Positions 1-64,000 of a stretch of DNA of 64,000 nucleotides are shown one piece after another. Position numbers and translations under genes: made by a program. Origin of the DNA: Acidovorax sp. A79 (GTDB lineage Bacteria; Pseudomonadota; Gammaproteobacteria; Burkholderiales; Burkholderiaceae_C); the NCBI RefSeq assembly GCF_041154505.1, contig NZ_AP028672.1:1253001-1317000 (forward strand), given 5' to 3'. Below the pieces are notes generated by a model. The model had not been told where the DNA came from and made no database searches. It saw only the letters and a program-made list of their open reading frames with translations. Within the stretch, counting starts at the first letter, position 1. Every line of letters begins with the position of its first letter.

Positions 1-43
1 GACACATGGCGCTGCGCCGCCAGATTTCTTAGGATCGTCCTCT

Positions 44-625
44 ATGTTTGCACCGCCTTCGCCCCTGAGAACACCGCGTACCCCAGTTCAACGCGGCTTT
101 ACCGTCATTGAATTGATGGTGGTGGTGGCCATTCTGGCGATTCTCGTAGCCTTGGCCGCCCCCAGCTTCACCCCCTTGATTGAGCGCTGGCGCGTGCGCC
201 AAGCAGTAGAGGGACTGCAGTCTTCAATTTACTACGCACGCTCCGAAGCCATCAAACGCGGAGGAAACGTGATTCTTGAAAAAATCCCCAACAACACTAA
301 TGGCTGCACGACGGCAACCGGCGTAAATGACTGGGATTGCGGCTGGCGTGTATGTGCCGATGCCAACAAAAACAACAGCTGCCAAGCTAGCGAAATCCTG
401 CAGCGATTCGATACGTCAGCGAATTTACAAGTCACACGAAAAATAGATGGCGCGCGCATTGAGTTTGATCGATGGGGAAAAATCGTCGGCCCTCTTGGCT
501 TCAGTTTTTCTTTGGTCCCCTATGACAAAGGCACCAGCAACCCTGCGGCACGCGGCTTGTGCATGAATTCCGGCGGGCGCATCAGAGTCACCAGCGACCC
601 CCTCGATATTCCGTGTACCAACTGA
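44..625 (+). CDS. fimT: Type IV pilus minor pilin, FimT/GspH family
   Basis: Prepilin-like protein of 193 residues, expected to be a minor pilin that helps start assembly of type IV pili in the inner membrane. A short basic leader ends in a prepilin peptidase site, with Gly then FTVIELMVVVAILAILVALA: Phe at mature position 1, Glu at position 5 and a long hydrophobic helix. The C-terminal part is a GspH/FimT-like globular domain with several Cys residues. An AGGA sequence lies 8 bases before the ATG. It is the first gene of a pilin cluster on the + strand; pilV starts 5 bases after its stop, so the genes are probably co-transcribed. FimT and FimU are hard to tell apart by eye; the family call is firm, the exact symbol less so. 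Confidence 0.85.
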   Translation: MFAPPSPLRTPRTPVQRGFTVIELMVVVAILAILVALAAPSFTPLIERWRVRQAVEGLQSSIYYARSEAIKRGGNVILEKIPNNTNGCTTATGVNDWDCGWRVCADANKNNSCQASEILQRFDTSANLQVTRKIDGARIEFDRWGKIVGPLGFSFSLVPYDKGTSNPAARGLCMNSGGRIRVTSDPLDIPCTN

Positions 626-630
626 ATCCT

Positions 631-1290
631 ATGCGACATACATTCCTTGAAACGCAACGCGGCATTACCTTGATCGAATCGTTGGTAGCCATCGTCGTTG
701 CAGCTTTAGGCATCCTGGGCATTCTTGGTGTGCAGATGCGCACACTCACCGACACATCGACCAGTGTGCGCCGCGCGCAGGCTGTGAGACTGACAGAGGA
801 CCTCGGTGAGCGCCTCAAAGTCAATCCCAATGCCCTAGGCAATATCAGCAACTACGCTCTTGGCTGGCGCTCAAGTGGAACGACCACCGCGCAGGCATCC
901 AAGCTCTGCGACGGCGGCACCTGCACCCACGCCGAATTCGCCGCTTACGAGATCCGCGAATGGAAACGTGCCGTAGAACGTGCACTGCCCCAAGGTAATG
1001 CCAGCGTCTTTTTCGCACCGGGTGACAACACGGCAGGCAACCGCCGCCAACTAGGTGTCTTGATTGGCTGGCGCGAGAACGAGCGCAGCATTAATGATGC
1101 GACAGACAGGGCTGCCTACAAAGATGCCCTTAGCACAACATCAACAGCCCTTGGTGGTGATGGTTCTGCCGCAACGACCTGCCCGGCCGACTTTACTTGC
1201 CATCTGCAATATATCCCTGTCAGCAGCCGCTGCGCACCGTACTTCGCAGATGTCGCCGTCCAGTACTTCTGCCCAGGCCCCAGATCATGA
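631..1290 (+). CDS. pilV: Type IV pilus minor pilin PilV
   Basis: Minor pilin of the PilV type, 219 residues from the chosen ATG. A longer open frame begins upstream inside fimT, but the ATG at 631 lies just after the fimT stop and puts the prepilin site (RGITLIESLVAIVVAALGIL) at the usual distance from the N-terminus. Glu5 and the hydrophobic helix are present. The body carries Cys pairs, as is common in PilV. The stop is only 7 bases before pilW. In other bacteria PilV works with FimU, PilW, PilX and PilE in a priming complex that recruits PilY1. Confidence 0.85.
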   Translation: MRHTFLETQRGITLIESLVAIVVAALGILGILGVQMRTLTDTSTSVRRAQAVRLTEDLGERLKVNPNALGNISNYALGWRSSGTTTAQASKLCDGGTCTHAEFAAYEIREWKRAVERALPQGNASVFFAPGDNTAGNRRQLGVLIGWRENERSINDATDRAAYKDALSTTSTALGGDGSAATTCPADFTCHLQYIPVSSRCAPYFADVAVQYFCPGPRS

Positions 1291-1297
1291 TGGACAA

Positions 1298-2224
1298 ATG
1301 CACCCCATGAAATACACCCACCCAAGGCCTGCTCTTCAACGCGGCGTCACCTTGATTGAATTGCTGGTCGGAATCGTCATCGGCCTGCTCACCATTGCAG
1401 TGGCCATGGGCGCGCTCATGGTGTCACGCGGGGTCTCGGGCACAGTCAGCGATGCCAGCGACATTCAGCAGCAAGCGTCCTATGCCTTCCGCGTCATGGG
1501 TCAGCAACTGCGTCAGGCAGGCTCACTCAAGCTCAAGCTGTCAGCAGCCAAGGTCGAGGGCGATAGTTCCCCAACGCTGGTGGGCGACCGTGTAGCCTTC
1601 GAAACGGACTTTGTCGCTACCCTCGGAGACGGCAGTATCTTCAACCTAGCCGCAGACACCTTGAATGGCAAAGACTCGCCTAGCGCAACCGAGTACAAGC
1701 TCACCACTGGCTACCGCAACTATCAAGAGTCCATCTACACCACACCGCGTGTAGAACCCGCGAGCCAAGCCTCCCTGCAACGCAACTGCCTGGGAGAAAA
1801 CGGTACGAATGCCTTGGTGCAAAGCCGCTTCGTGCTCAAAAACAATGAGTTGCACTGCGCTGGCACAGCCAACTCGCAGGCCCTTGTGCGCAACGTCGCC
1901 AACTTTCAGGTGCGCTACCTTATGCAAACAGCTGCGGGCACAGGCAATCCCCAAATGCGCTATGTCAATGCCACCACAGTGGGCGCTACAGGCTGGCCGC
2001 AAGTCTTTGCCGTCGAAGTGTGCTTGGTGCTGTATGGCAACGAGGCCATCGACCTTCCCACTGGCAGCACTTATACCGACTGCGATGGCACCACCACCGT
2101 CGATATGTCCAGCGCCGCATCCACTGATATGAGCGGCAGTGCCATCGGCACACAACGAGCCCGGCGCATGCACATGGTGTTCCGCAACGTCTACCAACTG
2201 CGCAGCCAAGGGCTGGCAGGTTGA
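1298..2224 (+). CDS. pilW: Type IV pilus assembly protein PilW
   Basis: PilW-type minor pilin of about 308 residues. The prepilin site is RGVTLIELLVGIVIGLL, with Glu5, followed by an S/T/N/Q-rich globular region. The open frame extends far upstream into pilV; two in-frame ATGs (1298 and 1307) fall directly after the pilV stop. I chose the first, but the second is equally possible because neither has a clear Shine-Dalgarno sequence. The tight packing with pilV and pilX suggests translational coupling in one operon. Confidence 0.83.
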   Translation: MHPMKYTHPRPALQRGVTLIELLVGIVIGLLTIAVAMGALMVSRGVSGTVSDASDIQQQASYAFRVMGQQLRQAGSLKLKLSAAKVEGDSSPTLVGDRVAFETDFVATLGDGSIFNLAADTLNGKDSPSATEYKLTTGYRNYQESIYTTPRVEPASQASLQRNCLGENGTNALVQSRFVLKNNELHCAGTANSQALVRNVANFQVRYLMQTAAGTGNPQMRYVNATTVGATGWPQVFAVEVCLVLYGNEAIDLPTGSTYTDCDGTTTVDMSSAASTDMSGSAIGTQRARRMHMVFRNVYQLRSQGLAG

Positions 2225-2241
2225 CTTACTCAAAACAGATC

Positions 2242-3084
2242 ATGTTCACGCAACGCATGCAGCCCCTCCGGTTTCAACATCCACGGCAGAACCAACGCGG
2301 TATCTCGCTGATCGTTGTCATCGTCTTCGTCATGCTCTCCATGCTGTTGGCACTGTGGGCTTCGCGCACCTCCATGTTCAACGAGATGGTGGTTGGCAAT
2401 GATGCTGACTATCAGCGAGCCTTTGAAGCCGCACAAGCCCTGCTACTTGATGCGGAACTCGATATCCGAGGTGAGAAAGCCGACGGCAGCGACTGCCGAG
2501 TCCCCACTGCCACCGCTTGCCGCTTCGGCAGAACCAATCAGGCGCAAATCCCTTTGGAGGCCAAGGAGGCTGCAGCCTTGCTTGCGCAACTGGAAGGCAT
2601 TACAACCGGCCCTCGCTGCATTGATGCACTCTGCCTCAAGCGCCCAGGCCGGCAGGACTTTTGGAATAACACCGGCAGCACCGCAGATGTCACCACGCAA
2701 GGCGAAGACGTCTCACTCGAACAAATGATGGCCAGCGCTGATGGCAACCGCATCGGCGCACGCTATGGCCAATACTCAGGCGCCGACGCCGGTAGCGCCA
2801 GCAACCCCATTTTGCAAATAGGCAACAAAGGGGCAGATGCCACCCGGAACAACGAAGGCGGCTGGTATTGGATTGAGGTACTCCCCTATGACAGCGATGC
2901 CGACAAATCACGCCTGATTGCTGGCGGCGCCAGCAATCTGCCGCTCAACCTGCAACCCAGCGTGGTGTACCGCATCACTGCCGTGGCCCACGGACGCAAG
3001 CTCAAGACCGAAGGCGGCTCTGATGTGCCTATCACCCGCGTAGTCCTACAGCAAACCTACGCCCGTCAGAAGCTAGTGGATTGA
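2242..3084 (+). CDS. pilX: Type IV pilus assembly protein PilX
   Basis: PilX-type pilin-like protein of 280 residues. Its cleavage region RGISLIVVIVFVMLSMLLAL lacks the Glu5 found in the other pilins here; that absence is typical of PilX/GspK-like subunits at the pilus tip. A PilX N-terminal region is followed by a large globular domain ending in a conserved-looking strand region. The start at 2242 is preferred to a TTG at 2221 that overlaps the pilW stop; another in-frame ATG lies at 2254. pilX lies between pilW and pilY1, the standard order of the cluster. Confidence 0.83.
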   Translation: MFTQRMQPLRFQHPRQNQRGISLIVVIVFVMLSMLLALWASRTSMFNEMVVGNDADYQRAFEAAQALLLDAELDIRGEKADGSDCRVPTATACRFGRTNQAQIPLEAKEAAALLAQLEGITTGPRCIDALCLKRPGRQDFWNNTGSTADVTTQGEDVSLEQMMASADGNRIGARYGQYSGADAGSASNPILQIGNKGADATRNNEGGWYWIEVLPYDSDADKSRLIAGGASNLPLNLQPSVVYRITAVAHGRKLKTEGGSDVPITRVVLQQTYARQKLVD

Positions 3085-3173
3085 TTTAGAAATACTACCA
3101 AAACAATAGCGCCACACGCTTTCCACATAAGCGCCAAAGGTCAATTTCACCCTAATTTCTCCAGGAGCAATAC

Positions 3174-6100
3174 ATGCCCCGCAATACACAGCATTCGCAC
3201 CCTCACTTCAAGAAGACATTGCTCGCACTGGCGGTTGGCACAGCCCTGATGCCCCAAGGCAGTTGGGCGCTTGACCTGGCGCAGTCGCCACCGGGGACGG
3301 TGACGCCTTACGTGGCCCCGAACGTGATCATCTCGGTGGATGATTCGGGCAGTATGAATTTCCGCCAGGACGTAGAAAGTGTTCAAGGGACCAACGAGAC
3401 AGCTCCTGATGCCAATGGTGTGTGGCCTATCTCGACCAAACGTATCAATGTGCTGAAGTACGCGCTGAAGAACGTTTTCAATGACCTCTCCTTGGTCCCC
3501 GATGGGAAGATCCGCCTAGCCTGGCAAGTGATGTGGAACAACGGAGCATCGCCTGGTGTTGGTGCTCGACAGAAGGACAGTGACGGCAACTGGCGAGGCG
3601 CTGCGGGCGCAACCAGCGTAGACAGCGCCACCATGGGTGAAAATTCGATGCGACCGCTGTCCAGCACCCATCGCACCAATTTCCAGACCTTTGTTGACAA
3701 GCTGACTCCTGGCAATGGGACGCCAACCCACCGCATGTTCAAGCAAGCCGATGGCTATATGCGCCGCACCCTTAGTGCCAATGGCCCTTGGGCTTCCAAG
3801 CCTGGTGACAGCAGTGCCACCGCAGAGTATCTGGGCTGCCGCCGCAACTACCACATCGTGATGACCGACGGGCGGTGGAACAACTATGAGGCCACCTATG
3901 CAGCAGGCGGCAATATCGACACCCCCTCCACGCTGACGTTGCCTGATACCACTAAATACGGGTCTGCCACATCGACCGGAACAACCGCTTTTACCAAGCT
4001 GTACCGTGATGGCACGGACAACACCTTGGCAGACTGGGCGTTCAAAAGTTGGTCTGATAAGCTCCAAGACCCTGCCAACCTGAGCGGCGGCATCACCACG
4101 GAATCCGACTATGACAAGGCACCTCCAACCGAGTTGATCGGGGGAGTTAACCTGCCGAAGTACTGGAACCCCAAGTACAACCCAGCCACGTGGCCCCATA
4201 TGGTGACCTACACCATTGGGTTCAGCAAAATGGCCTACGAATGGCGAACCGATTTCTCGGATGCCAAATACAACATCACCCGCCCTACGGAGATGGTGCC
4301 CTTCGGCTTTGATGGGGACTTCCCTTTGCTGGTCAAAGGCGACAAGACATGGCCAGGCATGGGTGACGAAGACCGGCGCTCGCTGGATTTGTGGCATGCC
4401 GCCCTCAATGGTCGCGGCCGCTTCTTTGCTGTAGAGAAAGGCAAGGATCTGGAGACCGCCTTCCGCATGATCATCCAACAAATTGGCACCCAGAACGATC
4501 CAGATCTGGGCTCCACCGCGACCAGCGGCAGCAATGTGTCCCGCAACGACGTGGGCAAGTACGTTGCCAACTACATGCCCAAAGAGGCTTGGAGAGGCTG
4601 GGTTGATGCAGAGACCGTGAAGAAGAACGGCACCACCGAGCCCGCAGCGGGATGGGCTGGAAAAAACACGGCGACCTTGCTGGACGACGCTGGTTTTAGC
4701 GTAAGCAATCGCGTGATCCTGAGCTGGAGCAACAAGGTGATCGATGCAGCGACAGGCCAGGAAAAAGGCGGTGTGAAATTCGAATGGGCCAGCGACGAAA
4801 CCAACCTGAGCACTGCGCAAAAAGGCTACTTTCATCTGAAGAGTGATGGAACCGCAGATGCGCAAGGGCAAGACCGGCTGAATTATGTGCGCGGTGACCG
4901 CAGTAAGGAAGGCACGGAAAACCCCGTGAGCTACCCCACGAGCAACCCATTCCGGCAACGCAAGTCTCGCCAGGGTGACATCGTGAACTCCGAGGTCTGG
5001 TACGTAGCCGCCCCTGTCAGCAACTATGCCTGGAAGGGTTATTCCGCATTCACGCGTGCGCAAAAGGACCGGCTGCCCATGATTTATGTAGGGGGCAACG
5101 ATGGCATGCTGCATGGCTTCTCGGCCCAGAACGGCGTCGAGAAACTGGCCTATGTGCCCCGTGGAGTCCTACCTGCCGTAGGCCGCTTGACGGACCCAAG
5201 TTTCAACCAGAACCATCGCTACTATGTGGACGGCTCCCCCATGACCGGCGATGTGGATATGGGTGTTAGCCTCCCCACAGACCCTGCCTACGTCCCCGAT
5301 TGGCGCACCCTTCTTGTGGGTGCTTTGGGAGCAGGCGGCAAAGGTTTCTTTGTGCTGGATGTGACCAATCCAGGCAACATTGCGGGTGACAACACAGGCA
5401 ATTTCACCAAAGACAATGCACAGCAACTGGTGGTGATGGACAAGACCCGCCATGCCAGCGAAGCCACAGCCAGCGTGGCAGACTGCGAAAACGCTGCCAT
5501 TACTCCGGCGGACAAGAAAGAGGCATGCCTGGCACTCGCCGACATGGGCCACATCTTCGCCAAACCCGTCATGGACGAGGCCAATCCGCAACGCACCTCG
5601 CAGATCGTGCGTCTGAACAACAACCGCTGGGCTGCGGTGATGGGCAATGGCTACAACAGCAAGAGTAGCCGCCCCGTGCTGCTGGTGCAATATCTGGATG
5701 GCGACAAGAAGCTATTGCGCTTGGTGGCCACGGGCACCACGGCCACAGATGCCAGCACCAGTACGACGGACAACGGCTTGTCGTCTCCGCGTCTGGTTGA
5801 CATCAATGGCGATGGACGCCCCGATGTGGCCTATGCAGGCGACCTCAAGGGCAACATGTGGAAATTCCTGCTCACCAGCGACGACGATGCTGGTTGGGGG
5901 GTTGCACGCTGGGGAACGTCTGCGGCCACCACAACCAATCACACGACAAACGGCGTACCACTGTTCACCGCCATGGGCGGCACGGAAGGTTCGCCCGACT
6001 CGCGCACACTGGCACAGCCCATCACTACCGTGCCGACCGTTCGAGCGAATGACCGCAAGAAGGAAATCGATATTGGCGGCGGAAAGAAAGAAACCGTCTC

Positions 6101-6893
6101 GGTCGGCGGGCTGATGGTAGCTTTTGGCACCGGCAGCAACATAGCAACTTACAACTCAAGCACGCCGCTTGACCCGAACACTCCGGTCAATGCAAACAAG
6201 CAGACTCTGTACTCCGTGCTGGACAACGCACGCTATAAGTTAGTGGGCACCAAGAAAGATCGGGTGGAGGTTTGCGCATCATCCTCAGATGTGCCATGTA
6301 ACAAGCTTGTGAAATCAGCCGATGACTTACCGACGCCGGTTGCGCTATCGAGCCTGGTTCAACGCTCCATTCCCACATCGTCTGTGAATACCCGCGATGG
6401 GCATGAGTTCTGGACCATCACTGATTCCACCGTCCTGAACTGGGGAACCAATAGTGGCTGGTACATGGATCTGCCTCAAACCCGTGAACGACTACTCAAA
6501 CCTATCGAGTTCTACGACGGCAGCAATCTACTGACTGTGTTTACGCAAGTGCCGGCCAAGGGCTCCCGGCTTGACCCTGCCGTGGAAACCTGCGAGGCGG
6601 GCACGGTAGACAAAGAGCGCCAGTACCTAACGCTCATCAATGTCATGGATGGCAAGAAACCGAGCGTACAGGTGATGGACACCAATGGAGATGGCAAATA
6701 CAACCTGACAGCTGACCAAGGCGCCTCGCGCATGTCAGTCACGGCAGGCGCTCAAACCATGATCAAAAAGGGGGAGAAAATGCGACTAACCGGCAAGAAG
6801 CCTGATGGCACGGGCAAATACCAGGATGACAATGAAGATATGGCCCTCTTGCCTGAACAGTCCATGCGCCCCAGCTGGCGTCAGATGCAGTAA
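3174..6893 (+). CDS. pilY1: Type IV pilus tip adhesin/assembly factor PilY1
   Basis: PilY1 homologue of 1239 residues, a secreted factor at the pilus tip that controls pilus extension/retraction and surface attachment. A signal peptide runs to about residue 33 (hydrophobic [14 protein letters not shown], then SWA). Next comes a von Willebrand A-like region with a MIDAS start ([11 protein letters not shown], near residue 60). The C-terminal half is the PilY1 beta-propeller, with an EF-hand-like calcium loop [19 protein letters not shown] and a second [16 protein letters not shown] ribosome-binding site precedes the ATG. It follows the minor pilins and precedes pilE in the same orientation. The length matches the family. 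Confidence 0.92.
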
Positions 6894-6919
6894 CCGGCCA
6901 TTGCAGGAGCACCCCTTTT

Positions 6920-7354
6920 ATGAAGCGCCAACACCATGGCTTTACGCTGATTGAATTGATGATCGTGGTGGCCATCGTAGGCATTCTCTCGGCCATCGCC
7001 TACCCCAGCTATGTCGAATACATCCGACGCGGACACCGCGCCGACGCTCGCGCTGGCTTGCTGCAGGCGCAGCAGTGGATGGAGCGCGCAGCCACAGCCA
7101 CGGGCAACTACCCCACGGCGGGGGCCAATGTTCCGCCTGCCGCACTTACGTGGGCTACAGACAATACAAAACGCTACACCATCGGCTTCAAAGCAGGCGT
7201 CACCAATTCAGCAACTCAATTCACATTGATTGCCACACGCAAAGGAGCGCAAGTAGGCGACAAGTGCGGAGACTACACACTGACGCACACCAGCACCCAG
7301 GGAAACGATAACCTCAGTGGTGGCGCGACCATCGCAGATTGTTGGCGTAAGTAA
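6920..7354 (+). CDS. pilE: Type IV pilin, PilE family
   Basis: Small type IV pilin of 144 residues with a very short leader (MKRQHHG) and the canonical mature start [20 protein letters not shown], with Glu5. The C-terminus has two Cys residues (KCGDYTL and DCWRK), giving the disulfide-bounded D-region loop of type IVa pilins. The ATG has a GCAGGAG sequence 10 bases upstream. Position at the end of the fimT-pilV-pilW-pilX-pilY1 cluster favours the minor pilin PilE over the major pilin PilA. ribD starts 21 bases downstream and may be read by the same transcript. Confidence 0.87.
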
Positions 7355-7375
7355 GCGCCGCTACCATCCAGGGCC

Positions 7376-8485
7376 ATGATCGTTGCAGTGCCCTCCCCCA
7401 TGAACCAAGCGCTTGGGCTAGCCGCCCAGGCGCTTTTTCTTTCCAGCCCCAATCCCCGCGTTGGTTGTGTCATCACCGCTCCCGACGGTGAGGTGCTGGG
7501 CCGAGGATTCACTCAGCGTGCTGGTGGCCCCCATGCAGAAATTATGGCGCTGCGCGATGCCGCAGCAGCTGGCCGCGACGTGCGCGGTGCCACCGCCTAT
7601 GTCACCCTGGAGCCATGCTCTCACCATGGCCGCACCGGTCCATGCTGCAATGCATTGATCGAAGCCGGGATTGCAAAAGTGGTGGCATCCATCACCGACC
7701 CCAACCCTCTGGTCGCAGGCCACGGATTCGAGCGATTGCGGGCGGCGGGTATCGAGGTTGTCGTGGGCCCAGGGGCAGAAGAATCACGCGAACTCAACAT
7801 CGGTTTTTTCAGCCGCATGGTTCGGGGCACGCCATGGGTGCGGCTCAAGACGGCAGCGTCCCTGGACGGCACCACGGCGCTTCATAACGGCGCCAGCCAG
7901 TGGATCACCTCGCGCACGGCGCGCGCGGATGGGCATGCCTGGCGGGCAAGGGCCTGTGCCATTCTGACCGGCATTGGCACCGTGCTGGACGACAACCCCC
8001 GCCTGGACGTCCGGGAAGTACCTACACCCCGCCAGCCCCATGTGGTCTTGGTGGATAGTCAATTGCAGCTGCCCCCGCATGCCAACCTGCTGATGGGCGG
8101 ACGTGATTGCCTTGTCTACACAGCCAACACAAGCAAGGAAAAGAAGGCCGCCTTGGAAGCTCGCGGTGCCACGGTGATCCATCTGCCCAATGCAAGCGGC
8201 AAAGTGGATCTGGCAGCGATGCTGAAAGACCTTGGCCAGCGGGGAATCAATGAGCTGCATGTGGAAGCAGGCCACAAGCTCAATGGATCCCTCGTCCGAG
8301 AAGGCCTCGTCGATGAACTGCTTGTGTACTTGGCCCCTCGCCTGCTGGGCCCCGGGCTGGGCATGGCGAACCTGGACCCGCTCCATGCGCTGGCGGACGG
8401 GCTTGCGCTGCAGTTCACATCCGCAGAGATGATCGGACCGGACCTTCGCGTCCTGGCACGGGTCCAGGGTCGGGATAGTTTTTAA
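7376..8485 (+). CDS. ribD: Riboflavin biosynthesis protein RibD (deaminase/reductase)
   Basis: Bifunctional cytosolic enzyme of 369 residues that deaminates and then reduces the GTP-derived pyrimidine in riboflavin synthesis. The N-terminal zinc deaminase domain shows the GPHAEIMAL motif (catalytic HAE) and the zinc-binding PCSHHGRTGPCCNALIEAG pair. From about residue 150 the C-terminal domain is the RibD reductase (FSRMVRGTPWVRLKTAASLDG; LTGIGTVLDDNP). Length matches E. coli RibD. An in-frame ATG at 7400 is an alternative start. No other rib gene is in the window. There is no clear terminator between pilE and ribD. Confidence 0.93.
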   Translation: MIVAVPSPMNQALGLAAQALFLSSPNPRVGCVITAPDGEVLGRGFTQRAGGPHAEIMALRDAAAAGRDVRGATAYVTLEPCSHHGRTGPCCNALIEAGIAKVVASITDPNPLVAGHGFERLRAAGIEVVVGPGAEESRELNIGFFSRMVRGTPWVRLKTAASLDGTTALHNGASQWITSRTARADGHAWRARACAILTGIGTVLDDNPRLDVREVPTPRQPHVVLVDSQLQLPPHANLLMGGRDCLVYTANTSKEKKAALEARGATVIHLPNASGKVDLAAMLKDLGQRGINELHVEAGHKLNGSLVREGLVDELLVYLAPRLLGPGLGMANLDPLHALADGLALQFTSAEMIGPDLRVLARVQGRDSF

Positions 8486-8550
8486 TCCGGCCCTCGCGAT
8501 CGCCTTCGGCCGCACCGCCCCAAGGCGTGCAAAAGCCACGCACCAACCTA

Positions 8551-8565
8551 TGGCACGTTTCTTGC
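8551..8565 (+). promoter_or_regulatory. Sigma-54 promoter of amtB
   Basis: TGGCACGTTTCTTGC matches the RpoN consensus TGGCAC-N5-TTGC(A/T), with GG at -24 and GC at -12 in correct register. Transcription would start near 8576, leaving about 60 bases of 5' leader before the amtB start. Ammonium transporters are classic NtrC/RpoN targets. I could not see an unambiguous NtrC palindrome upstream. TGGTGCA-type repeats lie downstream of the -12 element (8572-8590) and are not arranged as a standard enhancer. Confidence 0.85.
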
Positions 8566-8638
8566 TTCAACTTGGTGCAAGTCTGGTGCACCCACTCAAA
8601 CCGCACCAGAACGGATCAATTTACTGCAAGAGGACGTT

Positions 8639-9841
8639 ATGGAAGCACTCAAACAGGGCACGGATGCCCTGTTCATTCTTCTGGGGGCCATCATGGTGCT
8701 GGCCATGCACGCCGGTTTTGCCTTTCTGGAGCTGGGCACGGTCCGCAAGAAGAACCAGGTGAATGCGCTGGTGAAGATCCTGGTGGATTTTTCTGTGTCC
8801 ACGGTCGTGTACTTTGCCGTGGGGTACAGCGTGGCCTACGGCACGCACTTTTTCGTGGGGGCCGAGTCGCTCGTGCAGCAAAGCGGCTATGCACTGGTGA
8901 AGTTCTTCTTCCTGCTTACCTTTGCAGCGGCCATTCCGGCCATCGTGTCGGGGGGGATCGCGGAACGCGCCAAGTTCTGGCCGCAGCTCATGGCCACGGC
9001 GGTCATCGTCGGCTTTGTGTATCCATTCTTCGAGGGCATTGCCTGGAACCAGCATTTTGGCGTGCAGGCCTGGATCAAAGGGTTCGCCGGCGAGGAGTTT
9101 CATGATTTCGCAGGCTCCATCGTGGTGCACGCGATGGGAGGGTGGATCGCCCTGCCTGCCGTGATCCTGCTGGGCTCCCGCGCCAACCGGTATCGCAAGG
9201 ATGGCGCCATCTCCGCGCACCCGCCCTCCAACATTCCGTTTCTGGCGCTGGGCGCGTGGGTGCTCGTCGTGGGCTGGTTCGGCTTCAATGTGATGAGCGC
9301 GCAGACCGTGGACAAGCTTTCCGGCCTGGTGGCAGTGAACTCCCTGATGGCCATGGTCGGCGGCACGCTGGCCGCCCTGGTGCTGGGCAAGAATGACCCC
9401 GGCTTCGTCCACAACGGCCCGCTGGCGGGGCTGGTGGCGGTGTGCGCGGGCTCCGACCTGATGCACCCGCTGGGTGCGCTCGTGGTGGGTGCGGTGGCTG
9501 GCGCCATTTTTGTGCTGATGTTCACGCTCACGCAGAACCGGTGGAAGATCGACGACGTGCTGGGTGTCTGGCCGCTGCACGGCCTGTGCGGTACCTGGGG
9601 CGGGCTGGCGGCGGGCATTTTTGGCAGCAAGGCGCTGGGCGGGCTCGGCGGGGTGAGCTTTTCCGCCCAGCTTGTCGGCACCGCCCTGGGCGTGGCCTGG
9701 GCACTGGCGGGCGGCTTCGTGGTGTATGGCATTCTCAAAAGCACGGTCGGCCTGCGGCTCTCGCAGGAAGAGGAGTTCGACGGTGCGGACCTGTCGATCC
9801 ACAAGATCAGCGCCACACCCGATCGCGAAGTGAGCTGGTAG
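8639..9841 (+). CDS. amtB: Ammonium transporter, Amt/MEP family
   Basis: Integral inner-membrane ammonium channel of 400 residues with about 11 hydrophobic segments. Family signatures include DFAGSIVVHAMGGW (first pore His) and WPLHGLCGTWGGLAAGIFG (second pore His). The protein starts directly at the first membrane helix without the cleaved signal sequence of E. coli AmtB, which is common in other Amt proteins. The start has an AGAGGA site 6 bases upstream. A sigma-54 promoter lies just upstream, so expression should rise on nitrogen limitation. No glnK (PII) gene adjoins it, unlike the usual glnK-amtB pair; a PII partner would have to be encoded elsewhere. Confidence 0.92.
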   Translation: MEALKQGTDALFILLGAIMVLAMHAGFAFLELGTVRKKNQVNALVKILVDFSVSTVVYFAVGYSVAYGTHFFVGAESLVQQSGYALVKFFFLLTFAAAIPAIVSGGIAERAKFWPQLMATAVIVGFVYPFFEGIAWNQHFGVQAWIKGFAGEEFHDFAGSIVVHAMGGWIALPAVILLGSRANRYRKDGAISAHPPSNIPFLALGAWVLVVGWFGFNVMSAQTVDKLSGLVAVNSLMAMVGGTLAALVLGKNDPGFVHNGPLAGLVAVCAGSDLMHPLGALVVGAVAGAIFVLMFTLTQNRWKIDDVLGVWPLHGLCGTWGGLAAGIFGSKALGGLGGVSFSAQLVGTALGVAWALAGGFVVYGILKSTVGLRLSQEEEFDGADLSIHKISATPDREVSW

Positions 9842-9959
9842 CCGCCGCGGCGCCAGGGCACCGCACAGCGATGCGCCCGCATCCACCCGGTCGCCACCGT
9901 GGCTGCGTTGGCGCCGCGTCTGACAAGCGCGAGCGGCGCCGCACGGTCACAATCGCGCC

Positions 9960-11876
9960 ATGCCTGCACTGCCCCCTGCTCCCGCCGCTCCAGCGCCGTT
10001 CCTGGGCACCACCGCCCGCTATGGCTGGCTGGCCGTCCTGGCCATGTGCATTGCAAGCGCCATCACCGGCTGCGCCGGCCTGCCCAAGGATGTGGACCGG
10101 CCGGTGTCGAGCGCATTGGCGTCGCCTGCGGACACGGCCCTGGGCCAATTGGTGGAAACGCGCCGCGCGTCGGCGGGCGGCCGCCATCCTTCCGGGTTCC
10201 TGCTGCTCAGCGGGCCCCAGGCGGCCTACAGCAGCCGCCTCGCCCTGGTCGACGCCGCACAGAAGACGCTGGACCTGCAGTACTACGCCATCCACGCTGA
10301 CGCCAGTACCGAGCGCCTGCTGCTGGGCGTGATCGCGGCGGCCCAGCGCGGCGTGCGTGTGCGTGTGCTGCTGGACGACTTCCACAGCACGGGGCGCGAT
10401 GCGCAGGTCATGCGGCTGGCCTTCGTGCCCAACATCGAGATGCGCATGTTCAACCCGCTCACGGGTGCGCGCGGCTCGCCCCTGGGGCGCATGCTGGGCG
10501 CGCTGGGGGATTTCTCCCGCGTGCAGCAGCGCATGCACAACAAGCTCTTCATCGCCGACAACGCCATGGGCGTGACGGGTGGCCGCAACCTGGGCGACGC
10601 GTACTTCGGCAACGCCGATTCCGGCAACTTCGTGGATCTGGACGTGCTGGCGGCCGGGCCGGTGGTGCAGGACCTCTCCCGCAGTTTCGACAGCTACTGG
10701 AACAACGAGCGCGCCTATCCCGTGCAGTCGCTCGTCACGCAGCAGGAGCTTGACACCCTGCGCGAGCGCACGCGCACTTCCGACGCGGCGCGGCGGGACC
10801 GGATCGCCGGCCAGGGCGGCACCCTGGCGCCCGACAGCCAGCCGGTGCAATACGGCAGCCAGACCACCACCGCGCAACGCGCCCGCATCTGGGACTACCA
10901 GCCCATGGACCTGGCGCAAGCGCAGTTCACCTGGGCCCCCGCGGCGGTGCTGGTGGACAAGCCCGCCAAGATCCCCCCAGACGGTACGTCCACGGGTGCG
11001 CTGCCGGAAAAAGCCCCCGCCAGGGCATCCCCCATGGCGATCACCTCGCGCGGGCCGCGTGCGGCGACGGCTGGCGCCGTGGCATCGGCGCCAGTGCCTG
11101 CACGTGGCACGGACACCGCCAGCGGCACCCTCCCCGGCCCCAACCCACCTTCCACCGCCTCCGCCGCGCCCGGGGTGCCCGGCGCCGAAGCCCTTGATGC
11201 CCAGACCGACACCGTGGTGGACGGCCTGCTGCAGCTGATGGGGCAGGCACGGCAGGATCTGCTCATCATCTCGCCCTACTTCGTGCCCGGCCCGGACATG
11301 AAACAGGCCTTCGCAGCGGCGCGCGCGCGCGGCGTTCGGGTGCGGGTGCTCACCAACTCGCTCGCCTCCAACGATGCGCCCATTGCCCACGCAGGCTATG
11401 CGCGCCACCGCCCCGACCTGCTGGCCATGGGCGTCGAGCTGTATGAGATGCGCAGCGAACTCACGGGCGTGCTGCGGGGCGCCCTGGGCTCCACGGGCAG
11501 CACCGGCGGGGGCGGCAAGGCAGGCGCTTCTGGTGCCGTGGGCAGCTCGCGGGCCATGCTGCATTCCAAGCTTCTGATCCTGGATGGCCGCCTGCTGGCC
11601 GTGGGCTCGATGAACCTGGACATCCGGTCGCAGCGCCAGAACACGGAAATCGCGCTGCTGATCCGCAGCGGCGACCTGTCGCGCCGCGCCACCGCGCAGA
11701 TCGAGGCCGCATTGCGCGAGGTCGCCTGGCATGTGCAGCTGAACGACGGCCACCTTGTATGGCGCGCGCCCGAGGGCAGCGGCCTGGCGGACGCGACGTC
11801 CGAACCCGACGCCAGCGCCCCGCTGCGGTTGATGCTGCAGCTCCTGGGCCCGCTGGCGCCCGACCACCTGCTCTAG
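9960..11876 (+). CDS. Phospholipase D family protein (cardiolipin-synthase-like), probable lipoprotein
   Basis: Protein of 638 residues with two HKD phospholipase D motifs. The first is MHNKLFIADNAMGVTGGRN and the second MLHSKLLILDGRLLAVGSMN (His-x-Lys-x4-Asp in each), which together form one active site. The N-terminus has a hydrophobic stretch ending in ITGC, a plausible lipobox, so the mature protein may be anchored in the envelope. A Pro/Ala/Thr-rich low-complexity linker (about residues 335-405) separates the two halves. Substrate is not evident; relatives transfer or cleave phosphatidyl groups. The gene stands alone between amtB and the IS element. Confidence 0.85.
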   Translation: MPALPPAPAAPAPFLGTTARYGWLAVLAMCIASAITGCAGLPKDVDRPVSSALASPADTALGQLVETRRASAGGRHPSGFLLLSGPQAAYSSRLALVDAAQKTLDLQYYAIHADASTERLLLGVIAAAQRGVRVRVLLDDFHSTGRDAQVMRLAFVPNIEMRMFNPLTGARGSPLGRMLGALGDFSRVQQRMHNKLFIADNAMGVTGGRNLGDAYFGNADSGNFVDLDVLAAGPVVQDLSRSFDSYWNNERAYPVQSLVTQQELDTLRERTRTSDAARRDRIAGQGGTLAPDSQPVQYGSQTTTAQRARIWDYQPMDLAQAQFTWAPAAVLVDKPAKIPPDGTSTGALPEKAPARASPMAITSRGPRAATAGAVASAPVPARGTDTASGTLPGPNPPSTASAAPGVPGAEALDAQTDTVVDGLLQLMGQARQDLLIISPYFVPGPDMKQAFAAARARGVRVRVLTNSLASNDAPIAHAGYARHRPDLLAMGVELYEMRSELTGVLRGALGSTGSTGGGGKAGASGAVGSSRAMLHSKLLILDGRLLAVGSMNLDIRSQRQNTEIALLIRSGDLSRRATAQIEAALREVAWHVQLNDGHLVWRAPEGSGLADATSEPDASAPLRLMLQLLGPLAPDHLL

Positions 11877-11921
11877 GCACCTGTCCAGGCGCCTCTTTGC
11901 GGCACCGCGCAGTGATGCGCG

Positions 11922-11927
11922 GCTAGT
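11922..11927. repeat. Left copy of the 6-bp target-site duplication of the IS481 element
   Basis: GCTAGT directly abuts the left end of the element (TGT...) and is repeated exactly at 12953-12958 next to its right end (...ACA). The form NCTAGN and the 6-bp length match what is known for IS481 insertions. Confidence 0.9.
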
Positions 11928-11952
11928 TGTGATGTCTCAATAGGTTGTTCAT
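11928..11952. repeat. Left terminal inverted repeat of the IS481 element
   Basis: Begins TGTGATGTCTC and ends AGGTTGTTCAT. It pairs with 12928-12952 on the other strand, with the inner 11 bases AGGTTGTTCAT identical. Confidence 0.85.
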
Positions 11953-12019
11953 CCGTCTCGGATTTGGGAAGCTGTGGTTACCAGGCCAAGCAACTCAAGT
12001 CAGGAGAGACGGATGAACA
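11946..12019 (+). promoter_or_regulatory. Inverted repeat that can sequester the transposase start site
   Basis: TGTTCATCCGTCTC at 11946-11959 is the exact reverse complement of GAGACGGATGAACA at 12006-12019, a 14-bp perfect stem. The right arm contains the transposase ATG (12013) and part of its GGAGAG ribosome-binding site. RNA read through from outside would fold and hide the start. A transcript starting between the arms would lack the left arm and stay translatable. Confidence 0.7.
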
Positions 12020-12957
12020 GTCATAAGCATGCCCGCTTGACGGCTGCGGGTCGAGCCCTGCTGGTCAGCAGGGTATTGGACGAAGGCTGGTGCGTGACAG
12101 CGGCCGCCCAGGCCATGGGCGTGAGCTGCCGCACCGGGTTCAAGTGGCTGGCCCGCTTCAGGGCCGAAGGCACAGCAGGGCTGTGTGATCGAAGCTCGCG
12201 ACCGCATCACAGCCCCACAGCTTGCCGCCCCGAACAGGTGAGCCAGTTCGAACTGCACCGCCGACAACGCCTGCCGTTGTGGCGCATCGCCCGCGAGTGC
12301 GGCCGCAGCCTGTCCACCGTGGCCCGGCACATGGCCCGCCTGGGCTTGAGCCGCTTGAGCGCCTTGCAACCGCCCGTGCCCGTGTGCCGCTATGAGCGGG
12401 CCAGCCCTGGCGAGTTGCTGCACATCGACACCAAGCGCCTGGGACGCATCCAGGGCGTGGGCCACCGAATCACAGGCCAGCGCCAGCACCGCAACCGAGG
12501 CATCGGCTGGGACGCCGTGCATCTGGCCATCGACGATCACTCCCGGGTCTCCTTCGCCCGGGTGTTGGGCGATGAGACGGCCCTGAGCTGCGTGCAGTTC
12601 CTGCGCCAGGCCGTGGACTACTACGCCAGCCTGGGCGTGCGCATCGAGCGCGTCATGACCGACAACGGCGCGGGCTACAAGAACACCTTCGGGGCAGCCT
12701 GCCAGGAACTGGGCATCCGGCACATCCGAACACGGCCCTACACGCCCAAGACCAACGGCAAGGCCGAGCGCTTCGTGCAGACCAGTTTGCGCGAATGGGC
12801 CTATGCCAGACCCTACGAGAGTTCAGCCCAGCGCCAAGCTGCATTGCAGCCATTCATTGACGGCTACAACTGGTGTCGACCACACTCCGCTCTCAACCAT
12901 CAGCCGCCCATCAGCCGCATTCCGGCCATGAACAACCTCCTGAGAATCAACAGCTAG
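12013..12957 (+). CDS. IS481-family transposase
   Basis: DDE transposase of 314 residues. The N-terminal third is a helix-turn-helix region (DEGWCVTAAAQAMGVSCRTGFKWL), followed by a leucine- and Arg-rich second HTH. The integrase-like rve core follows, with acidic positions in HIDTKRLG, the DNGAGYKN region and TNGKAERF (the E of the DDE triad), and it ends with a YNWCRPHSAL motif. The ATG at 12013 has a good GGAGAG site. The last codons are AAC AGC TAG. Only the first base of AGC belongs to the element; GC and the TAG stop come from the duplicated target site. No frameshift is seen. Confidence 0.92.
   Translation: MNSHKHARLTAAGRALLVSRVLDEGWCVTAAAQAMGVSCRTGFKWLARFRAEGTAGLCDRSSRPHHSPTACRPEQVSQFELHRRQRLPLWRIARECGRSLSTVARHMARLGLSRLSALQPPVPVCRYERASPGELLHIDTKRLGRIQGVGHRITGQRQHRNRGIGWDAVHLAIDDHSRVSFARVLGDETALSCVQFLRQAVDYYASLGVRIERVMTDNGAGYKNTFGAACQELGIRHIRTRPYTPKTNGKAERFVQTSLREWAYARPYESSAQRQAALQPFIDGYNWCRPHSALNHQPPISRIPAMNNLLRINS
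12928..12952. repeat. Right terminal inverted repeat of the IS481 element
   Basis: Runs from ATGAACAACCTCC to the terminal ACA. It lies entirely within the transposase reading frame, so the C-terminus of the protein is encoded by the repeat. Confidence 0.85.
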
Positions 12958-12958
12958 T
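12953..12958. repeat. Right copy of the 6-bp target-site duplication; holds two opposed stop codons
   Basis: GCTAGT. Its palindromic CTAG core supplies TAG for the transposase (12955-12957, + strand) and TAG for dusC (12956-12954, - strand). Confidence 0.9.
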
Positions 12959-13913
12959 CCCCGGCCCGCAGCGCCTCCACCCAGGCGGTGATCGCCCGCT
13001 GGTCCGTCATCGTGCGCACGTGCTGGTAGGCGGCCTCGGCTTCCGGAAAGCGCCTGCGCAGCAGATTGAGCCACTGCTTGAGGCGCCCCGCGCGCTGGCG
13101 GGGCTCCAGGTCCTCGCACACCAGTTGCCAGAAGGCCGCGATGTGCGCCAGCAGGTCGCTCCAGGCCACCGTGTCCGAACCAGGCCGGCCCGCATCGGCC
13201 GCGCGGATGGCTCGGGCCAGCCCCGGGTCTGCCACCATGCCGCGCCCGAGCATGAGCGTGGCGCAGCCCGACACCTCGCGGCAGCGCAGCGCATCGGCCA
13301 CCGTCCAGATCTCGCCATTGGCCACCACCGGTATCTGCACCGCCGCGCGGATGGCGGGAATGTGCTCCCAGTACGCCGGGGGCCGGTAGCCATCGGCCTT
13401 GGTGCGCGCATGCACCACCAGCTCGGCGGCGCCGCCCGACTGCATCGCCTGGGCGCATTCGCGCATCAGCCCGGTGTCGTTGAAGCCCAGCCGCATCTTG
13501 GCGGACACCGGCAGGTGCGAAGGCACCGCGCGGCGCACGGCGGCCACGACGGCGGCGATGCGTTCGGGCTCCTGCAGCAGCGCGGCGCCGCCACCATGGC
13601 GGTTGACGACCTTGGCAGGGCATCCAAAGTTCAGGTCGATCCCCTCGGGCCCCAGGTCCGCCAGGCGGGCCGCGTTCTCGGCCATGCTGACCGGATCGGA
13701 GCCCAGCAACTGCGCACGCACCGGCACACCCGCGAGCGTGCGGCTGCCGTTGCGCAGCTCGGGCACATAGCGCAGGAACACCTTGTCGGGCAGCAGGGTG
13801 CCGGTGATGCGGATGAACTCGGAGACACAGCGGTCCACCCCGCCCACGCGGGTCAACACATCACGCAGCACAAAATCCAGAAGCCCCTCCATGGGGGCAA
13901 GCAGCAAGGTCAT
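12954..13913 (-). CDS. dusC: tRNA-dihydrouridine synthase, DusC type
   Basis: FMN enzyme of 319 residues that reduces uridine to dihydrouridine in tRNA. The N-terminal TIM barrel begins LLAPMEGLLDFVLRDVLTRVG and holds the catalytic Cys in NFGCPAKVVNRHGGGAAL. LVVHARTKADGYRPPAYWEHI and NGEIW follow, as in DusC. A helical C-terminal domain completes the protein. The IS481 element is inserted at the stop codon, so the protein keeps its native end but its 3' untranslated region and any terminator have been displaced. Subfamily C (U16 specificity in E. coli) is inferred from overall resemblance. Confidence 0.88.
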   Translation of the reverse strand: MTLLLAPMEGLLDFVLRDVLTRVGGVDRCVSEFIRITGTLLPDKVFLRYVPELRNGSRTLAGVPVRAQLLGSDPVSMAENAARLADLGPEGIDLNFGCPAKVVNRHGGGAALLQEPERIAAVVAAVRRAVPSHLPVSAKMRLGFNDTGLMRECAQAMQSGGAAELVVHARTKADGYRPPAYWEHIPAIRAAVQIPVVANGEIWTVADALRCREVSGCATLMLGRGMVADPGLARAIRAADAGRPGSDTVAWSDLLAHIAAFWQLVCEDLEPRQRAGRLKQWLNLLRRRFPEAEAAYQHVRTMTDQRAITAWVEALRAGD

Positions 13914-13993
13914 CGCGAGAAAGGCCGCCGCGCCCTGCGCCCCGCACAGGGCGCGGCCGGCACACAGCCAGGATATGAGTCAAAAAGGGCCAC

Positions 13994-14037
13994 AATGCTT
14001 GATGCACAAGCGCTAACAGCTATTAAATATATAGCAT
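13994..14037. repeat. Dispersed palindromic repeat, copy A
   Basis: Reverse-complement orientation of the family seen at 24.7, 33.9, 42.9 and 56.2 kb. ATGCTT, a 7-base loop GATGCAC, then AAGCGCTAACAGCTAT and an A/T-rich tail with TATAGCAT. The left arm is shortened. It lies between the divergent dusC and the gene at 14158. Confidence 0.7.
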
Positions 14038-14157
14038 CCATCCCCCCAGGGCCCTGCACGGCCGGGGAGCAGCCCGCCATTGTGCGGCAGCGAGGTCATC
14101 ACCGCGTCACGGCGGACTGATGCAATCGCCGCCATCCACCCGTGAATGGAGGCTCCC

Positions 14158-14676
14158 ATGCTGCTACAAAAAACCGAAAAAGCCCGCCTGGAACTCTTGC
14201 CCGGCGTCCGCACCCTGAGCCTGCGCGAGCGCTCTCTGCTGCTGCTGGTCGACGGCAAATCGCTGTCGGACCTGCAGGCCATGTACAACGGCATCGGCGC
14301 GCAGATCGTCGACAACCTCATGCGCCAGGGCTATCTGGCCGGCCCCGCGGCCGGGCTGCCCTCCGCCGCGCCCTCGCCCAGCACCGCGCCACCAGGCGGG
14401 CCATCGGTCCAGCGCCCGGAGCCTGGCGAATCCCTGCGCTCGCTCGCCGGTGCGCGCATGTACCTTTTCGACACCTGTGAGCGGCTGTTCGCGCGCCGCG
14501 ACCCCACGCTGGCAGAGCAGTTCCGCCAGGCGCTGCGCGCCGCCAAGGACCGCACGAGCATGCTGGACGTGGGCGAGGCCATGTTCGAGGAAGTGGCGCT
14601 TGCCGCCGGTGCCGAACGGGCCGCAAGCCTGCGCGAAAGGTTCGAGCAGCTGCTGCCCCGGCACGCGCAGTCCTAG
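14158..14676 (+). CDS. Conserved hypothetical protein
   Basis: Protein of 172 residues that I do not recognise. The N-terminal 60 residues are compact and could form a small helical or winged-helix fold (LPGVRTLSLRERSLLLLVDG, then a Leu-rich helix). A Pro/Ala/Ser-rich linker follows at about 65-85, then a helical C-terminal domain rich in Arg, Glu and Ala. No signal peptide or membrane segment is seen. I chose the ATG at 14158 because GGAG lies 6 bases before it; an ATG at 14146 is in frame but has no site. It could be a regulatory adaptor; no function is assigned. Confidence 0.65.
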   Translation: MLLQKTEKARLELLPGVRTLSLRERSLLLLVDGKSLSDLQAMYNGIGAQIVDNLMRQGYLAGPAAGLPSAAPSPSTAPPGGPSVQRPEPGESLRSLAGARMYLFDTCERLFARRDPTLAEQFRQALRAAKDRTSMLDVGEAMFEEVALAAGAERAASLRERFEQLLPRHAQS

Positions 14677-14712
14677 ACGCCCCGGGGCAATGGAGTGGAG
14701 ACGGGCCGTCCG

Positions 14713-15906
14713 TCAGGCGGCGGCCAGGCGCCACAGCGACGTGACCTCGGCCGCGCGGGCCGCATGCAGCGCATCGCCCGCATCTGCCGCCTTGGCATGG
14801 CCCGGCTTCACATCGTGCCGGCCCCGCACCACCAGCCCCGCATCGGCAATCCACTGCAGCAGCAGCTCACGCGGGCGCAAGCCCAGGTGCTCGGCCAGGT
14901 CCGACAGGATCAGCCAGCCTTCGCCGCCTGGCTCCAGGTGCTCCGGCAGGCCCGCCAGGAAGCCCTTGAGCATGCGGCTGCCTTCGTCGTACACCGCGTG
15001 TTCGATGGGCGAGCTGGCGCGGGCCGGCACCCAGGGCGGGTTGCACACCACCAGCGGCGCGCGCCCCGGGGGGAACAGGTCGACCTGCAGCAGTTCCACC
15101 TGGGCAAGCACACCCAGGCGCTGCAGGTTCTCGCGCGCGCAGGCCAGGGCGCGCGGGTCCTGGTCGGTGGCCACCACGCGCTGCACGCCACGGCGCGCCA
15201 GCACCGCAGACAGCACCCCGGTGCCCACGCCAATGTCAAAGGCCAGTGTCTTGGTGGGCAGCGCCGTGTCGGCGACCAGGCCCACATATTCGCCGCGCAC
15301 GGGCGAGAACACGCCGTAGTGCGGGTGGATGCGGTTGAGCGGCGGCGCACCCAGGGCGGGCACTTCCACGCCTTTCTTGCGCCACTCGTGCGCGCCCACC
15401 AGGCCCAGCAGCTCGCGCAGCGTGGCCACCGAACGCTCGCCCGTGGCCGGGCCCCAGGCCTCGGTGCACGCCTGGCGCCAGTCGGGCGCACGGCGCAGGT
15501 CGATGCCGTAGTCGCCTTCGAGCGGGATGAGCACCGACGCCAGCACCCGCGCGCGCTGCGCCTGCGCCTGGCGGTGCAGGTGAAAGGCCTCGGCCGGGGT
15601 GGCGGCAGCGGCTTTGTCGGCCGCCCTGGCGGCGGACTTGCGGGGTCTGGCCGACTTGCCCCCCTTGCCGGACCTGGCATCGGCCCGGCGCATCAGCGCC
15701 TGCAGCAGCATGCGGGCGTTCTGGAAGTCGCCCTGCCACAACAGGCCGGTGCCTTCACAGGCCATGCGGTAGGCCGTGTCTGCGGCCAAGGTATCGTCGG
15801 CGGTGACGACCCGGCGCGGGGCCGGGGCACCGCTCTCGGAGCGCCACTGGACTTGTTGAATCTGGCCCTGGCGGCTCCATTCGATCATAGGAAGAAGTGT
15901 GGGCAT
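14713..15906 (-). CDS. Class I SAM-dependent methyltransferase
   Basis: Protein of 397 residues. The C-terminal half is a Rossmann-fold methyltransferase with motif I LAFDIGVGTGVLSAVLARRG, an acidic ribose-binding segment (VVATDQDPRAL), and VCNPPWVPA, the NPP(Y/W/F) signature of enzymes that methylate amide or exocyclic nitrogens (HemK/PrmC, RlmG and similar). The N-terminal half carries an Ala/Lys/Arg-rich low-complexity stretch (about 85-105). The substrate could be a protein Gln or an RNA base and cannot be decided by eye. The frame extends to 15966, but the ATG at 15906 fits the conserved start better; neither has a good ribosome-binding site. Confidence 0.75.
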   Translation of the reverse strand: MPTLLPMIEWSRQGQIQQVQWRSESGAPAPRRVVTADDTLAADTAYRMACEGTGLLWQGDFQNARMLLQALMRRADARSGKGGKSARPRKSAARAADKAAAATPAEAFHLHRQAQAQRARVLASVLIPLEGDYGIDLRRAPDWRQACTEAWGPATGERSVATLRELLGLVGAHEWRKKGVEVPALGAPPLNRIHPHYGVFSPVRGEYVGLVADTALPTKTLAFDIGVGTGVLSAVLARRGVQRVVATDQDPRALACARENLQRLGVLAQVELLQVDLFPPGRAPLVVCNPPWVPARASSPIEHAVYDEGSRMLKGFLAGLPEHLEPGGEGWLILSDLAEHLGLRPRELLLQWIADAGLVVRGRHDVKPGHAKAADAGDALHAARAAEVTSLWRLAAA

Positions 15907-15979
15907 CAGATTGCTATTGCTTCGGGCGTTAACAGCAGCCCGTGAAACTGGCGCGGCCCCTGCCAAGGCCGCCGCGCAA

Positions 15980-16062
15980 GGGCCGCCCCGCCGCGCTGGC
16001 GGCGTCCCCCTTCCCGCGCAAAGCGCGAGAGAAGGAGGAAGCGACGAAGTCGCTCAGGGGGT
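15980..16062. repeat. Intergenic hairpin-rich element
   Basis: Non-coding stretch before the GNAT gene with two tight perfect hairpins, CGCGC-AAA-GCGCG (16015-16027) and GCGAC-GAA-GTCGC (16041-16053). This pattern resembles intergenic mosaic repeats I associate with Comamonadaceae, but there is only one copy in this window, so the repeat status is inference. Confidence 0.4.
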
Positions 16063-16073
16063 TGTTGTTCATC

Positions 16074-16595
16074 CTACGCGTTGATGGGGCGCTTCAGGCG
16101 CACTTCTTCGATCTTGACGCCCCCCACCACGGCCGTCTTGGCGGTGGAGAGTTCGCGCTTGAAGCCCGCCAGCTCGTGGAACCGGATGGCGCGCTCGTTG
16201 CGCAGGGGCACCCACGCCGTGACGTTGGTGCAGCCTTCTTCCTGCAGGCCGTCGCGGGCGGCATCCCACAAGGCCAGGCCCACGCCCTGGTTCCAGTGGG
16301 TGGGGGCGGCGTAGATGGCCCAGATTTCACCGGTGGTGGGGCGGGATTTTTCATCGCGCGAGCGGTCGTAGCCCACGAAGCCGACGATCTTCTCGCCGTC
16401 CACGGCCACCTGGACCTGGGGCTCGCAATATTCGATGGCCTCGCGCCAGTAGGCCTGGCGCTTTTCGACCGACATGGATTTCAACTGCTCGTCTGGCACC
16501 AGCCCTTTGTAGACCTCTTGGGCTGAGACGGTATGGATCTGGGCAATGGCTTTGGCATCGCGAAGCGTGGCGGGACGAACCTGGATACTGGACAT
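16074..16595 (-). CDS. GNAT family N-acetyltransferase
   Basis: Acetyltransferase of 173 residues. It opens IQVRPATLRDAKAIAQIHTVSAQEVYKGLVP, the usual GNAT start. The acetyl-CoA region follows: IWAIYAAPTHWNQGVGLALWDAARDGLQ (Q-x-x-G-x-G/A variant NQGVGLAL), then VTAWVPLRNERAIRFHELAGFK, typical of the C-terminal GNAT motif. The ATG at 16595 was chosen over an earlier in-frame ATG at 16643 because the extra residues are not GNAT-like. Substrate unknown. The frame is complete and isolated. Confidence 0.82.
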   Translation of the reverse strand: MSSIQVRPATLRDAKAIAQIHTVSAQEVYKGLVPDEQLKSMSVEKRQAYWREAIEYCEPQVQVAVDGEKIVGFVGYDRSRDEKSRPTTGEIWAIYAAPTHWNQGVGLALWDAARDGLQEEGCTNVTAWVPLRNERAIRFHELAGFKRELSTAKTAVVGGVKIEEVRLKRPINA

Positions 16596-16788
16596 GGAAA
16601 AACCGAACGAAAACGGGGAATGAAAAAACGAAAGGACCGGCATTGTCGCCGCAAACGGTTTTTACCCTTGTACGGCCCCCTGCCCGGCCCCCCATTCACG
16701 CCCTGTCCACCCCCTGCGTCCACCGCGTCCAGCCAGGGCTGGCACACCGCTGATGCTGCACCGCAGCACGCTGGCAGCCCTGCGCGCG

Positions 16789-17388
16789 TCAGGCCAGCGC
16801 CATGGAGCCCGAGAGCGAGGCACCGGCCGCGGCGGCGGCGGCACGCTGGACCAGCGCACGCTTGTTGCGGGGGCGCGGCACATGCACCGCCGGGGGCGTG
16901 CCGTTGATGGCCGCAAGGCCCAGCACCAGCGTGACCGTGCGCGACCCGTCCTCGCGTTCGTCGCTGGCATAGGCCCGGTAGCTGCCATTGCCCTGCGCAT
17001 GGCTGCGCTGCACGGTGTGAAATGCCACGCGCGCCCCGCTCACGCGGTGGCCGCCAAAGGGCAGCACGCGCAGCCGCGCATCCCGGTCCAGCGCCAGGCC
17101 CAGGTTGCCGGGGCGGTTGACGAGGTCGGTGCGGATGGCGCGCCATGTGCACCCGTCGTCCGTCGAAAACTGCCAGGTCCCGGCCTGGGCGTCCAGGTGC
17201 TCGATCACCACCCCGGCCGATGCCAGCATGCCGGGGCAGTTTTCCTCCACGATCCGCGCCACCGTGTTGCCCCCCAGGCCCGAGGAGGCCGTGCCATGCC
17301 CTCCCCCTGCGGCGGCCGGTCGTCGCTCATCGCGGCGGTGGGACGCATCGGGGGAGGCTGAACCATCGAGGAAGGCATTGGCTGTCAT
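16789..17388 (-). CDS. Hypothetical protein with an adhesin-like beta-sandwich repeat
   Basis: Protein of about 199 residues. The middle contains GTWQFSTDDGCTWRAI, then ALDRDARLRVLPFGG and YRAYAS. I recognise this W-x-(Y/F)-S-x-D-x-G-x-x-W ... R-(V/F)-x-P pattern from the tandem beta-sandwich repeats of very large bacterial adhesins. Here it appears once, without a signal peptide. The start at 17388 follows AAAGGTGCTCCC; a longer open frame upstream runs through the opposite response regulator gene and was not accepted. The last 40 residues are Arg/Ala-rich. Function unknown. Confidence 0.6.
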   Translation of the reverse strand: MTANAFLDGSASPDASHRRDERRPAAAGGGHGTASSGLGGNTVARIVEENCPGMLASAGVVIEHLDAQAGTWQFSTDDGCTWRAIRTDLVNRPGNLGLALDRDARLRVLPFGGHRVSGARVAFHTVQRSHAQGNGSYRAYASDEREDGSRTVTLVLGLAAINGTPPAVHVPRPRNKRALVQRAAAAAAGASLSGSMALA

Positions 17389-17462
17389 GGGAGCACCTTT
17401 GAAAAACGAAGGATGAAGACGAGGTTTGCGCATTGGTGCGCACTCCAGGTGCTTTTCAATGC

Positions 17463-17490
17463 TTGACGGAAAGTCTAGAAAGTGCATAAC
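17463..17490 (+). promoter_or_regulatory. Possible promoter of the response regulator/kinase pair
   Basis: TTGACG, a 16-base spacer and CATAAC lie about 60 bases before the response regulator start. The -35 is near consensus and the -10 moderate. Confidence 0.4.
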
Positions 17491-17551
17491 CGGGCGTCCA
17501 TCGCACAAATGGACTAGTCCGCAACAGCGTGTTGTGCGCAATACTTGCCGT

Positions 17552-18187
17552 ATGACTGCCCGCCTTTTGCTTGTGGATGACCACAACCTGTTCCGCACAG
17601 GCCTGCGCCTGATCGTGCAGGACCATCCGAGCGTCGGCACGATTGCGGAGGCGGGCTCCATCGCCGATGCCTGCGCGCAGCAGCTGGCGGACACGGATCT
17701 GGTGCTGCTCGATATCCAGTTGCCCGGCATGAGCGGCCTGGACGGCCTGCGCCTGCTGCGCCAGGCCTGCCCCAGGGCCCGCATCGTCCTGGTCTCGGCC
17801 AGCGTGGCGCCCGATGCGATCCACGAGGCACGCGCGCGCGGCGCCGATGGATTCCTGCCCAAATCCGCCAGCGCCGAAGACATCCTGGAAGCCATCACCT
17901 GCGCCCTGTCGGGCCAGCCGTGTTTTCCGATCAACAGCGGCAACAGCGCCACCACGCGCGGCCCCGACACGCCCTCGCTGACCGCGCGCCAGCTCGACGT
18001 GCTGTCGCTGCTGTGCACCGGCAAGCCCAACAAGGTCATCGCGCGCGACCTGGGCCTGAGCGAGAACACGGTGCGCGTGCACGTGGCCGCCATCTTCGCG
18101 CAGCTGGGCGTCAACAGCCGCAGCGCGGCCTTGCTCGCCGCGCAGCGCCTGGGCCTGTCCACCCCCCAGCTCCATGACACACTCTGA
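17552..18187 (+). CDS. LuxR/NarL-type response regulator
   Basis: Two-component regulator of 211 residues. The receiver domain has acidic residues Asp9 and Asp10, phospho-acceptor Asp54 (LVLLDIQLPGMSG) and Lys in GADGFLPKSAS. The C-terminal LuxR helix-turn-helix is LTARQLDVLSLLCTGKPNKVIARDLGLSENTVRVHV. The open frame begins at 17426, but the ATG at 17552 gives a receiver start at the normal place (MTARLLLVDDHN). The last 14 bases overlap the start of the sensor kinase gene, so the two are translationally coupled and probably cognate. Targets are not evident from the window. Confidence 0.9.
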   Translation: MTARLLLVDDHNLFRTGLRLIVQDHPSVGTIAEAGSIADACAQQLADTDLVLLDIQLPGMSGLDGLRLLRQACPRARIVLVSASVAPDAIHEARARGADGFLPKSASAEDILEAITCALSGQPCFPINSGNSATTRGPDTPSLTARQLDVLSLLCTGKPNKVIARDLGLSENTVRVHVAAIFAQLGVNSRSAALLAAQRLGLSTPQLHDTL

Positions 18188-20054
18188 GGCCCTGCGGGGG
18201 GCGCCTGCCGCCGATGCCGTGCTGCCCCCCACCCGCTGGGGGTGGCCGGTGTGGGAGCGCGACGAGGTGCTGCGCGAACAGGTGGCCCTGCTGCGGCAAA
18301 ACTTCCCGATGACGCTGCTGGCGTCGCTGGCCACCGCCCTGGGCACGCTGTGGGTCATGGCGCGGGTGGCCGACACGCAGGCCATCACGGTCTGGCTGGT
18401 GTCGCACACGCTGGTGGTGGCCGGGGTGTACCTCACCCTGCGCAGCATCGCGCCCTTCACCGACCCGGCGCCGCAGGCAGCGCGCAAGCTGATCGCCTGC
18501 ATGGCCGCCATGGGCCTGAGCTGGGGCAGCCTGGGGTATGTGGTGCTCTACTGGGGCACGTCCGACAGCGTGATCTACGCCATCGGCATCATCAGCACGG
18601 TGTCGTCCGGCGCGCTGGGGCTGGGCGCCCCCCTGTACCGCGCCTATGTCACCTACCTCACCTGCGCGATCGGCGGCGTGATGATGGCCGTCGCCCTGGC
18701 CGGCGGGCCCGTGATGTGGCCCGCGCTGTTCCTCACGGGGGTCTACTACGCGCTCACCGGCATGCAGGCGCGCACCGCCGACCGGGCCACCCGGCGCAGC
18801 ATCGCGCTCAAGCTGGAGAACGACCGGCTCGTCAACGAGCTGCGCGCCGAGTCGCAGCGCGCCCTGGCCGCGCAGGGGGCCGCCGAGCAGGCCGACCGCG
18901 ACAAGTCCCGCTTCCTGGCCGCCGCCAGCCACGACCTGCGCCAGCCCCTGCATGCCATGGGCCTGTTCCTGGAGTCGCTGCAGCGCAGCCCGCTCAACGA
19001 CCACCAGCTCACCGTGCTGGGGCACGCCCATGCGGCCTCGGGCGCCGCCGCCGAGATGCTGACCACCCTGCTCGACTACTCGCGGCTGGAAGCCGGTGTC
19101 GTCAAGGTGCGGCCCGAAGCCTTTGCCGTGCAGCCGCTGCTCACGGCGCTGGAGCAGGAATTCGGCGTGCAGGCGGATACGGCGGGCCTCGTGTACCGCA
19201 CGCGGGAGACCTCGGCCGCGGCCCATGCCGACCGCTCGCTGGTCGGGCTGGTCATGCACAACTTCATCTCCAACGCCCTGCGCTACACCGCCCGGGGCGG
19301 CGTGCTGATCGCCTGCCGCACACGCGGCAAGCGCCTGGCACTGGAGGTGTGGGACACGGGGGCCGGCATCCCGCAGCACCAGTGGGAACACATCTTCAAG
19401 GAGTTCCACCAGCTCGGGAACCCCGAGCGCGACCGGCGCAAGGGCCTGGGGCTGGGCCTGGCCATCGTGCAGCGGCTGGCGCGGGAGATGAACACCTCCG
19501 TGGAAGTGCTCTCCCAGCCGGGACGGGGCTCGGTGTTTCGGCTGTGGCTGGACCGCTGGCAGGGCGCGCTGGAAGACGACACCGCCCCCGCGCCGGATGC
19601 CCGAAGCCTTGCGGGCCTGAAGGTGCTGGCCATCGACGACGACGAAGCCGTGCGCATCGGGATGCAGTCGCTGCTGCAAAGCTGGGGCTGCCAGTGCATC
19701 ACCGCGGAATCGAGCGCCGATGCGCTGGAGCGCCTGGAAGACATCACGCCGGACATCATCATCACGGACTTCCGCCTGCGCCACGAAGAAACCGGCAAAC
19801 AGGTGCTGCAGGCCCTGCGCGCCTACCTGGGAACACCGGTGCCCGCGATCATCATGACGGGGGACACATCGCCCCAGCGCCTGCGCGATGCGCAGTCCAC
19901 GTCAGCGCTGCTGCTGCACAAGCCCGTGTCCACGGGCCAGCTGCGCAGCGCCATGGTCCAGCTCATCACGCACCCTCAAACCGCCAGCACGATGGAGCCC
20001 TTGCCGCCGGACGGCGGCACGGAGGCTACAGCCAGCGCCGCAGCAGCCCCATGA
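18174..20054 (+). CDS. Hybrid sensor histidine kinase with C-terminal receiver
   Basis: Inner-membrane sensor of 626 residues. Residues about 45-195 hold six hydrophobic segments. A short coiled region leads to the dimerisation domain with phospho-acceptor His253 (FLAAASHDLRQPLHAMGLF). The ATPase domain has the N box (FISNALRYTARGG), DTGAGIP and GLGLGLAIVQRLA. The C-terminal receiver starts near 490 (VLAIDDDEAVRIG), with its Asp in IIITDFRL. The SHDLRQPLHA form is typical of kinases paired with LuxR-type regulators, as here. The 3' end overlaps the convergent aldehyde dehydrogenase gene by 29 bases. The signal sensed is unknown. Confidence 0.9.
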   Translation: MTHSEALRGAPAADAVLPPTRWGWPVWERDEVLREQVALLRQNFPMTLLASLATALGTLWVMARVADTQAITVWLVSHTLVVAGVYLTLRSIAPFTDPAPQAARKLIACMAAMGLSWGSLGYVVLYWGTSDSVIYAIGIISTVSSGALGLGAPLYRAYVTYLTCAIGGVMMAVALAGGPVMWPALFLTGVYYALTGMQARTADRATRRSIALKLENDRLVNELRAESQRALAAQGAAEQADRDKSRFLAAASHDLRQPLHAMGLFLESLQRSPLNDHQLTVLGHAHAASGAAAEMLTTLLDYSRLEAGVVKVRPEAFAVQPLLTALEQEFGVQADTAGLVYRTRETSAAAHADRSLVGLVMHNFISNALRYTARGGVLIACRTRGKRLALEVWDTGAGIPQHQWEHIFKEFHQLGNPERDRRKGLGLGLAIVQRLAREMNTSVEVLSQPGRGSVFRLWLDRWQGALEDDTAPAPDARSLAGLKVLAIDDDEAVRIGMQSLLQSWGCQCITAESSADALERLEDITPDIIITDFRLRHEETGKQVLQALRAYLGTPVPAIIMTGDTSPQRLRDAQSTSALLLHKPVSTGQLRSAMVQLITHPQTASTMEPLPPDGGTEATASAAAAP

Positions 20055-21465
20055 CCTGGTCGAACTTCGCGCCGTACGGCGGATAGAACAGCGAACCCAT
20101 CGCCCAGCGCGACTGCACCAGCACGGATTTCTGGTGGCAAAAGCGCAGAAAGCCCTGCTCGCCATGGTAGGCGCCCCAGCCGCTGTCGCCCACGCCGCCA
20201 AACGGCAGGTTGTCGTGGGCAATGTGCATCAGCGTGTCGTTCACCGTCACGCCGCCGCTCACGGTGCGGCGCAGCACGTCGTCGCGCACCGCTTCGCTCT
20301 GGCCGAACCAGTACAGCGCCAGCGGGCGCGGCCCGGCATTGATGTGGGCAATGGCGTCGTCGAGCCGTTCATAGGAAATCACGGGCAGGATGGGGCCGAA
20401 GATCTCCTCCTGCATGAGCTGCATCTGGGACGTGGCCCCGAACACCAGCGTGGGCAGCATCTGGCGGCTGGCGCCATCGCCCAGCGTGCCCACGGTGTGG
20501 ACGACAGGCTTGCCCTCGGCCGGCTCGATGGTCTGCACCTCGGCGCCCTGGGTCTGCGCCTGCTGCAGCATGGTGCGCAGGCGGGCATGGTGGCGCGCCG
20601 TGATGATGGAGGCGTAGTCCGCATTGCCCTCGATGGTGGGAAACAGTCGGCCCACGGCGGCCCGGTAGGCCTGCGCGAACTCCCCCTCGCGGCCCCGGGG
20701 AAGCAGCACATAGTCGGGGGCAATGCAGGTCTGGCCCGCGTTGAGCAGCTTGCCGTGCGCGATCTTGAGCGCCGCGTCCTGCATGTCGCAATGGCCATCG
20801 ATGATGCACGGCGATTTGCCGCCCAGCTCCAGCGTGGTGGGCGTGAGGTGCTGCGCCGCCGCCTGGGCCACCTTGCGGCCCACGGCGGTGGAGCCGGTGA
20901 ACACCAGGTGGTCGAACGGCAGCGACGCGAACAGCGCCGACAGGTTCGCATCGCCCTGCACCACGCAGAACTCGTCGGGCGAAAAGAACTGCGCCACCAG
21001 CAGCGCCAGCTGCGCCGAGGTGTGCGGCGTGAGCTCGCTGGGCTTGAGCATCACGCGGTTGCCCGCCGCCAGCGCGGTGATGGCGGGCGCCAGGGCCAGC
21101 TGGACGGGGTAGTTCCACGGCGCGATCACACCGACCACCCCCAGGGGCTGGCGCTGGATCCAGGCACGGGCGGGCTGCAGGTAAAGCGGCGTGCGCACTT
21201 TCCGGGGCTTCATCCATTTCGCCAGATGGCGCAGCGTGTGCGACAGCAGGGTGCGCAGCACGAAGAAATCGGCCACCTCGGTCAGGCGCGGGGACCGCAT
21301 GCCGAAATCGGCCTGCACCGCTGCCGCCAGCACCGGGCCGTGCTCGTCGAGCATCTTGGACAGGCGCAGCAGCCGCTCGCGGCGCACCAGCAGCGGCACA
21401 TCGACATGCTCGCGGCTGGCCTGGCGTTGAAGATCGAAGTGGGCGTGGATATCGGCAGGTGTCAT
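20026..21465 (-). CDS. calB: Coniferyl-aldehyde-dehydrogenase-like NAD(P) aldehyde dehydrogenase
   Basis: Aldehyde dehydrogenase of 479 residues. Features are VIAPWNYPVQLALAPAITAL with LKPSE (cofactor binding), the general base Glu in TLELGGKSPCI, and the nucleophile Cys in NAGQTCIAPDYVL. EEIFGPILPV and NDTLMHIAHDNLPFGGVG follow. The last motif and the overall pattern resemble coniferyl aldehyde dehydrogenase (CalB), which oxidises lignin-derived aldehydes, but related enzymes act on fatty aldehydes, so the substrate is tentative. The gene is on the - strand and converges on the hybrid kinase gene. Confidence 0.8.
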   Translation of the reverse strand: MTPADIHAHFDLQRQASREHVDVPLLVRRERLLRLSKMLDEHGPVLAAAVQADFGMRSPRLTEVADFFVLRTLLSHTLRHLAKWMKPRKVRTPLYLQPARAWIQRQPLGVVGVIAPWNYPVQLALAPAITALAAGNRVMLKPSELTPHTSAQLALLVAQFFSPDEFCVVQGDANLSALFASLPFDHLVFTGSTAVGRKVAQAAAQHLTPTTLELGGKSPCIIDGHCDMQDAALKIAHGKLLNAGQTCIAPDYVLLPRGREGEFAQAYRAAVGRLFPTIEGNADYASIITARHHARLRTMLQQAQTQGAEVQTIEPAEGKPVVHTVGTLGDGASRQMLPTLVFGATSQMQLMQEEIFGPILPVISYERLDDAIAHINAGPRPLALYWFGQSEAVRDDVLRRTVSGGVTVNDTLMHIAHDNLPFGGVGDSGWGAYHGEQGFLRFCHQKSVLVQSRWAMGSLFYPPYGAKFDQVMGLLRRWL

Positions 21466-21585
21466 GGTCGGATCATAGAAGACGCCCCGACAGGCGCGCC
21501 ACGAAAAAACCGGGGAGGCAGGGCGCGGACGGGCCGCGCAGGCGGCGGCGCTGCGCAGTGCAAGAAGGCAGGGTGCGGCGCCGGG

Positions 21586-21945
21586 TCAGCGCACGTCCCG
21601 CGCCTCGACGTCGGTCACCTCGGCGGCGCCGGGCAGGATGCCGCCACGGCGCGACGCGGCCGCGGCCTCGCCGCCGGCATCGTCGGGCGCGGGCGCCGGG
21701 CCACGGCGGCCGGACGACCAGCGCTCGGTGGAGCGGAACACGGTGCTGAAACCCGTGCGGGGGTCCATGCGCATCACCCAGGGGGTCACCGGCTGGCCGG
21801 TGAGGCGCGCCCAGCCTGCGCGCAGCGCCCACACCAGCGCCAGCACCATCACGGCGACCAGCAGGCTGGCGAACAGCACCAAGCCCATGGCGATGACCAC
21901 CACCCGCAGCAACAGGCGCACAACGCCCGCAACAAATTCATTCAA
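21586..21945 (-). CDS. Small membrane protein of unknown function, TTG start
   Basis: Protein of 119 residues with one strong hydrophobic segment at about residues 5-40 (LLLRVVVIAMGLVLFASLLVAVMVLALVWAL), then a soluble Arg/Pro/Ala-rich tail. The start is a TTG at 21945, chosen because GGAGAGG lies 5 bases upstream and the product then begins NEFVAGVVRLLLRV. A nearby ATG is out of frame and in-frame extensions upstream lack a site. It lies just downstream of clpB on the - strand (about 75 bases), perhaps on the same transcript. Function unknown. Confidence 0.6.
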   Translation of the reverse strand: MNEFVAGVVRLLLRVVVIAMGLVLFASLLVAVMVLALVWALRAGWARLTGQPVTPWVMRMDPRTGFSTVFRSTERWSSGRRGPAPAPDDAGGEAAAASRRGGILPGAAEVTDVEARDVR

Positions 21946-22020
21946 ACGACACCTCTCCTTCACAACTTGGGGTCGGGATTGCAGCCCTGGCCAGCGCCGC
22001 AATCCCTTTCCCGGCCCACA

Positions 22021-24627
<2,607 letters not shown>

Positions 24628-24742
24628 GGTGGATGTCCTCCGAATTGCAGAGCACTTGAGGCGGGGTGTGCCTGATTTCAAGACACTGCCCCCGCCCACC
24701 GATTGACCTGCATCAGCGAATCATCCAGCCGATGGCTTCCCC

Positions 24743-24800
24743 ATTAGCTACCATTTTTATAGCTGCCAGCGCTTTACCATCAAGCGCTAGCGGCTGATTT
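24743..24800. repeat. Dispersed palindromic repeat, copy B
   Basis: ATAGCTGCCAGCGCTT (24759-24774), loop TACCATC, then AAGCGCTAGCGGCTGA (24782-24797), preceded by a TTAGCTA motif. The 16-base left arm is identical to those at 42940 and 63658. It contains the stop codon and last codons of the - strand gene that follows. Confidence 0.8.
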
Positions 24801-27800
24801 CCCTCGAAACTCCGGACCAGGTACCGGCCCGGTGGGCCCGCAGGGCCGTGCGCCGGCCGCCCCGCAAGGCCAGCAACCCCAGAAGGGCAGCCAGCCCACC
24901 CAGGCCCCCGGCCGACAGCGTGGGGATCGCCACCGGGCCAGGCGCCAGCAGCACGGGGACGACAGGGTCGTTGATGGTGCCATCCTGCGCGCCAAAGCTG
25001 TCGTCCCCCCAGCCACCGTCCGTCACATCGTAGGCCACGGTGTTGCCGCTGATCTGCAGGTTCACGGGGTCGTAGTATCGGCTGGAGGAAGGGCTGTCGG
25101 GTGTGGGCCCGTACTTCTTCACGGTGAAGCCCGTGAGGTCTGGAAAGGTCACCGCCACACGCACCGTCTCACCCGGCTGGCAATGGATGAGCCGCAGGCG
25201 GAACGCCCCGTGCGGCAAGGTGGCGCCGGGGTACGGCGCCGGCGCCGCCACCGGGCCGGTGCCCGCCAGGTCCAGCTGGCAGCCCGTGCTGCCATCCACC
25301 ACGCCCACGTTGACGGGCCCCGATCCGGTGTTCGTGGGTGTGGGCAGGGTTTCAAAACGCGCCTGCACGGTGCAGGCGGCCGTCACCGCTGCCGTGGTGT
25401 AGGTGCTACCGGCCAGGCTGCCGCCACAGCCCGCCACGGACGCGATGCGGTAACCCGCGCCGGGCGTGACGGTGAAGGCCTGCGTCTGTCCCTGCGCCAC
25501 GTCGACCGTGCCGGCCGGGCCGATGCTGCCACCCGAGCCCGCCAGGGCCGTGACCGCGTGCCGGACCGTCTGGTCGCGGACCACGGTGATGGTGTACGTC
25601 CGGCGGGCCACGCCGTTCTGCGCGAGCACCTCCACCTGGATCACATTGGTACCCGGCACCAGGGCCAGGGGCGGCGTCGCGGAGCCGCTGGCCACGGGCG
25701 TGCCGTTCACGGTGATGGAGGCCCCGGCATCGGCGGCGACGGGCGTCAGGGAAAGCGCGGTCACCGCATGCGGCACGCCAGCCGCATACGCCACTACCTG
25801 CGGCTGGAACGCGGGGCTGAGGACACCCTGCGACAGCGCCAGGGAGGCCAATGCGGCATCGGCCGACGGGGAGGCATTCATCAGCACCGTGATGCCCGCG
25901 ATACCGTTGGCAATGGCGACGTCCGGCCTGCCGTCGCCATTGAAATCGGCCACCGCCATCTGCTCGGCCGTGCCTCCGGCGAACCGCGCGACAGGCAGGC
26001 CCAGAGCGCCCACCCCGGCCTGCCCGCGCAGGATGGCGATCCCACCCGACGCGTCGGCGCCCACCACGTCGGGCAGCCCGTCGCCATCGAAATCCGCGGC
26101 CGCGAGCGCCTTGGCCGCGAGCCCTGCGCCGTACTGTCCCACCACGCCCATCGCCTGCCCGGGCGCCGCGGCCAGGGACGCGATCTGCGTGCCGGCGGCC
26201 GTGAACACCCCCGCCCGCCCCGCGACGCCCCACCCCGCGACCGCGCCCAGCGGGCCGGCCGAGACTGGCAGGTAGACCGGCCCCAGCGGCTGCGAAGCGG
26301 CGGACAGCGAAGTGCCCACGGTGCCCGCCGAGGTCGCGGCCACCAGGTCGGTGCGCCCATCCTGGTTGACATCGACCGGCGCGAAGCCCCGCACGCCCTG
26401 CCACACCGTCATGTCCAGCATGTCGACGGCGCCTTGGGGTGTGACGCCCACCCATCGGATGGCTTCGAGCGAGCTGGTCGTCTCCAGCGCCCACACGGCG
26501 GCATGGGCAGGGTAGCCCGGCCCGCGAAATGTCCCGGTGACGATCGACCTGGGCGACAGCCCGGTAAAGAAACCCTGGCCCGCCAGGGAGAAGTCGCCCG
26601 CCCCCCGGCCCAGATAGACCATGACGCTCCGGTCGGTTTCGCTGACCACCGCCAGGTCCGTGTGGCCATCCCCGTCGAGGTCGCCAGCGGCCAGCGCGCG
26701 CACCTGCGCCCCGGTATCGAGCCGCGTGGACAACACGAAGCCGCCCTGGCCATCGCCCCGCAGGATCCAGACACTGGATTCATCCGCGTAGGCGACGGCC
26801 AGGTCGATCCGCCCGTCCTCGTTGAAGTCGGCCACCGCCACCGCGCGCGCGTCCCGCTCGGGGATGCCGTAGCTGCGTGCGGCGGCAAAGTGGCCCGCGC
26901 CGTCTCCCAGCAACCGGACCATTCGCCCGCCCCACCCGTTGGCCACGGCAATGTCCGGGTGGCCGTCGCCGTTGAAATCGGCCACCGCCAGGGTGCTTTC
27001 GTCATCACCCACCGAGTACTCCTGGCCCCCTGCGTTGAAGCCGAACCCGCCACCGGCGAGGCCGGGCCACACCACAACGGTGCCGCTGGAGCGCGCGAGC
27101 ACCAGGTCCGCCCGTCCATCGCCCGTGGCATCCACGATGGCAGCGCTCGAGAACCATCCGGGGGAGCCCACGCCGCGGCGTGAAAAGTTTCCCGTGCCGT
27201 CCCCGGTCAGGAGGATCGGGCTGGCCGAGGTGTTCTGCACCAGCGCCAGGATGTCCAGGTGGCCGTCTCCGTTGGCATCGCCGACGGCCACGAAAGGCAC
27301 GTACTCATCGCCCGTCAGGCGCTGGGCCGCCGCGAAGCCGCCCGCGCCGTCTCCCCGCAGCCAGAAGACGCCATCGCCCGAGCCCACCACGATGTCGGCA
27401 TGCCCGTCTTCATTCCAGTCGCCCGAGACGATGCGTGTCGTCGACACACCCATGCCGATCTCCGTGCGGGGACGCCCATCCAGCCGGCCTGTCCCGTCGC
27501 CCCACAGCACCGAAACCCCCTTGGCCGCGCCCGAGAAGACCGCAACGGCCACGTCCAGCCGCCCGTCGCCATCGAAGTCCGCCACCGCCAGGCCATAAGG
27601 ATTGGGGCCGGCGCCGAAGGCGGTTGCTGCAGACAGCCCGCCATGGCCGTCGCCCAGGCGGACCGTGACGGTGCCTTCGTTGAAGCTGGCCACCGCGATG
27701 TCCAGATGCCCATCCCCATTGAAGTCGGCCGCCACCAGGCCGTAAGGGGCCGCGCCCACGCCGAACGAACCCGCGGCCGAAAAGCCCGCAGCGCCGCCGG

Positions 27801-28035
27801 TATTGAGCAGGATCCTGACGGTGTTGTCTTGCCGGTCCACCACGGCAAGGTCCGGCTGGCCGTCTTCATTGAAGTCGCCGCGCGCCGTCTCGCCGAGCAG
27901 CCCCCCCAGGGAAAGGCTGCTGGCGGCGACAAAGGCCACGTCGGCCCGGGCCGGACCCGAAAGCGCCAGCATGAGCCCCACGGCCGCCAGGCACCATCGG
28001 CACGCGCGTGAAAATGCCCGCGCTTGAAGTTCCAT
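24787..28035 (-). CDS. Secreted FG-GAP/VCBS repeat protein with IPTL-CTERM sorting signal
   Basis: Surface or exported protein of 1082 residues. A signal peptide (about 1-31, ending ARA) is followed by at least twelve calcium-loop repeats of the type D-x-N-x-D-G-x-x-D-(I/L/V)-A-V (for example DFNGDGHLDIAVA), which should build beta-propellers. Then come a cadherin-like beta-sandwich domain (about 730-825), a bacterial-repeat-like domain with VTALAGSGGSIGPAG, and a choice-of-anchor-like domain. It ends with the IPTL-CTERM motif VAIPTLSAGGLGGLAALLGL and an Arg-rich tail. GGAGGAATGTGTC precedes the ATG. A dedicated sorting system for IPTL tails is expected but not encoded nearby. Ligand and role are unknown; adhesion is a guess. 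The last two codons and the stop lie in a dispersed repeat. Confidence 0.83.
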   Translation of the reverse strand: MELQARAFSRACRWCLAAVGLMLALSGPARADVAFVAASSLSLGGLLGETARGDFNEDGQPDLAVVDRQDNTVRILLNTGGAAGFSAAGSFGVGAAPYGLVAADFNGDGHLDIAVASFNEGTVTVRLGDGHGGLSAATAFGAGPNPYGLAVADFDGDGRLDVAVAVFSGAAKGVSVLWGDGTGRLDGRPRTEIGMGVSTTRIVSGDWNEDGHADIVVGSGDGVFWLRGDGAGGFAAAQRLTGDEYVPFVAVGDANGDGHLDILALVQNTSASPILLTGDGTGNFSRRGVGSPGWFSSAAIVDATGDGRADLVLARSSGTVVVWPGLAGGGFGFNAGGQEYSVGDDESTLAVADFNGDGHPDIAVANGWGGRMVRLLGDGAGHFAAARSYGIPERDARAVAVADFNEDGRIDLAVAYADESSVWILRGDGQGGFVLSTRLDTGAQVRALAAGDLDGDGHTDLAVVSETDRSVMVYLGRGAGDFSLAGQGFFTGLSPRSIVTGTFRGPGYPAHAAVWALETTSSLEAIRWVGVTPQGAVDMLDMTVWQGVRGFAPVDVNQDGRTDLVAATSAGTVGTSLSAASQPLGPVYLPVSAGPLGAVAGWGVAGRAGVFTAAGTQIASLAAAPGQAMGVVGQYGAGLAAKALAAADFDGDGLPDVVGADASGGIAILRGQAGVGALGLPVARFAGGTAEQMAVADFNGDGRPDVAIANGIAGITVLMNASPSADAALASLALSQGVLSPAFQPQVVAYAAGVPHAVTALSLTPVAADAGASITVNGTPVASGSATPPLALVPGTNVIQVEVLAQNGVARRTYTITVVRDQTVRHAVTALAGSGGSIGPAGTVDVAQGQTQAFTVTPGAGYRIASVAGCGGSLAGSTYTTAAVTAACTVQARFETLPTPTNTGSGPVNVGVVDGSTGCQLDLAGTGPVAAPAPYPGATLPHGAFRLRLIHCQPGETVRVAVTFPDLTGFTVKKYGPTPDSPSSSRYYDPVNLQISGNTVAYDVTDGGWGDDSFGAQDGTINDPVVPVLLAPGPVAIPTLSAGGLGGLAALLGLLALRGGRRTALRAHRAGTWSGVSREISR

Positions 28036-28217
28036 GACACATTCCTCCCTGTCAGCCCTCGCCGGGCAGAAGAAAGGTGCCAGCGGGACAGCAGGCGATT
28101 CTCAAAAGGGGACCAGCGCCGCACAAGTCCAAAGATTGCATCGATCTGCAAAACCGCCGGCCTGGCGCGCGGCTGCAGCGCCGGCAGGGGGACATTCCGG
28201 CCGGCCGGCGGGTGCGT

Positions 28218-28694
28218 TCAGGCGTTGGTGGCCACGATGCCCCAGCGCGCCAGCGCAGCGTCGTCGCTCACCCGCGCGTCCACCCAGCGCGCGCCCTGGG
28301 CGGTTTCTTCCTTCTTCCAGAACGGGGCCTGGGTCTTGAGGTAGTCCATGAGGAACTCGCAGGCCTGAAAGCTCTGGCCCCGGTGGGCGCTGGTCACGGC
28401 CACCAGCACGATCTGGTCCAGCGGTTGCAGCAGCCCCACGCGGTGGATCACGCGGGCGCCAAAGATGTCGAAACGCCGGAACGCCTCGTCCACCATGGCC
28501 TCGATGGATTTTTCGGTCATGCCGGGGTAGTGTTCCAGCTCCATGGAGGACACCTGGTCGCCTTCATTGCGGTCGCGCACCGTGCCCACAAAGCTGCACA
28601 CCGCGCCCACGCCCTTGTTCTCGCGGCGCAGGGCGGCGATTTCGGTGGACAGGTCAAAGTCCTCGGTCTGGATGGAAACGCGGGGCAAGGTCAT
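28218..28694 (-). CDS. moaE: Molybdopterin synthase catalytic subunit
   Basis: MoaE of 158 residues; with thiocarboxylated MoaD it converts cyclic pyranopterin monophosphate to molybdopterin. Visible signatures: GAVCSFVGTVRDRNEGD near the N-terminus, LEHYPGMTEKSIE, the conserved HRVGLL, VTSAHRGQSFQACEFLMDYLKTQAPFWKKE (with the active-site lysines), and a C-terminal WVDAR. Length matches the family. Its partner moaD lies 3.1 kb away at 31837-32091, also on the - strand, separated by a block of unrelated genes. Confidence 0.94.
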   Translation of the reverse strand: MTLPRVSIQTEDFDLSTEIAALRRENKGVGAVCSFVGTVRDRNEGDQVSSMELEHYPGMTEKSIEAMVDEAFRRFDIFGARVIHRVGLLQPLDQIVLVAVTSAHRGQSFQACEFLMDYLKTQAPFWKKEETAQGARWVDARVSDDAALARWGIVATNA

Positions 28695-28751
28695 GGCAGA
28701 AGCTCTCTACAGGGCGAATGGCGGCAAGGCGGAATGGCGCGGCGTGGCCGC

Positions 28752-28982
28752 TTACGGCGAACGGTGCAGCCGTGGCGCGGCCAGCAAGGCACGCTCTTCT
28801 TCCACCACCTTGTTCAGCTGCGCCAGCGCGGGCGAAGGGGGCAGCTGGGCCAGCAGGGTCTGCAGCCGGGTGACGTCGCCGACGGTGGGTGCCACCTTGA
28901 TCTGCGCGATGGCGGCGGGCAGGTTGCCGCCGCGGACCAGCGCCAGCACCTTGGAGGGCCATTCACTTTTGTTGCGTGCCAT
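28752..28982 (-). CDS. Small conserved hypothetical protein
   Basis: Protein of 76 residues: a short basic start (MARNKSEWPSKVLALV), then a helical region with TVGDVTRLQTLLAQLP and an amphipathic C-terminal helix. No signal peptide. Its start faces that of the + strand gene at 29059, so the 76 bases between them should hold two divergent promoters. I do not recognise the family. The moaE start is 57 bases downstream, so both may share a transcript. Confidence 0.55.
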   Translation of the reverse strand: MARNKSEWPSKVLALVRGGNLPAAIAQIKVAPTVGDVTRLQTLLAQLPPSPALAQLNKVVEEERALLAAPRLHRSP

Positions 28983-29058
28983 AGATTGGTAAAAAGGTTT
29001 GTCTGTACGATTCGCCCGCACTGTACCCGTACTGCAGCCACCCTCGCACCTTAAGCCC

Positions 29059-29313
29059 ATGGCCACACAAACGATCGAGACCGATCTCTACAAGCTCTAC
29101 CCGTCCCCGCGCAACACGGTCCGCGATGTGTTCAAGCACCAGGTCTTCGTGCCCCACCCCTACGCCATCATCGACCTGGAGGTGATGGAGCTGGCAGGCA
29201 AAACCACCCTGTTTGGGGCCTGCCGCCTGTCGGACATGAAAATGGGCCAGGTGGTGACCTTCGAGCTGGCCGCAGACCAGGCCAAGTTCGAGCGCCTGTT
29301 CACGCCGGACTGA
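29059..29313 (+). CDS. Small conserved hypothetical protein
   Basis: Protein of 84 residues beginning MATQTIETDLYKLYPS. It has a mixed alpha/beta character (VFVPHPYAIIDLEVMEL, then MKMGQVVTFELAADQ), no signal peptide and no Cys motif. The ATG at 29059 was preferred over an in-frame upstream ATG (28999), which lies in the promoter region shared with the divergent gene. No obvious Shine-Dalgarno site is present. The next gene begins 29 bases downstream on the same strand. Function unknown. Confidence 0.55.
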   Translation: MATQTIETDLYKLYPSPRNTVRDVFKHQVFVPHPYAIIDLEVMELAGKTTLFGACRLSDMKMGQVVTFELAADQAKFERLFTPD

Positions 29314-29342
29314 AACAGCAACCCTGCACCGCAACACGCGCC

Positions 29343-30254
29343 ATGGACCTGCAAGAATCCTTCGAAGCGCTCGACTCCCAGGCTCCGGACACCTACACCC
29401 AGGCCGTGGAGGCCTACTGCGACGGCATCCTGCGCCTGCACTGGAACGAACGGCTCATCAACAAGATCTTCGGCCGGGCGCTGCAGTCGCACGCGGCGGG
29501 CCGGCTGGTGGTGCAGCACTACCAATGGCAGCTGCGGGGCGCGCCACGCCCCACGCTGACGCTCCTGCAGCAACGCATGCCGGGGGGCGCCCGCACGCTG
29601 GCCACGTTCTTCGCCGTGCTGCGGCTGGCGGGCATGGTGGCGGTGGACACCGATCCCGCCGACCGCCGGCTCCGCTACCTCGCGCCCACCCCCCGGCTGC
29701 TGGACGGCCTGCGCACCTGGGTGCGGCACCACCTGCACTGCGCCGAGGCCCTGGGCGCCCTGCCCGCGGGCCATGCGCAGCGGCTGGACAGCGACGCGGA
29801 TTACTTTGCCGCCTTTCTGGCCGGGGCCGACCACATCCTGGATCGCCTGGCCGAAACCCGGGGCCGCTTCGGCGGCTGGGACTGGTTTGACCAGCGCGAA
29901 GGCGGCGGGCGCATTGCCATGCTGCTGCTGCGCGAACACTGCCGGGTGCACCGCCCCGGCGATCAAGGGCCCACGCCGTTTGCCCTGCGCGCCAGCGAGC
30001 TTGCGCAGCGCCTGGGCTTTTCGCACTCGCATGTGCGCAACCTGGTCAACGAGGCAACGGCGCAGGGCCACCTCACCCAGGATGCCCCCCGGGGCCTGGT
30101 CGCGCTCACGCCCCGCTTTGAGGCTGAACTGCGAATCTGGCTGCAACACCTGCTGGGCTGGTTTGCCGAGACAGCGGCCATGGCGCACAACCACCTGCAA
30201 ACCTGCTCGCAAGCCCCCGCGCACCACCAAGCCGCGGATATGCAAAGCCCCTGA
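29343..30254 (+). CDS. Winged-helix DNA-binding-like protein
   Basis: Protein of 303 residues that looks regulatory. The N-terminal part (about 20-115) is a compact helical region resembling a winged helix (TLTLLQQRMPGGARTLATFFAVLRLAGMVAVDTDPADRRLRYL). A second helix-turn-helix lies near 215-265 (FALRASELAQRLGFSHSHVRNLVNEATAQGHL). No receiver, ligand-binding or membrane part is clear. It is not a standard member of a family I can name. Two small genes flank it on the same strand. Confidence 0.55.
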   Translation: MDLQESFEALDSQAPDTYTQAVEAYCDGILRLHWNERLINKIFGRALQSHAAGRLVVQHYQWQLRGAPRPTLTLLQQRMPGGARTLATFFAVLRLAGMVAVDTDPADRRLRYLAPTPRLLDGLRTWVRHHLHCAEALGALPAGHAQRLDSDADYFAAFLAGADHILDRLAETRGRFGGWDWFDQREGGGRIAMLLLREHCRVHRPGDQGPTPFALRASELAQRLGFSHSHVRNLVNEATAQGHLTQDAPRGLVALTPRFEAELRIWLQHLLGWFAETAAMAHNHLQTCSQAPAHHQAADMQSP

Positions 30255-30314
30255 CTGAACCGCTCTGGCGGGCATTTTTTCTGCCGCCTGATCGCTCCCA
30301 CCATCTACCCAGCC

Positions 30315-30674
30315 ATGTACGACGACAACCAGATCCACGTGCCGCCCTCCTTCATGGCGGTGTACACCGACACCCGAGGACGCCTGACGGAAAAGGCAGA
30401 CGGCGTGCGCGCCCGCTACGAGCTGTGCGAAGACCTGGCGGGCCACCTGGTGGAACACGCACAGACGCTGTACCACGTGCAGGCGCCTTCCGAGGCCGAG
30501 ATCCTGCGGCGCATCCATGCGGGGCTGTGCACCCTTGAATCCGGCGTGTCGGTGCCCGAGGCCACGTGGATCGTCACGCGCCTGGCCGAACTGCTGGCGT
30601 GGCCATGTCCCGGGCTGGTGCCGCCCCAGCCTGAACCTGCACACGATGCGGCCCAGCCACCGCAGGCAGGCTGA
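30315..30674 (+). CDS. Conserved hypothetical protein
   Basis: Protein of 119 residues beginning MYDDNQIHVPPSFMAVYTD. A central helical segment has RARYELCEDLAGHLVEHAQTLYH; the C-terminal 20 residues are Pro/Ala-rich. Similar small proteins in Comamonadaceae have been labelled as chaperone-linked ATPase, but no nucleotide-binding motif is visible, so I do not adopt that. It ends 7 bases before the promoter of the DapA-family gene. Confidence 0.55.
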   Translation: MYDDNQIHVPPSFMAVYTDTRGRLTEKADGVRARYELCEDLAGHLVEHAQTLYHVQAPSEAEILRRIHAGLCTLESGVSVPEATWIVTRLAELLAWPCPGLVPPQPEPAHDAAQPPQAG

Positions 30675-30680
30675 CCACTC

Positions 30681-30709
30681 TTGGGACACGGCAGGCGCTT
30701 CGCTATACT
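30681..30709 (+). promoter_or_regulatory. Promoter of the leader ORF/DapA-family gene
   Basis: TTGGGA, exactly 17 bases, then TATACT. Transcription would start around 30715-30717, which coincides with the ATG of the leader ORF, so that ORF is probably translated as a leaderless message. Confidence 0.7.
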
Positions 30710-30716
30710 GCGGCCC

Positions 30717-30806
30717 ATGTCCACACACACCCCCTTTGCCATGACCGCAGCACCTGCGGTGGCGTTGCGGTGCGTGGGCAAAGCCAAAAAACCAGAGCTC
30801 ATCTGA
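30717..30806 (+). CDS. Candidate leader peptide (29 codons) upstream of the DapA-family gene
   Basis: Short ORF from ATG 30717 to TGA 30804-30806. It starts about 8 bases after a good -10 box, with no room for a ribosome-binding site. Three Lys codons (AAA at 30780, 30786 and 30789) lie near its end, in the residues GKAKKPELI. The stop falls inside a stem that competes with a stronger downstream stem. The product of the next gene belongs to a family that includes the first enzyme of lysine synthesis, so control by lysyl-tRNA supply or by stop-codon stalling is possible. It is not shown to be translated. Confidence 0.5.
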   Translation: MSTHTPFAMTAAPAVALRCVGKAKKPELI

Positions 30807-30845
30807 CCGGAGCTGTGGTTCCGTCCGGATGAGCGACGGAACCAC
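30797..30845 (+). promoter_or_regulatory. Two mutually exclusive RNA stems in the DapA-family leader
   Basis: Stem 1: GCTCAT (30797-30802) with ATGAGC (30829-30834), continuing as CCGGA (30807-30811) with TCCGG (30824-30828). Stem 2: GTGGTTCCGTC (30815-30825) with GACGGAACCAC (30835-30845), 11 perfect pairs. They overlap and cannot coexist. A pyrimidine run with TTTTTT follows at 30861-30870, 16 bases after stem 2. Confidence 0.6.
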
Positions 30846-30953
30846 CTGGTAGAGAAATTCCCTTTTTTCTTTTCTCTTTTCACTCCCCGGCATTCCGCAC
30901 GCACTCCCTCCGGACGGTTCTTCCCCTGGTCGAACCCTGAAAGGATGCTTCGC

Positions 30954-31850
30954 ATGTCTGCCACCGATACCGCCACCTCCCACCAACCGCCGTTCAGCGG
31001 GCTCTGGATCGCCCTGGTCACGCCGTTCAAGGGCGGCGCCGTGGACCATCCGGCCCTTGCCGCCCTCACCGCCCGGCTGTGTGCCGACGGTGTTTCGGGC
31101 TTCGTTGCCTGCGGCTCGACCGGTGAGGCTGCGGCCCTCGACAAGGCCGAGCAACTGCAGGTGCTGGAAACAGTGCTCAGCGCCGCACAGGGTTTGCCCG
31201 TGGTGATGGGCGTGTCGGGCTGCCACCAGGGCCAGGTGCTGGAGCAGGTGCAGGCCCTTGCGCACTACCCGGTTGCGGGCCTGCTGGTGTCCGCCCCCCA
31301 CTACATCCGTCCCTCGCAAGAAGGCCTGCTGCACTGGTTCCGCACGCTGGCCGACGCCAGCGCGGCGCCCGTGCTGATTTATGACATTCCTTACCGCACG
31401 GGCGCCACGCTCACCACCGAGACGCTGCTGGCGCTGGCGGGGCATCCGCGCATCCAGGCCATCAAGGACTGCGGCGGCAACCCCGCCAAGACGCAGGCCC
31501 TGATCGCCGATGGCCGGCTGCAGGTGCTGACGGGCGAAGACGCGCAGATCTTCCATACGCTGGCCCTCGGCGGCGCGGGTGCCATCTCTGCCTGCGCGCA
31601 CTGGCAGACACCGCGTTTCGTGGAGTTGATGGCCCTGCTGCGCCTGGGCGATCTGCCCGCAGCCCGCGACTTGTGGCAGGCCCTGCAACCCTGGGTGGAC
31701 GCGTGTTTTGCAGAGCCCAACCCTGCCCCGCTCAAGGCCATGCTGGCGCACGCAGGGGAGATCTGCAATGGCCTGCGGGCACCCATGACGGCGGCCTCCA
31801 AGGCATTGGAGCAGCGCCTGCGGGCGCTGCCTGGCGTCAGCCGCCCGTAA
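30954..31850 (+). CDS. dapA: DapA/DHDPS family aldolase
   Basis: Class I aldolase of 298 residues in the dihydrodipicolinate synthase family, which condenses pyruvate with an aldehyde (aspartate semialdehyde in lysine synthesis). LWIALVTPFKGG opens the barrel. The pyruvate-binding loop is ACGSTGEAAALDKAE, the conserved Tyr is in IYDIPYRTG, and the Schiff-base Lys is in AIKDCGGN. The ATG at 30954 has GAAAGG 9 bases upstream; an ATG at 30945 is too close to it. The family also contains N-acetylneuraminate and oxo-acid aldolases, so DHDPS activity is likely but not certain. The 3' end overlaps convergent moaD by 14 bases. Confidence 0.75.
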   Translation: MSATDTATSHQPPFSGLWIALVTPFKGGAVDHPALAALTARLCADGVSGFVACGSTGEAAALDKAEQLQVLETVLSAAQGLPVVMGVSGCHQGQVLEQVQALAHYPVAGLLVSAPHYIRPSQEGLLHWFRTLADASAAPVLIYDIPYRTGATLTTETLLALAGHPRIQAIKDCGGNPAKTQALIADGRLQVLTGEDAQIFHTLALGGAGAISACAHWQTPRFVELMALLRLGDLPAARDLWQALQPWVDACFAEPNPAPLKAMLAHAGEICNGLRAPMTAASKALEQRLRALPGVSRP

Positions 31851-32091
31851 CCGGAGGGAAAAACGCCACCTCGGCCCCCTCGGCCAGGGTGGCGGATTCG
31901 TCGCTCAAGGTCTGGTTGAGCGCCATGCGCACCGCCCTGCCGCGCGCCAGGCTGCTGGCGTGGGCGCCGCCGCGTGCGATGAGTTCGTCGCGCAAGGCAC
32001 CCAGCGTGGTGGCGGAGGTCTCCAGTGCCTCGCTGCCCTGCCCGATGGCCTCGCGGATCGAGGCGAAGTAGCGCACGGTGATCTTTTTCAT
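31837..32091 (-). CDS. moaD: Molybdopterin synthase sulfur carrier subunit
   Basis: Ubiquitin-like protein of 84 residues ending in the required C-terminal Gly-Gly (FFPPVTGG), which is activated as a thiocarboxylate and inserts into MoaE. It begins KKITVRYFASIREAIGQ and has LNQTLSDESATLAEGAEVAFFPPV, the usual MoaD tail. The open frame extends upstream, but ATG 32091 gives the normal MoaD length. It lies downstream of moeA and mobB on the - strand, 79 bases after moeA. Confidence 0.93.
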   Translation of the reverse strand: MKKITVRYFASIREAIGQGSEALETSATTLGALRDELIARGGAHASSLARGRAVRMALNQTLSDESATLAEGAEVAFFPPVTGG

Positions 32092-32095
32092 CGCC

Positions 32096-32165
32096 GGGCC
32101 GCCCCAAGATGAAAAGCGGCCCCCTCGGGGGGCAGCGACCACACACAGTGGAGAGCGTGGGGGTG
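32096..32165. repeat. Intergenic element between moeA and moaD
   Basis: Non-coding stretch with GCGGCCCCCTCGGGGGGC-type self-complementarity, followed by a GTG-rich region. It resembles intergenic mosaic sequence I associate with Comamonadaceae chromosomes; a single copy is present here. It may be a degenerate repeat or weaken read-through from moeA to moaD. Confidence 0.35.
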
Positions 32166-32170
32166 GTTTC

Positions 32171-33412
32171 TCATGACAACAACTCCGCAAAGGAGATAAA
32201 TCGCACCGTATCGCCAGATGCAATGGTCTGGCCCGCCGGGTTGTCCACCACGCCATCGCCCCAGGCGGCGGAGGTGAGCACGCCCGAGCTCTGGTTGTTG
32301 AACAGCTCCAGCCCCCCCGCCGCGTTGTGCCGCACGCGCAGAAATTCGCGGCGTTTGTCGGCCTTGGGCCAGGTGAAATCGGCGCGAGCAGCCAGGGATT
32401 GAGGAGCGACGTCCTGCACACCCTGCAGGCGCAGCACAAACGGCCGCACCAGCAGCGCAAACGTCAGGAAGCTCGACACGGGATTGCCCGGCAAGCCCAT
32501 GAAATGGGCCGCGCCAATGCGGCCGTAGGCGAAGGGCTTGCCGGGCTTCATGGCGATCTGCCACAGGTCCAGCGTGCCCAGCGTCTCCACGGCGGGCTTG
32601 ATGTGGTCTTCCTCGCCCACGCTCACGCCGCCGCTGGTCAGGATCAGGTCGTGCGCGGCACTCGCCTCGCGCAGGGCGTCGATGGTGGCGTCGCGCCGAT
32701 CCGGCACGATGCCAAAGTCGGTCACCTCGCAGCCCAGGCGCAGCAGCATGGCGCGCAGGAAGAAGCGGTTGCTGTTGTAGATGGCTCCCGGCCGCATCTG
32801 CTCGGGCGGTACCTGGCCGGGCATGACGAGTTCATCGCCCGTGGAAAACAGCGCCACGCGGGGGCGGCGGGCCACCTGCAGCTGGTGCAGCCCGATGCTG
32901 GCGGCCAGCCCCAGCTCGGCCGGGGTGAGGCGTGTGCCGGCCGGCAGCACCACGGCACCCCGGGTGATGTCCTCGCCCGCACTGCGGATCCATTGGCCCC
33001 GCCGGGGCACGGCGTTGATGCGCACCTGGCCCAGGCCGTCCTCCATGGCCAGGGCTTCGCAGTCTTCCTGCATCAGGATCGCATCGGCCCCGGCAGGCAC
33101 GGGCGCGCCCGTGAAGATGCGGGCGGCGCTGCCCGGCACCAGCGGATCGCCCGCGCTGCCCGCCGCAATGCGCTGCGACACGGGCAGCACCACCCCCACA
33201 ACCGCCACATCGGCGCAGCGCACCGCGTAGCCGTCCATGGAGCTGTTGTCCTGCGGGGGCACCTGCAGGGCCGAGACGCAGTCCTGCGCCAGCACGCGGC
33301 CGTCCGCATCGAAGGTGGTGACCGTCTCGGTGCCCTGCAGGGGCGCGGCCTGCGGCAGCAGGTCCTCCAACGCTGCGTCGAGGGGCTTCAAGGGGTTGTT
33401 CGGGCGGTTCAT
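32171..33412 (-). CDS. moeA: Molybdopterin molybdenumtransferase MoeA
   Basis: MoeA of 413 residues, which inserts molybdate into adenylylated molybdopterin. Order of parts: N-terminal domain with VPPQDNSSMDGYAVR, the substrate-binding region FTGAPVPAGADAILMQED, then the MoCF domain with FSTGDELVMPG, NSNRFFLRAML, LILTSGGVSVGEEDHIK and FMGLPGNPVSS, and a C-terminal beta domain. ATG 33412 overlaps the mobB stop in an ATGA arrangement, which decides the start and implies coupled translation. Confidence 0.94.
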   Translation of the reverse strand: MNRPNNPLKPLDAALEDLLPQAAPLQGTETVTTFDADGRVLAQDCVSALQVPPQDNSSMDGYAVRCADVAVVGVVLPVSQRIAAGSAGDPLVPGSAARIFTGAPVPAGADAILMQEDCEALAMEDGLGQVRINAVPRRGQWIRSAGEDITRGAVVLPAGTRLTPAELGLAASIGLHQLQVARRPRVALFSTGDELVMPGQVPPEQMRPGAIYNSNRFFLRAMLLRLGCEVTDFGIVPDRRDATIDALREASAAHDLILTSGGVSVGEEDHIKPAVETLGTLDLWQIAMKPGKPFAYGRIGAAHFMGLPGNPVSSFLTFALLVRPFVLRLQGVQDVAPQSLAARADFTWPKADKRREFLRVRHNAAGGLELFNNQSSGVLTSAAWGDGVVDNPAGQTIASGDTVRFISFAELLS

Positions 33413-33966
33413 GCGAGACCCGCTCCATAGAGTTCGCAGTCGTAGTCGAAGCGGTGCTGGTTCTCGATCAGCCAGTCCACCACCTGCCCCGGCGCATTGA
33501 GGTCCAGCAAGGGCAGCTGCGTGGACACGGGCAGGCCCCGCGGTGCATCGGTGGCGATGGCGACCACGAAGTCGTCCTCGGGGTAGCGCACGGGCTTGGC
33601 CACCTGCCCGGGCTCGGGTGCACGCCACACCTCCACCTTGAGCAGGTCGCTGTCCTTGAAGCCCTCCACCAGCACCCAGTCCACGCCCGGGTACAGCTCC
33701 GCGATCAGGTGGTGCACGCTGAGCGTGGCGGGCCGCTCGAACTCGCGCACGAGCATGAGCCGCTTGTCGGAGGCCGCCACCACCTCGAAGGCGCCTGCCT
33801 CACGGTGGCGGTAGGTGTCCTTGCCCGGATGGTCGAGGTCAAAACTGTGGTGGGCATGCTTGACCACCGACACGCGCAGCCCCCGCAGCCGCAGCTCGGG
33901 AATCAACTGCTCGACCAGCGTGGTCTTGCCACTGCCGGAAAAACCGGCGAAACCGACAACCTTCAT
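33409..33966 (-). CDS. mobB: Molybdopterin-guanine dinucleotide biosynthesis adaptor MobB
   Basis: GTP-binding protein of 185 residues that assists MobA in making the guanine dinucleotide form of the cofactor. The P-loop is VVGFAGFSGSGKTTLVEQL; SVVKHAHHSFDLDHPGKDTYRHREAGA is the MobB signature, and VDWVLVEGFKDSDLLKVEVWR the next. First gene of the mobB-moeA-moaD set. No mobA is present in the window. Confidence 0.92.
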   Translation of the reverse strand: MKVVGFAGFSGSGKTTLVEQLIPELRLRGLRVSVVKHAHHSFDLDHPGKDTYRHREAGAFEVVAASDKRLMLVREFERPATLSVHHLIAELYPGVDWVLVEGFKDSDLLKVEVWRAPEPGQVAKPVRYPEDDFVVAIATDAPRGLPVSTQLPLLDLNAPGQVVDWLIENQHRFDYDCELYGAGLA

Positions 33967-33980
33967 CCACTGCTCCTTGG

Positions 33981-34037
33981 TTAGCTATTGTATTTATAGC
34001 TGCTAACGCTTATCAGACAAGCGCCAGGGGCATTTTT
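33981..34037. repeat. Dispersed palindromic repeat, copy D
   Basis: TTAGCTATT-x-ATAGCTGCTAACGCTT, 7-base loop ATCAGAC, then AAGCGCC and a degenerate right arm ending in a T run. It lies between the mobB start and the thrC stop. Confidence 0.75.
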
Positions 34038-34114
34038 TGTATCAAATCAAGCCATCCAGAGCCGTCCACCGCCTGCGCAGCAGCACAACGTCCCTGGATT
34101 GTCTGGCCACCTGC

Positions 34115-35554
34115 CTACAGGGCTGGCGCGCAGTGGCGCTCGATGTATTGCTTCACCAACTGCACGTTGGCAGGCATGACGTGCACCCGCTTGGGCAGGT
34201 CTTCGATGCCCGCGAACTTGGCGGGCCGCTCGGGCGCATGGCCCAGGGCTTCGACGATGGTCTCGGCGAACTTGATGGGCAGCGCGGTCTCCAGCACGAT
34301 CATGGGCACCGTGGCGTCCTGGTGGTGTTCGCGCGCCACCTTCACGCCATCGGCCGTGTGGGTGTCGATGGTGACGCCATGGCGCTCATAGTTGTCCTTG
34401 ATGGTGGCCAGGCGGTCGGCATGGGTGCTCTTGCCGCTTTCAAAGCCGTACTTGGTGGCGGCCTCGGCAAACAGCGGGTCGGCGCTCAAATCGAACCGGC
34501 CATATGCGGGCAGTGCTTTGGCAAACAACGCGTTCGTGCGCTGGCCGTTGCGGCCCAGCAGGTCGAAGATGAACCGCTCGAAGTTGCTGGCCTTGCTGAT
34601 GTCCATCGACGGGCTCGACGTCTCGTGCGTGTCGGCTGCGGCGCGCACGCGGTACGAGCCCGTGCGAAAGAACTCGTCGAGCACATCGTTCTCGTTGGTG
34701 GCGACCACCAGCTTGGCGATCGGCAGACCCATCTGGCGCGCCACGTGGCCCGCGCAGACGTTGCCGAAGTTGCCCGACGGCACGGTGAAGCTGACCTTCT
34801 GGTCGTTGGTCTCGGTGGCCTGGATGTAGCCCGCGAAGTAGTACACCACCTGCGCCAAGAGGCGCGCCCAGTTGATGGAGTTGACGGTGCCGATCTTGTA
34901 CTTGCGCTTGAAGTCGAGGTCGTTGCTCACGGCCTTGACGATGTCCTGGCAGTCGTCGAACACGCCTTCGATGGCGATGTTGTGGATGTTCTCGTCCTGC
35001 AGGCTGAACATCTGTGCCTGCTGGAAGGCGCTCATGCGGCCATGGGGCGAGGTCATGAAGACGCGCACGCCCTCTTTGCCGCGCATGGCGTATTCGGCCG
35101 CGCTGCCGGTGTCGCCGCTGGTGGCGCCCAGAATGTTCAGCTCTTCGCCGCGACGCTTGAGTTCATACTCGAACAGGTTGCCCAGCAGCTGCATGGCCAT
35201 GTCCTTGAAGGCCAGCGTGGGGCCGTTGGACAGGGCTTCGAGCCACAGGCCGTCTTCCAGGTGGCGCAGGGGCACGATCTCGCCCGTGCCGAACACTTCG
35301 GCCGTGTACGTCTTGGCGCAGATGGCCTTCAGGTCGGCGGCAGGGATGTCGTCGATGTACAGCGACAGGATCTGGAACGCCAGTTCGGCGTAGCCCTGCT
35401 CGTGGTACGCCTTGCGCAGCTTGGTCAGCGTGGCACCGCTGATCTTGGGGTACTGCTCGGGCAGGTACAGGCCGCCGTCGGGCGCCAGGCCTTCGAGCAG
35501 GATGTCGCAGAAATGCTTGCGGTCGGCATGGCCGCGGGTGGAGATGTACAGCAT
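34115..35554 (-). CDS. thrC: Threonine synthase
   Basis: PLP enzyme of 479 residues that converts O-phosphohomoserine to threonine. It begins MLYISTRGHADRKHFCDILLEGLAPDGGLYLPE, as in the long bacterial ThrC class. The PLP Lys is in NGPTLAFKDMAMQLLG, and the phosphate-binding motif is GATSGDTGSAAEYAMRG. VPSGNFGNVCAGH and a C-terminal domain follow. The ATG overlaps the hom stop by one base (TGATG), showing translational coupling. The open frame continues upstream through hom in a different frame; that part is not coding. Confidence 0.96.
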   Translation of the reverse strand: MLYISTRGHADRKHFCDILLEGLAPDGGLYLPEQYPKISGATLTKLRKAYHEQGYAELAFQILSLYIDDIPAADLKAICAKTYTAEVFGTGEIVPLRHLEDGLWLEALSNGPTLAFKDMAMQLLGNLFEYELKRRGEELNILGATSGDTGSAAEYAMRGKEGVRVFMTSPHGRMSAFQQAQMFSLQDENIHNIAIEGVFDDCQDIVKAVSNDLDFKRKYKIGTVNSINWARLLAQVVYYFAGYIQATETNDQKVSFTVPSGNFGNVCAGHVARQMGLPIAKLVVATNENDVLDEFFRTGSYRVRAAADTHETSSPSMDISKASNFERFIFDLLGRNGQRTNALFAKALPAYGRFDLSADPLFAEAATKYGFESGKSTHADRLATIKDNYERHGVTIDTHTADGVKVAREHHQDATVPMIVLETALPIKFAETIVEALGHAPERPAKFAGIEDLPKRVHVMPANVQLVKQYIERHCAPAL

Positions 35555-36888
35555 CAGTTCAGTTCCTCCTTGCGGATGCGCGTGATGGGCGCCAGCACCG
35601 TGGGCAGCGCCTGCATCTGGGCGATGACGGCGTCCATGGTGCCTTCGCGGGTGTCGTGGGTCAGGATGATCAGGTCGGTCTGGGTGGAGCCTTCGCCCCC
35701 CACTTCGTCGGCTTCGCGCTGCAGCACCGCGTCGATGCTCACGCCGGCTTCGGCCAGCAGGCCGGTGACCTTGGCGAGCACGCCGGCCTGGTCGGCCACG
35801 CGAAGGCGCAGGTAGTAGCTGGTGACCACTTCGCTCATCGGCAGCACCGGCAGCGTGCCCATGGCGTCGGTCAGCGTGTGGGCCTGGAAGGCCAGGTGCG
35901 GCACGCGGTGCTCGGGGTCGGCCGTGTGCAGGCGGGCGATGTCCACCAGGTCTGCGATCACGGCGCTGGCGGTGGGCTCGCTGCCCGCGCCCTTGCCGTA
36001 GTACAGCGTGGTGCCCACGGCATCGCCCTGCACCACCACGGCATTCATCGCGCCTTCGACGTTGGCGATCAGCCGCTTGGAGGGCACCAGGCTCGGGTGT
36101 ACGCGCAGCTCCACGCCCTTGTCGACGCGTTTGGTGATGCCCAAGAGCTTGATGCGGTAGCCCAGCTGCTCGGCGTACTTGATGTCGGCAGCACCCAGCT
36201 TGGTGATGCCTTCGACGTAGGCCTTGTCGAACTGCACCGGGATGCCGAAGGCAATGGCGCTCATCAGCGTGACCTTGTGCGCGGCATCCACGCCTTCGAT
36301 GTCGAAGGTGGGGTCGGCCTCGGCGTAGCCCAGGCGCTGAGCTTCTTTCAGCACCACGTCGAAGTCCAGGCCCTTGCTGCGCATCTCCGACAGGATGAAG
36401 TTGGTGGTGCCGTTGATGATGCCGGCGATCCACTGGAGGCGGTTGGCGGTCAGGCCTTCGCGCAGCGCCTTGATGATGGGGATGCCACCGGCCACGGCGG
36501 CCTCGAAGGCCACCATCACGCCCTTGGCCGATGCGGCCGCGAAGATCTCGGTGCCGTGCACGGCCAGCAGCGCCTTGTTGGCGGTGACGACGTGCTTGCC
36601 GGCCGCGATGGCCTCGAGCACCAGCGCGCGGGCGATGCCGTAGCCGCCGATGAGCTCGATGACGATGTCGATATCGGGGTTGGCGATGATGGCGCGGGCG
36701 TCGTTCACGACCTCGATGCCGTCACCCACCGCGGCCTTGGCGCGGTCCACGTCGAGGTCGGCCACCATGGTGATCTCGATGCCGCGGCCGGCGCGGCGGC
36801 GGATTTCTTCCTGGTTGCGCTGGAGCACGTTGAACACGCCGCTGCCGACGGTGCCGATGCCCAGAAGGCCTACTTGGATGGGTTTCAT
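35554..36888 (-). CDS. hom: Homoserine dehydrogenase
   Basis: NAD(P) enzyme of 444 residues that reduces aspartate semialdehyde to homoserine, the branch to threonine, methionine and isoleucine. The Rossmann start is IQVGLLGIGTVGSGVFNVL. The catalytic region shows TANKALLAVHG, AAVAGGIPIIKALREGL, GIINGTTNFIL and EGVDAAHKVTLMS. The C-terminal ACT domain (about 355-430, YYLRLRVADQAGVLAKVTGLL) implies feedback control by threonine. The start at 36888 is set by the Rossmann fold. It is followed by thrC; asd, which supplies its substrate, is in the window at 58.5 kb. Confidence 0.96.
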   Translation of the reverse strand: MKPIQVGLLGIGTVGSGVFNVLQRNQEEIRRRAGRGIEITMVADLDVDRAKAAVGDGIEVVNDARAIIANPDIDIVIELIGGYGIARALVLEAIAAGKHVVTANKALLAVHGTEIFAAASAKGVMVAFEAAVAGGIPIIKALREGLTANRLQWIAGIINGTTNFILSEMRSKGLDFDVVLKEAQRLGYAEADPTFDIEGVDAAHKVTLMSAIAFGIPVQFDKAYVEGITKLGAADIKYAEQLGYRIKLLGITKRVDKGVELRVHPSLVPSKRLIANVEGAMNAVVVQGDAVGTTLYYGKGAGSEPTASAVIADLVDIARLHTADPEHRVPHLAFQAHTLTDAMGTLPVLPMSEVVTSYYLRLRVADQAGVLAKVTGLLAEAGVSIDAVLQREADEVGGEGSTQTDLIILTHDTREGTMDAVIAQMQALPTVLAPITRIRKEELN

Positions 36889-36959
36889 GGTGATGTTGGG
36901 AAAGGGTTGGATCGGGTTGAAATGGAAGGCCGGCCGTCGCGGCGCGGCGGGGCTCGGTC

Positions 36960-37988
36960 TCAGCGTGTGACGTAGCTCGGCAACTGCCAGGCGCCGCCAG
37001 GAAAGCCCCGGCACATGCTGTCGCCGGCCTCACGGGTGAGCACGAAGCCCTGCCCGTCGAACTGCCAGTCGCGCGTCGACCAGCAGTCGCCGATGCCGCG
37101 GCCCTTCATCGCCGAATGGACAGAACCCGTGTCGGCATCGAATTCGCCGTCCACGTCTTGCAAAGGCTCGGGCTTGTGGGGCGGCAGGTCGCTGGCGACC
37201 CACAGCAGGTTGCTGAAGTTGTACGCGCCCATGCCGCAGGGCAGGGACACCAGAAGCTTGCGGTCCGTGAGCCGGCGGACCTGGGCGGTGGACGGGTTCA
37301 GCGGGTCCTGGCCGTTGCACTGGTCGGCCACGCTGGCACGGTCGATCTCGGCGAGCAGGGGCCTGGCCAGCGCACCATCGCCCTTGCGGGGCGCCACCGG
37401 CAGGACGCCCTTGACCACGGGCGCAGCCACGGGCCGCAGCACCGAGGACTCCGCCTTGGTACCGCGCCGCACCAGCGCGCCCGGCGTGCCGACGCGGCCC
37501 TGGGCCTCGTCCATCTTGAGCAGCACGGCGCTGGCGCCCGCCAGCGACAGCGTCCACCGGTCGTTGCCTGCGGACAGCGTCGCTTCGTCGTTCCTGAGCA
37601 ATTCCTGCAGCAGGCGGGGCACCTGGCCGGCCGGCACGCGCGGCACGGCACCCTCCAGGCCGCGCAGCGACAGCTTGCCCACCTGCAGGTCGAGCGCCGC
37701 GGGATCGGCCTTTTCGGTATAGACCTGCAGGTCCACCTGAACCGGCGCATTCGGGCCTGCCGGACGCGTCAACAGGATGGAGACAGGTTCGGAATCGCCG
37801 TCCTCCGACTGGTAGCCCACGGCGCGGCAGGTGCGCGTGTTGTCGCATTGCAGCGCCCAGTCCTTGTGCAGGAACCTGACGGGCTCTGCCTTGGGGTCGG
37901 CGGCGTGCGCGGACGGCCACGGTGCAGCCAGGGCGAGCGCGCCGGCCAGCACGGCCACCACGCGGTCGGCGGCGAAGCGGATACGCAT
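36960..37988 (-). CDS. DUF1176 periplasmic protein
   Basis: Exported protein of 342 residues. A signal peptide (RVVAVLAGALALAAPWPSAHA) is followed by the DUF1176 pattern: FLHKDWALQCDNTRTCRAVGYQ, LLTRPAGPNAPV, then alternating beta and Lys/Arg-rich regions and a C-terminal CWSTRDWQFDGQGFVL. Cys pairs suggest disulfides. The ATG at 37988 has GGAGGG 8 bases upstream. It lies between alaA and hom on the same strand and seems to be an insertion in that conserved order. Function of the family is unknown. Confidence 0.78.
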   Translation of the reverse strand: MRIRFAADRVVAVLAGALALAAPWPSAHAADPKAEPVRFLHKDWALQCDNTRTCRAVGYQSEDGDSEPVSILLTRPAGPNAPVQVDLQVYTEKADPAALDLQVGKLSLRGLEGAVPRVPAGQVPRLLQELLRNDEATLSAGNDRWTLSLAGASAVLLKMDEAQGRVGTPGALVRRGTKAESSVLRPVAAPVVKGVLPVAPRKGDGALARPLLAEIDRASVADQCNGQDPLNPSTAQVRRLTDRKLLVSLPCGMGAYNFSNLLWVASDLPPHKPEPLQDVDGEFDADTGSVHSAMKGRGIGDCWSTRDWQFDGQGFVLTREAGDSMCRGFPGGAWQLPSYVTR

Positions 37989-38021
37989 GTGAAAAGCCCT
38001 CCTCACTCGGCGCCGTGCCAC

Positions 38022-39278
38022 TCAGGCCGCAGCCGAGGCTGCCGCCGCAGCAGCCGCCTGCTTGCGCTTGCGGTACTGCTCCAGGAAGCGCGCCACGCGG
38101 CCGATGGCGTCGCGCAGGTCGTCCTCGTGGGGCAGGAACACGATACGGAAATGGTCGGGAGCCGCCCAGTTGAAGCCGGTGCCCTGCACCAGCATGACCT
38201 TGGTTTCCTGCAGCAGCTCCAGGAAGAACTGCTGGTCGTCCTCGATGGGGTAGACGGCCGGGTCCAGGCGCGGGAACATGTACAGCGCCGCCTGGGGCTT
38301 GACGCAGGTGACGCCGGGGATGGCGGTGATGAGCTCATACGCCAGATCACGCTGCTTGCGCAGGCGCCCGCCTTCGTTCACCAGCTCGTTGATGCTCTGG
38401 TAGCCACCCAGCGCCGTCTGCACCGCCCACTGGCCCGGCACGTTGGCGCACAGGCGCATGTTCGAGAGCATGTTCAGGCCCTCGATGTAGTCCCTGGCGG
38501 GCTTCTTGTCGCCCGACACCACCAGCCAGCCGGCGCGGTAGCCGCAGGAGCGGTAGCTCTTGGACAGCGAGTTGAAGGTGAGCGTGAGCACGTCCTCGCT
38601 CAGCGAGCCAATGGCCGTGTGCCTGGCGCCATCGTACAGCACCTTGTCGTACACCTCGTCGGCAAAGATCACCAGGCCATGCTCGCGCGCGATGGCCACG
38701 ATGCCCTTGAGCAGATCGTCCGAATACAGCGCGCCCGTGGGATTATTCGGGTTGATGACCACGATGCCCTTGGTGCGGGGCGTGATCCTCGCGCGGATGT
38801 CATCGAGGTCCGGCATCCAGCCATTGGCCTCGTCGCACAGGTAGTGCACGGGCGTACCGCCCGACAGGCTGGCGGCCGCCGTCCACAGCGGGTAGTCGGG
38901 TGACGGCAGCAGCAGCTCGTCGCCGTTGTCCAGCAGCGCATTGGTGGCCATCACGATGAGTTCGCTGGCGCCGTTGCCCAGGTAGATGTCATCGAGCATC
39001 ACGCCCTTGATGCCCTGCTTTTGCGTCTCGTGCATCACCGCCTTGCGCGCCGCGAAGATGCCCTTGCTGTCCGAGTAACCCGCCGAATTGGGCAGGTTGC
39101 GAATCATGTCCAGCTGGATTTCCTCGGGCGCATCGAAGCCGAACACGGCCAGGTTGCCGATGTTGAGCTTGATGATCTTGTGGCCGTCTTCCTCCATCTG
39201 CTTGGCCGCGTCCATGATGGGCCCCCGGATGTCGTAGCAGACGTTGGCGAGCTTGGCGGATTTTTGGACGGTTTTCAT
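38022..39278 (-). CDS. alaA: AlaA-type alanine/valine aminotransferase
   Basis: Class I PLP aminotransferase of 418 residues. It matches the AlaA pattern: KSAKLANVCYDIRGPIMDAAKQME at the start, LNIGNLAVFGFDAPEEI, INPNNPTGALY, and the PLP Lys in SLSKSYRSCGYRAGW. It ends in an Ala-rich tail after RKRKQAAAA. The substrate pair pyruvate/alanine is inferred from family resemblance. It is the first gene before the DUF1176 gene, hom and thrC. The upstream region faces the divergent gene at 39429. Confidence 0.88.
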   Translation of the reverse strand: MKTVQKSAKLANVCYDIRGPIMDAAKQMEEDGHKIIKLNIGNLAVFGFDAPEEIQLDMIRNLPNSAGYSDSKGIFAARKAVMHETQKQGIKGVMLDDIYLGNGASELIVMATNALLDNGDELLLPSPDYPLWTAAASLSGGTPVHYLCDEANGWMPDLDDIRARITPRTKGIVVINPNNPTGALYSDDLLKGIVAIAREHGLVIFADEVYDKVLYDGARHTAIGSLSEDVLTLTFNSLSKSYRSCGYRAGWLVVSGDKKPARDYIEGLNMLSNMRLCANVPGQWAVQTALGGYQSINELVNEGGRLRKQRDLAYELITAIPGVTCVKPQAALYMFPRLDPAVYPIEDDQQFFLELLQETKVMLVQGTGFNWAAPDHFRIVFLPHEDDLRDAIGRVARFLEQYRKRKQAAAAAAASAAA

Positions 39279-39428
39279 GCGCTGACGGTGGTGCAGTGAG
39301 GTCAGGTGGCGGCCAGAGCGGCTGGCACCTTGGCGAAACCTATAATTTGACCACAGATCACCACCGCTGCCGGGCCGTACGCCCTTGCGCACCCGCTGCG
39401 CCAGCGCCTGCAACCCGCACCAACGCCC

Positions 39429-39800
39429 ATGAAATTCCAGCCCGACCGCTCGAACGCACAGACCATCAGCGGCTACGGCCCCGGCTGGATCGGCATCGAC
39501 GCGGAAAAGATCACCCACAGCGTCATCGTGGGGTCTGGCGGATTGCGCCAGGCGTGGCCGTGTGCCCGCTTCGAAGACCTGACGCCGGAACACTTCGCGC
39601 AGCTGGCGCAACTGGAGACGGAACTCATCATCTTCGGCAGCGGCACGCGCAACCGCTTTCCGCCGCCGGCCTGGCTCGCCCCCCTCATTGCGCGGAGGCT
39701 GGGCCTGGAGACCATGGACACGCCCGCGGCCTGCCGCACCTACAACATCCTGGCCAGCGAAGGCCGCAACGTGGTGGCCGCGCTGATCCTGGAAGACTGA
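39429..39800 (+). CDS. Mth938-like domain protein
   Basis: Protein of 123 residues of the Mth938/NDUFAF3-like fold. The features are ISGYGPGWIGIDAEKITHSVIV, ELIIFGSGTRNRFPPP near the middle and MDTPAACRTYNILASEGRNVVAALIL at the end, all typical. Relatives are found next to varied genes; eukaryotic members help complex I assembly, but the bacterial role is unclear. A TATAAT box at 39341-39346 could be its -10 element, with no clear -35. Confidence 0.82.
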   Translation: MKFQPDRSNAQTISGYGPGWIGIDAEKITHSVIVGSGGLRQAWPCARFEDLTPEHFAQLAQLETELIIFGSGTRNRFPPPAWLAPLIARRLGLETMDTPAACRTYNILASEGRNVVAALILED

Positions 39801-39917
39801 AACGCCGCCAGAGGGCAGGCCGCCCGCCGGCGGAGACCCGGCTCCCCAGCCCCGCAGCGCCCCGGCAGCCCCTCCCTCCATACCCGCAGACGCCGACGCG
39901 GACACACTGTCTTACAT

Positions 39918-39946
39918 TTGGCTGGCAATCGATTTCGGGGTAAAAT
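39918..39946 (+). promoter_or_regulatory. Promoter of bcp
   Basis: TTGGCT, a 17-base spacer and TAAAAT, giving a transcript with about 85 bases of leader before the bcp start. The leader has no clear structure. Confidence 0.55.
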
Positions 39947-40036
39947 CACCGGTTGCGGTCGGGGGCACTTCCAAGAGCAATAACACACCCGCTCCCCCGG
40001 CTTACCAACGACTACATCCTGAGAGATTGAAGTGAT

Positions 40037-40522
40037 ATGGCGATCGTTGTCAACAAACCCCTCCCTGAATTTGAAGCCAACGCAACCGGTGGTATCAAGG
40101 TTTCCAATACCTCCCACCTTGGCCAGATTCTGGTTCTCTACTTCTATCCCAAGGACAACACGCCTGGCTGCACGACGGAGGCCATGCAGTTCCGCGACAA
40201 GTACAAGGACTTCGTGAAGGCAGGCGCCGCGGTGTTCGGCGTTTCGCGCGACAACATGAAGTCGCACGACGATTTCAAGGAAAAGCTGGAACTGCCCTTC
40301 GAACTGATCGCCGACACCGAAGAGAAGATGTGCCACATGTTCGGCGTGGTCAAGAACAAGATCATGTACGGCAAGAAGGTCAAGGGCATCGAGCGCAGCA
40401 CCTTCCTGATCGGCCCCGATGGCCTGCTGGTGCAAGAGTGGCGCGGCCTGAAAGTGCCGGGCCACGTGGACGAAGTCCTGAAGGCCGTCAAATCCATCAA
40501 GGCCCTGAAAAAAGCCGCCTGA
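40037..40522 (+). CDS. bcp: Peroxiredoxin of the Bcp/PrxQ type
   Basis: Thiol peroxidase of 161 residues that reduces hydroperoxides in the cytosol. The peroxidatic Cys is Cys45 in FYPKDNTPGCTTEAMQF. In many PrxQ proteins a resolving Cys lies five residues later (PGCTxxxC); here that position is Met. The only other Cys is in EEKMCHMFGV, so it may act as a 1-Cys type or use a partner. A stem-loop followed by a T run lies about 120 bases downstream. Its promoter is visible upstream. Confidence 0.93.
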   Translation: MAIVVNKPLPEFEANATGGIKVSNTSHLGQILVLYFYPKDNTPGCTTEAMQFRDKYKDFVKAGAAVFGVSRDNMKSHDDFKEKLELPFELIADTEEKMCHMFGVVKNKIMYGKKVKGIERSTFLIGPDGLLVQEWRGLKVPGHVDEVLKAVKSIKALKKAA

Positions 40523-40599
40523 TCCGCACCTTGGGGCTTCAAAGCGACAACCCGCTGGTTTTGCCCAGGCAAGACATCGCGAGTAGGCATAATGGATTT

Positions 40600-40677
40600 A
40601 TGCCCCTGGTTACCGCAACGCCTGCCCCCTGCCACCCCAAAGCCGCCTTGGTCTCCAGGCGGCTTTTTGCTTTCTGA
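40600..40677 (+). CDS. Possible 25-codon ORF upstream of the PIN-PhoH gene
   Basis: ATG at 40600 lies 6 bases after a CATAAT box (40588-40593), as in the two leader ORFs at 30.7 and 58.3 kb. Its last ten codons run through a stem-loop plus T run (40641-40668). The -35 is unclear and the codons show no strong amino-acid bias, so this may be a chance ORF over a terminator. Confidence 0.25.
   Translation: MPLVTATPAPCHPKAALVSRRLFAF
40641..40668 (+). terminator. Intrinsic terminator downstream of bcp
   Basis: AGCCGCCT (40641-40648), 8-base loop, AGGCGGCT (40657-40664), then T residues. It could end bcp transcription or attenuate transcription into the PIN-PhoH gene 45 bases downstream. Confidence 0.7.
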
Positions 40678-40712
40678 CCGTCTTTCCCATTACCGACCGA
40701 GGCCCCGCCACC

Positions 40713-42470
40713 ATGCCCCTGCCCCCCGCCCCCAGCCGGCGCGCCGCACTCCTCGCGCCAGAAGCCTTTGAAGTCGCAGCCCGCCCCCGGGTGTCGCAAG
40801 CCTCCGCCAATGAACCCGTTGTGGCGCCACCAGCACGTGCGGCCACACCCGCTGCCCGCTCGGGGCGCAAGGCGGACAGCGTGGCTTCGGCCACGGCCGC
40901 ACCGAGCACGGCACCCCTTGTCCAGGTGGAGACCCGCTCCCGCGCGCCGGAGCCCGCAGCCGTGCCCGCCTCCCGCCCGACCAGCACCCGCAAGGCACGC
41001 ACCACCGGCGGCAACTCCGTGGCGGCCGGCGCTGCTGCCGCACCCGCCAGCACGCGCGGCAGAAAGTCCGCGCCGCAAGGTCCCACCAAGCTCTTCGTGC
41101 TGGACACCAACGTCCTGCTGCACGACCCGACCAGCCTGTTCCGCTTCGAGGAACACGACATCTTCCTGCCGATGATCGTGCTGGAAGAACTCGACGGCCA
41201 CAAGAAGGGCATGACCGAAGTGGCCCGCAATGGCCGCCAGGCCAGCCGCACGCTGGATGCGCTGGCAGCCGCACAAGGCGCCGACATCGCGCGCGGCCTG
41301 AAACTTGACTCCACGGGGCAGCGCGCGGCCGGCGGCTGCCTGTATTTCCAGACCGCGCCCCTGGACTACAGCCTGCCCACCAGCCTGCCACCGGGCAAGG
41401 CCGACAACCAGATCCTGGGCGTGGTCGAGGCCCTGCGCAAGCTGCACGCCCCGCGTGAAGTGGTGCTGGTGTCCAAGGACATCAACATGCGCGTGAAGGC
41501 GCGCGCGCTGGGCCTGACGGCGGAGGACTACCAGAACGACAAGACGCTGGAGGACGGCGACCTGCTCTACGCCGGTGTGCTGGCCCTGCCCCCGGACTTC
41601 TGGGCCAAGAGCGGCAAGAACGTCGAAAGCTGGCAAAGCGGCGCGCACACCTACTACCGCATCGGCGGGCCCATCGTGCCGCAGCTGATGATCAACCAGT
41701 TCGTGTACTTCGAAGCGCCCGGCGAGCCCAGCCTGTTCGCCCGTGTGAGCGAGATCCGCGAGAAGACGGCGGTGCTGCAGACGCTCAAGGACTACGGCTC
41801 GGCCAAGCACGCGGTGTGGGGCGTGACCACGCGCAACCGCGAGCAGAACTACGCCATGAACCTGCTCATGGACCCCGAGATCGACTTCGTGACCCTGACG
41901 GGCACGGCGGGCACCGGCAAGACCCTGCTGGCCCTGGCCGCGGGCCTGACCCAGGTGCTGGACGACCGCCGCTACACCGAGATCATCATGACACGCGCCA
42001 CGGTGAGCGTGGGCGAGGACATCGGCTTCCTGCCCGGCACCGAGGAGGAAAAGATGGGCCCCTGGATGGGCGCGCTGGACGACAACCTGGAGTTCCTGGC
42101 CAAGGGCGACGGCGGCAATGCGGGCGAGTGGGGCCGCGCCGCCACCAACGAACTCATCCGCAGCCGCATCAAGATCAAGAGCATGAACTTCATGCGCGGG
42201 CGCACCTTCCTGAACAAGTACGTGATCATCGACGAGGCACAGAACCTGACGCCCAAGCAGATGAAGACGCTGATCACCCGGGCCGGCCCCGGCACCAAGA
42301 TCATCTGCATGGGCAACCTGGCGCAGATCGACACGCCCTACCTCACCGAAGGCTCGTCAGGCCTGACCTACGCCGTGGACCGCTTCAAGGGCTGGCCACA
42401 CAGCGGGCACATCACGCTGGCGCGCGGCGAGCGCTCGCGCCTGGCGGACTTCGCCAGCGAGGTGCTCTGA
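40713..42470 (+). CDS. PIN-PhoH ATPase (PhoH2-like)
   Basis: Protein of 585 residues. The first 125 residues are Ala/Pro/Arg/Thr-rich and probably disordered. A PIN nuclease domain follows (KLFVLDTNVLLHDPTSLF, LPMIVLEELDGHK, SKDINMRVKARALGL), then a PhoH ATPase domain with Walker A GTAGTGKTLLALAAG and Walker B YVIIDEAQNLTP plus IICMGNLAQIDTPYL. PIN-PhoH fusions act as RNA helicase-nucleases in studied cases; the physiological target here is unknown. The next gene starts 1 base after the stop. Confidence 0.9.
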   Translation: MPLPPAPSRRAALLAPEAFEVAARPRVSQASANEPVVAPPARAATPAARSGRKADSVASATAAPSTAPLVQVETRSRAPEPAAVPASRPTSTRKARTTGGNSVAAGAAAAPASTRGRKSAPQGPTKLFVLDTNVLLHDPTSLFRFEEHDIFLPMIVLEELDGHKKGMTEVARNGRQASRTLDALAAAQGADIARGLKLDSTGQRAAGGCLYFQTAPLDYSLPTSLPPGKADNQILGVVEALRKLHAPREVVLVSKDINMRVKARALGLTAEDYQNDKTLEDGDLLYAGVLALPPDFWAKSGKNVESWQSGAHTYYRIGGPIVPQLMINQFVYFEAPGEPSLFARVSEIREKTAVLQTLKDYGSAKHAVWGVTTRNREQNYAMNLLMDPEIDFVTLTGTAGTGKTLLALAAGLTQVLDDRRYTEIIMTRATVSVGEDIGFLPGTEEEKMGPWMGALDDNLEFLAKGDGGNAGEWGRAATNELIRSRIKIKSMNFMRGRTFLNKYVIIDEAQNLTPKQMKTLITRAGPGTKIICMGNLAQIDTPYLTEGSSGLTYAVDRFKGWPHSGHITLARGERSRLADFASEVL

Positions 42471-42471
42471 G

Positions 42472-42858
42472 TTGGCGGCGGGCTGGGTCGCGGCACTGAA
42501 ACTGGTGCCCTGGGGCGACGTCATCGAGGCGACGCCCCAGATCCTGCAGGCGGCCAGGAAGCTGCTGGGCACCACGCAAAAAGGGAATGCCGATGCTGCG
42601 GCAGGTGCACTCGAGAGTGCCGGCGGCGAGCCCGCCATTCCGGTCGCGCTGCAGTTGCAGCATCTGCGGGACCGCGTCGCGCGGCTGGAGCAGGAGCAGC
42701 AGGAATCAGCGGTGCTGATCCAGTCCCTGGCCGAACAGAACGCCCAGGTGGTGCAGGCGGTGGAAGTGCTGCGCCAGCGCCACCGGCGGCTCACGGTGGC
42801 CATGGGTGTTCTGGCGGCCGGCTGCGCTGGCTTGCTGGTGTGGGCGCTGCGACAGTAA
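42472..42858 (+). CDS. Hypothetical tail-anchored coiled-coil protein
   Basis: Protein of 128 residues with a helical N-terminus (LKLVPWGDVIEATPQILQAARKLL), an Ala/Gly-rich linker, a coiled coil (about 63-105, HLRDRVARLEQEQQESAVLI) and a C-terminal transmembrane helix (LTVAMGVLAAGCAGLLVWAL). The start is a TTG directly after the PhoH stop, with GAGG 9 bases upstream; a GTG at 42505 is an alternative. It is likely co-transcribed with the PIN-PhoH gene. Confidence 0.6.
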   Translation: MAAGWVAALKLVPWGDVIEATPQILQAARKLLGTTQKGNADAAAGALESAGGEPAIPVALQLQHLRDRVARLEQEQQESAVLIQSLAEQNAQVVQAVEVLRQRHRRLTVAMGVLAAGCAGLLVWALRQ

Positions 42859-42923
42859 GGGCAACCACCACACAACTCAGCAGCCACGCAGGCGTTGCAC
42901 AGTCCCTCACCCGGGCACTGCGA

Positions 42924-42983
42924 GATTGCTATCAATTCAATAGCTGCCAGCGCTTATACAACAAGCGCTGGTAGCTATTTTCA
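42924..42983. repeat. Dispersed palindromic repeat, copy E (most complete)
   Basis: ATTGCTAT, an A/T-rich spacer, ATAGCTGCCAGCGCTT (42940-42955), loop ATACAAC, AAGCGCTGGTAGCTAT (42963-42978), then TTTC. The arms pair at 15 of 16 positions. It sits between two convergent genes, so it may act as a bidirectional terminator here. Confidence 0.85.
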
Positions 42984-44396
42984 TTAGAAATCGTCGCCCG
43001 AGCCCATCGCCAGGTTCTCGAAACGCGTCTGGTTCTTCTGGAAGAACAGTTTCACGGTGCCGGTGGGGCCGTTCCGCTGCTTGCCGATGATGACCTCCGC
43101 GACGTTGGGCTCCTTCGAGTCCTTGTTGTAGTAGTCGTCGCGGTAGATGAACATGATGATGTCGGCATCCTGCTCGATGGCGCCGGATTCGCGCAGGTCG
43201 GACATCATGGGGCGTTTGTCGGTGCGCTGCTCCACCGAGCGGTTGAGCTGCGACAGCGCGATCACCGGGCACTGCAGTTCCTTGGCCAGCATCTTGAGGC
43301 CCCGGGAGATTTCGCCCAGCTCGGTGGCACGGTTGTCGGAGCTGCCGGCCCCCGAGCCGCTCATGAGCTGCAGGTAATCCACCACGATCAGTCCGAGCTT
43401 GCCGCATTGGCGCGCGAGGCGCCGGGCGTTCGCGCGCAGCTCGCCAGGTGTCAGGCCCGGCGTCTCGTCGATGTGCAGCGACACGGTGCGCAGCTTTTCG
43501 ATCGCCTCGGTCAGGCGGGGCCACTCGTCGTCGGTCAGCTTGCCCGTGCGCAGGTTGCCCTGGTTCACGCGGCCGATGGAACCCACGATACGCACCGCCA
43601 GCTGGGCGGCGCCCATTTCCATCGAGAAGATGGCGACCGGCAGGCCTTCGTTGAGCGCCACGTGCTCGGCGATGTTCACCGCGAACGAGGTCTTGCCCAT
43701 GGACGGACGCGCCGCCAGCACCACCATGTCGCCCGCCTGCAGGCCCGAGGTCATGCGGTCCAGGTCGGCAAAGCCGGTGGGAACGCCGGTCACGTCCACC
43801 GGGTTGTCCGCCATCTCCTGCACCCGGTCGAGCAGGTCGATCACCAGGGTGTCAAGCGACTGGAAGCCCTGCTTGGTGCGGGAACCCTCCTCCCCGATCG
43901 CAAAGATCTTGGCCTCGGCCTCGTCCAGGATGCGCTCGACCGTCTTGCCCTGCGGGTTGAACGCATTGGTGGAGATTTCATCGCTGGCCGTGACCAGCTT
44001 GCGCAGGATGGCGCGCTCACGCACGATCTCCGCATAGCGGCGGATGTTGCTGGCGCTGGGTACGTACTGGGCCAGGTTGTTCAGGTAGGCCAGCCCGCCC
44101 ATTTCCTGCGCCTTGCCCTGGTTCTGCAGGTGCTCGAAGACGGTGATGACGTCGGCCGGCTTGCTGGCATTGATCAGCGCACCGATGGCCGAATACACCA
44201 TCTGGTGCTCGTGCCGGTAGAAGTGGCTCTCCACCAGCAGGTCGCCCACGCGGTCCCAGGCGTTGTTGTCCAGCAGCAGGCCGCCGAGCACGCTGGATTC
44301 GGCCTCGATGGAGTGCGGCGGCACGCGCAACTGCGCCACTTCACGGTCGGGCACGGGCGTGAAGCCATCATCAAGGGCAGGAAAGACGGCGGACAT
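42984..44396 (-). CDS. dnaB: Replicative DNA helicase DnaB
   Basis: Hexameric helicase of 470 residues that unwinds DNA at replication forks. The N-terminal domain is helical (HSIEAESSVLGGLLLDNNAWDRV); the C-terminal RecA-like domain carries Walker A ARPSMGKTSFAVNI, IFSMEMGAAQLAVRI, and the Walker B/H3 region LGLIVVDYLQLMSGSG, plus REISRGLK-like ISRGLKMLAKELQ. The frame continues upstream for 36 codons; ATG 44396 gives the usual start. A perfect DnaA box lies 130 bases upstream. It is downstream of the rplI terminator, so it has its own promoter. Confidence 0.96.
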   Translation of the reverse strand: MSAVFPALDDGFTPVPDREVAQLRVPPHSIEAESSVLGGLLLDNNAWDRVGDLLVESHFYRHEHQMVYSAIGALINASKPADVITVFEHLQNQGKAQEMGGLAYLNNLAQYVPSASNIRRYAEIVRERAILRKLVTASDEISTNAFNPQGKTVERILDEAEAKIFAIGEEGSRTKQGFQSLDTLVIDLLDRVQEMADNPVDVTGVPTGFADLDRMTSGLQAGDMVVLAARPSMGKTSFAVNIAEHVALNEGLPVAIFSMEMGAAQLAVRIVGSIGRVNQGNLRTGKLTDDEWPRLTEAIEKLRTVSLHIDETPGLTPGELRANARRLARQCGKLGLIVVDYLQLMSGSGAGSSDNRATELGEISRGLKMLAKELQCPVIALSQLNRSVEQRTDKRPMMSDLRESGAIEQDADIIMFIYRDDYYNKDSKEPNVAEVIIGKQRNGPTGTVKLFFQKNQTRFENLAMGSGDDF

Positions 44397-44527
44397 GGGC
44401 AACAGTTTCTTGAAAGCGGAAAGGGATGCGTCGACGGCCGGCTGGGCGCGTGGTCTGGCGGCAAACCGCAGCGCACGGCAAGCCTTGCATGCTAGCGTGT
44501 GCACGGCGCGCCGTCATGGCACAAGTC

Positions 44528-44536
44528 TGTGGATAA
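44528..44536 (-). promoter_or_regulatory. DnaA box in the dnaB upstream region
   Basis: TGTGGATAA on the + strand is the exact complement of the DnaA consensus TTATCCACA. It lies between dnaB and the rplI terminator, where dnaB must be promoted. Next to it at 44504-44515 is the palindrome ACGGCGCGCCGT. Confidence 0.6.
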
Positions 44537-44580
44537 CGGGTGGGCAGCCGGTGGGCAAGCCTGTATGGCGCAGTGGGGCC

Positions 44581-44611
44581 AAAAAAACAAAGGCCGCCCG
44601 AAGGCGGCCTT
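44581..44611 (-). terminator. Intrinsic terminator of the rpsF-priB-rpsR-rplI operon
   Basis: On the - strand AAGGCCGCC, loop TTCG, GGCGGCCTT, then a T-rich run ending in seven T residues (TTTTTTT), immediately after rplI. Strong and well placed. Confidence 0.9.
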
Positions 44612-44645
44612 GCGACATTCCAGCTCCAGGGCCGGAAATGGCCGA

Positions 44646-45098
44646 TCAGGCGGTTTCGCCGTAGACCGACACGGTCACTTCCACCACCACATCGGTGTGG
44701 AGAGCAACGTTCACGGTGCTTTCGCTCACGACCTTGATAGGGCCGTTGGGCAGGCGGATCTGCGACTTCGCGACCTTGTAGCCTTGCTTGTTCAGCTCTT
44801 CGGCGATGTCGTGGTTGGTCACGGAACCAAACAGACGGCCGTCCACGCCAGCCTTTTGCGTCAGCTTGACGGTGGTGCCAGCCAGCTTCTCGCCTTGGGC
44901 CTGGGCTTCTGCCAGCTTGGCGGCAGCTGCCTTTTCGAGTTCAGCGCGCTTGGCTTCGAATTCTGCCTTGGCAGCTTCGGTGGCACGGCGGGCGCGGCCA
45001 GCGGGGATCAGGAAGTTGCGGGCGTAGCCGTCCTTGACCTTGACGATTTCGCCGAGGTTGCCGAGGTTCACAACCTTGTCGAGCAGGATGATTTGCAT
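44646..45098 (-). CDS. rplI: Ribosomal protein bL9
   Basis: Large-subunit protein of 150 residues. Starts [36 protein letters not shown], the N-domain that binds 23S rRNA, followed by the long central helix (about 40-75, Ala/Glu/Lys-rich) and the C-terminal domain ([17 protein letters not shown]). Last gene of the rpsF operon, 12 bases after rpsR, followed by a strong terminator. Confidence 0.97.
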
Positions 45099-45110
45099 GG
45101 GTTGTGCTCC

Positions 45111-45392
45111 TTAGATCTTGTGCTGGTCGCTGTAAGGCACCAGGGCCAGGAAGCGGGCGCGCTTGATGGCGGTGTTCAGCTGACGCTGGAAGATGGCGCG
45201 CGTGCCGGTCAGGCGCGCGGGGATGATCTTGCCGTTTTCGGCGATGAAATCGCGCAGCGTGTCGACATCCTTGTAGTCGATTTCTTCAACACCCGTCACC
45301 GTGAAGCGGCAAAAGCGCTTGCGCTTGAACAGCAGGGACTGGGTGTTGCGCTTTGGGCGCTTGTCTTTGTTGAACTTCTTGAACGTGGCCAT
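45111..45392 (-). CDS. rpsR: Ribosomal protein bS18
   Basis: Small-subunit protein of 93 residues, which pairs with bS6 on the 30S platform. [23 protein letters not shown] and [27 protein letters not shown] are the family core. Its partner bS6 is encoded two genes upstream. It lies 17 bases after priB. Confidence 0.97.
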
Positions 45393-45409
45393 TGCGGACC
45401 CCTTGCAAA

Positions 45410-45700
45410 TTAATTTTGTTGAATATCCTGGATGTGGAGCACTGCGTTCTTGCCATTGCGCGGTGTGGCGAGGAATCCACTGAAAGTCCAGAGACTTCCG
45501 ATGTTCTGCCTTGCCAGGCGCTCGGCCATCGCACCAAAGGCGACGGCTTTCATGGTGGCCTTGACCTCGCGGGGATGGCCTGCTTCGGTTTGCTGGGACT
45601 CGTGTTCGAGCCGCAGGGCGATGGCAGGCAATCCGGCGGGCGTGTAGCGCAAGGGTTCAGCCTCTGCGATACAGGCGGTCAAGACAACGCGGTTCTCCAC
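45410..45700 (-). CDS. priB: Primosomal replication protein PriB, GTG start
   Basis: Single-strand DNA-binding OB-fold protein of 96 residues that helps reload DnaB after fork collapse. [32 protein letters not shown] and [13 protein letters not shown] are the family features. The start is GTG at 45700, 15 bases after rpsF; the Shine-Dalgarno is poor, so coupling to rpsF translation is likely. The order rpsF-priB-rpsR-rplI is conserved in beta- and gammaproteobacteria. Confidence 0.93.
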
Positions 45701-45715
45701 TCAAACGAGGAAGGA

Positions 45716-46105
45716 TCAGCGCTCGCCGCGCTCGCCGCCGGCCGCAGCGTATTCAGCTTGGCTGGCCTTGCGGGCTTCTTCGCGCTCGACGGTCTTCATC
45801 ATGGAAGACGGGCCGGTATCGGCCTTCTTCTTCTGAACCGTCAGGTGGCGCAGCACGGCGTCGTTGAACTTGAAGGCGTGCTCCAGTTCAGCCATCACGG
45901 CCTGGTCGGCTTCGATGTTCACGCACAGGTAGTGGGCCTTGGCCAGCTTGTTGATCAGGTACGCCAGTTGACGGCGGCCCCAGTCTTCCACGCGGTGCAC
46001 CTTGCCACCGCCAGCGGTGATCATGCCCTTGTAGCGCTCCAGCATGGCTGGAACCTGTTCGCTTTGATCCGGATGGATCAACAAAATGATTTCGTAATGA
46101 CGCAT
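45716..46105 (-). CDS. rpsF: Ribosomal protein bS6
   Basis: Small-subunit protein of 129 residues starting [25 protein letters not shown], with [25 protein letters not shown] in the core and an Arg/Glu/Ala-rich C-terminal extension. The ATG has AAGGAG 7 bases upstream. It is the first gene of the operon, with a promoter at 46170-46198. Confidence 0.97.
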
Positions 46106-46169
46106 GCATACTCCTTTTGGGTAAGACCACCTGCTGCGTCGTGAGCAGTGTGGCAAGGCAAAGCCGGCA

Positions 46170-46198
46170 ATTATAGCCCGCTCCTGGCCGCTTGTACA
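46170..46198 (-). promoter_or_regulatory. Promoter of the rpsF operon
   Basis: On the - strand TGTACA, a 17-base spacer and a perfect TATAAT, about 65 bases before the bS6 start. The 309 bases from 46106 to 46414 hold this promoter and that of grpE and no gene. Confidence 0.65.
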
Positions 46199-46343
46199 CT
46201 CAGGAGCTTTCCAAGAGCGGCATCCCTCCCGAAAATGCGGCCTTGTCGCGCCCTGGCCCTTGCAAATCCGCCGGGCGGGACGACATGCTTTACAGCAAAA
46301 CACGCCGGGCATGGGCCCACAGCCACATGCCCCTTCGCCAGAC

Positions 46344-46371
46344 CTTGAAATGCGCGGGCATGTCCCCACCT
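46344..46371 (+). promoter_or_regulatory. Sigma-32 (heat-shock) promoter of grpE-dnaK-dnaJ
   Basis: CTTGAAA, 13 bases, then CCCCACCT, close to the RpoH consensus CTTGAAA-N(11-16)-CCCCATNT. It is about 45 bases before the grpE start. A DnaA-box-like TTATCCACT (46393-46401, one mismatch) lies between it and grpE. Confidence 0.8.
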
Positions 46372-46414
46372 CCCGCGCGTACTACTGTTTGTTTATCCAC
46401 TTTTAGACCACGAC

Positions 46415-46966
46415 ATGTCAGACACCAGCCAACCCATCCCCCCACAGAGCGCCCCCGCCCCCGAAGAAGTTGAAGCCGCCATGGCAGCCCACGCCTCCGA
46501 CGAGCTGGCGCGGCTGCAGGGCGAGCTGGCCGAACTCAAGGCCAAGAGCGCTGACCTGGCCGACCAGTTCCTCCGTGCCAAGGCCGAGGCCGAGAACGCC
46601 CGCCGCCGCGCCGAAGACGAGGTCTCCAAGGCGCGGAAATTCGGCATCGAGAGCTTTGCCGAAAGCCTGCTGCCCGTGGCCGACAGCCTGGATGCCGCGC
46701 TGGCCATCAAGGAAGCCACGCCCCAGCAGCTGCGCGAGGGCGCCGACGCCACCCTGCGCCAGCTGACCTCGGCCCTGGAGCGCAACAAGGTGCTGGCCAT
46801 CAACCCTGCCGCCGGCGCCAAGTTCGACCCCCACCAGCACCAAGCCATCAGCGTGGTGCCTGCCGAGCAGGAAGCCAATACCGTCGTGGCCGTGCTGCAA
46901 AAGGGCTACGTGATCGCCGAGCGCGTGCTGCGCCCGGCGCTTGTCACCGTCACGGCCCCGAAGTAA
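46415..46966 (+). CDS. grpE: Nucleotide exchange factor GrpE
   Basis: DnaK cofactor of 183 residues. A disordered Pro/Ala N-terminus leads to a long coiled coil (about 25-70, [22 protein letters not shown]), then the beta domain with [31 protein letters not shown] and [23 protein letters not shown]. First gene of grpE-dnaK-dnaJ behind the sigma-32 promoter. Confidence 0.96.
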
Positions 46967-47008
46967 ATCCTCAAATAAATCAGCACGGATGACTTGAACC
47001 CCCACGAG

Positions 47009-47017
47009 TTATCCACA
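47009..47017 (+). promoter_or_regulatory. DnaA box upstream of dnaK
   Basis: TTATCCACA, exact match to the DnaA consensus, 43 bases before the dnaK start in the grpE-dnaK gap. Possibly incidental. Confidence 0.45.
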
Positions 47018-47060
47018 AGTTACTAGCCATCCAAACCATTCCAGCATTCGGAGAAAAATC

Positions 47061-49016
<1,956 letters not shown>

Positions 49017-49105
49017 ACACGCCCCGTTTGACCCGAGCCGCCGCGCGAGTTTCCTGACAGGGGGGCTTGCGCGGCGTTCCTGTTCCAACCGGGCTCAGAA
49101 AGACC

Positions 49106-50251
49106 ATGTCCAAACGAGACTTTTACGAAATCCTGGGCGTTCCCAAGAACGCCTCGGACGAAGAAATCAAGAAGGCCTATCGCAAGCTGGCGATGAAGCA
49201 CCACCCCGACCGCAACCAGGGGGATGCGGCCAAGCCTGCCGAAGAGAAATTCAAGGAGGCCAAGGAGGCCTACGAGATGCTCTCCGACCCGCAAAAGCGG
49301 GCCGCGTATGACCAGTACGGCCATGCCGGGGTGGACCCCAACATGCGCGGCCCCGGGGGCCCGGGCGCGGAAGGCTTCGGCGGGTTCGCCGAGGCCTTCG
49401 GCGACATCTTCGGCGACATGTTCGGCCAGCAGGGCGGGCGTGGGCGCGGTGCTGGCGGACGCCAGGTGTACCGGGGCAGCGACCTCAGCTACGCCATGGA
49501 GATCACCCTGGAAGAAGCCGCGCGCGGCAAGGATGCGCAGATCCGCATCCCCTCGTGGGAAAGCTGCGACACCTGCCACGGCAGCGGCGCCAAGCCCGGC
49601 ACCAGCGCCAAGACCTGCGGCACCTGCCAGGGCGCGGGCACGGTGCAGATGCGCCAGGGCTTCTTCAGTGTGCAGCAGACCTGCCCGCACTGCCGCGGCA
49701 CGGGCAAGATCATTCCCGAACCCTGCACCACCTGCCACGGCCAGGGCAAGCTCAAGAAGCAAAAGACGCTGGAAGTGAAGATCCCCGCCGGCATCGACGA
49801 CGGCATGCGCATCCGCAGCACGGGCAACGGCGAACCAGGCACCAACGGCGGCCCGCCCGGCGACCTGTACATCGAGATCCGCCTGAAGAAGCACGACATC
49901 TTCGAGCGCGACGGCGACGACCTGCACTGCCAGGTGCCCGTGAGCTTCATCACGGCGGCGCTGGGCGGCGAGATCGAGGTGCCGACGCTCGCGGGCAAGG
50001 CGGCCATCGACATCCCCGAAGGCACCCAGGCCGGCAAGCAGTTCCGCCTGCGCGGCAAGGGCATCAAGGGCGTGCGCGCCAGCTACCCCGGCGACCTGTA
50101 CTGCCACATCGCGGTGGAAACGCCGGTCAAGCTCACCGAGCACCAGCGCAAGCTGTTGCGCGAGCTGGAAGACTCCCTCAAGAAGGGTGGCGCCCGCCAC
50201 TCGCCCAGCGGCGAGAGCTGGACGGACCGGCTGAAGAACTTCTTCAGCTGA
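49106..50251 (+). CDS. dnaJ: Chaperone DnaJ (Hsp40)
   Basis: Hsp40 of 381 residues. The J domain has the HPD motif (KHHPDRNQG); a Gly/Phe region (about 78-120) follows; the zinc domain shows four CxxCxGxG-type repeats ([32 protein letters not shown]). The C-terminal substrate domain follows. ATG 49106 was chosen over an in-frame upstream start because it begins the J domain ([12 protein letters not shown]). It ends with a strong terminator. Confidence 0.97.
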
Positions 50252-50271
50252 TCCGGGCGCCAGCGCCTGCC

Positions 50272-50313
50272 AAAAACCGCCTGCGGCCTATCTACGGCCC
50301 AGGCGGTTTTTTT
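50272..50313 (+). terminator. Terminator downstream of dnaJ, overlapping a convergent gene end
   Basis: AACCGCCTG, a loop of about 16 bases that can itself pair, CAGGCGGTT, then seven T residues on the + strand; the left side has an A run, so it can also work on the - strand. The last codons of the opposite lytic transglycosylase lie inside it. Confidence 0.85.
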
Positions 50314-51230
50314 GCGCGCGCCGACGCCAGCGATGCAGGGCCGGCCACAGGCCGCTCGTGCTGCGCAGAGCGGTAAAAACCCAGGATGCGGCGCACGTAC
50401 TCGCGGGTCTCCGCATAGGGAGGAACACCGCCGTGGCGCTCCACGGCCTTTTCGCCGGCGTTATAGGCGGCCGATGTCAGGGCGACATCGCCGGCAAAAC
50501 GGTCCAGCAGCCAGCGCAGATAGGCCAGCCCGCCCCGCACGTTCTGCTCGGGGCTCCAGGCGTCCCGGACGCCAAAACGCTCCGCCGTCTCCGGAATCAG
50601 CTGCATCAGCCCCTGCGCATTGCGGGGCGACAGCGCACGGGCCTGGAAGTTGGACTCCGACCGCACGATGGCCAGCGCCAGCCGTGGGTCCACGTCGAAG
50701 CGGGGCGCGAGCCGCTGCACCAGTTCCGCGTGGCGGCGCTTGTCGTCCGGCAGGTTGCTCACGTAGCGGTCCACCACCTCCTGCGGCACCACCTCCTGGG
50801 CGGAGTCCCTGACCTCCAGCCGAGGGGCCTCACCCGTGGTGAGGCAGTCGGGGAGGTGGTCGCCGGGCACCATGCCCTGCGCCAGGCTGCGGGCCTTCTC
50901 ATGCCCACGCTGGGCGGCCATGGCGAGCAGGGTGGCCGCCGCTGCAGGATCGGGCACCACGTCACGTCCATGCAGCAACAGGCGGCCCAGGCGGTACTGC
51001 GCCTCCACGCTGCCATAGCGCGCCGCGTCGCAATACCGCGAGGCAGCGCGGTGCGGCTGGCGCCGCACCTCCGCGACGTAGCCCTCTTCCAGCCAGCGCG
51101 ACAGCACGGGGGGCTCGTCGGCCCACTCGGGCGGCTCGTCCGGCACCTGCGCGTGCACACCCGTGCCCCCGGCGATCAGGACCGCCGCCAGCACGGGACC
51201 GTGCGCTGGAGAGGAAAACCAGGGTTGCAT
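50292..51230 (-). CDS. Lytic transglycosylase, SLT type
   Basis: Exported peptidoglycan-cleaving enzyme of about 312 residues. A signal peptide (HGPVLAAVLIAGGTGVHA) is followed by a region with Sel1/TPR-like helices (AQYRLGRLLLHGRD, LAMAAQRGHEKA), then the SLT domain: the catalytic Glu in ALAIVRSESNFQARALSP, NAQGLMQLIPETAERFGV, NVRGGLAYLRWLLDRF and ALTSAAYNAGEKAVERHGG. The start at 51230 places the signal peptide at the N-terminus; an ATG at 51299 is possible. The final codons (AKKPPGP, stop) are encoded by the dnaJ terminator. Confidence 0.85.
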   Translation of the reverse strand: MQPWFSSPAHGPVLAAVLIAGGTGVHAQVPDEPPEWADEPPVLSRWLEEGYVAEVRRQPHRAASRYCDAARYGSVEAQYRLGRLLLHGRDVVPDPAAAATLLAMAAQRGHEKARSLAQGMVPGDHLPDCLTTGEAPRLEVRDSAQEVVPQEVVDRYVSNLPDDKRRHAELVQRLAPRFDVDPRLALAIVRSESNFQARALSPRNAQGLMQLIPETAERFGVRDAWSPEQNVRGGLAYLRWLLDRFAGDVALTSAAYNAGEKAVERHGGVPPYAETREYVRRILGFYRSAQHERPVAGPASLASARAKKPPGP

Positions 51231-51475
51231 GCCAGAACCCGCCTGCGGAGACAACCGCCCAAAACCGCTCACCCGAGTGGAAGCGGCGCCCCACGGTAGC
51301 ACCGAAGTCCCCATGGCAACAGGAAAACATTGCCAGCCGCCATTTCTTGATCTGAGGCAAGAAGCCGCCGGCAGGCCGCCCCCGCCCACCCGCCCGCGAA
51401 GTAGCATGGAAATCCACGCTGCCGCCCTCCAGGGCGGCACCACGGCCCCAGGACCATCGCGCAGGAGCATCCGGC

Positions 51476-52846
51476 ATGAACAACGACGTCAACCTCACCT
51501 TCCTGGGCGGCTCCGGCACGGTCACAGGGTCCAAATACCTGGTCCGCCACAACGGCAGGTGCCTGCTGGTCGATTGCGGCCTGTTCCAGGGGTACAAGCA
51601 GCTGCGCCTGCGCAACTGGCAGCCCTTGCCCGTCACGCCCCGGCAGATCGACGCGGTGGTGCTGACCCATGCGCACCTGGACCACAGCGGCTACCTGCCC
51701 CTGCTGGCCCGCGACGGCTATGCCCGCGCCATCCACTGCACACCGGCCACACGCGACCTGTGCACCATCCTGCTGCCCGACAGCGGACACCTGCAGGAGG
51801 AAGACGCCGCGTACCTCAACCGGCACCAGCTCAGCAGCCACACCCCCGCCCTGCCCCTGTACACCCGGCTCGACGCACTGCACTGCCTCAAGCAGTTCCA
51901 GGTCCATGCCTTCCACCAGGTGTTCGAGCCCCTGCCGGGCTGGCGCGTGACCTTTTCCCCCGCAGGCCACATCCTGGGGGCGGCCAGCGTGCTGCTGGAA
52001 GTGGGGGGCCGCCGCATCCTGTTCTCGGGCGACCTGGGGCGGCCCGACGACCTGCTCATGAACCCGCCCGATGCTCCGCCCCCGGCGGACACGGTCCTCA
52101 TCGAGTCCACCTATGGCGACCGCGAGCACCCCGCAGAAGACTTGCAGGGCGAGCTGGGCGCCGCCCTGCAGCGCCTGGCGGCCCGTGGCGGCATTGCCGT
52201 GGTGCCGGTGTTCGCCGTGGGCCGCGCGCAGGTGGTCCTGCATGCCATCGGCCAGCTCAAGGCGCGCGGGGTGGTGCCCGCCTCGCTCAAGGTGTTTTTG
52301 GACAGCCCCATGGCGGTCAGCACCACGGGGCTGTTCCAGCATCACATGCAGGAACACCGGCTGAGCGGCCGCGAGGTGCAGGCGCTGGAACATGGCGCCA
52401 CCATGGTCCAGACGCCCGAACAATCCAAGGGGCTGGCCAGGCTGCATGGCCCCATGGTCATCCTGTCGGCCAGTGGCATGGCCACGGGGGGCCGCGTGCT
52501 GCACCACCTGGCGCTGCACGCGGGTGACCACCGCAACATGGTCATCCTGACCGGCCACCAGGCCCCCGGCACCCGGGGCGCGCGCCTGGCGGCGGGCGAA
52601 AAGAACATCCGCATCCACGGCCAGGACGTGGCCGTGCGCGCGGAGGTGGTGCATCTGTCGTCCGCCTCGGCGCATGCGGACGGCCACCAGCTCATCGCCT
52701 GGCTGCGCAGCATGGGCCATGCGCCGGACCAGGTGTACGTGGTGCACGGAGAAATGGGCGCCGCCGACATGCTGCGCCAGCGCATCGAGCACGAACTGCG
52801 CTGGCACGCCCTGGTGCCGGAGCACGGCAGCACCTGCGCCGCCTGA
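51476..52846 (+). CDS. Metallo-beta-lactamase fold, beta-CASP RNase-like hydrolase
   Basis: Protein of 456 residues. The metal site is shown by VVLTHAHLDHSGYLP (H-x-H-x-D-H), then PAGHILGAASVLLEVGG and FSGDLGRPDDLLM. The beta-CASP cap domain follows (IESTYGDREHPAEDL, VVPVFAVGRAQ), then ILSASGMATGGRVLHHL, HQAPGTRGARL and VHLSSASAHADGHQLIAWL. It resembles the YSH1/CPSF73-like RNases found in many bacteria. Neither promoter nor partner gene identifies its substrate. The divergent lytic transglycosylase starts 245 bases away. Confidence 0.87.
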   Translation: MNNDVNLTFLGGSGTVTGSKYLVRHNGRCLLVDCGLFQGYKQLRLRNWQPLPVTPRQIDAVVLTHAHLDHSGYLPLLARDGYARAIHCTPATRDLCTILLPDSGHLQEEDAAYLNRHQLSSHTPALPLYTRLDALHCLKQFQVHAFHQVFEPLPGWRVTFSPAGHILGAASVLLEVGGRRILFSGDLGRPDDLLMNPPDAPPPADTVLIESTYGDREHPAEDLQGELGAALQRLAARGGIAVVPVFAVGRAQVVLHAIGQLKARGVVPASLKVFLDSPMAVSTTGLFQHHMQEHRLSGREVQALEHGATMVQTPEQSKGLARLHGPMVILSASGMATGGRVLHHLALHAGDHRNMVILTGHQAPGTRGARLAAGEKNIRIHGQDVAVRAEVVHLSSASAHADGHQLIAWLRSMGHAPDQVYVVHGEMGAADMLRQRIEHELRWHALVPEHGSTCAA

Positions 52847-52957
52847 GCCTCCGGGCTTCTTGAGCACGCGTCGCCCGCTGGGGTCACAGCGGAGCGGCAG
52901 CCCAGCCATCGCGCACAACGATGGCGACCAATTCATAATAGGAAGAAAATACAGAAC

Positions 52958-52974
52958 CTTCTCTTTTCGAGAAG
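52958..52974. promoter_or_regulatory. Inverted repeat upstream of the LysR gene
   Basis: CTTCTC-TTTTC-GAGAAG, a perfect 6-bp inverted repeat 11 bases before the LysR start. It could be an autoregulatory operator or a start-proximal RNA stem. An A/T-rich region with ATAATAGG lies just upstream. Confidence 0.4.
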
Positions 52975-52985
52975 ACAATGACACG

Positions 52986-53939
52986 ATGAAAAGCTCCGAG
53001 CGCAGTTTTGCGCGCCGTATCGACCTGACCTCGCTGCAGCTGTTTGTGGCGGTGTGCGAGCTGGGCAGCATCGGCCGGGCGGCCGAGCGGGAGTTCATTG
53101 CCGCATCGGCCGTGAGCAAGCGCCTGTCCGACCTGGAAACAGCCGTGGACACCGCCCTGCTCTACCGCCACAGCCGCGGCGTCACGCTGACGCCCGCGGG
53201 CGAAAGCCTGCTGCACCACGCGCGCACCGTGCTGTTCGGGCTCGAACGCATGCAGGGTGAACTCAGCGAATACGCCGACGGCGTGCGTGGCCATGTGCGC
53301 ATGCACGCCAACATCTCGGCCATCTTCCAGTTCCTGCCGGAAGACCTGGGCGCGTTCGCCCGGGAGCACAGCCAGATCAAGATCGACCTGCAGGAACACC
53401 TGAGCAGCGACGTGCTGCATGCCGTGCAGGAGGGCGCGGCGGACCTGGGCATCTGCAATGTCAGCATGGCCAGCGGCAACGGCGCCATGGAACTGCAAAG
53501 CCGCCCGTACCGCGCCGACAACCTGGTGCTGGTTGTGCCGCAGGCGCATGAACTGGCGGGACGTGACGCCATCAATTTTGAAGACATCCTGGACTGGGAC
53601 ATCGTTGGCCTGCATGCCAACAGCAGCATCAGCCTGGCCATGCGCTCGGCGGCTGCGGCGGCCGGGCGCCCGCTGCGCCAGCGCATCCAGGTCACCGGGC
53701 TGGACGCCATGTGCCGGATGATCGACAGCGGCCTGGGCGTGGGCTTGCTGCCCGACCGCGCCTTTGAGCTCATGCGCGGCGTGGGCCGGCTGCAGGCCAT
53801 TGCACTGACGGACGCCTGGGCCCACCGCGAGCTGCGCGTGGTGGCCCGCGATTTCGATGCCCTGCCCGTCACCGCCCGTCTGCTGGTGGAGCACCTTGCT
53901 CCCCGCGCCGCGGCCGTGTCGCCCGGGCCCCAACACTAA
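52986..53939 (+). CDS. LysR family transcriptional regulator
   Basis: Regulator of 317 residues. The N-terminal winged helix-turn-helix is [39 protein letters not shown], followed by the linker helix and a periplasmic-binding-like effector domain (about 95-300). The open frame runs upstream into the previous gene, but ATG 52986 starts the usual LysR N-terminus. It lies 32 bases before leuC on the same strand and may be co-transcribed with it; whether it controls leu genes is inferred from position only. Confidence 0.88.
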
Positions 53940-53971
53940 AATCACCCCACCTGAAGGAAGAGAGCCACCCC

Positions 53972-55393
53972 ATGGGACGCACCCTGTACGACAAGATCTG
54001 GGACGAACACGTCGTCCACACCGAAGAGGACGGCACTTCCATCCTCTACATCGACCGCCACCTGGTGCACGAAGTCACCAGTCCGCAGGCCTTCGAAGGC
54101 CTGCGCGAGGCGGGCCGCAAGGTCTGGCGCATGAGCTCCATCGTGGCCACGGCCGACCACAACACGCCGACGACGGGCTGGGAGGCAGGCTATGACGGCA
54201 TCACCGATCCGATCAGCAAGGAACAGATCACCACGCTGAACGACAACATGGCGCAGATCTCGCCCGCTGCGTTCTTCCCGTTCATGCACAAGCGCCAGGG
54301 CATCGTGCACGTGATCGGCCCGGAGAACGGCGCCACCCTGCCCGGCATGACCGTGGTGTGCGGCGACAGCCACACCAGCACCCACGGCGCATTTGGCGCG
54401 CTGGCCCACGGCATCGGCACCAGCGAGGTCGAGCACGTGATGGCCACGCAAACCCTGCTGGCCAAGAAGGCCAAGAACATGCTGGTGCAGGTGGACGGCA
54501 CGCTCGCCAAAGGCGTGACCCCCAAGGACGTGGTGCTGGCCATCATCGGCAAGATCGGCACGGCCGGCGGCACGGGCTACACCATCGAGTTTGCGGGCTC
54601 CGTCTTCCGCGCCATGAGCATGGAAGGCCGCATGACCGTGTGCAACATGGCCATCGAAGGCGGCGCGCGTGCGGGCCTGGTGGCGGTGGACGACAAGACC
54701 ATTGACTACGTCAAGGGCCGCCCCCTCTCGCCCACGGGCGTGGAATGGGACCAGGCCGTGGCGTACTGGAAGACCTTGCATTCGGATGCCGACGCGAAGT
54801 TCGACACCGTCGTCAAGCTCGACGCCGCCGACATCGTGCCGCAGGTCACCTGGGGCACCTCGCCCGAGATGGTGCTGGGCGTGGACGCCCGCGTGCCCGA
54901 CCCCGACAAGGAAAAGGACGCCAACAAGCGCGGCGCCATCGAGCGCGCGCTGACCTACATGGGCCTGCAGCCGGGCAAGCCGATCAACGACATCACCATC
55001 GACAAGGTGTTCATCGGTTCGTGCACCAACAGCCGCATCGAAGACATGCGCGAAGCCGCCGCCGTGGTGAAGAACCTGGGCCGCAAGGTCGCCAGCAACG
55101 TGAAGCTGGCCATGGTCGTGCCCGGCTCGGGCCTGGTCAAGGAACAGGCCGAGCGCGAAGGCCTGGACAAGATCTTTGTGGCCGCGGGCTTTGAGTGGCG
55201 CGAACCCGGCTGCTCCATGTGCCTGGCCATGAATGCCGACCGCCTGGAGCCCGGCGAGCGCTGCGCCAGCACCAGCAACCGCAACTTCGAAGGGCGCCAG
55301 GGCGCTGGCGGCCGCACGCACCTGGTGAGCCCCGCCATGGCCGCCGCCGCCGCCGTGCACGGCCACTTTGTGGACATTCGTCAATTTGCCTGA
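53972..55393 (+). CDS. leuC: 3-isopropylmalate dehydratase large subunit
   Basis: Iron-sulfur enzyme subunit of 473 residues in leucine synthesis. [15 protein letters not shown] begins the protein; [38 protein letters not shown] and [14 protein letters not shown] supply the three 4Fe-4S cysteines. [15 protein letters not shown] ends the protein. Partner LeuD follows after a small lipoprotein gene. A GGAAGAGAG site precedes the start. Confidence 0.97.
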
Positions 55394-55405
55394 AGGAGCC
55401 CTGTC

Positions 55406-55531
55406 ATGAAAAAGACCGCAACCCTCATCGTGCTCGCCATCACCTTCGTGCTGGCCGGCTGCAACACCGTCAAGGGCGTGGGCCAGGACGTACAGCGTGC
55501 CGGCGGCGCCCTCGAGCGCGCCGCCAAGTAA
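55406..55531 (+). CDS. Entericidin-family small lipoprotein
   Basis: Peptide lipoprotein of 41 residues: [20 protein letters not shown] (signal peptide with lipobox LAGC), then [20 protein letters not shown], which matches the entericidin pattern. GAAGGAG precedes the ATG. It sits between leuC and leuD, a placement I know from other Burkholderiales. Entericidin-like proteins are envelope lipoproteins linked to stress and cell lysis in enterics; there is no antidote partner here, so a toxin role is not implied. Confidence 0.88.
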
Positions 55532-55544
55532 TCCAGAGAACGCC

Positions 55545-56195
55545 ATGCAGAAATTCACCTTGCTCAAAGGCCTCGTGGCCCCGATGGACCGCGAGAACGT
55601 CGATACCGACGCGATCATCCCCAAGCAGTTCCTCAAGTCGATCAAGAAGACCGGCTTTGGCGTGAACCTGTTCGACGAGTGGCGCTACCTGGACCACGGC
55701 GAGCCCGGCCAGGACCCCGCCAGCCGCAAGCCCAACCCCGACTTCGTGCTGAACCAGCCGCGCTACGCGGGCGCCTCCGTGCTGCTGGCGCGCAAGAACT
55801 TCGGCTGCGGCTCCAGCCGCGAGCACGCGCCCTGGGCGCTGGACCAGTACGGCTTTCGCGCCGTGATCGCGCCCAGCTTCGCCGACATCTTCTTCAACAA
55901 CTGCTTCAAGAACGGCCTGCTGCCCATCGTGCTGCCCGAGGCCACGGTGGCCCAGCTGTTCGACGAAGTGCTGGCCTTCCCCGGCTACCAGCTCACCATC
56001 GACCTGGAGCGCCAGGTCATCGTGCGTCCGCAGGGCCAAGAGATTCCGTTCGAGGTGCAGGCCTTCCGCAAATACTGCCTGCTCAACGGCTTTGACGACA
56101 TCGGCCTGACCTTGCGCCAGTCCGACAAGATCAAGGCCTTTGAAGTAGAGCGGCTGGCCACCAAGCCCTGGCTGGCGCACACCATGGTGTCGTGA
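55545..56195 (+). CDS. leuD: 3-isopropylmalate dehydratase small subunit
   Basis: Subunit of 216 residues that completes LeuC. Begins [51 protein letters not shown] and [20 protein letters not shown] are the swivel-domain signatures. The ATG at 55545 was chosen over an in-frame start inside the lipoprotein gene. Starts 13 bases after that gene. Confidence 0.96.
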
Positions 56196-56211
56196 GACGG
56201 CGCAGGCATCC

Positions 56212-56270
56212 AAAATATCATTCAAATTGGCTTCTAGCGCTTTACCCATAAGCGCTGATAGCTATCAAAA
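56212..56270. repeat. Dispersed palindromic repeat, copy F
   Basis: TTGGCTTCTAGCGCTT (56227-56242), loop TACCCAT, AAGCGCTGATAGCTAT (56250-56265), then A-rich sequence. It fills the leuD-leuB gap just before the leuB start, so it may affect relative expression of the two genes. Confidence 0.75.
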
Positions 56271-56284
56271 ACAAAGCAAATTCA

Positions 56285-57358
56285 ATGAAAATCGCAGTTC
56301 TGCCGGGTGACGGCATTGGCACCGAAATCGTCTCTGAAGCCGTCAAGGTTCTGGAGGCCCTGGAACTCCCGTTCGAGATGGAATCCGCCCTGGTGGGCGG
56401 CGTGGCGTACGACGCGCACGGCCATCCACTGCCCGAGTCCACGCTCAAGCTCGCCAAGGAAGCCGACGCCATCCTGTTCGGCGCCGTGGGCGACTGGAAA
56501 TACGACAAGCTCGACCGCCCCCTGCGCCCCGAACAAGCCATCCTGGGCCTGCGCAAGAACCTGGGCCTGTTCGCCAACTTCCGCCCCGCCATCTGCTACG
56601 AGCAGCTGGTGGGTGCATCCAGCCTCAAGCCCGAGCTGATCGCGGGCCTGGACATCCTCATCATCCGCGAGCTGACGGGCGACATCTACTTCGGCCAGCC
56701 CCGCGGCCGCCGCGTGGCCACCGACGGCCACTTCCCCGGTGCCGAGGAAGCCTTCGACACCATGCGCTACAGCCGCCCCGAGATCGAGCGCATCGCCCAC
56801 GTCGCCTTCCAGGCTGCGCGCAAGCGCAACAAGAAGGTCACCAGCGTGGACAAGGCCAACGTGCTCGAAACCTTCCAGTTCTGGAAGGACGTGGTCACCG
56901 ACGTGCACAAGGAATACCCCGACGTCGAGCTGCAGCACATGTATGTCGATAACGCCGCCATGCAGCTCGTGAAGGCGCCCAAGGCGTTCGACGTGGTGGT
57001 CACGGGCAACATGTTCGGCGACATCCTGTCGGACGAAGCCTCCATGCTCACCGGCTCCATCGGCATGCTGCCCTCGGCCAGCCTGAACAGCACCAACCAG
57101 GGCCTGTACGAGCCCAGCCACGGCAGTGCGCCGGACATCGCCGGCAAGGGCGTGGCCAACCCGCTGGCCACCATCCTGTCGGCCGCGATGATGCTGCGCT
57201 TCAGCCTGAACCAGGAAGCCGCCGCCCAGCGCATCGAAGCCGCGGTGCAGAAGGTGCTGGCCCAGGGCCTGCGCACCCCCGACATCTACAGCGAAGGCAC
57301 CACCAAGGTGGGCACGGCGCAGATGGGCGATGCAGTGGTCAAGGCGCTGGCCGCCTGA
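56285..57358 (+). CDS. leuB: 3-isopropylmalate dehydrogenase
   Basis: NAD-dependent enzyme of 357 residues. [23 protein letters not shown] opens the protein. [68 protein letters not shown] and [29 protein letters not shown] complete the family signature. It ends the leuCDB group, followed by a strong terminator. No clear ribosome-binding site: the 5' side is the A-rich end of repeat copy F. Confidence 0.97.
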
Positions 57359-57380
57359 ACCCCACCGCCCGGCGGTCACG

Positions 57381-57409
57381 AAAAAGCGCCGGTCCTCCGG
57401 CGCTTTTTT
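57381..57409 (+). terminator. Terminator downstream of leuB (bidirectional)
   Basis: AAAAAGCGCCGG, loop TCCT, CCGGCGCTTTTTT. A run on one side and T run on the other, so it can serve leuB and the convergent gene at 57434. Confidence 0.92.
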
Positions 57410-57433
57410 ATTGTTGTGGCGCCCGCGTGCCGC

Positions 57434-58108
57434 CTACACCCACGCGTTGTCGATGAACTCCATGATGGAATAGCACCGGTTTTCCAGCGGCCGCTCGCGC
57501 ACGGCCGCCACGATGTGCGCGACACCCTCCGCATACGGTGCATCGCCATAGACACGGGTTTCCAGCGTCACGCTGCACGCGCCATCCTCGATCAGCACCC
57601 GGTGGTAAGCGTGGCGGGCGAGATGCTCCTGGGGAATGTGCAGCACGTCCCGTTGCACCCCGGCATCGCGCACGGACCGGATGTCCCCCGGCGCCAGGCC
57701 CAGTGCCTGCGCCATGCTGACGGCCGTGCCCGGCACCGAGGACTTCTGGGCCTGGTGGGATTCGGTCAGCCCGGTGCGGTAGCCGCGAAACAGAGGCCCG
57801 CTGCGCTCCAGCATGGCCATGAACTTGAGCATGAGGATGTTGGTGTTCGGACACAGGACGACCGGAAAACCCACCACACGCCCTTCCAGCCCGGACCCGG
57901 TGGCCAGTTCTACCAACGGGGAGTGCGTGGATTCGCAAAAGGCGCAGGCAGCCTCCAGCTCCCTGCCGGAACCGGCATGCAGCACGACAGATTTTTCTGC
58001 ACGCTGCCCCTCACCGGCCCATGGCAAAACCTGCGCTTCGCCACGGGCAGGCAGCGCCCCCAGAAGCTCCTTGGCCAGCTTGCCTGACCCCACAACGATG
58101 ACTTGCAT
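57434..58108 (-). CDS. Divergent dihydrodipicolinate-reductase-like protein
   Basis: Protein of 224 residues related to DapB but shorter (DapB is usually near 270). It opens VIVVGSGKLAKELLGALP, a short Rossmann start that lacks the full GxxGxxG pattern. The substrate-site motif is GLTESHQAQKSSVPGTAVSMAQAL. Against E. coli EAHHRHKVDAPSGTAL, the first catalytic His and the Lys remain, the second His is Gln, and the Ser is lost. The final segment is RCYSIMEFI. It may use another substrate or be a non-canonical paralogue; a canonical dapB is expected elsewhere. Start ATG 58108 gives the Rossmann N-terminus. Confidence 0.6.
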   Translation of the reverse strand: MQVIVVGSGKLAKELLGALPARGEAQVLPWAGEGQRAEKSVVLHAGSGRELEAACAFCESTHSPLVELATGSGLEGRVVGFPVVLCPNTNILMLKFMAMLERSGPLFRGYRTGLTESHQAQKSSVPGTAVSMAQALGLAPGDIRSVRDAGVQRDVLHIPQEHLARHAYHRVLIEDGACSVTLETRVYGDAPYAEGVAHIVAAVRERPLENRCYSIMEFIDNAWV

Positions 58109-58267
58109 TTCTACTTTCGAATTGAACAAAGGAGGCAAAGGCAGCACTGTAGACCGCCGCACCGGCGTGGCGCGCGGCCAGCCCGGCTGGGCGGGCTCTT
58201 TTTGCGCCGCCCACGGAGGGCGCGCGCCGCAGGGCCGCCAGCGCACCCGGATCCAGGCCGTATCCGG

Positions 58268-58273
58268 TACAAT
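58268..58273 (+). promoter_or_regulatory. Possible -10 element of the asd leader
   Basis: TACAAT, 8 bases before the leader ATG, so transcription would begin almost at the ATG. The -35 side is poor, so the promoter is provisional. Confidence 0.4.
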
Positions 58274-58281
58274 ATTCGCCT

Positions 58282-58383
58282 ATGTTTGCCGCCCGCCCGT
58301 TCGCCCTGAACATCGCACCCGCCGCCCTGGCCGGTGTGGCTGCGCGCGCAACCATCACCAAAACCACGACCATTAAGGGCTGA
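58282..58383 (+). CDS. Candidate asd leader peptide (33 codons, Thr/Ile/Lys-rich end)
   Basis: ORF from ATG 58282 to TGA 58381-58383. The first 23 residues are Ala-rich; residues 23-33 are [11 protein letters not shown], with five Thr, two Ile and two Lys codons in the last ten (from 58351). Asd makes aspartate semialdehyde, the common precursor of Lys, Thr, Met and Ile. The layout matches thr operon leaders, where ribosome stalling at Thr/Ile codons relieves termination. No ribosome-binding site is seen; a leaderless start at the promoter is likely. Translation is not shown. Confidence 0.65.
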
Positions 58384-58387
58384 CTCA

Positions 58388-58460
58388 GCCTGGTTCGTCG
58401 TGCGCCCTCCCTGGCCAGACGAGCCAGGCGAGCAGTCCGGTCTGGCACTGTTTCTTATTT
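58388..58460 (+). promoter_or_regulatory. Candidate attenuator of asd: alternative stems then T-rich run
   Basis: Segment 1 GCCTGG (58388-58393) pairs with CCAGGC (58424-58429). Segment 2 CCTGGC (58410-58415) pairs with GCCAGG (58423-58428). GCCAGAC (58414-58420) pairs with GTCTGGC (58440-58446). These share bases, so only one set can form. The last is followed after 4 bases by TTTCTTATTT, like a weak terminator. Segment 1 begins 4 bases after the leader stop. Confidence 0.55.
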
Positions 58461-58475
58461 AGAAAGGGCGTTGAA

Positions 58476-59606
58476 ATGAGCAAGTTGGTAGGGTTGGTTG
58501 GCTGGCGCGGAATGGTCGGCTCGGTCCTGATGGACCGCATGGCGCAGGAGAAGGATTTCGACCTGATCGAGCCGATGTTCTTCTCCACCTCGAACGCAGG
58601 CGGCAAGGCTCCCGCGCAGGCAAGGAACGAGAGCACCCTGCAGGACGCGTTCGACATCGAGGCCCTCAAGCGCTGCGAAATCATCATCACCGCCCAGGGC
58701 GGCGACTACACCAACGAGGTCTATCCCAAGCTGCGCGCCGCCGGCTGGAACGGCCACTGGATCGACGCCGCCTCCTCCCTGCGCATGGAGAAGAACGCCG
58801 TCATCGTCCTGGACCCGGTCAACATGCCCGTGATCAAGAACGCCCTGGCCCAGGGCGGCAAGGACTGGATTGGCGGCAACTGCACCGTGAGCTGCATGCT
58901 GATGGGCGTAGGCGCCCTGTACAAGGCGGGTCTCGTGGAATGGATGAGCACGCAAACCTACCAGGCGGCCTCCGGCGGCGGCGCGCAGCACATGCGCGAG
59001 CTGCTCACGCAGTACGGCACGCTCAACGCCGAAGTGAAGGCCCTGCTCGATGACCCCAAGAGCGCCATCCTGGAAATCGACCGCAAGGTGATCGCCAAGC
59101 AACGCGCCCTGACGGGCGCTGAAACCGCCAACTTCGGCGTGCCGCTGGGCGGCAGCCTGATCCCCTGGATCGACAAGGACCTGGGCAACGGCATGTCCAA
59201 GGAAGAATGGAAGGGCATGGCGGAAACCAACAAGATCCTGGGCCAGGGCGAGGGCTTCAGCGCCCCCGCCGTGCCGGTGGACGGCTTCTGCGTGCGCGTG
59301 GGCGCCATGCGCTGCCATAGCCAGGCGCTGACCTTCAAGCTGAAGAAGGACGTGCCCCTGGCGGACCTGGAGGCCATGATCGCCGCCGACAACGAGTGGG
59401 TGAAGGTCGTGCCCAACACCCGGGAAGCCACCATCAAGGACCTGACGCCCGTGGCGGTGACCGGCACCATGGACATCCCCGTGGGCCGCATCCGCAAGCT
59501 GGCCATGGGGCCTGAATATGTCGGCGCGTTCACCATTGGCGACCAGCTGCTGTGGGGCGCGGCCGAACCGCTGCGCCGCATGCTGCGCATCCTGCTCGAC
59601 GCCTGA
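58476..59606 (+). CDS. asd: Aspartate-semialdehyde dehydrogenase
   Basis: NADPH enzyme of 376 residues that makes aspartate semialdehyde from aspartyl phosphate. [19 protein letters not shown] starts the Rossmann fold; the catalytic Cys is in [26 protein letters not shown] and [13 protein letters not shown] supply the substrate site. It belongs to the E. coli-like long class. AAAGGG lies 7 bases before the ATG. Its mRNA appears to be preceded by a Thr/Ile/Lys leader. hom and thrC, which use its product, are at 34-37 kb. A strong terminator follows. Confidence 0.96.
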
Positions 59607-59620
59607 GCTCCGGCCCCCCG

Positions 59621-59656
59621 AAAAGCGCGCGCAGCCCCGGCTGCGCGCGCTTTTTT
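59621..59656 (+). terminator. Terminator downstream of asd
   Basis: AAAA, then GCGCGCGCAGC pairing with GCTGCGCGCGC across a loop of about four bases, followed by TTTTTT. Confidence 0.92.
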
Positions 59657-59710
59657 GCGCCAGGGGTCTTGACACACTCAGTTACGCCACGTTGGCAATT
59701 GGCAACATCT

Positions 59711-59733
59711 TGGCGCCCCAACTTGGGGCGCCA
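59711..59733. promoter_or_regulatory. Perfect inverted repeat upstream of fimV
   Basis: TGGCGCCCC-AACTT-GGGGCGCCA, 9-bp arms, in the 290-base gap between asd and fimV. Not followed by a T run, so not a terminator. It could be a protein-binding site for fimV control. Confidence 0.45.
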
Positions 59734-59895
59734 GGACCCCTCTCAAAGCTTCGGCGCCACCTCAGCTTGTCAGTGCAAAACATTGATGCTATGGTGCTTT
59801 TTACATATTTTCACGCGCCGGGGCGGGACCAGACCATGAGAAAAAAAGCACCGCTCGACCGAGCCGCACAAAAACCTACTCAGTTGTTGGCAAAC

Positions 59896-62556
59896 ATGCA
59901 TCGTTGGAAATTCTCTGCCCTGGCGGCGGCAGCCGTAGTGTCGGCCGGCTTGTACGCGGGCGACGCCTCGGCCCTGGCGCTGGGCCGCATCACCGTGCAG
60001 TCTGCCCTGGGCGAGCCCCTGCGCGCCGAAATCGACCTGCCCCAGATCACTCCCGCCGAAGCGGACAGCTTGCGGGCCACCACGGCCTCCCCGGACGTGT
60101 TCCGCGCCCAGGGCATGGAATACACGCCCACCATCAACAATCTGCAGATCCAGCTGCAGCGCCGCCCGGATGGCACGGCCGTGCTGCGCCTGACGAGCAG
60201 CCGGCCCGTGAACGAACCCTTCCTCGACCTGGTGCTGGACGCCAACTGGGGCTCGGGCCGCATCGTGCGCAGCTACACCATGCTGTTCGACCCGCCCACG
60301 CTGCGCCGTCCCGCGCCAGCGGTGACGGCCTCTCCGCAGCTGCCTGCGCCGGCCACCCAGCAGGCCCCTGCCGTGCGCGCGCCGGTCGCCCCGCGGGCCA
60401 GCGAATCCCCCGCAGCGGCGGCCCCTGCCGCACCGCCGACGCCGCGTCCGCCAGCCGTGGCCGCCCGCCCCGCCCCCGCCGATGGAGTCAGGGTGCAGGC
60501 AGGCGACACGGCGGGCCGCATTGCGAACGCCCACCGCCCCGCCGACGTGTCCCTCGACCAGATGCTGGTCGCCATGATGCGCGCGAACCCCGATGCCTTC
60601 ATCCAGGGCAATGTCAACCGCCTGAAGGCTGGCGCGGTCCTGCAGATGCCCGACCAGGCTGCGGCGCAGTCCACGCCGGCACCCGAGGCGCGTCAGATCC
60701 TTGCCGCGCAGGCCCGGGACTTCAACGAATTCCGCCGCAAGCTGGCGGGTGCCGCCCCCACCGCCGCGGTCGCCGCCGCAGAACGCTCGGCCTCCGGCGC
60801 GGTGCAGGCCCGTGTGGAGGACAAGAAACCTGCCACGGCCGCGCCCGACAAGCTCACGCTGTCCAAAGGTTCCGTCAAGGGCCAGAAGGCGGCCGAGGAC
60901 CAGCTCGCCAAGGACAAGCAAGCCGGAGAGGCCGCCACGCGCATGGCCGAGCTGTCCAAGAACATCACGGACCTCAACAAGCTGGGCGCCGCGTCGGCCG
61001 CTGCGGGCAGCGCCGCACCGGCGCCCGCCGGCGCCGCCAGCGCTCCCGCCGCGGTGGCAGTGCAGGCACCCGCCGTTCCTGCCACGCCCACGGCCCCTGC
61101 CGTGCCGGAAACCCCGGCACCAGCCCCCGCTCCCGCAGCCAGCGCGCCGGCAGATGCAGCCGTGCCGGCGGAAGCCGCGTCCGAGCCTGCCTCCGCACCC
61201 GCTCCGGCCGCATCGGCGCCAGCGAAGCCAGTCCGCGTTCCCGCACCGGCTCCCGCACCAGTTGAAGAGCCGGGTTTCCTGTCCGGCCTCATGGACGACC
61301 CGCTGCTGCCGCTCGCCGGTGGCGGGCTCCTGGCCTTGCTGCTGGGCTATGGCGCCTACCGCGTGGTTCAGCGCCGCCGCCAGAATGCGGGCGTCGACAG
61401 CTCCTTCCTGGAAAGCCGCATCCAGCCGGATTCGTTCTTCGGCGCCAGCGGCGGGCAGCGCGTCGATACCGCCAACAGCGAGATGACCACGGGCTCGTCC
61501 ATGGCCTACTCGCCCAGCCAGCTCGATGCCGGCGGCGACGTGGATCCTGTGGCCGAAGCCGACGTGTACCTGGCCTATGGCCGTGACCTGCAGGCCGAGG
61601 AAATCCTCAAGGAGGCGATCCGCCACAACCCTGCCCGCGTGTCGGTGCATGTGAAGCTCGGTGAGATCTACGCCAAGCGCCAGGACCGCAAGGCCCTGGA
61701 GGCGGTGGCAGGGGACGTGTTCAAGCTGACCCAGGGCGAAGGCCCGGACTGGAACCGCATTGCCGAGCTTGGCCGCGATCTGGATCCCGAAAACCGCCTT
61801 TACCAGCCTGGCGGCCGCCCAGGCATGGCCGAGGACGAGTCGCCATCGCTGCCCCCAGGCGGATTCCCGAGCACGTTCACGGGCGTGGGCGGTGCGGCGG
61901 CGACGGCTGCGTTGCCCCCCGACCTGGACCTTGACCTGGATCTGGACCTGCCCGACGACGCGCTGACCGATGCACCAGCGGTGGCTCCGGCACCTCCCGG
62001 CGGATTTGCCGCAGCGGCAGCCGCGGCCGCGGCATCGGGCGGCGCCCGCCGCGCAGCGGACCCGGCCGATGAGCCGCAGACACTGCGCCCTGAACTGGAC
62101 CTGCCGGAGTTGCCGTCGGCGACCGCTCCCGCCTGGAATGCGCCAGAAGTGGCACCAGCCTCGGGCACGATGGCGCCTCCGCCCGTGGCCAATCTGGACT
62201 TTCCTTCGGCGGACGACCTGAGCATGGCACCCTCGGGCCCCATGCCGCTCACCGCGGATGCCCAGGACTCCGGCCCGATGGAGTTTGACCTCGGCGACCT
62301 GTCGCTGGACCTGAACGCCCCCTCCAAGCCCATGGCGGCCCCCGCAGCCAAGGCCCCTCTGCCGGCCCCTGAATTGAGCGACGACGGCTCGGCGGCGGCG
62401 CAGGACGACCCACTGGCCACCAAGCTCGCGCTCGCCGAAGAGTTCAATGCCATCGGTGATACGGATGGTGCACGCACGCTGATCGAAGAAGTGGTTGCCG
62501 AGTCCAGCGGCGCGCTCAAGACCCGCGCCCAGCGCATGCTGGCCGAACTGGGTTGA
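59896..62556 (+). CDS. fimV: FimV family pilus/polarity protein
   Basis: Inner-membrane protein of 886 residues that organises the cell pole and type IV pilus function in relatives. A signal peptide (WKFSALAAAAVVSAGLYAGDASA) precedes the conserved LALGRITVQSALGEPLRAEIDLPQ domain, then a LysM-like domain (about 197-255), a very Ala/Pro-rich stretch, a transmembrane helix (LLPLAGGGLLALLLGYGAYRVV) and a cytoplasmic TPR-like region with DVYLAYGRDLQAEEILKEAI. It ends with the FimV C-terminal motif LATKLALAEEFNAIGDTDGA. ATG 59836 gives a longer form; 59896 places the signal peptide at the N-terminus. Confidence 0.87.
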   Translation: MHRWKFSALAAAAVVSAGLYAGDASALALGRITVQSALGEPLRAEIDLPQITPAEADSLRATTASPDVFRAQGMEYTPTINNLQIQLQRRPDGTAVLRLTSSRPVNEPFLDLVLDANWGSGRIVRSYTMLFDPPTLRRPAPAVTASPQLPAPATQQAPAVRAPVAPRASESPAAAAPAAPPTPRPPAVAARPAPADGVRVQAGDTAGRIANAHRPADVSLDQMLVAMMRANPDAFIQGNVNRLKAGAVLQMPDQAAAQSTPAPEARQILAAQARDFNEFRRKLAGAAPTAAVAAAERSASGAVQARVEDKKPATAAPDKLTLSKGSVKGQKAAEDQLAKDKQAGEAATRMAELSKNITDLNKLGAASAAAGSAAPAPAGAASAPAAVAVQAPAVPATPTAPAVPETPAPAPAPAASAPADAAVPAEAASEPASAPAPAASAPAKPVRVPAPAPAPVEEPGFLSGLMDDPLLPLAGGGLLALLLGYGAYRVVQRRRQNAGVDSSFLESRIQPDSFFGASGGQRVDTANSEMTTGSSMAYSPSQLDAGGDVDPVAEADVYLAYGRDLQAEEILKEAIRHNPARVSVHVKLGEIYAKRQDRKALEAVAGDVFKLTQGEGPDWNRIAELGRDLDPENRLYQPGGRPGMAEDESPSLPPGGFPSTFTGVGGAAATAALPPDLDLDLDLDLPDDALTDAPAVAPAPPGGFAAAAAAAAASGGARRAADPADEPQTLRPELDLPELPSATAPAWNAPEVAPASGTMAPPPVANLDFPSADDLSMAPSGPMPLTADAQDSGPMEFDLGDLSLDLNAPSKPMAAPAAKAPLPAPELSDDGSAAAQDDPLATKLALAEEFNAIGDTDGARTLIEEVVAESSGALKTRAQRMLAELG

Positions 62557-62605
62557 TGCGGCCCGCCCCGCAGGCCGCCCCCGCCCGCCCCCAGGCCGCC
62601 ACTCC

Positions 62606-63427
62606 ATGACCCGGGTGGCGCTGGGTGTCAGCTACAACGGCCAGGCCTACAGCGGCTGGCAAAGCCAGCTGTCCCGCGACACCATTCAAGACAAGCTCGA
62701 AGCGGCCCTGGGCCGCTTTGCCACGCACCCTGTGAGCACGCTGTGCGCAGGCCGCACCGATGCGGGCGTGCATGGGCTGATGCAGGTGGTGCACTTCGAC
62801 ACGCCACTGAACCGCCCCTGCGCTTCGTGGGTGCGCGGCACCAATACCTTCCTCCCTGCCGACATTGCCGTGCAATGGGCGCAGCACGTGCCGGACAGTT
62901 TTCACGCCCGGGCCAGCGCCGTCGCGCGGCGCTATGCGTATGTGCTGCTGCAATCACCCGTGCGGCCCAGCGTGGACTCGGGGCGCGTGGGATGGGTATT
63001 CCACCCGCTCCATCACGATGCGATGCGCCAGGCCGTAGACCACCTGCTGGGCGAACATGACTTCACCTCGTTTCGTGCATCCGCGTGCCAGGCCAAGTCG
63101 CCCGTCAAGACCCTGCAGCGCATCGATATCTCGCGCCGGGGCCTCAACGCCCCGCACCCGGAACTGGGTTGGAGTTCCTGCTACTGGCGCTTCGAGTTCG
63201 AGGCCAACGCGTTCCTGCACCACATGATCCGCAACATCATGGGCTGCCTGGTGGCCGTGGGCCAAGGCAAATACCCTCCGCAGTGGGTAGCGCAGGTACT
63301 CGCGGCAAGATCGCGCGACGCCGCGGCACCCACGTTCTCTCCGGATGGACTGTATTTTCAAGGCCCTGTCTACGACGCCTCGTGGGGCCTGCCCCAGCGC
63401 ACGGCTGCGTATGATTGGCTGCCATGA
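62606..63427 (+). CDS. truA: tRNA pseudouridine(38-40) synthase TruA
   Basis: Enzyme of 273 residues that makes pseudouridine at positions 38-40 of tRNA. MTRVALGVSYNGQAYSGWQSQ opens the protein; the catalytic Asp52 is in CAGRTDAGVHGLMQV; FEANAFLHHMIRNIMGCLVAVGQG is the TruA signature. ATG 62606 was chosen over a longer frame that overlaps fimV. Its TGA overlaps the trpF ATG (ATGA). Confidence 0.95.
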   Translation: MTRVALGVSYNGQAYSGWQSQLSRDTIQDKLEAALGRFATHPVSTLCAGRTDAGVHGLMQVVHFDTPLNRPCASWVRGTNTFLPADIAVQWAQHVPDSFHARASAVARRYAYVLLQSPVRPSVDSGRVGWVFHPLHHDAMRQAVDHLLGEHDFTSFRASACQAKSPVKTLQRIDISRRGLNAPHPELGWSSCYWRFEFEANAFLHHMIRNIMGCLVAVGQGKYPPQWVAQVLAARSRDAAAPTFSPDGLYFQGPVYDASWGLPQRTAAYDWLP

Positions 63428-64000
63428 AAGCCAAAGAAGTCCCCTCCCCGGCCCGCACCCGCATCAAGATCTGTGGCCTGACCCGCGAAGAAGACGTCGA
63501 CGCGGCCGTGGCGGCTGGCGCGGATGCCGTCGGATTCGTGCTCTACGCGCCCAGCCCACGTGCCGTGACACCCGAACGCGCGGCACAGCTGGCCAGGCGC
63601 CTGCCCCCTTTTGTCACGCCGGTTTTGCTCTTCGTGAATGAAACCGCTCCCAAAGTGATAGCTGCCAGCGCTTTGATAGCGGGTGCCACCGTGCAATTTC
63701 ATGGTGACGAGACGCCCGAGGATTGCCTGGCCGCCACCGGCCAGGGGGCACGGCCTTACCTGCGGGCCGCGCGCATTCCCCTTGGCGACGGTGCGGCACG
63801 GTTCGACCTCGTAAAATACGCGCACGATTACTCCCACGCCCAGGCCATCCTGCTCGACGCCCATGTCGAGGGGTACGGCGGCGGCGGCAAGGCATTCAAT
63901 TGGTCACTCCTTCCACCAAGCGTCAGCTCTCACCTCGTTTTGTCTGGTGGACTCACGCCTGCAAACGTGACCGATGGCATTTTGCAAGTCCGCCCGCGTT
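63424..64000 (+). CDS. trpF: Phosphoribosylanthranilate isomerase, 3' end outside the window
   Basis: Tryptophan synthesis enzyme, cut by the window end; 192 codons are visible. The barrel start is RTRIKICGLTREEDVDAAVAAGADAVGFVLY, with the catalytic Cys in KICGLT. LLFVNE, VQFHGDE, VEGYGGGGKAFNW and LSGGLTPANV are family motifs. Residues about 77-88 (KVIAASALIAGA) are encoded by a copy of the dispersed palindromic repeat, including two rare ATA Ile codons. The region has the usual length, so the frame seems functional. Start and truA stop overlap by ATGA. Confidence 0.93.
   Translation, partial: MKAKEVPSPARTRIKICGLTREEDVDAAVAAGADAVGFVLYAPSPRAVTPERAAQLARRLPPFVTPVLLFVNETAPKVIAASALIAGATVQFHGDETPEDCLAATGQGARPYLRAARIPLGDGAARFDLVKYAHDYSHAQAILLDAHVEGYGGGGKAFNWSLLPPSVSSHLVLSGGLTPANVTDGILQVRPR
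63658..63687. repeat. Dispersed palindromic repeat, copy G, inside trpF
   Basis: ATAGCTGCCAGCGCTT (63658-63673) is identical to the left arm of copies B and E. Loop TGATAGC, then a degenerate right arm GGGTGCC. In the reading frame it encodes I-A-A-S-A-L-I-A-G-A. Confidence 0.7.

Follow-up and report, generated by a model that had tools for sequence, protein, structure and literature searches.

Aspartate-semialdehyde dehydrogenase, the product of asd, lies on the way to threonine, isoleucine, lysine, methionine and the cell-wall precursor diaminopimelate. In Acidovorax sp. A79 the asd gene is preceded by a short reading frame whose last codons are nearly all for threonine, isoleucine and lysine, and this raises the question of whether asd expression is set by a leader that reads the supply of these amino acids. 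An earlier note on this DNA had proposed such an attenuator, with a transcription terminator as its output. The locus was analysed in a stretch of 64,000 nucleotides (the window) and in related genomes. We regard ribosome-mediated attenuation as such as very likely, and from sequence comparison we consider it likely that asd expression is set, through the attenuator, by how far the tRNAs for threonine, isoleucine and lysine are charged. If this is true, it would be a three-amino-acid sensor for asd across a large bacterial family.

The leader upstream of asd

The proposed controlled gene, asd (58476-59606, + strand), encodes a protein matching TIGR01745 (asd_gamma), PF01118 and PF02774. The 33-codon frame described in the earlier note is real: it occupies 58282-58383 on the same strand, and its stop codon lies 92 nt from asd. 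The last ten codons (58351-58380), nine of them for Thr, Ile or Lys, are the putative control codons. Among 1,531 stop-terminated tails of 10 residues collected from both strands of the window, this was the only one with six or more Thr, Ile or Lys residues, and the other 1,530 had at most five each. The leader is also kept within the genus, as all 30 loci obtained from 40 genomes carry it. Pfam and NCBIfam gave no match to the leader peptide, and Rfam gave none across the whole window at gathering scores and none for 58200-58520 at E<=5. By Asd identity the nearest named locus among the best 80 matches listed was from Acidovorax (95%), and the remaining named loci among these 80 were mostly from Comamonadaceae or related Burkholderiales.

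In the window leuB (56285-57358, + strand) ends in ..VVKALAA, without a Thr/Ile/Lys tail, and the free leader is 1,117 nt from it with another gene between. A terminator-like site (57380-57409) separates leuB from this gene, which runs on the opposite strand (57434-58246). The product of the gene matched the dihydrodipicolinate reductase C-terminal domain PF05173 below threshold (20.1 bits, cut-off 27), which suggests a possible lysine-pathway-like protein next to asd. A small lipoprotein-like ORF (55406-55531, + strand), which we take to resemble entericidin, was seen among the clustered leucine genes that precede leuB.

A -10 box, TACAAT (58268-58273, + strand), was found 8 nt upstream of the leader ATG. 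It fits the transcript start expected near 58280 in the earlier note, and the window transcript is predicted to begin on the ATG itself or no more than about 2 nt away. The same arrangement is general among free leaders: TACAAT, TATAAT or TAAAAT stood 6-8 nt before an in-frame ATG in 49 of 61 non-redundant free leaders and in none of 3,076 control ATGs. A looser -10-like hexamer was found 3-11 nt before an in-frame ATG in all 61 (in 55 of them at 6-8 nt), by a rule which chose the best of several ATGs and was met by 103 of the 3,076 control ATGs. Since the -10 box lies 6-8 nt upstream of the ATG, the free-leader mRNAs are probably leaderless and transcribed from their own promoter. The free leaders are presumably translated.

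Distribution of the codon run and the RNA element

The search covered 150 genomes of the family (126 genera); the region upstream of asd was read in 129 of them, and the other 21 are outside the tally. For the RNA a model, R1, was built from 60 non-redundant loci, spanning the leader stop codon through S3, the distal stem arm described below. The conservation asked for in Comamonadaceae and their relatives was found, in that run and RNA element occurred together in 105 of the 129 genomes, neither in 20, the element only in three and the run only in one. The association is strong (Fisher p 3e-19, uncorrected for relatedness), and some of the 129 had helped to build the model, so that their matches are by construction. 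The element-only genomes were L147, L231 (with a degenerate tail) and L224, and the genome with a run and no element was L247; hence 20 of the 21 genomes lacking the element also lacked the run.

R1 matched 12 of 300 genomes of the order. All ten genomes of the window's family in this sample had one match each, always beside asd. Weak matches outside the family, in G044 (E 6e-4) and G179 (8e-4), had no asd on the fetched stretches and were set aside as chance. In the genome of the window the only strong match was at asd, the next having an E value of 0.04.

In 264 loci, close relatives counted, 190 of 915 tails located 40-260 nt upstream of asd had at least seven Thr, Ile or Lys residues, against 3 of 12,118 tails elsewhere in the same loci, and one of these three belongs to L224, where an inserted reading frame has moved the leader away from asd. 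The distance from leader and element to asd is here 634 nt, and the intervening frame, GNAT-like by eye, may be under control of the switch.

The set for structural comparison excludes 47 of the 264 loci, in which the run or the element was lacking or less than 55 nt remained up to asd. Removal of near-duplicates gave a set of 130, consisting of 61 free-leader loci, 67 LeuB-tail loci (see below), and L147 and L231, which were tallied with the LeuB-tail loci to give a set of 69. The last ten residues of the free leaders comprised 267 Thr, 109 Ile, 107 Lys and 3 Met among 610, and those of the LeuB-tail set 230 Thr, 105 Ile, 147 Lys and 9 Met among 690. Threonine is therefore the commonest residue, Ile and Lys each making up about one sixth to one fifth, and the run is enriched in products of the pathway fed by asd, with methionine rare. 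Codon choice varies within each amino acid, ACC being the commonest Thr codon. Such an upstream frame, rich in codons for the end products of the pathway, is what characterizes an amino-acid attenuator. Because threonine dominates the run, sensing of isoleucine and lysine is less certain than that of threonine.

Putative control codons on the LeuB C-terminus

Beyond what the earlier note had described, about half of the family genomes examined have the control codons on the C-terminus of LeuB. The run was a C-terminal LeuB tail, not a free peptide, in 64 of the 129 genomes (including L247, which has no element); 42 genomes, with that of the window among them, belong to the free-leader class, and 23 had no run near asd. 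The 80 named loci comprised 60 with a free leader, 16 with a LeuB tail, two with neither (L107, L110) and two with too little upstream sequence (L061, L099). In all 64 LeuB-tail genomes asd follows leuB at 73-145 nt in the same direction. The arrangement with leuB directly before asd and a tail was found in Roseateles, Paucibacter, Methylibium, Sphaerotilus and some Hydrogenophaga loci, and examples of such tails, read up to the stop codon, are ..GDAVVAAITKTITKG, ..VKAITTTKTIKS and ..VVAAIVGSTASTTTKTITKKS. Being part of the enzyme gene, LeuB tails are translated.

The tails go with the RNA. The comparison took in every locus whose LeuB end could be read, 223 in all with close relatives among them: where an S1-like motif followed the leuB stop codon, 585 of 937 tail residues were Thr, Ile or Lys (85 loci, mean length 11), against 51 of 520 where it did not (138 loci, mean length 3.8). 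The motif-bearing loci had 66 distinct tails, five of which (NM, AL, ALK, ALA and ALNKSKG) are short and show no run, and a few runs (L230, L247, L249) among the other loci were missed by the motif rule. When homologues of one tailed LeuB were ranked, 119 of the best 120 of 8,000 scored, which are the nearest relatives of the query, ended in such a run, 104 of them in ITKTITKG; the named ones were mostly from Hydrogenophaga. One LeuB-like protein (P0001), on a contig of 2,482 bases, has 441 residues, compared with the usual 362 among the homologues listed.

With the control codons on the LeuB tail, a ribosome finishing leuB would sense for the next gene. On a tree of Asd at least five changes between the free-leader and LeuB-tail states were counted, in a quick reconstruction of 96 rows in which 41 of 93 inner branches were weak; the starred branches alone force three changes for the free-leader group and two for the LeuB-tail group. 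We think it fairly likely, from these comparisons, that the LeuB end in about half of the genomes examined is a Thr/Ile/Lys sensor, at which each ribosome that finishes leuB reads how far three tRNAs of another pathway are charged and opens or masks the Shine-Dalgarno region of asd accordingly, and that this sensor moved repeatedly between a free peptide on a leaderless mRNA and an enzyme tail with the RNA switch staying in place. If so, LeuB tails would be regulatory codons inside an enzyme gene, tying the leucine operon to the aspartate family, and the C-terminal extension of many annotated LeuB proteins would be explained. The repeated switching between free and fused forms would offer a natural experiment on the origin and loss of leader peptides. 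In the titles and abstract openings of the papers listed, which for two of the literature listings were 20 of 138 and 20 of 117, we recognised no description of a LeuB tail of this kind or of an asd leader peptide in these bacteria, and within the same limits we came upon no earlier case of an upstream enzyme whose tail carries regulatory codons for amino acids. The word "asd" is absent from the main text of PMC2965389 and PMC4833913.

Competing RNA structures

Between the leader stop codon and asd there are overlapping complementary segments, as had been claimed. S1 (58388-58399) is the arm directly 3' of the leader stop codon and can form 12 bp with S3 (58418-58429), while a part of S3 (58423-58428) can pair alternatively with S2 (58410-58415). 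Between S1 and S2 lies L, GCGCCCU (58402-58408), complementary to the asd Shine-Dalgarno region AGGGCGU (58465-58471), which it is proposed to mask. Within the Thr codons of the leader, region 1, CACGAC (58365-58370), has a pairing partner in GUCGUG (58397-58402), and GGGCUG (58377-58382) has one in CAGCCU (58386-58391), both by folding. All of these segments are on the + strand.

The structure alignments were made without seven of the 130 loci (L121, L261, L262, L263, L172, L173 and L247), and alignment A1 consisted of 60 of the 130 loci, for which every other one was taken once further loci had been excluded. The compensatory changes in the stems that the earlier note had wanted checked are present in S1:S3. 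Of the cells at 11 tested pairs 93.0% were standard pairs, changes on both sides occurred at five of the 11 pairs (16 cells), and four of the five measures were equalled by no shuffle in 500; the remaining one, further pair types, was reached by 445 of 500. For S2:S3, 87.1% of cells were paired, eight cells had changes on both sides (2/500 shuffles) and the covariation score was reached by 8/500, the weaker measures being cells paired (54/500), pairs changed on both sides (329/500) and further pair types (329/500). In a test with swapped partners the cognate S1:S3 arms were favoured in each class (0/2000 permutations); this test and the shuffles are inflated by the relatedness of the loci. At one position of S1, S2 and S3 the bases were T, T and A in five of 60 rows, C, C and G being the commonest combination (23 rows). 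As S1:S3 and S2:S3 share S3, this arm has two partners, as an attenuator needs, and of these mutually exclusive stems S1:S3 covaries clearly and S2:S3 more weakly.

The swapped-partner test for region 1, subject to the same inflation, gave for free-leader loci no preference for the cognate with a short segment (1429/2000) and 62/2000 with a long one; for LeuB-tail loci the values were 14/2000 and 20/2000. These comparisons lend weak to moderate support to a pairing of region 1 with the S1 side. In several LeuB-tail lineages (L155, L166, L150, L203, L215, L104, L193, L216) a further stem around S3 was noticed by eye, with arms that are changed and still match (for example CACAAACCC/GGGTTTGTG, CACACACCC/GGGTGTGTG, GGACCCC/GGGGTCC) and with no clear U tract in the eight.

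A ribosome at the stop codon should reach the S1 arm with its footprint, and one stalled in the run should not. Stalling in the Thr/Ile/Lys run would leave S1 free to pair with S3 in a long hairpin which takes up L, so that the asd Shine-Dalgarno region would be open (the proposed ON state). When the tRNAs are charged, the ribosome would proceed to the stop codon and cover the 5' part of S1; S3 would then pair with S2, and L would close the asd Shine-Dalgarno region (the proposed OFF state). In free-leader genomes (42 of the 129) the codons would be read in a short peptide, whose mRNA would be leaderless and have a promoter of its own.

Shine-Dalgarno masking or termination

The OFF state could be a masked Shine-Dalgarno region, as outlined above, or, as in classical transcription attenuation with the same sensor, an intrinsic terminator before asd. 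When the first 15 nt after the stop codon were removed, the minimum-energy fold joined the L region to that of the Shine-Dalgarno by four pairs or more in 55 of 61 free-leader loci (395 of 1220 shuffles) and in 54 of 69 of the LeuB-tail set (428 of 1380 shuffles), the helix being missing in 21 of the 130 loci. At one flanking pair there is covariation, with 32 of 39 pairable against a permuted mean of 20.2 (0/5000). The other position tested shows none, with 41 of 70 pairable against a permuted mean of 40.4 (2136/5000) and a C-A mismatch in 29 of 70. With swapped partners the cognate helix was favoured in free-leader loci (19/2000) and in the LeuB-tail set (0/2000), again with the inflation by relatedness. 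The calculated openness of the Shine-Dalgarno region fits masking only in the free-leader loci: blocking of S1 lowered the predicted mean from 0.47 to 0.36 in these, whereas in the LeuB-tail set it went from 0.47 to 0.51, with a drop of more than 0.2 in six of 69 loci and a rise of more than 0.2 in 10 of 69.

Among the 61 free-leader loci 25 had a terminator-like stem with a T-rich tail (28 of 305 shuffles), as did 11 of the 69 in the LeuB-tail set (16 of 345 shuffles). A few of the sites in LeuB-tail loci look good, and in L177, L182 and L190 a stem CAAACCC/GGGTTTG is followed by four to six T. This enrichment makes termination possible in free-leader loci. The scan found no such site in 36 of 61 free-leader loci and in 58 of 69 of the LeuB-tail set, however, and the longest T run was three or less in 39 of the 69. 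Nor was there a common terminator stem. The stem 58414-58420/58440-58446, which the earlier note had taken for the terminator, does exist in the window, but the T in the tail that follows it, TTTCTTATTT, is interrupted by other bases, and as a conserved OFF structure it was rejected, the exact stem occurring in only four of the 61 non-redundant free-leader loci (L001, L008, L204, L254) and 23 of all 135. What stands of the attenuator proposed there is the Thr/Ile/Lys leader with competing stems at asd; its terminator is poorly conserved.

Since the terminator stem is poorly conserved and the Shine-Dalgarno pairing more consistent, control is probably exerted at translation initiation, rather than by termination or besides it. 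We somewhat favour masking of the Shine-Dalgarno region as the main output on these results, and lineages may differ: in some of them an intrinsic terminator may act instead of masking or beside it. Classical termination as the OFF state seems to us possible, yet rather unlikely.

Other readings of the run

The run might instead be a nascent-peptide arrest sequence in the style of SecM or TnaC, in which the peptide itself, not a shortage of tRNA, stalls the ribosome. In favour of this, the residues next to the stop codon are mostly KG or KS, and among free-leader loci the DNA of the final codons is closely similar. The LeuB tails, however, share a composition and not a motif, as order and length vary, and the enriched residues are products of the asd pathway, with Met being as rare as 3 of 610 and 9 of 690; arrest by the peptide is thus improbable. 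The structure might also do no more than couple the translation of the two genes, leuB and asd, with the tail as a by-product. This would suit the short co-directional spacing in the 64 LeuB-tail genomes, but is improbable too, because run and element also accompany free leaders far from leuB (1,117 nt in the window, with a gene between) and because 20 of the 21 genomes without the element are without the run as well.

Comparison with known attenuators

In erm-type attenuation a ribosome stalled on a leader ORF unmasks a ribosome-binding site. The asd element would resemble it in that a stall in the leader ORF opens a masked site, and would differ in its signal, which would be uncharged tRNA, stalling in erm-type systems being drug-induced and serving resistance genes.

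The thrL attenuator of the E. coli thr operon, like its counterpart in V. natriegens, combines a hairpin switch with a short leader in which Thr and Ile codons occur, according to the available part of one paper (PMC12925634), and it serves the same pathway. The differences are several. ThrL precedes thrABC, whereas the asd element precedes asd (TIGR01745), not thrA(BC). In the portion of that source available, thrL has Thr and Ile codons and a poly-U terminator (PMC12925634), whereas the asd leader adds Lys and its output looks translational. The asd control codons may moreover sit on LeuB, and the window has no Rfam match. The asd element would work like the amino-acid attenuators, but with another gene, added Lys and no Rfam match it is not thrL.

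The nearest precedent, among the partial sources, for leader-region RNA that pairs with the Shine-Dalgarno sequence of the controlled gene is the LEU element upstream of leuA in Actinobacteria (PMC1262725). There, in the part of the paper available, the run of Leu codons itself pairs with the leuA Shine-Dalgarno sequence, with a pseudoknot; gene, amino acid and phylum are also different (PMC1262725). The trpL transcript of Sinorhizobium meliloti is leaderless, starting at the ATG (PMC7298713, in part), as is predicted for the free asd leaders, but it has Trp codons, precedes trpE and, in the same excerpt, works by transcription attenuation with trans-acting products. The Corynebacterium ilvB-II motif, found by comparative genomics, likewise has a conserved ORF that precedes a biosynthetic gene and is rich in codons for its end products; as described in the excerpt available (PMC10272879), it differs in its branched-chain amino-acid codons, its terminator stem with a U stretch and its gene, ilvB.

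Leaders of a similar kind were noticed in another family of the order, where five loci (L121, L123 and L261-L263) have Thr/Ile/Lys leaders before asd. R1 had no match in these five at E<=0.1. Four of them have TAGACT or TATATT hexamers 6-8 nt upstream of the ATG, and the leader end can pair with sequence after the stop codon.
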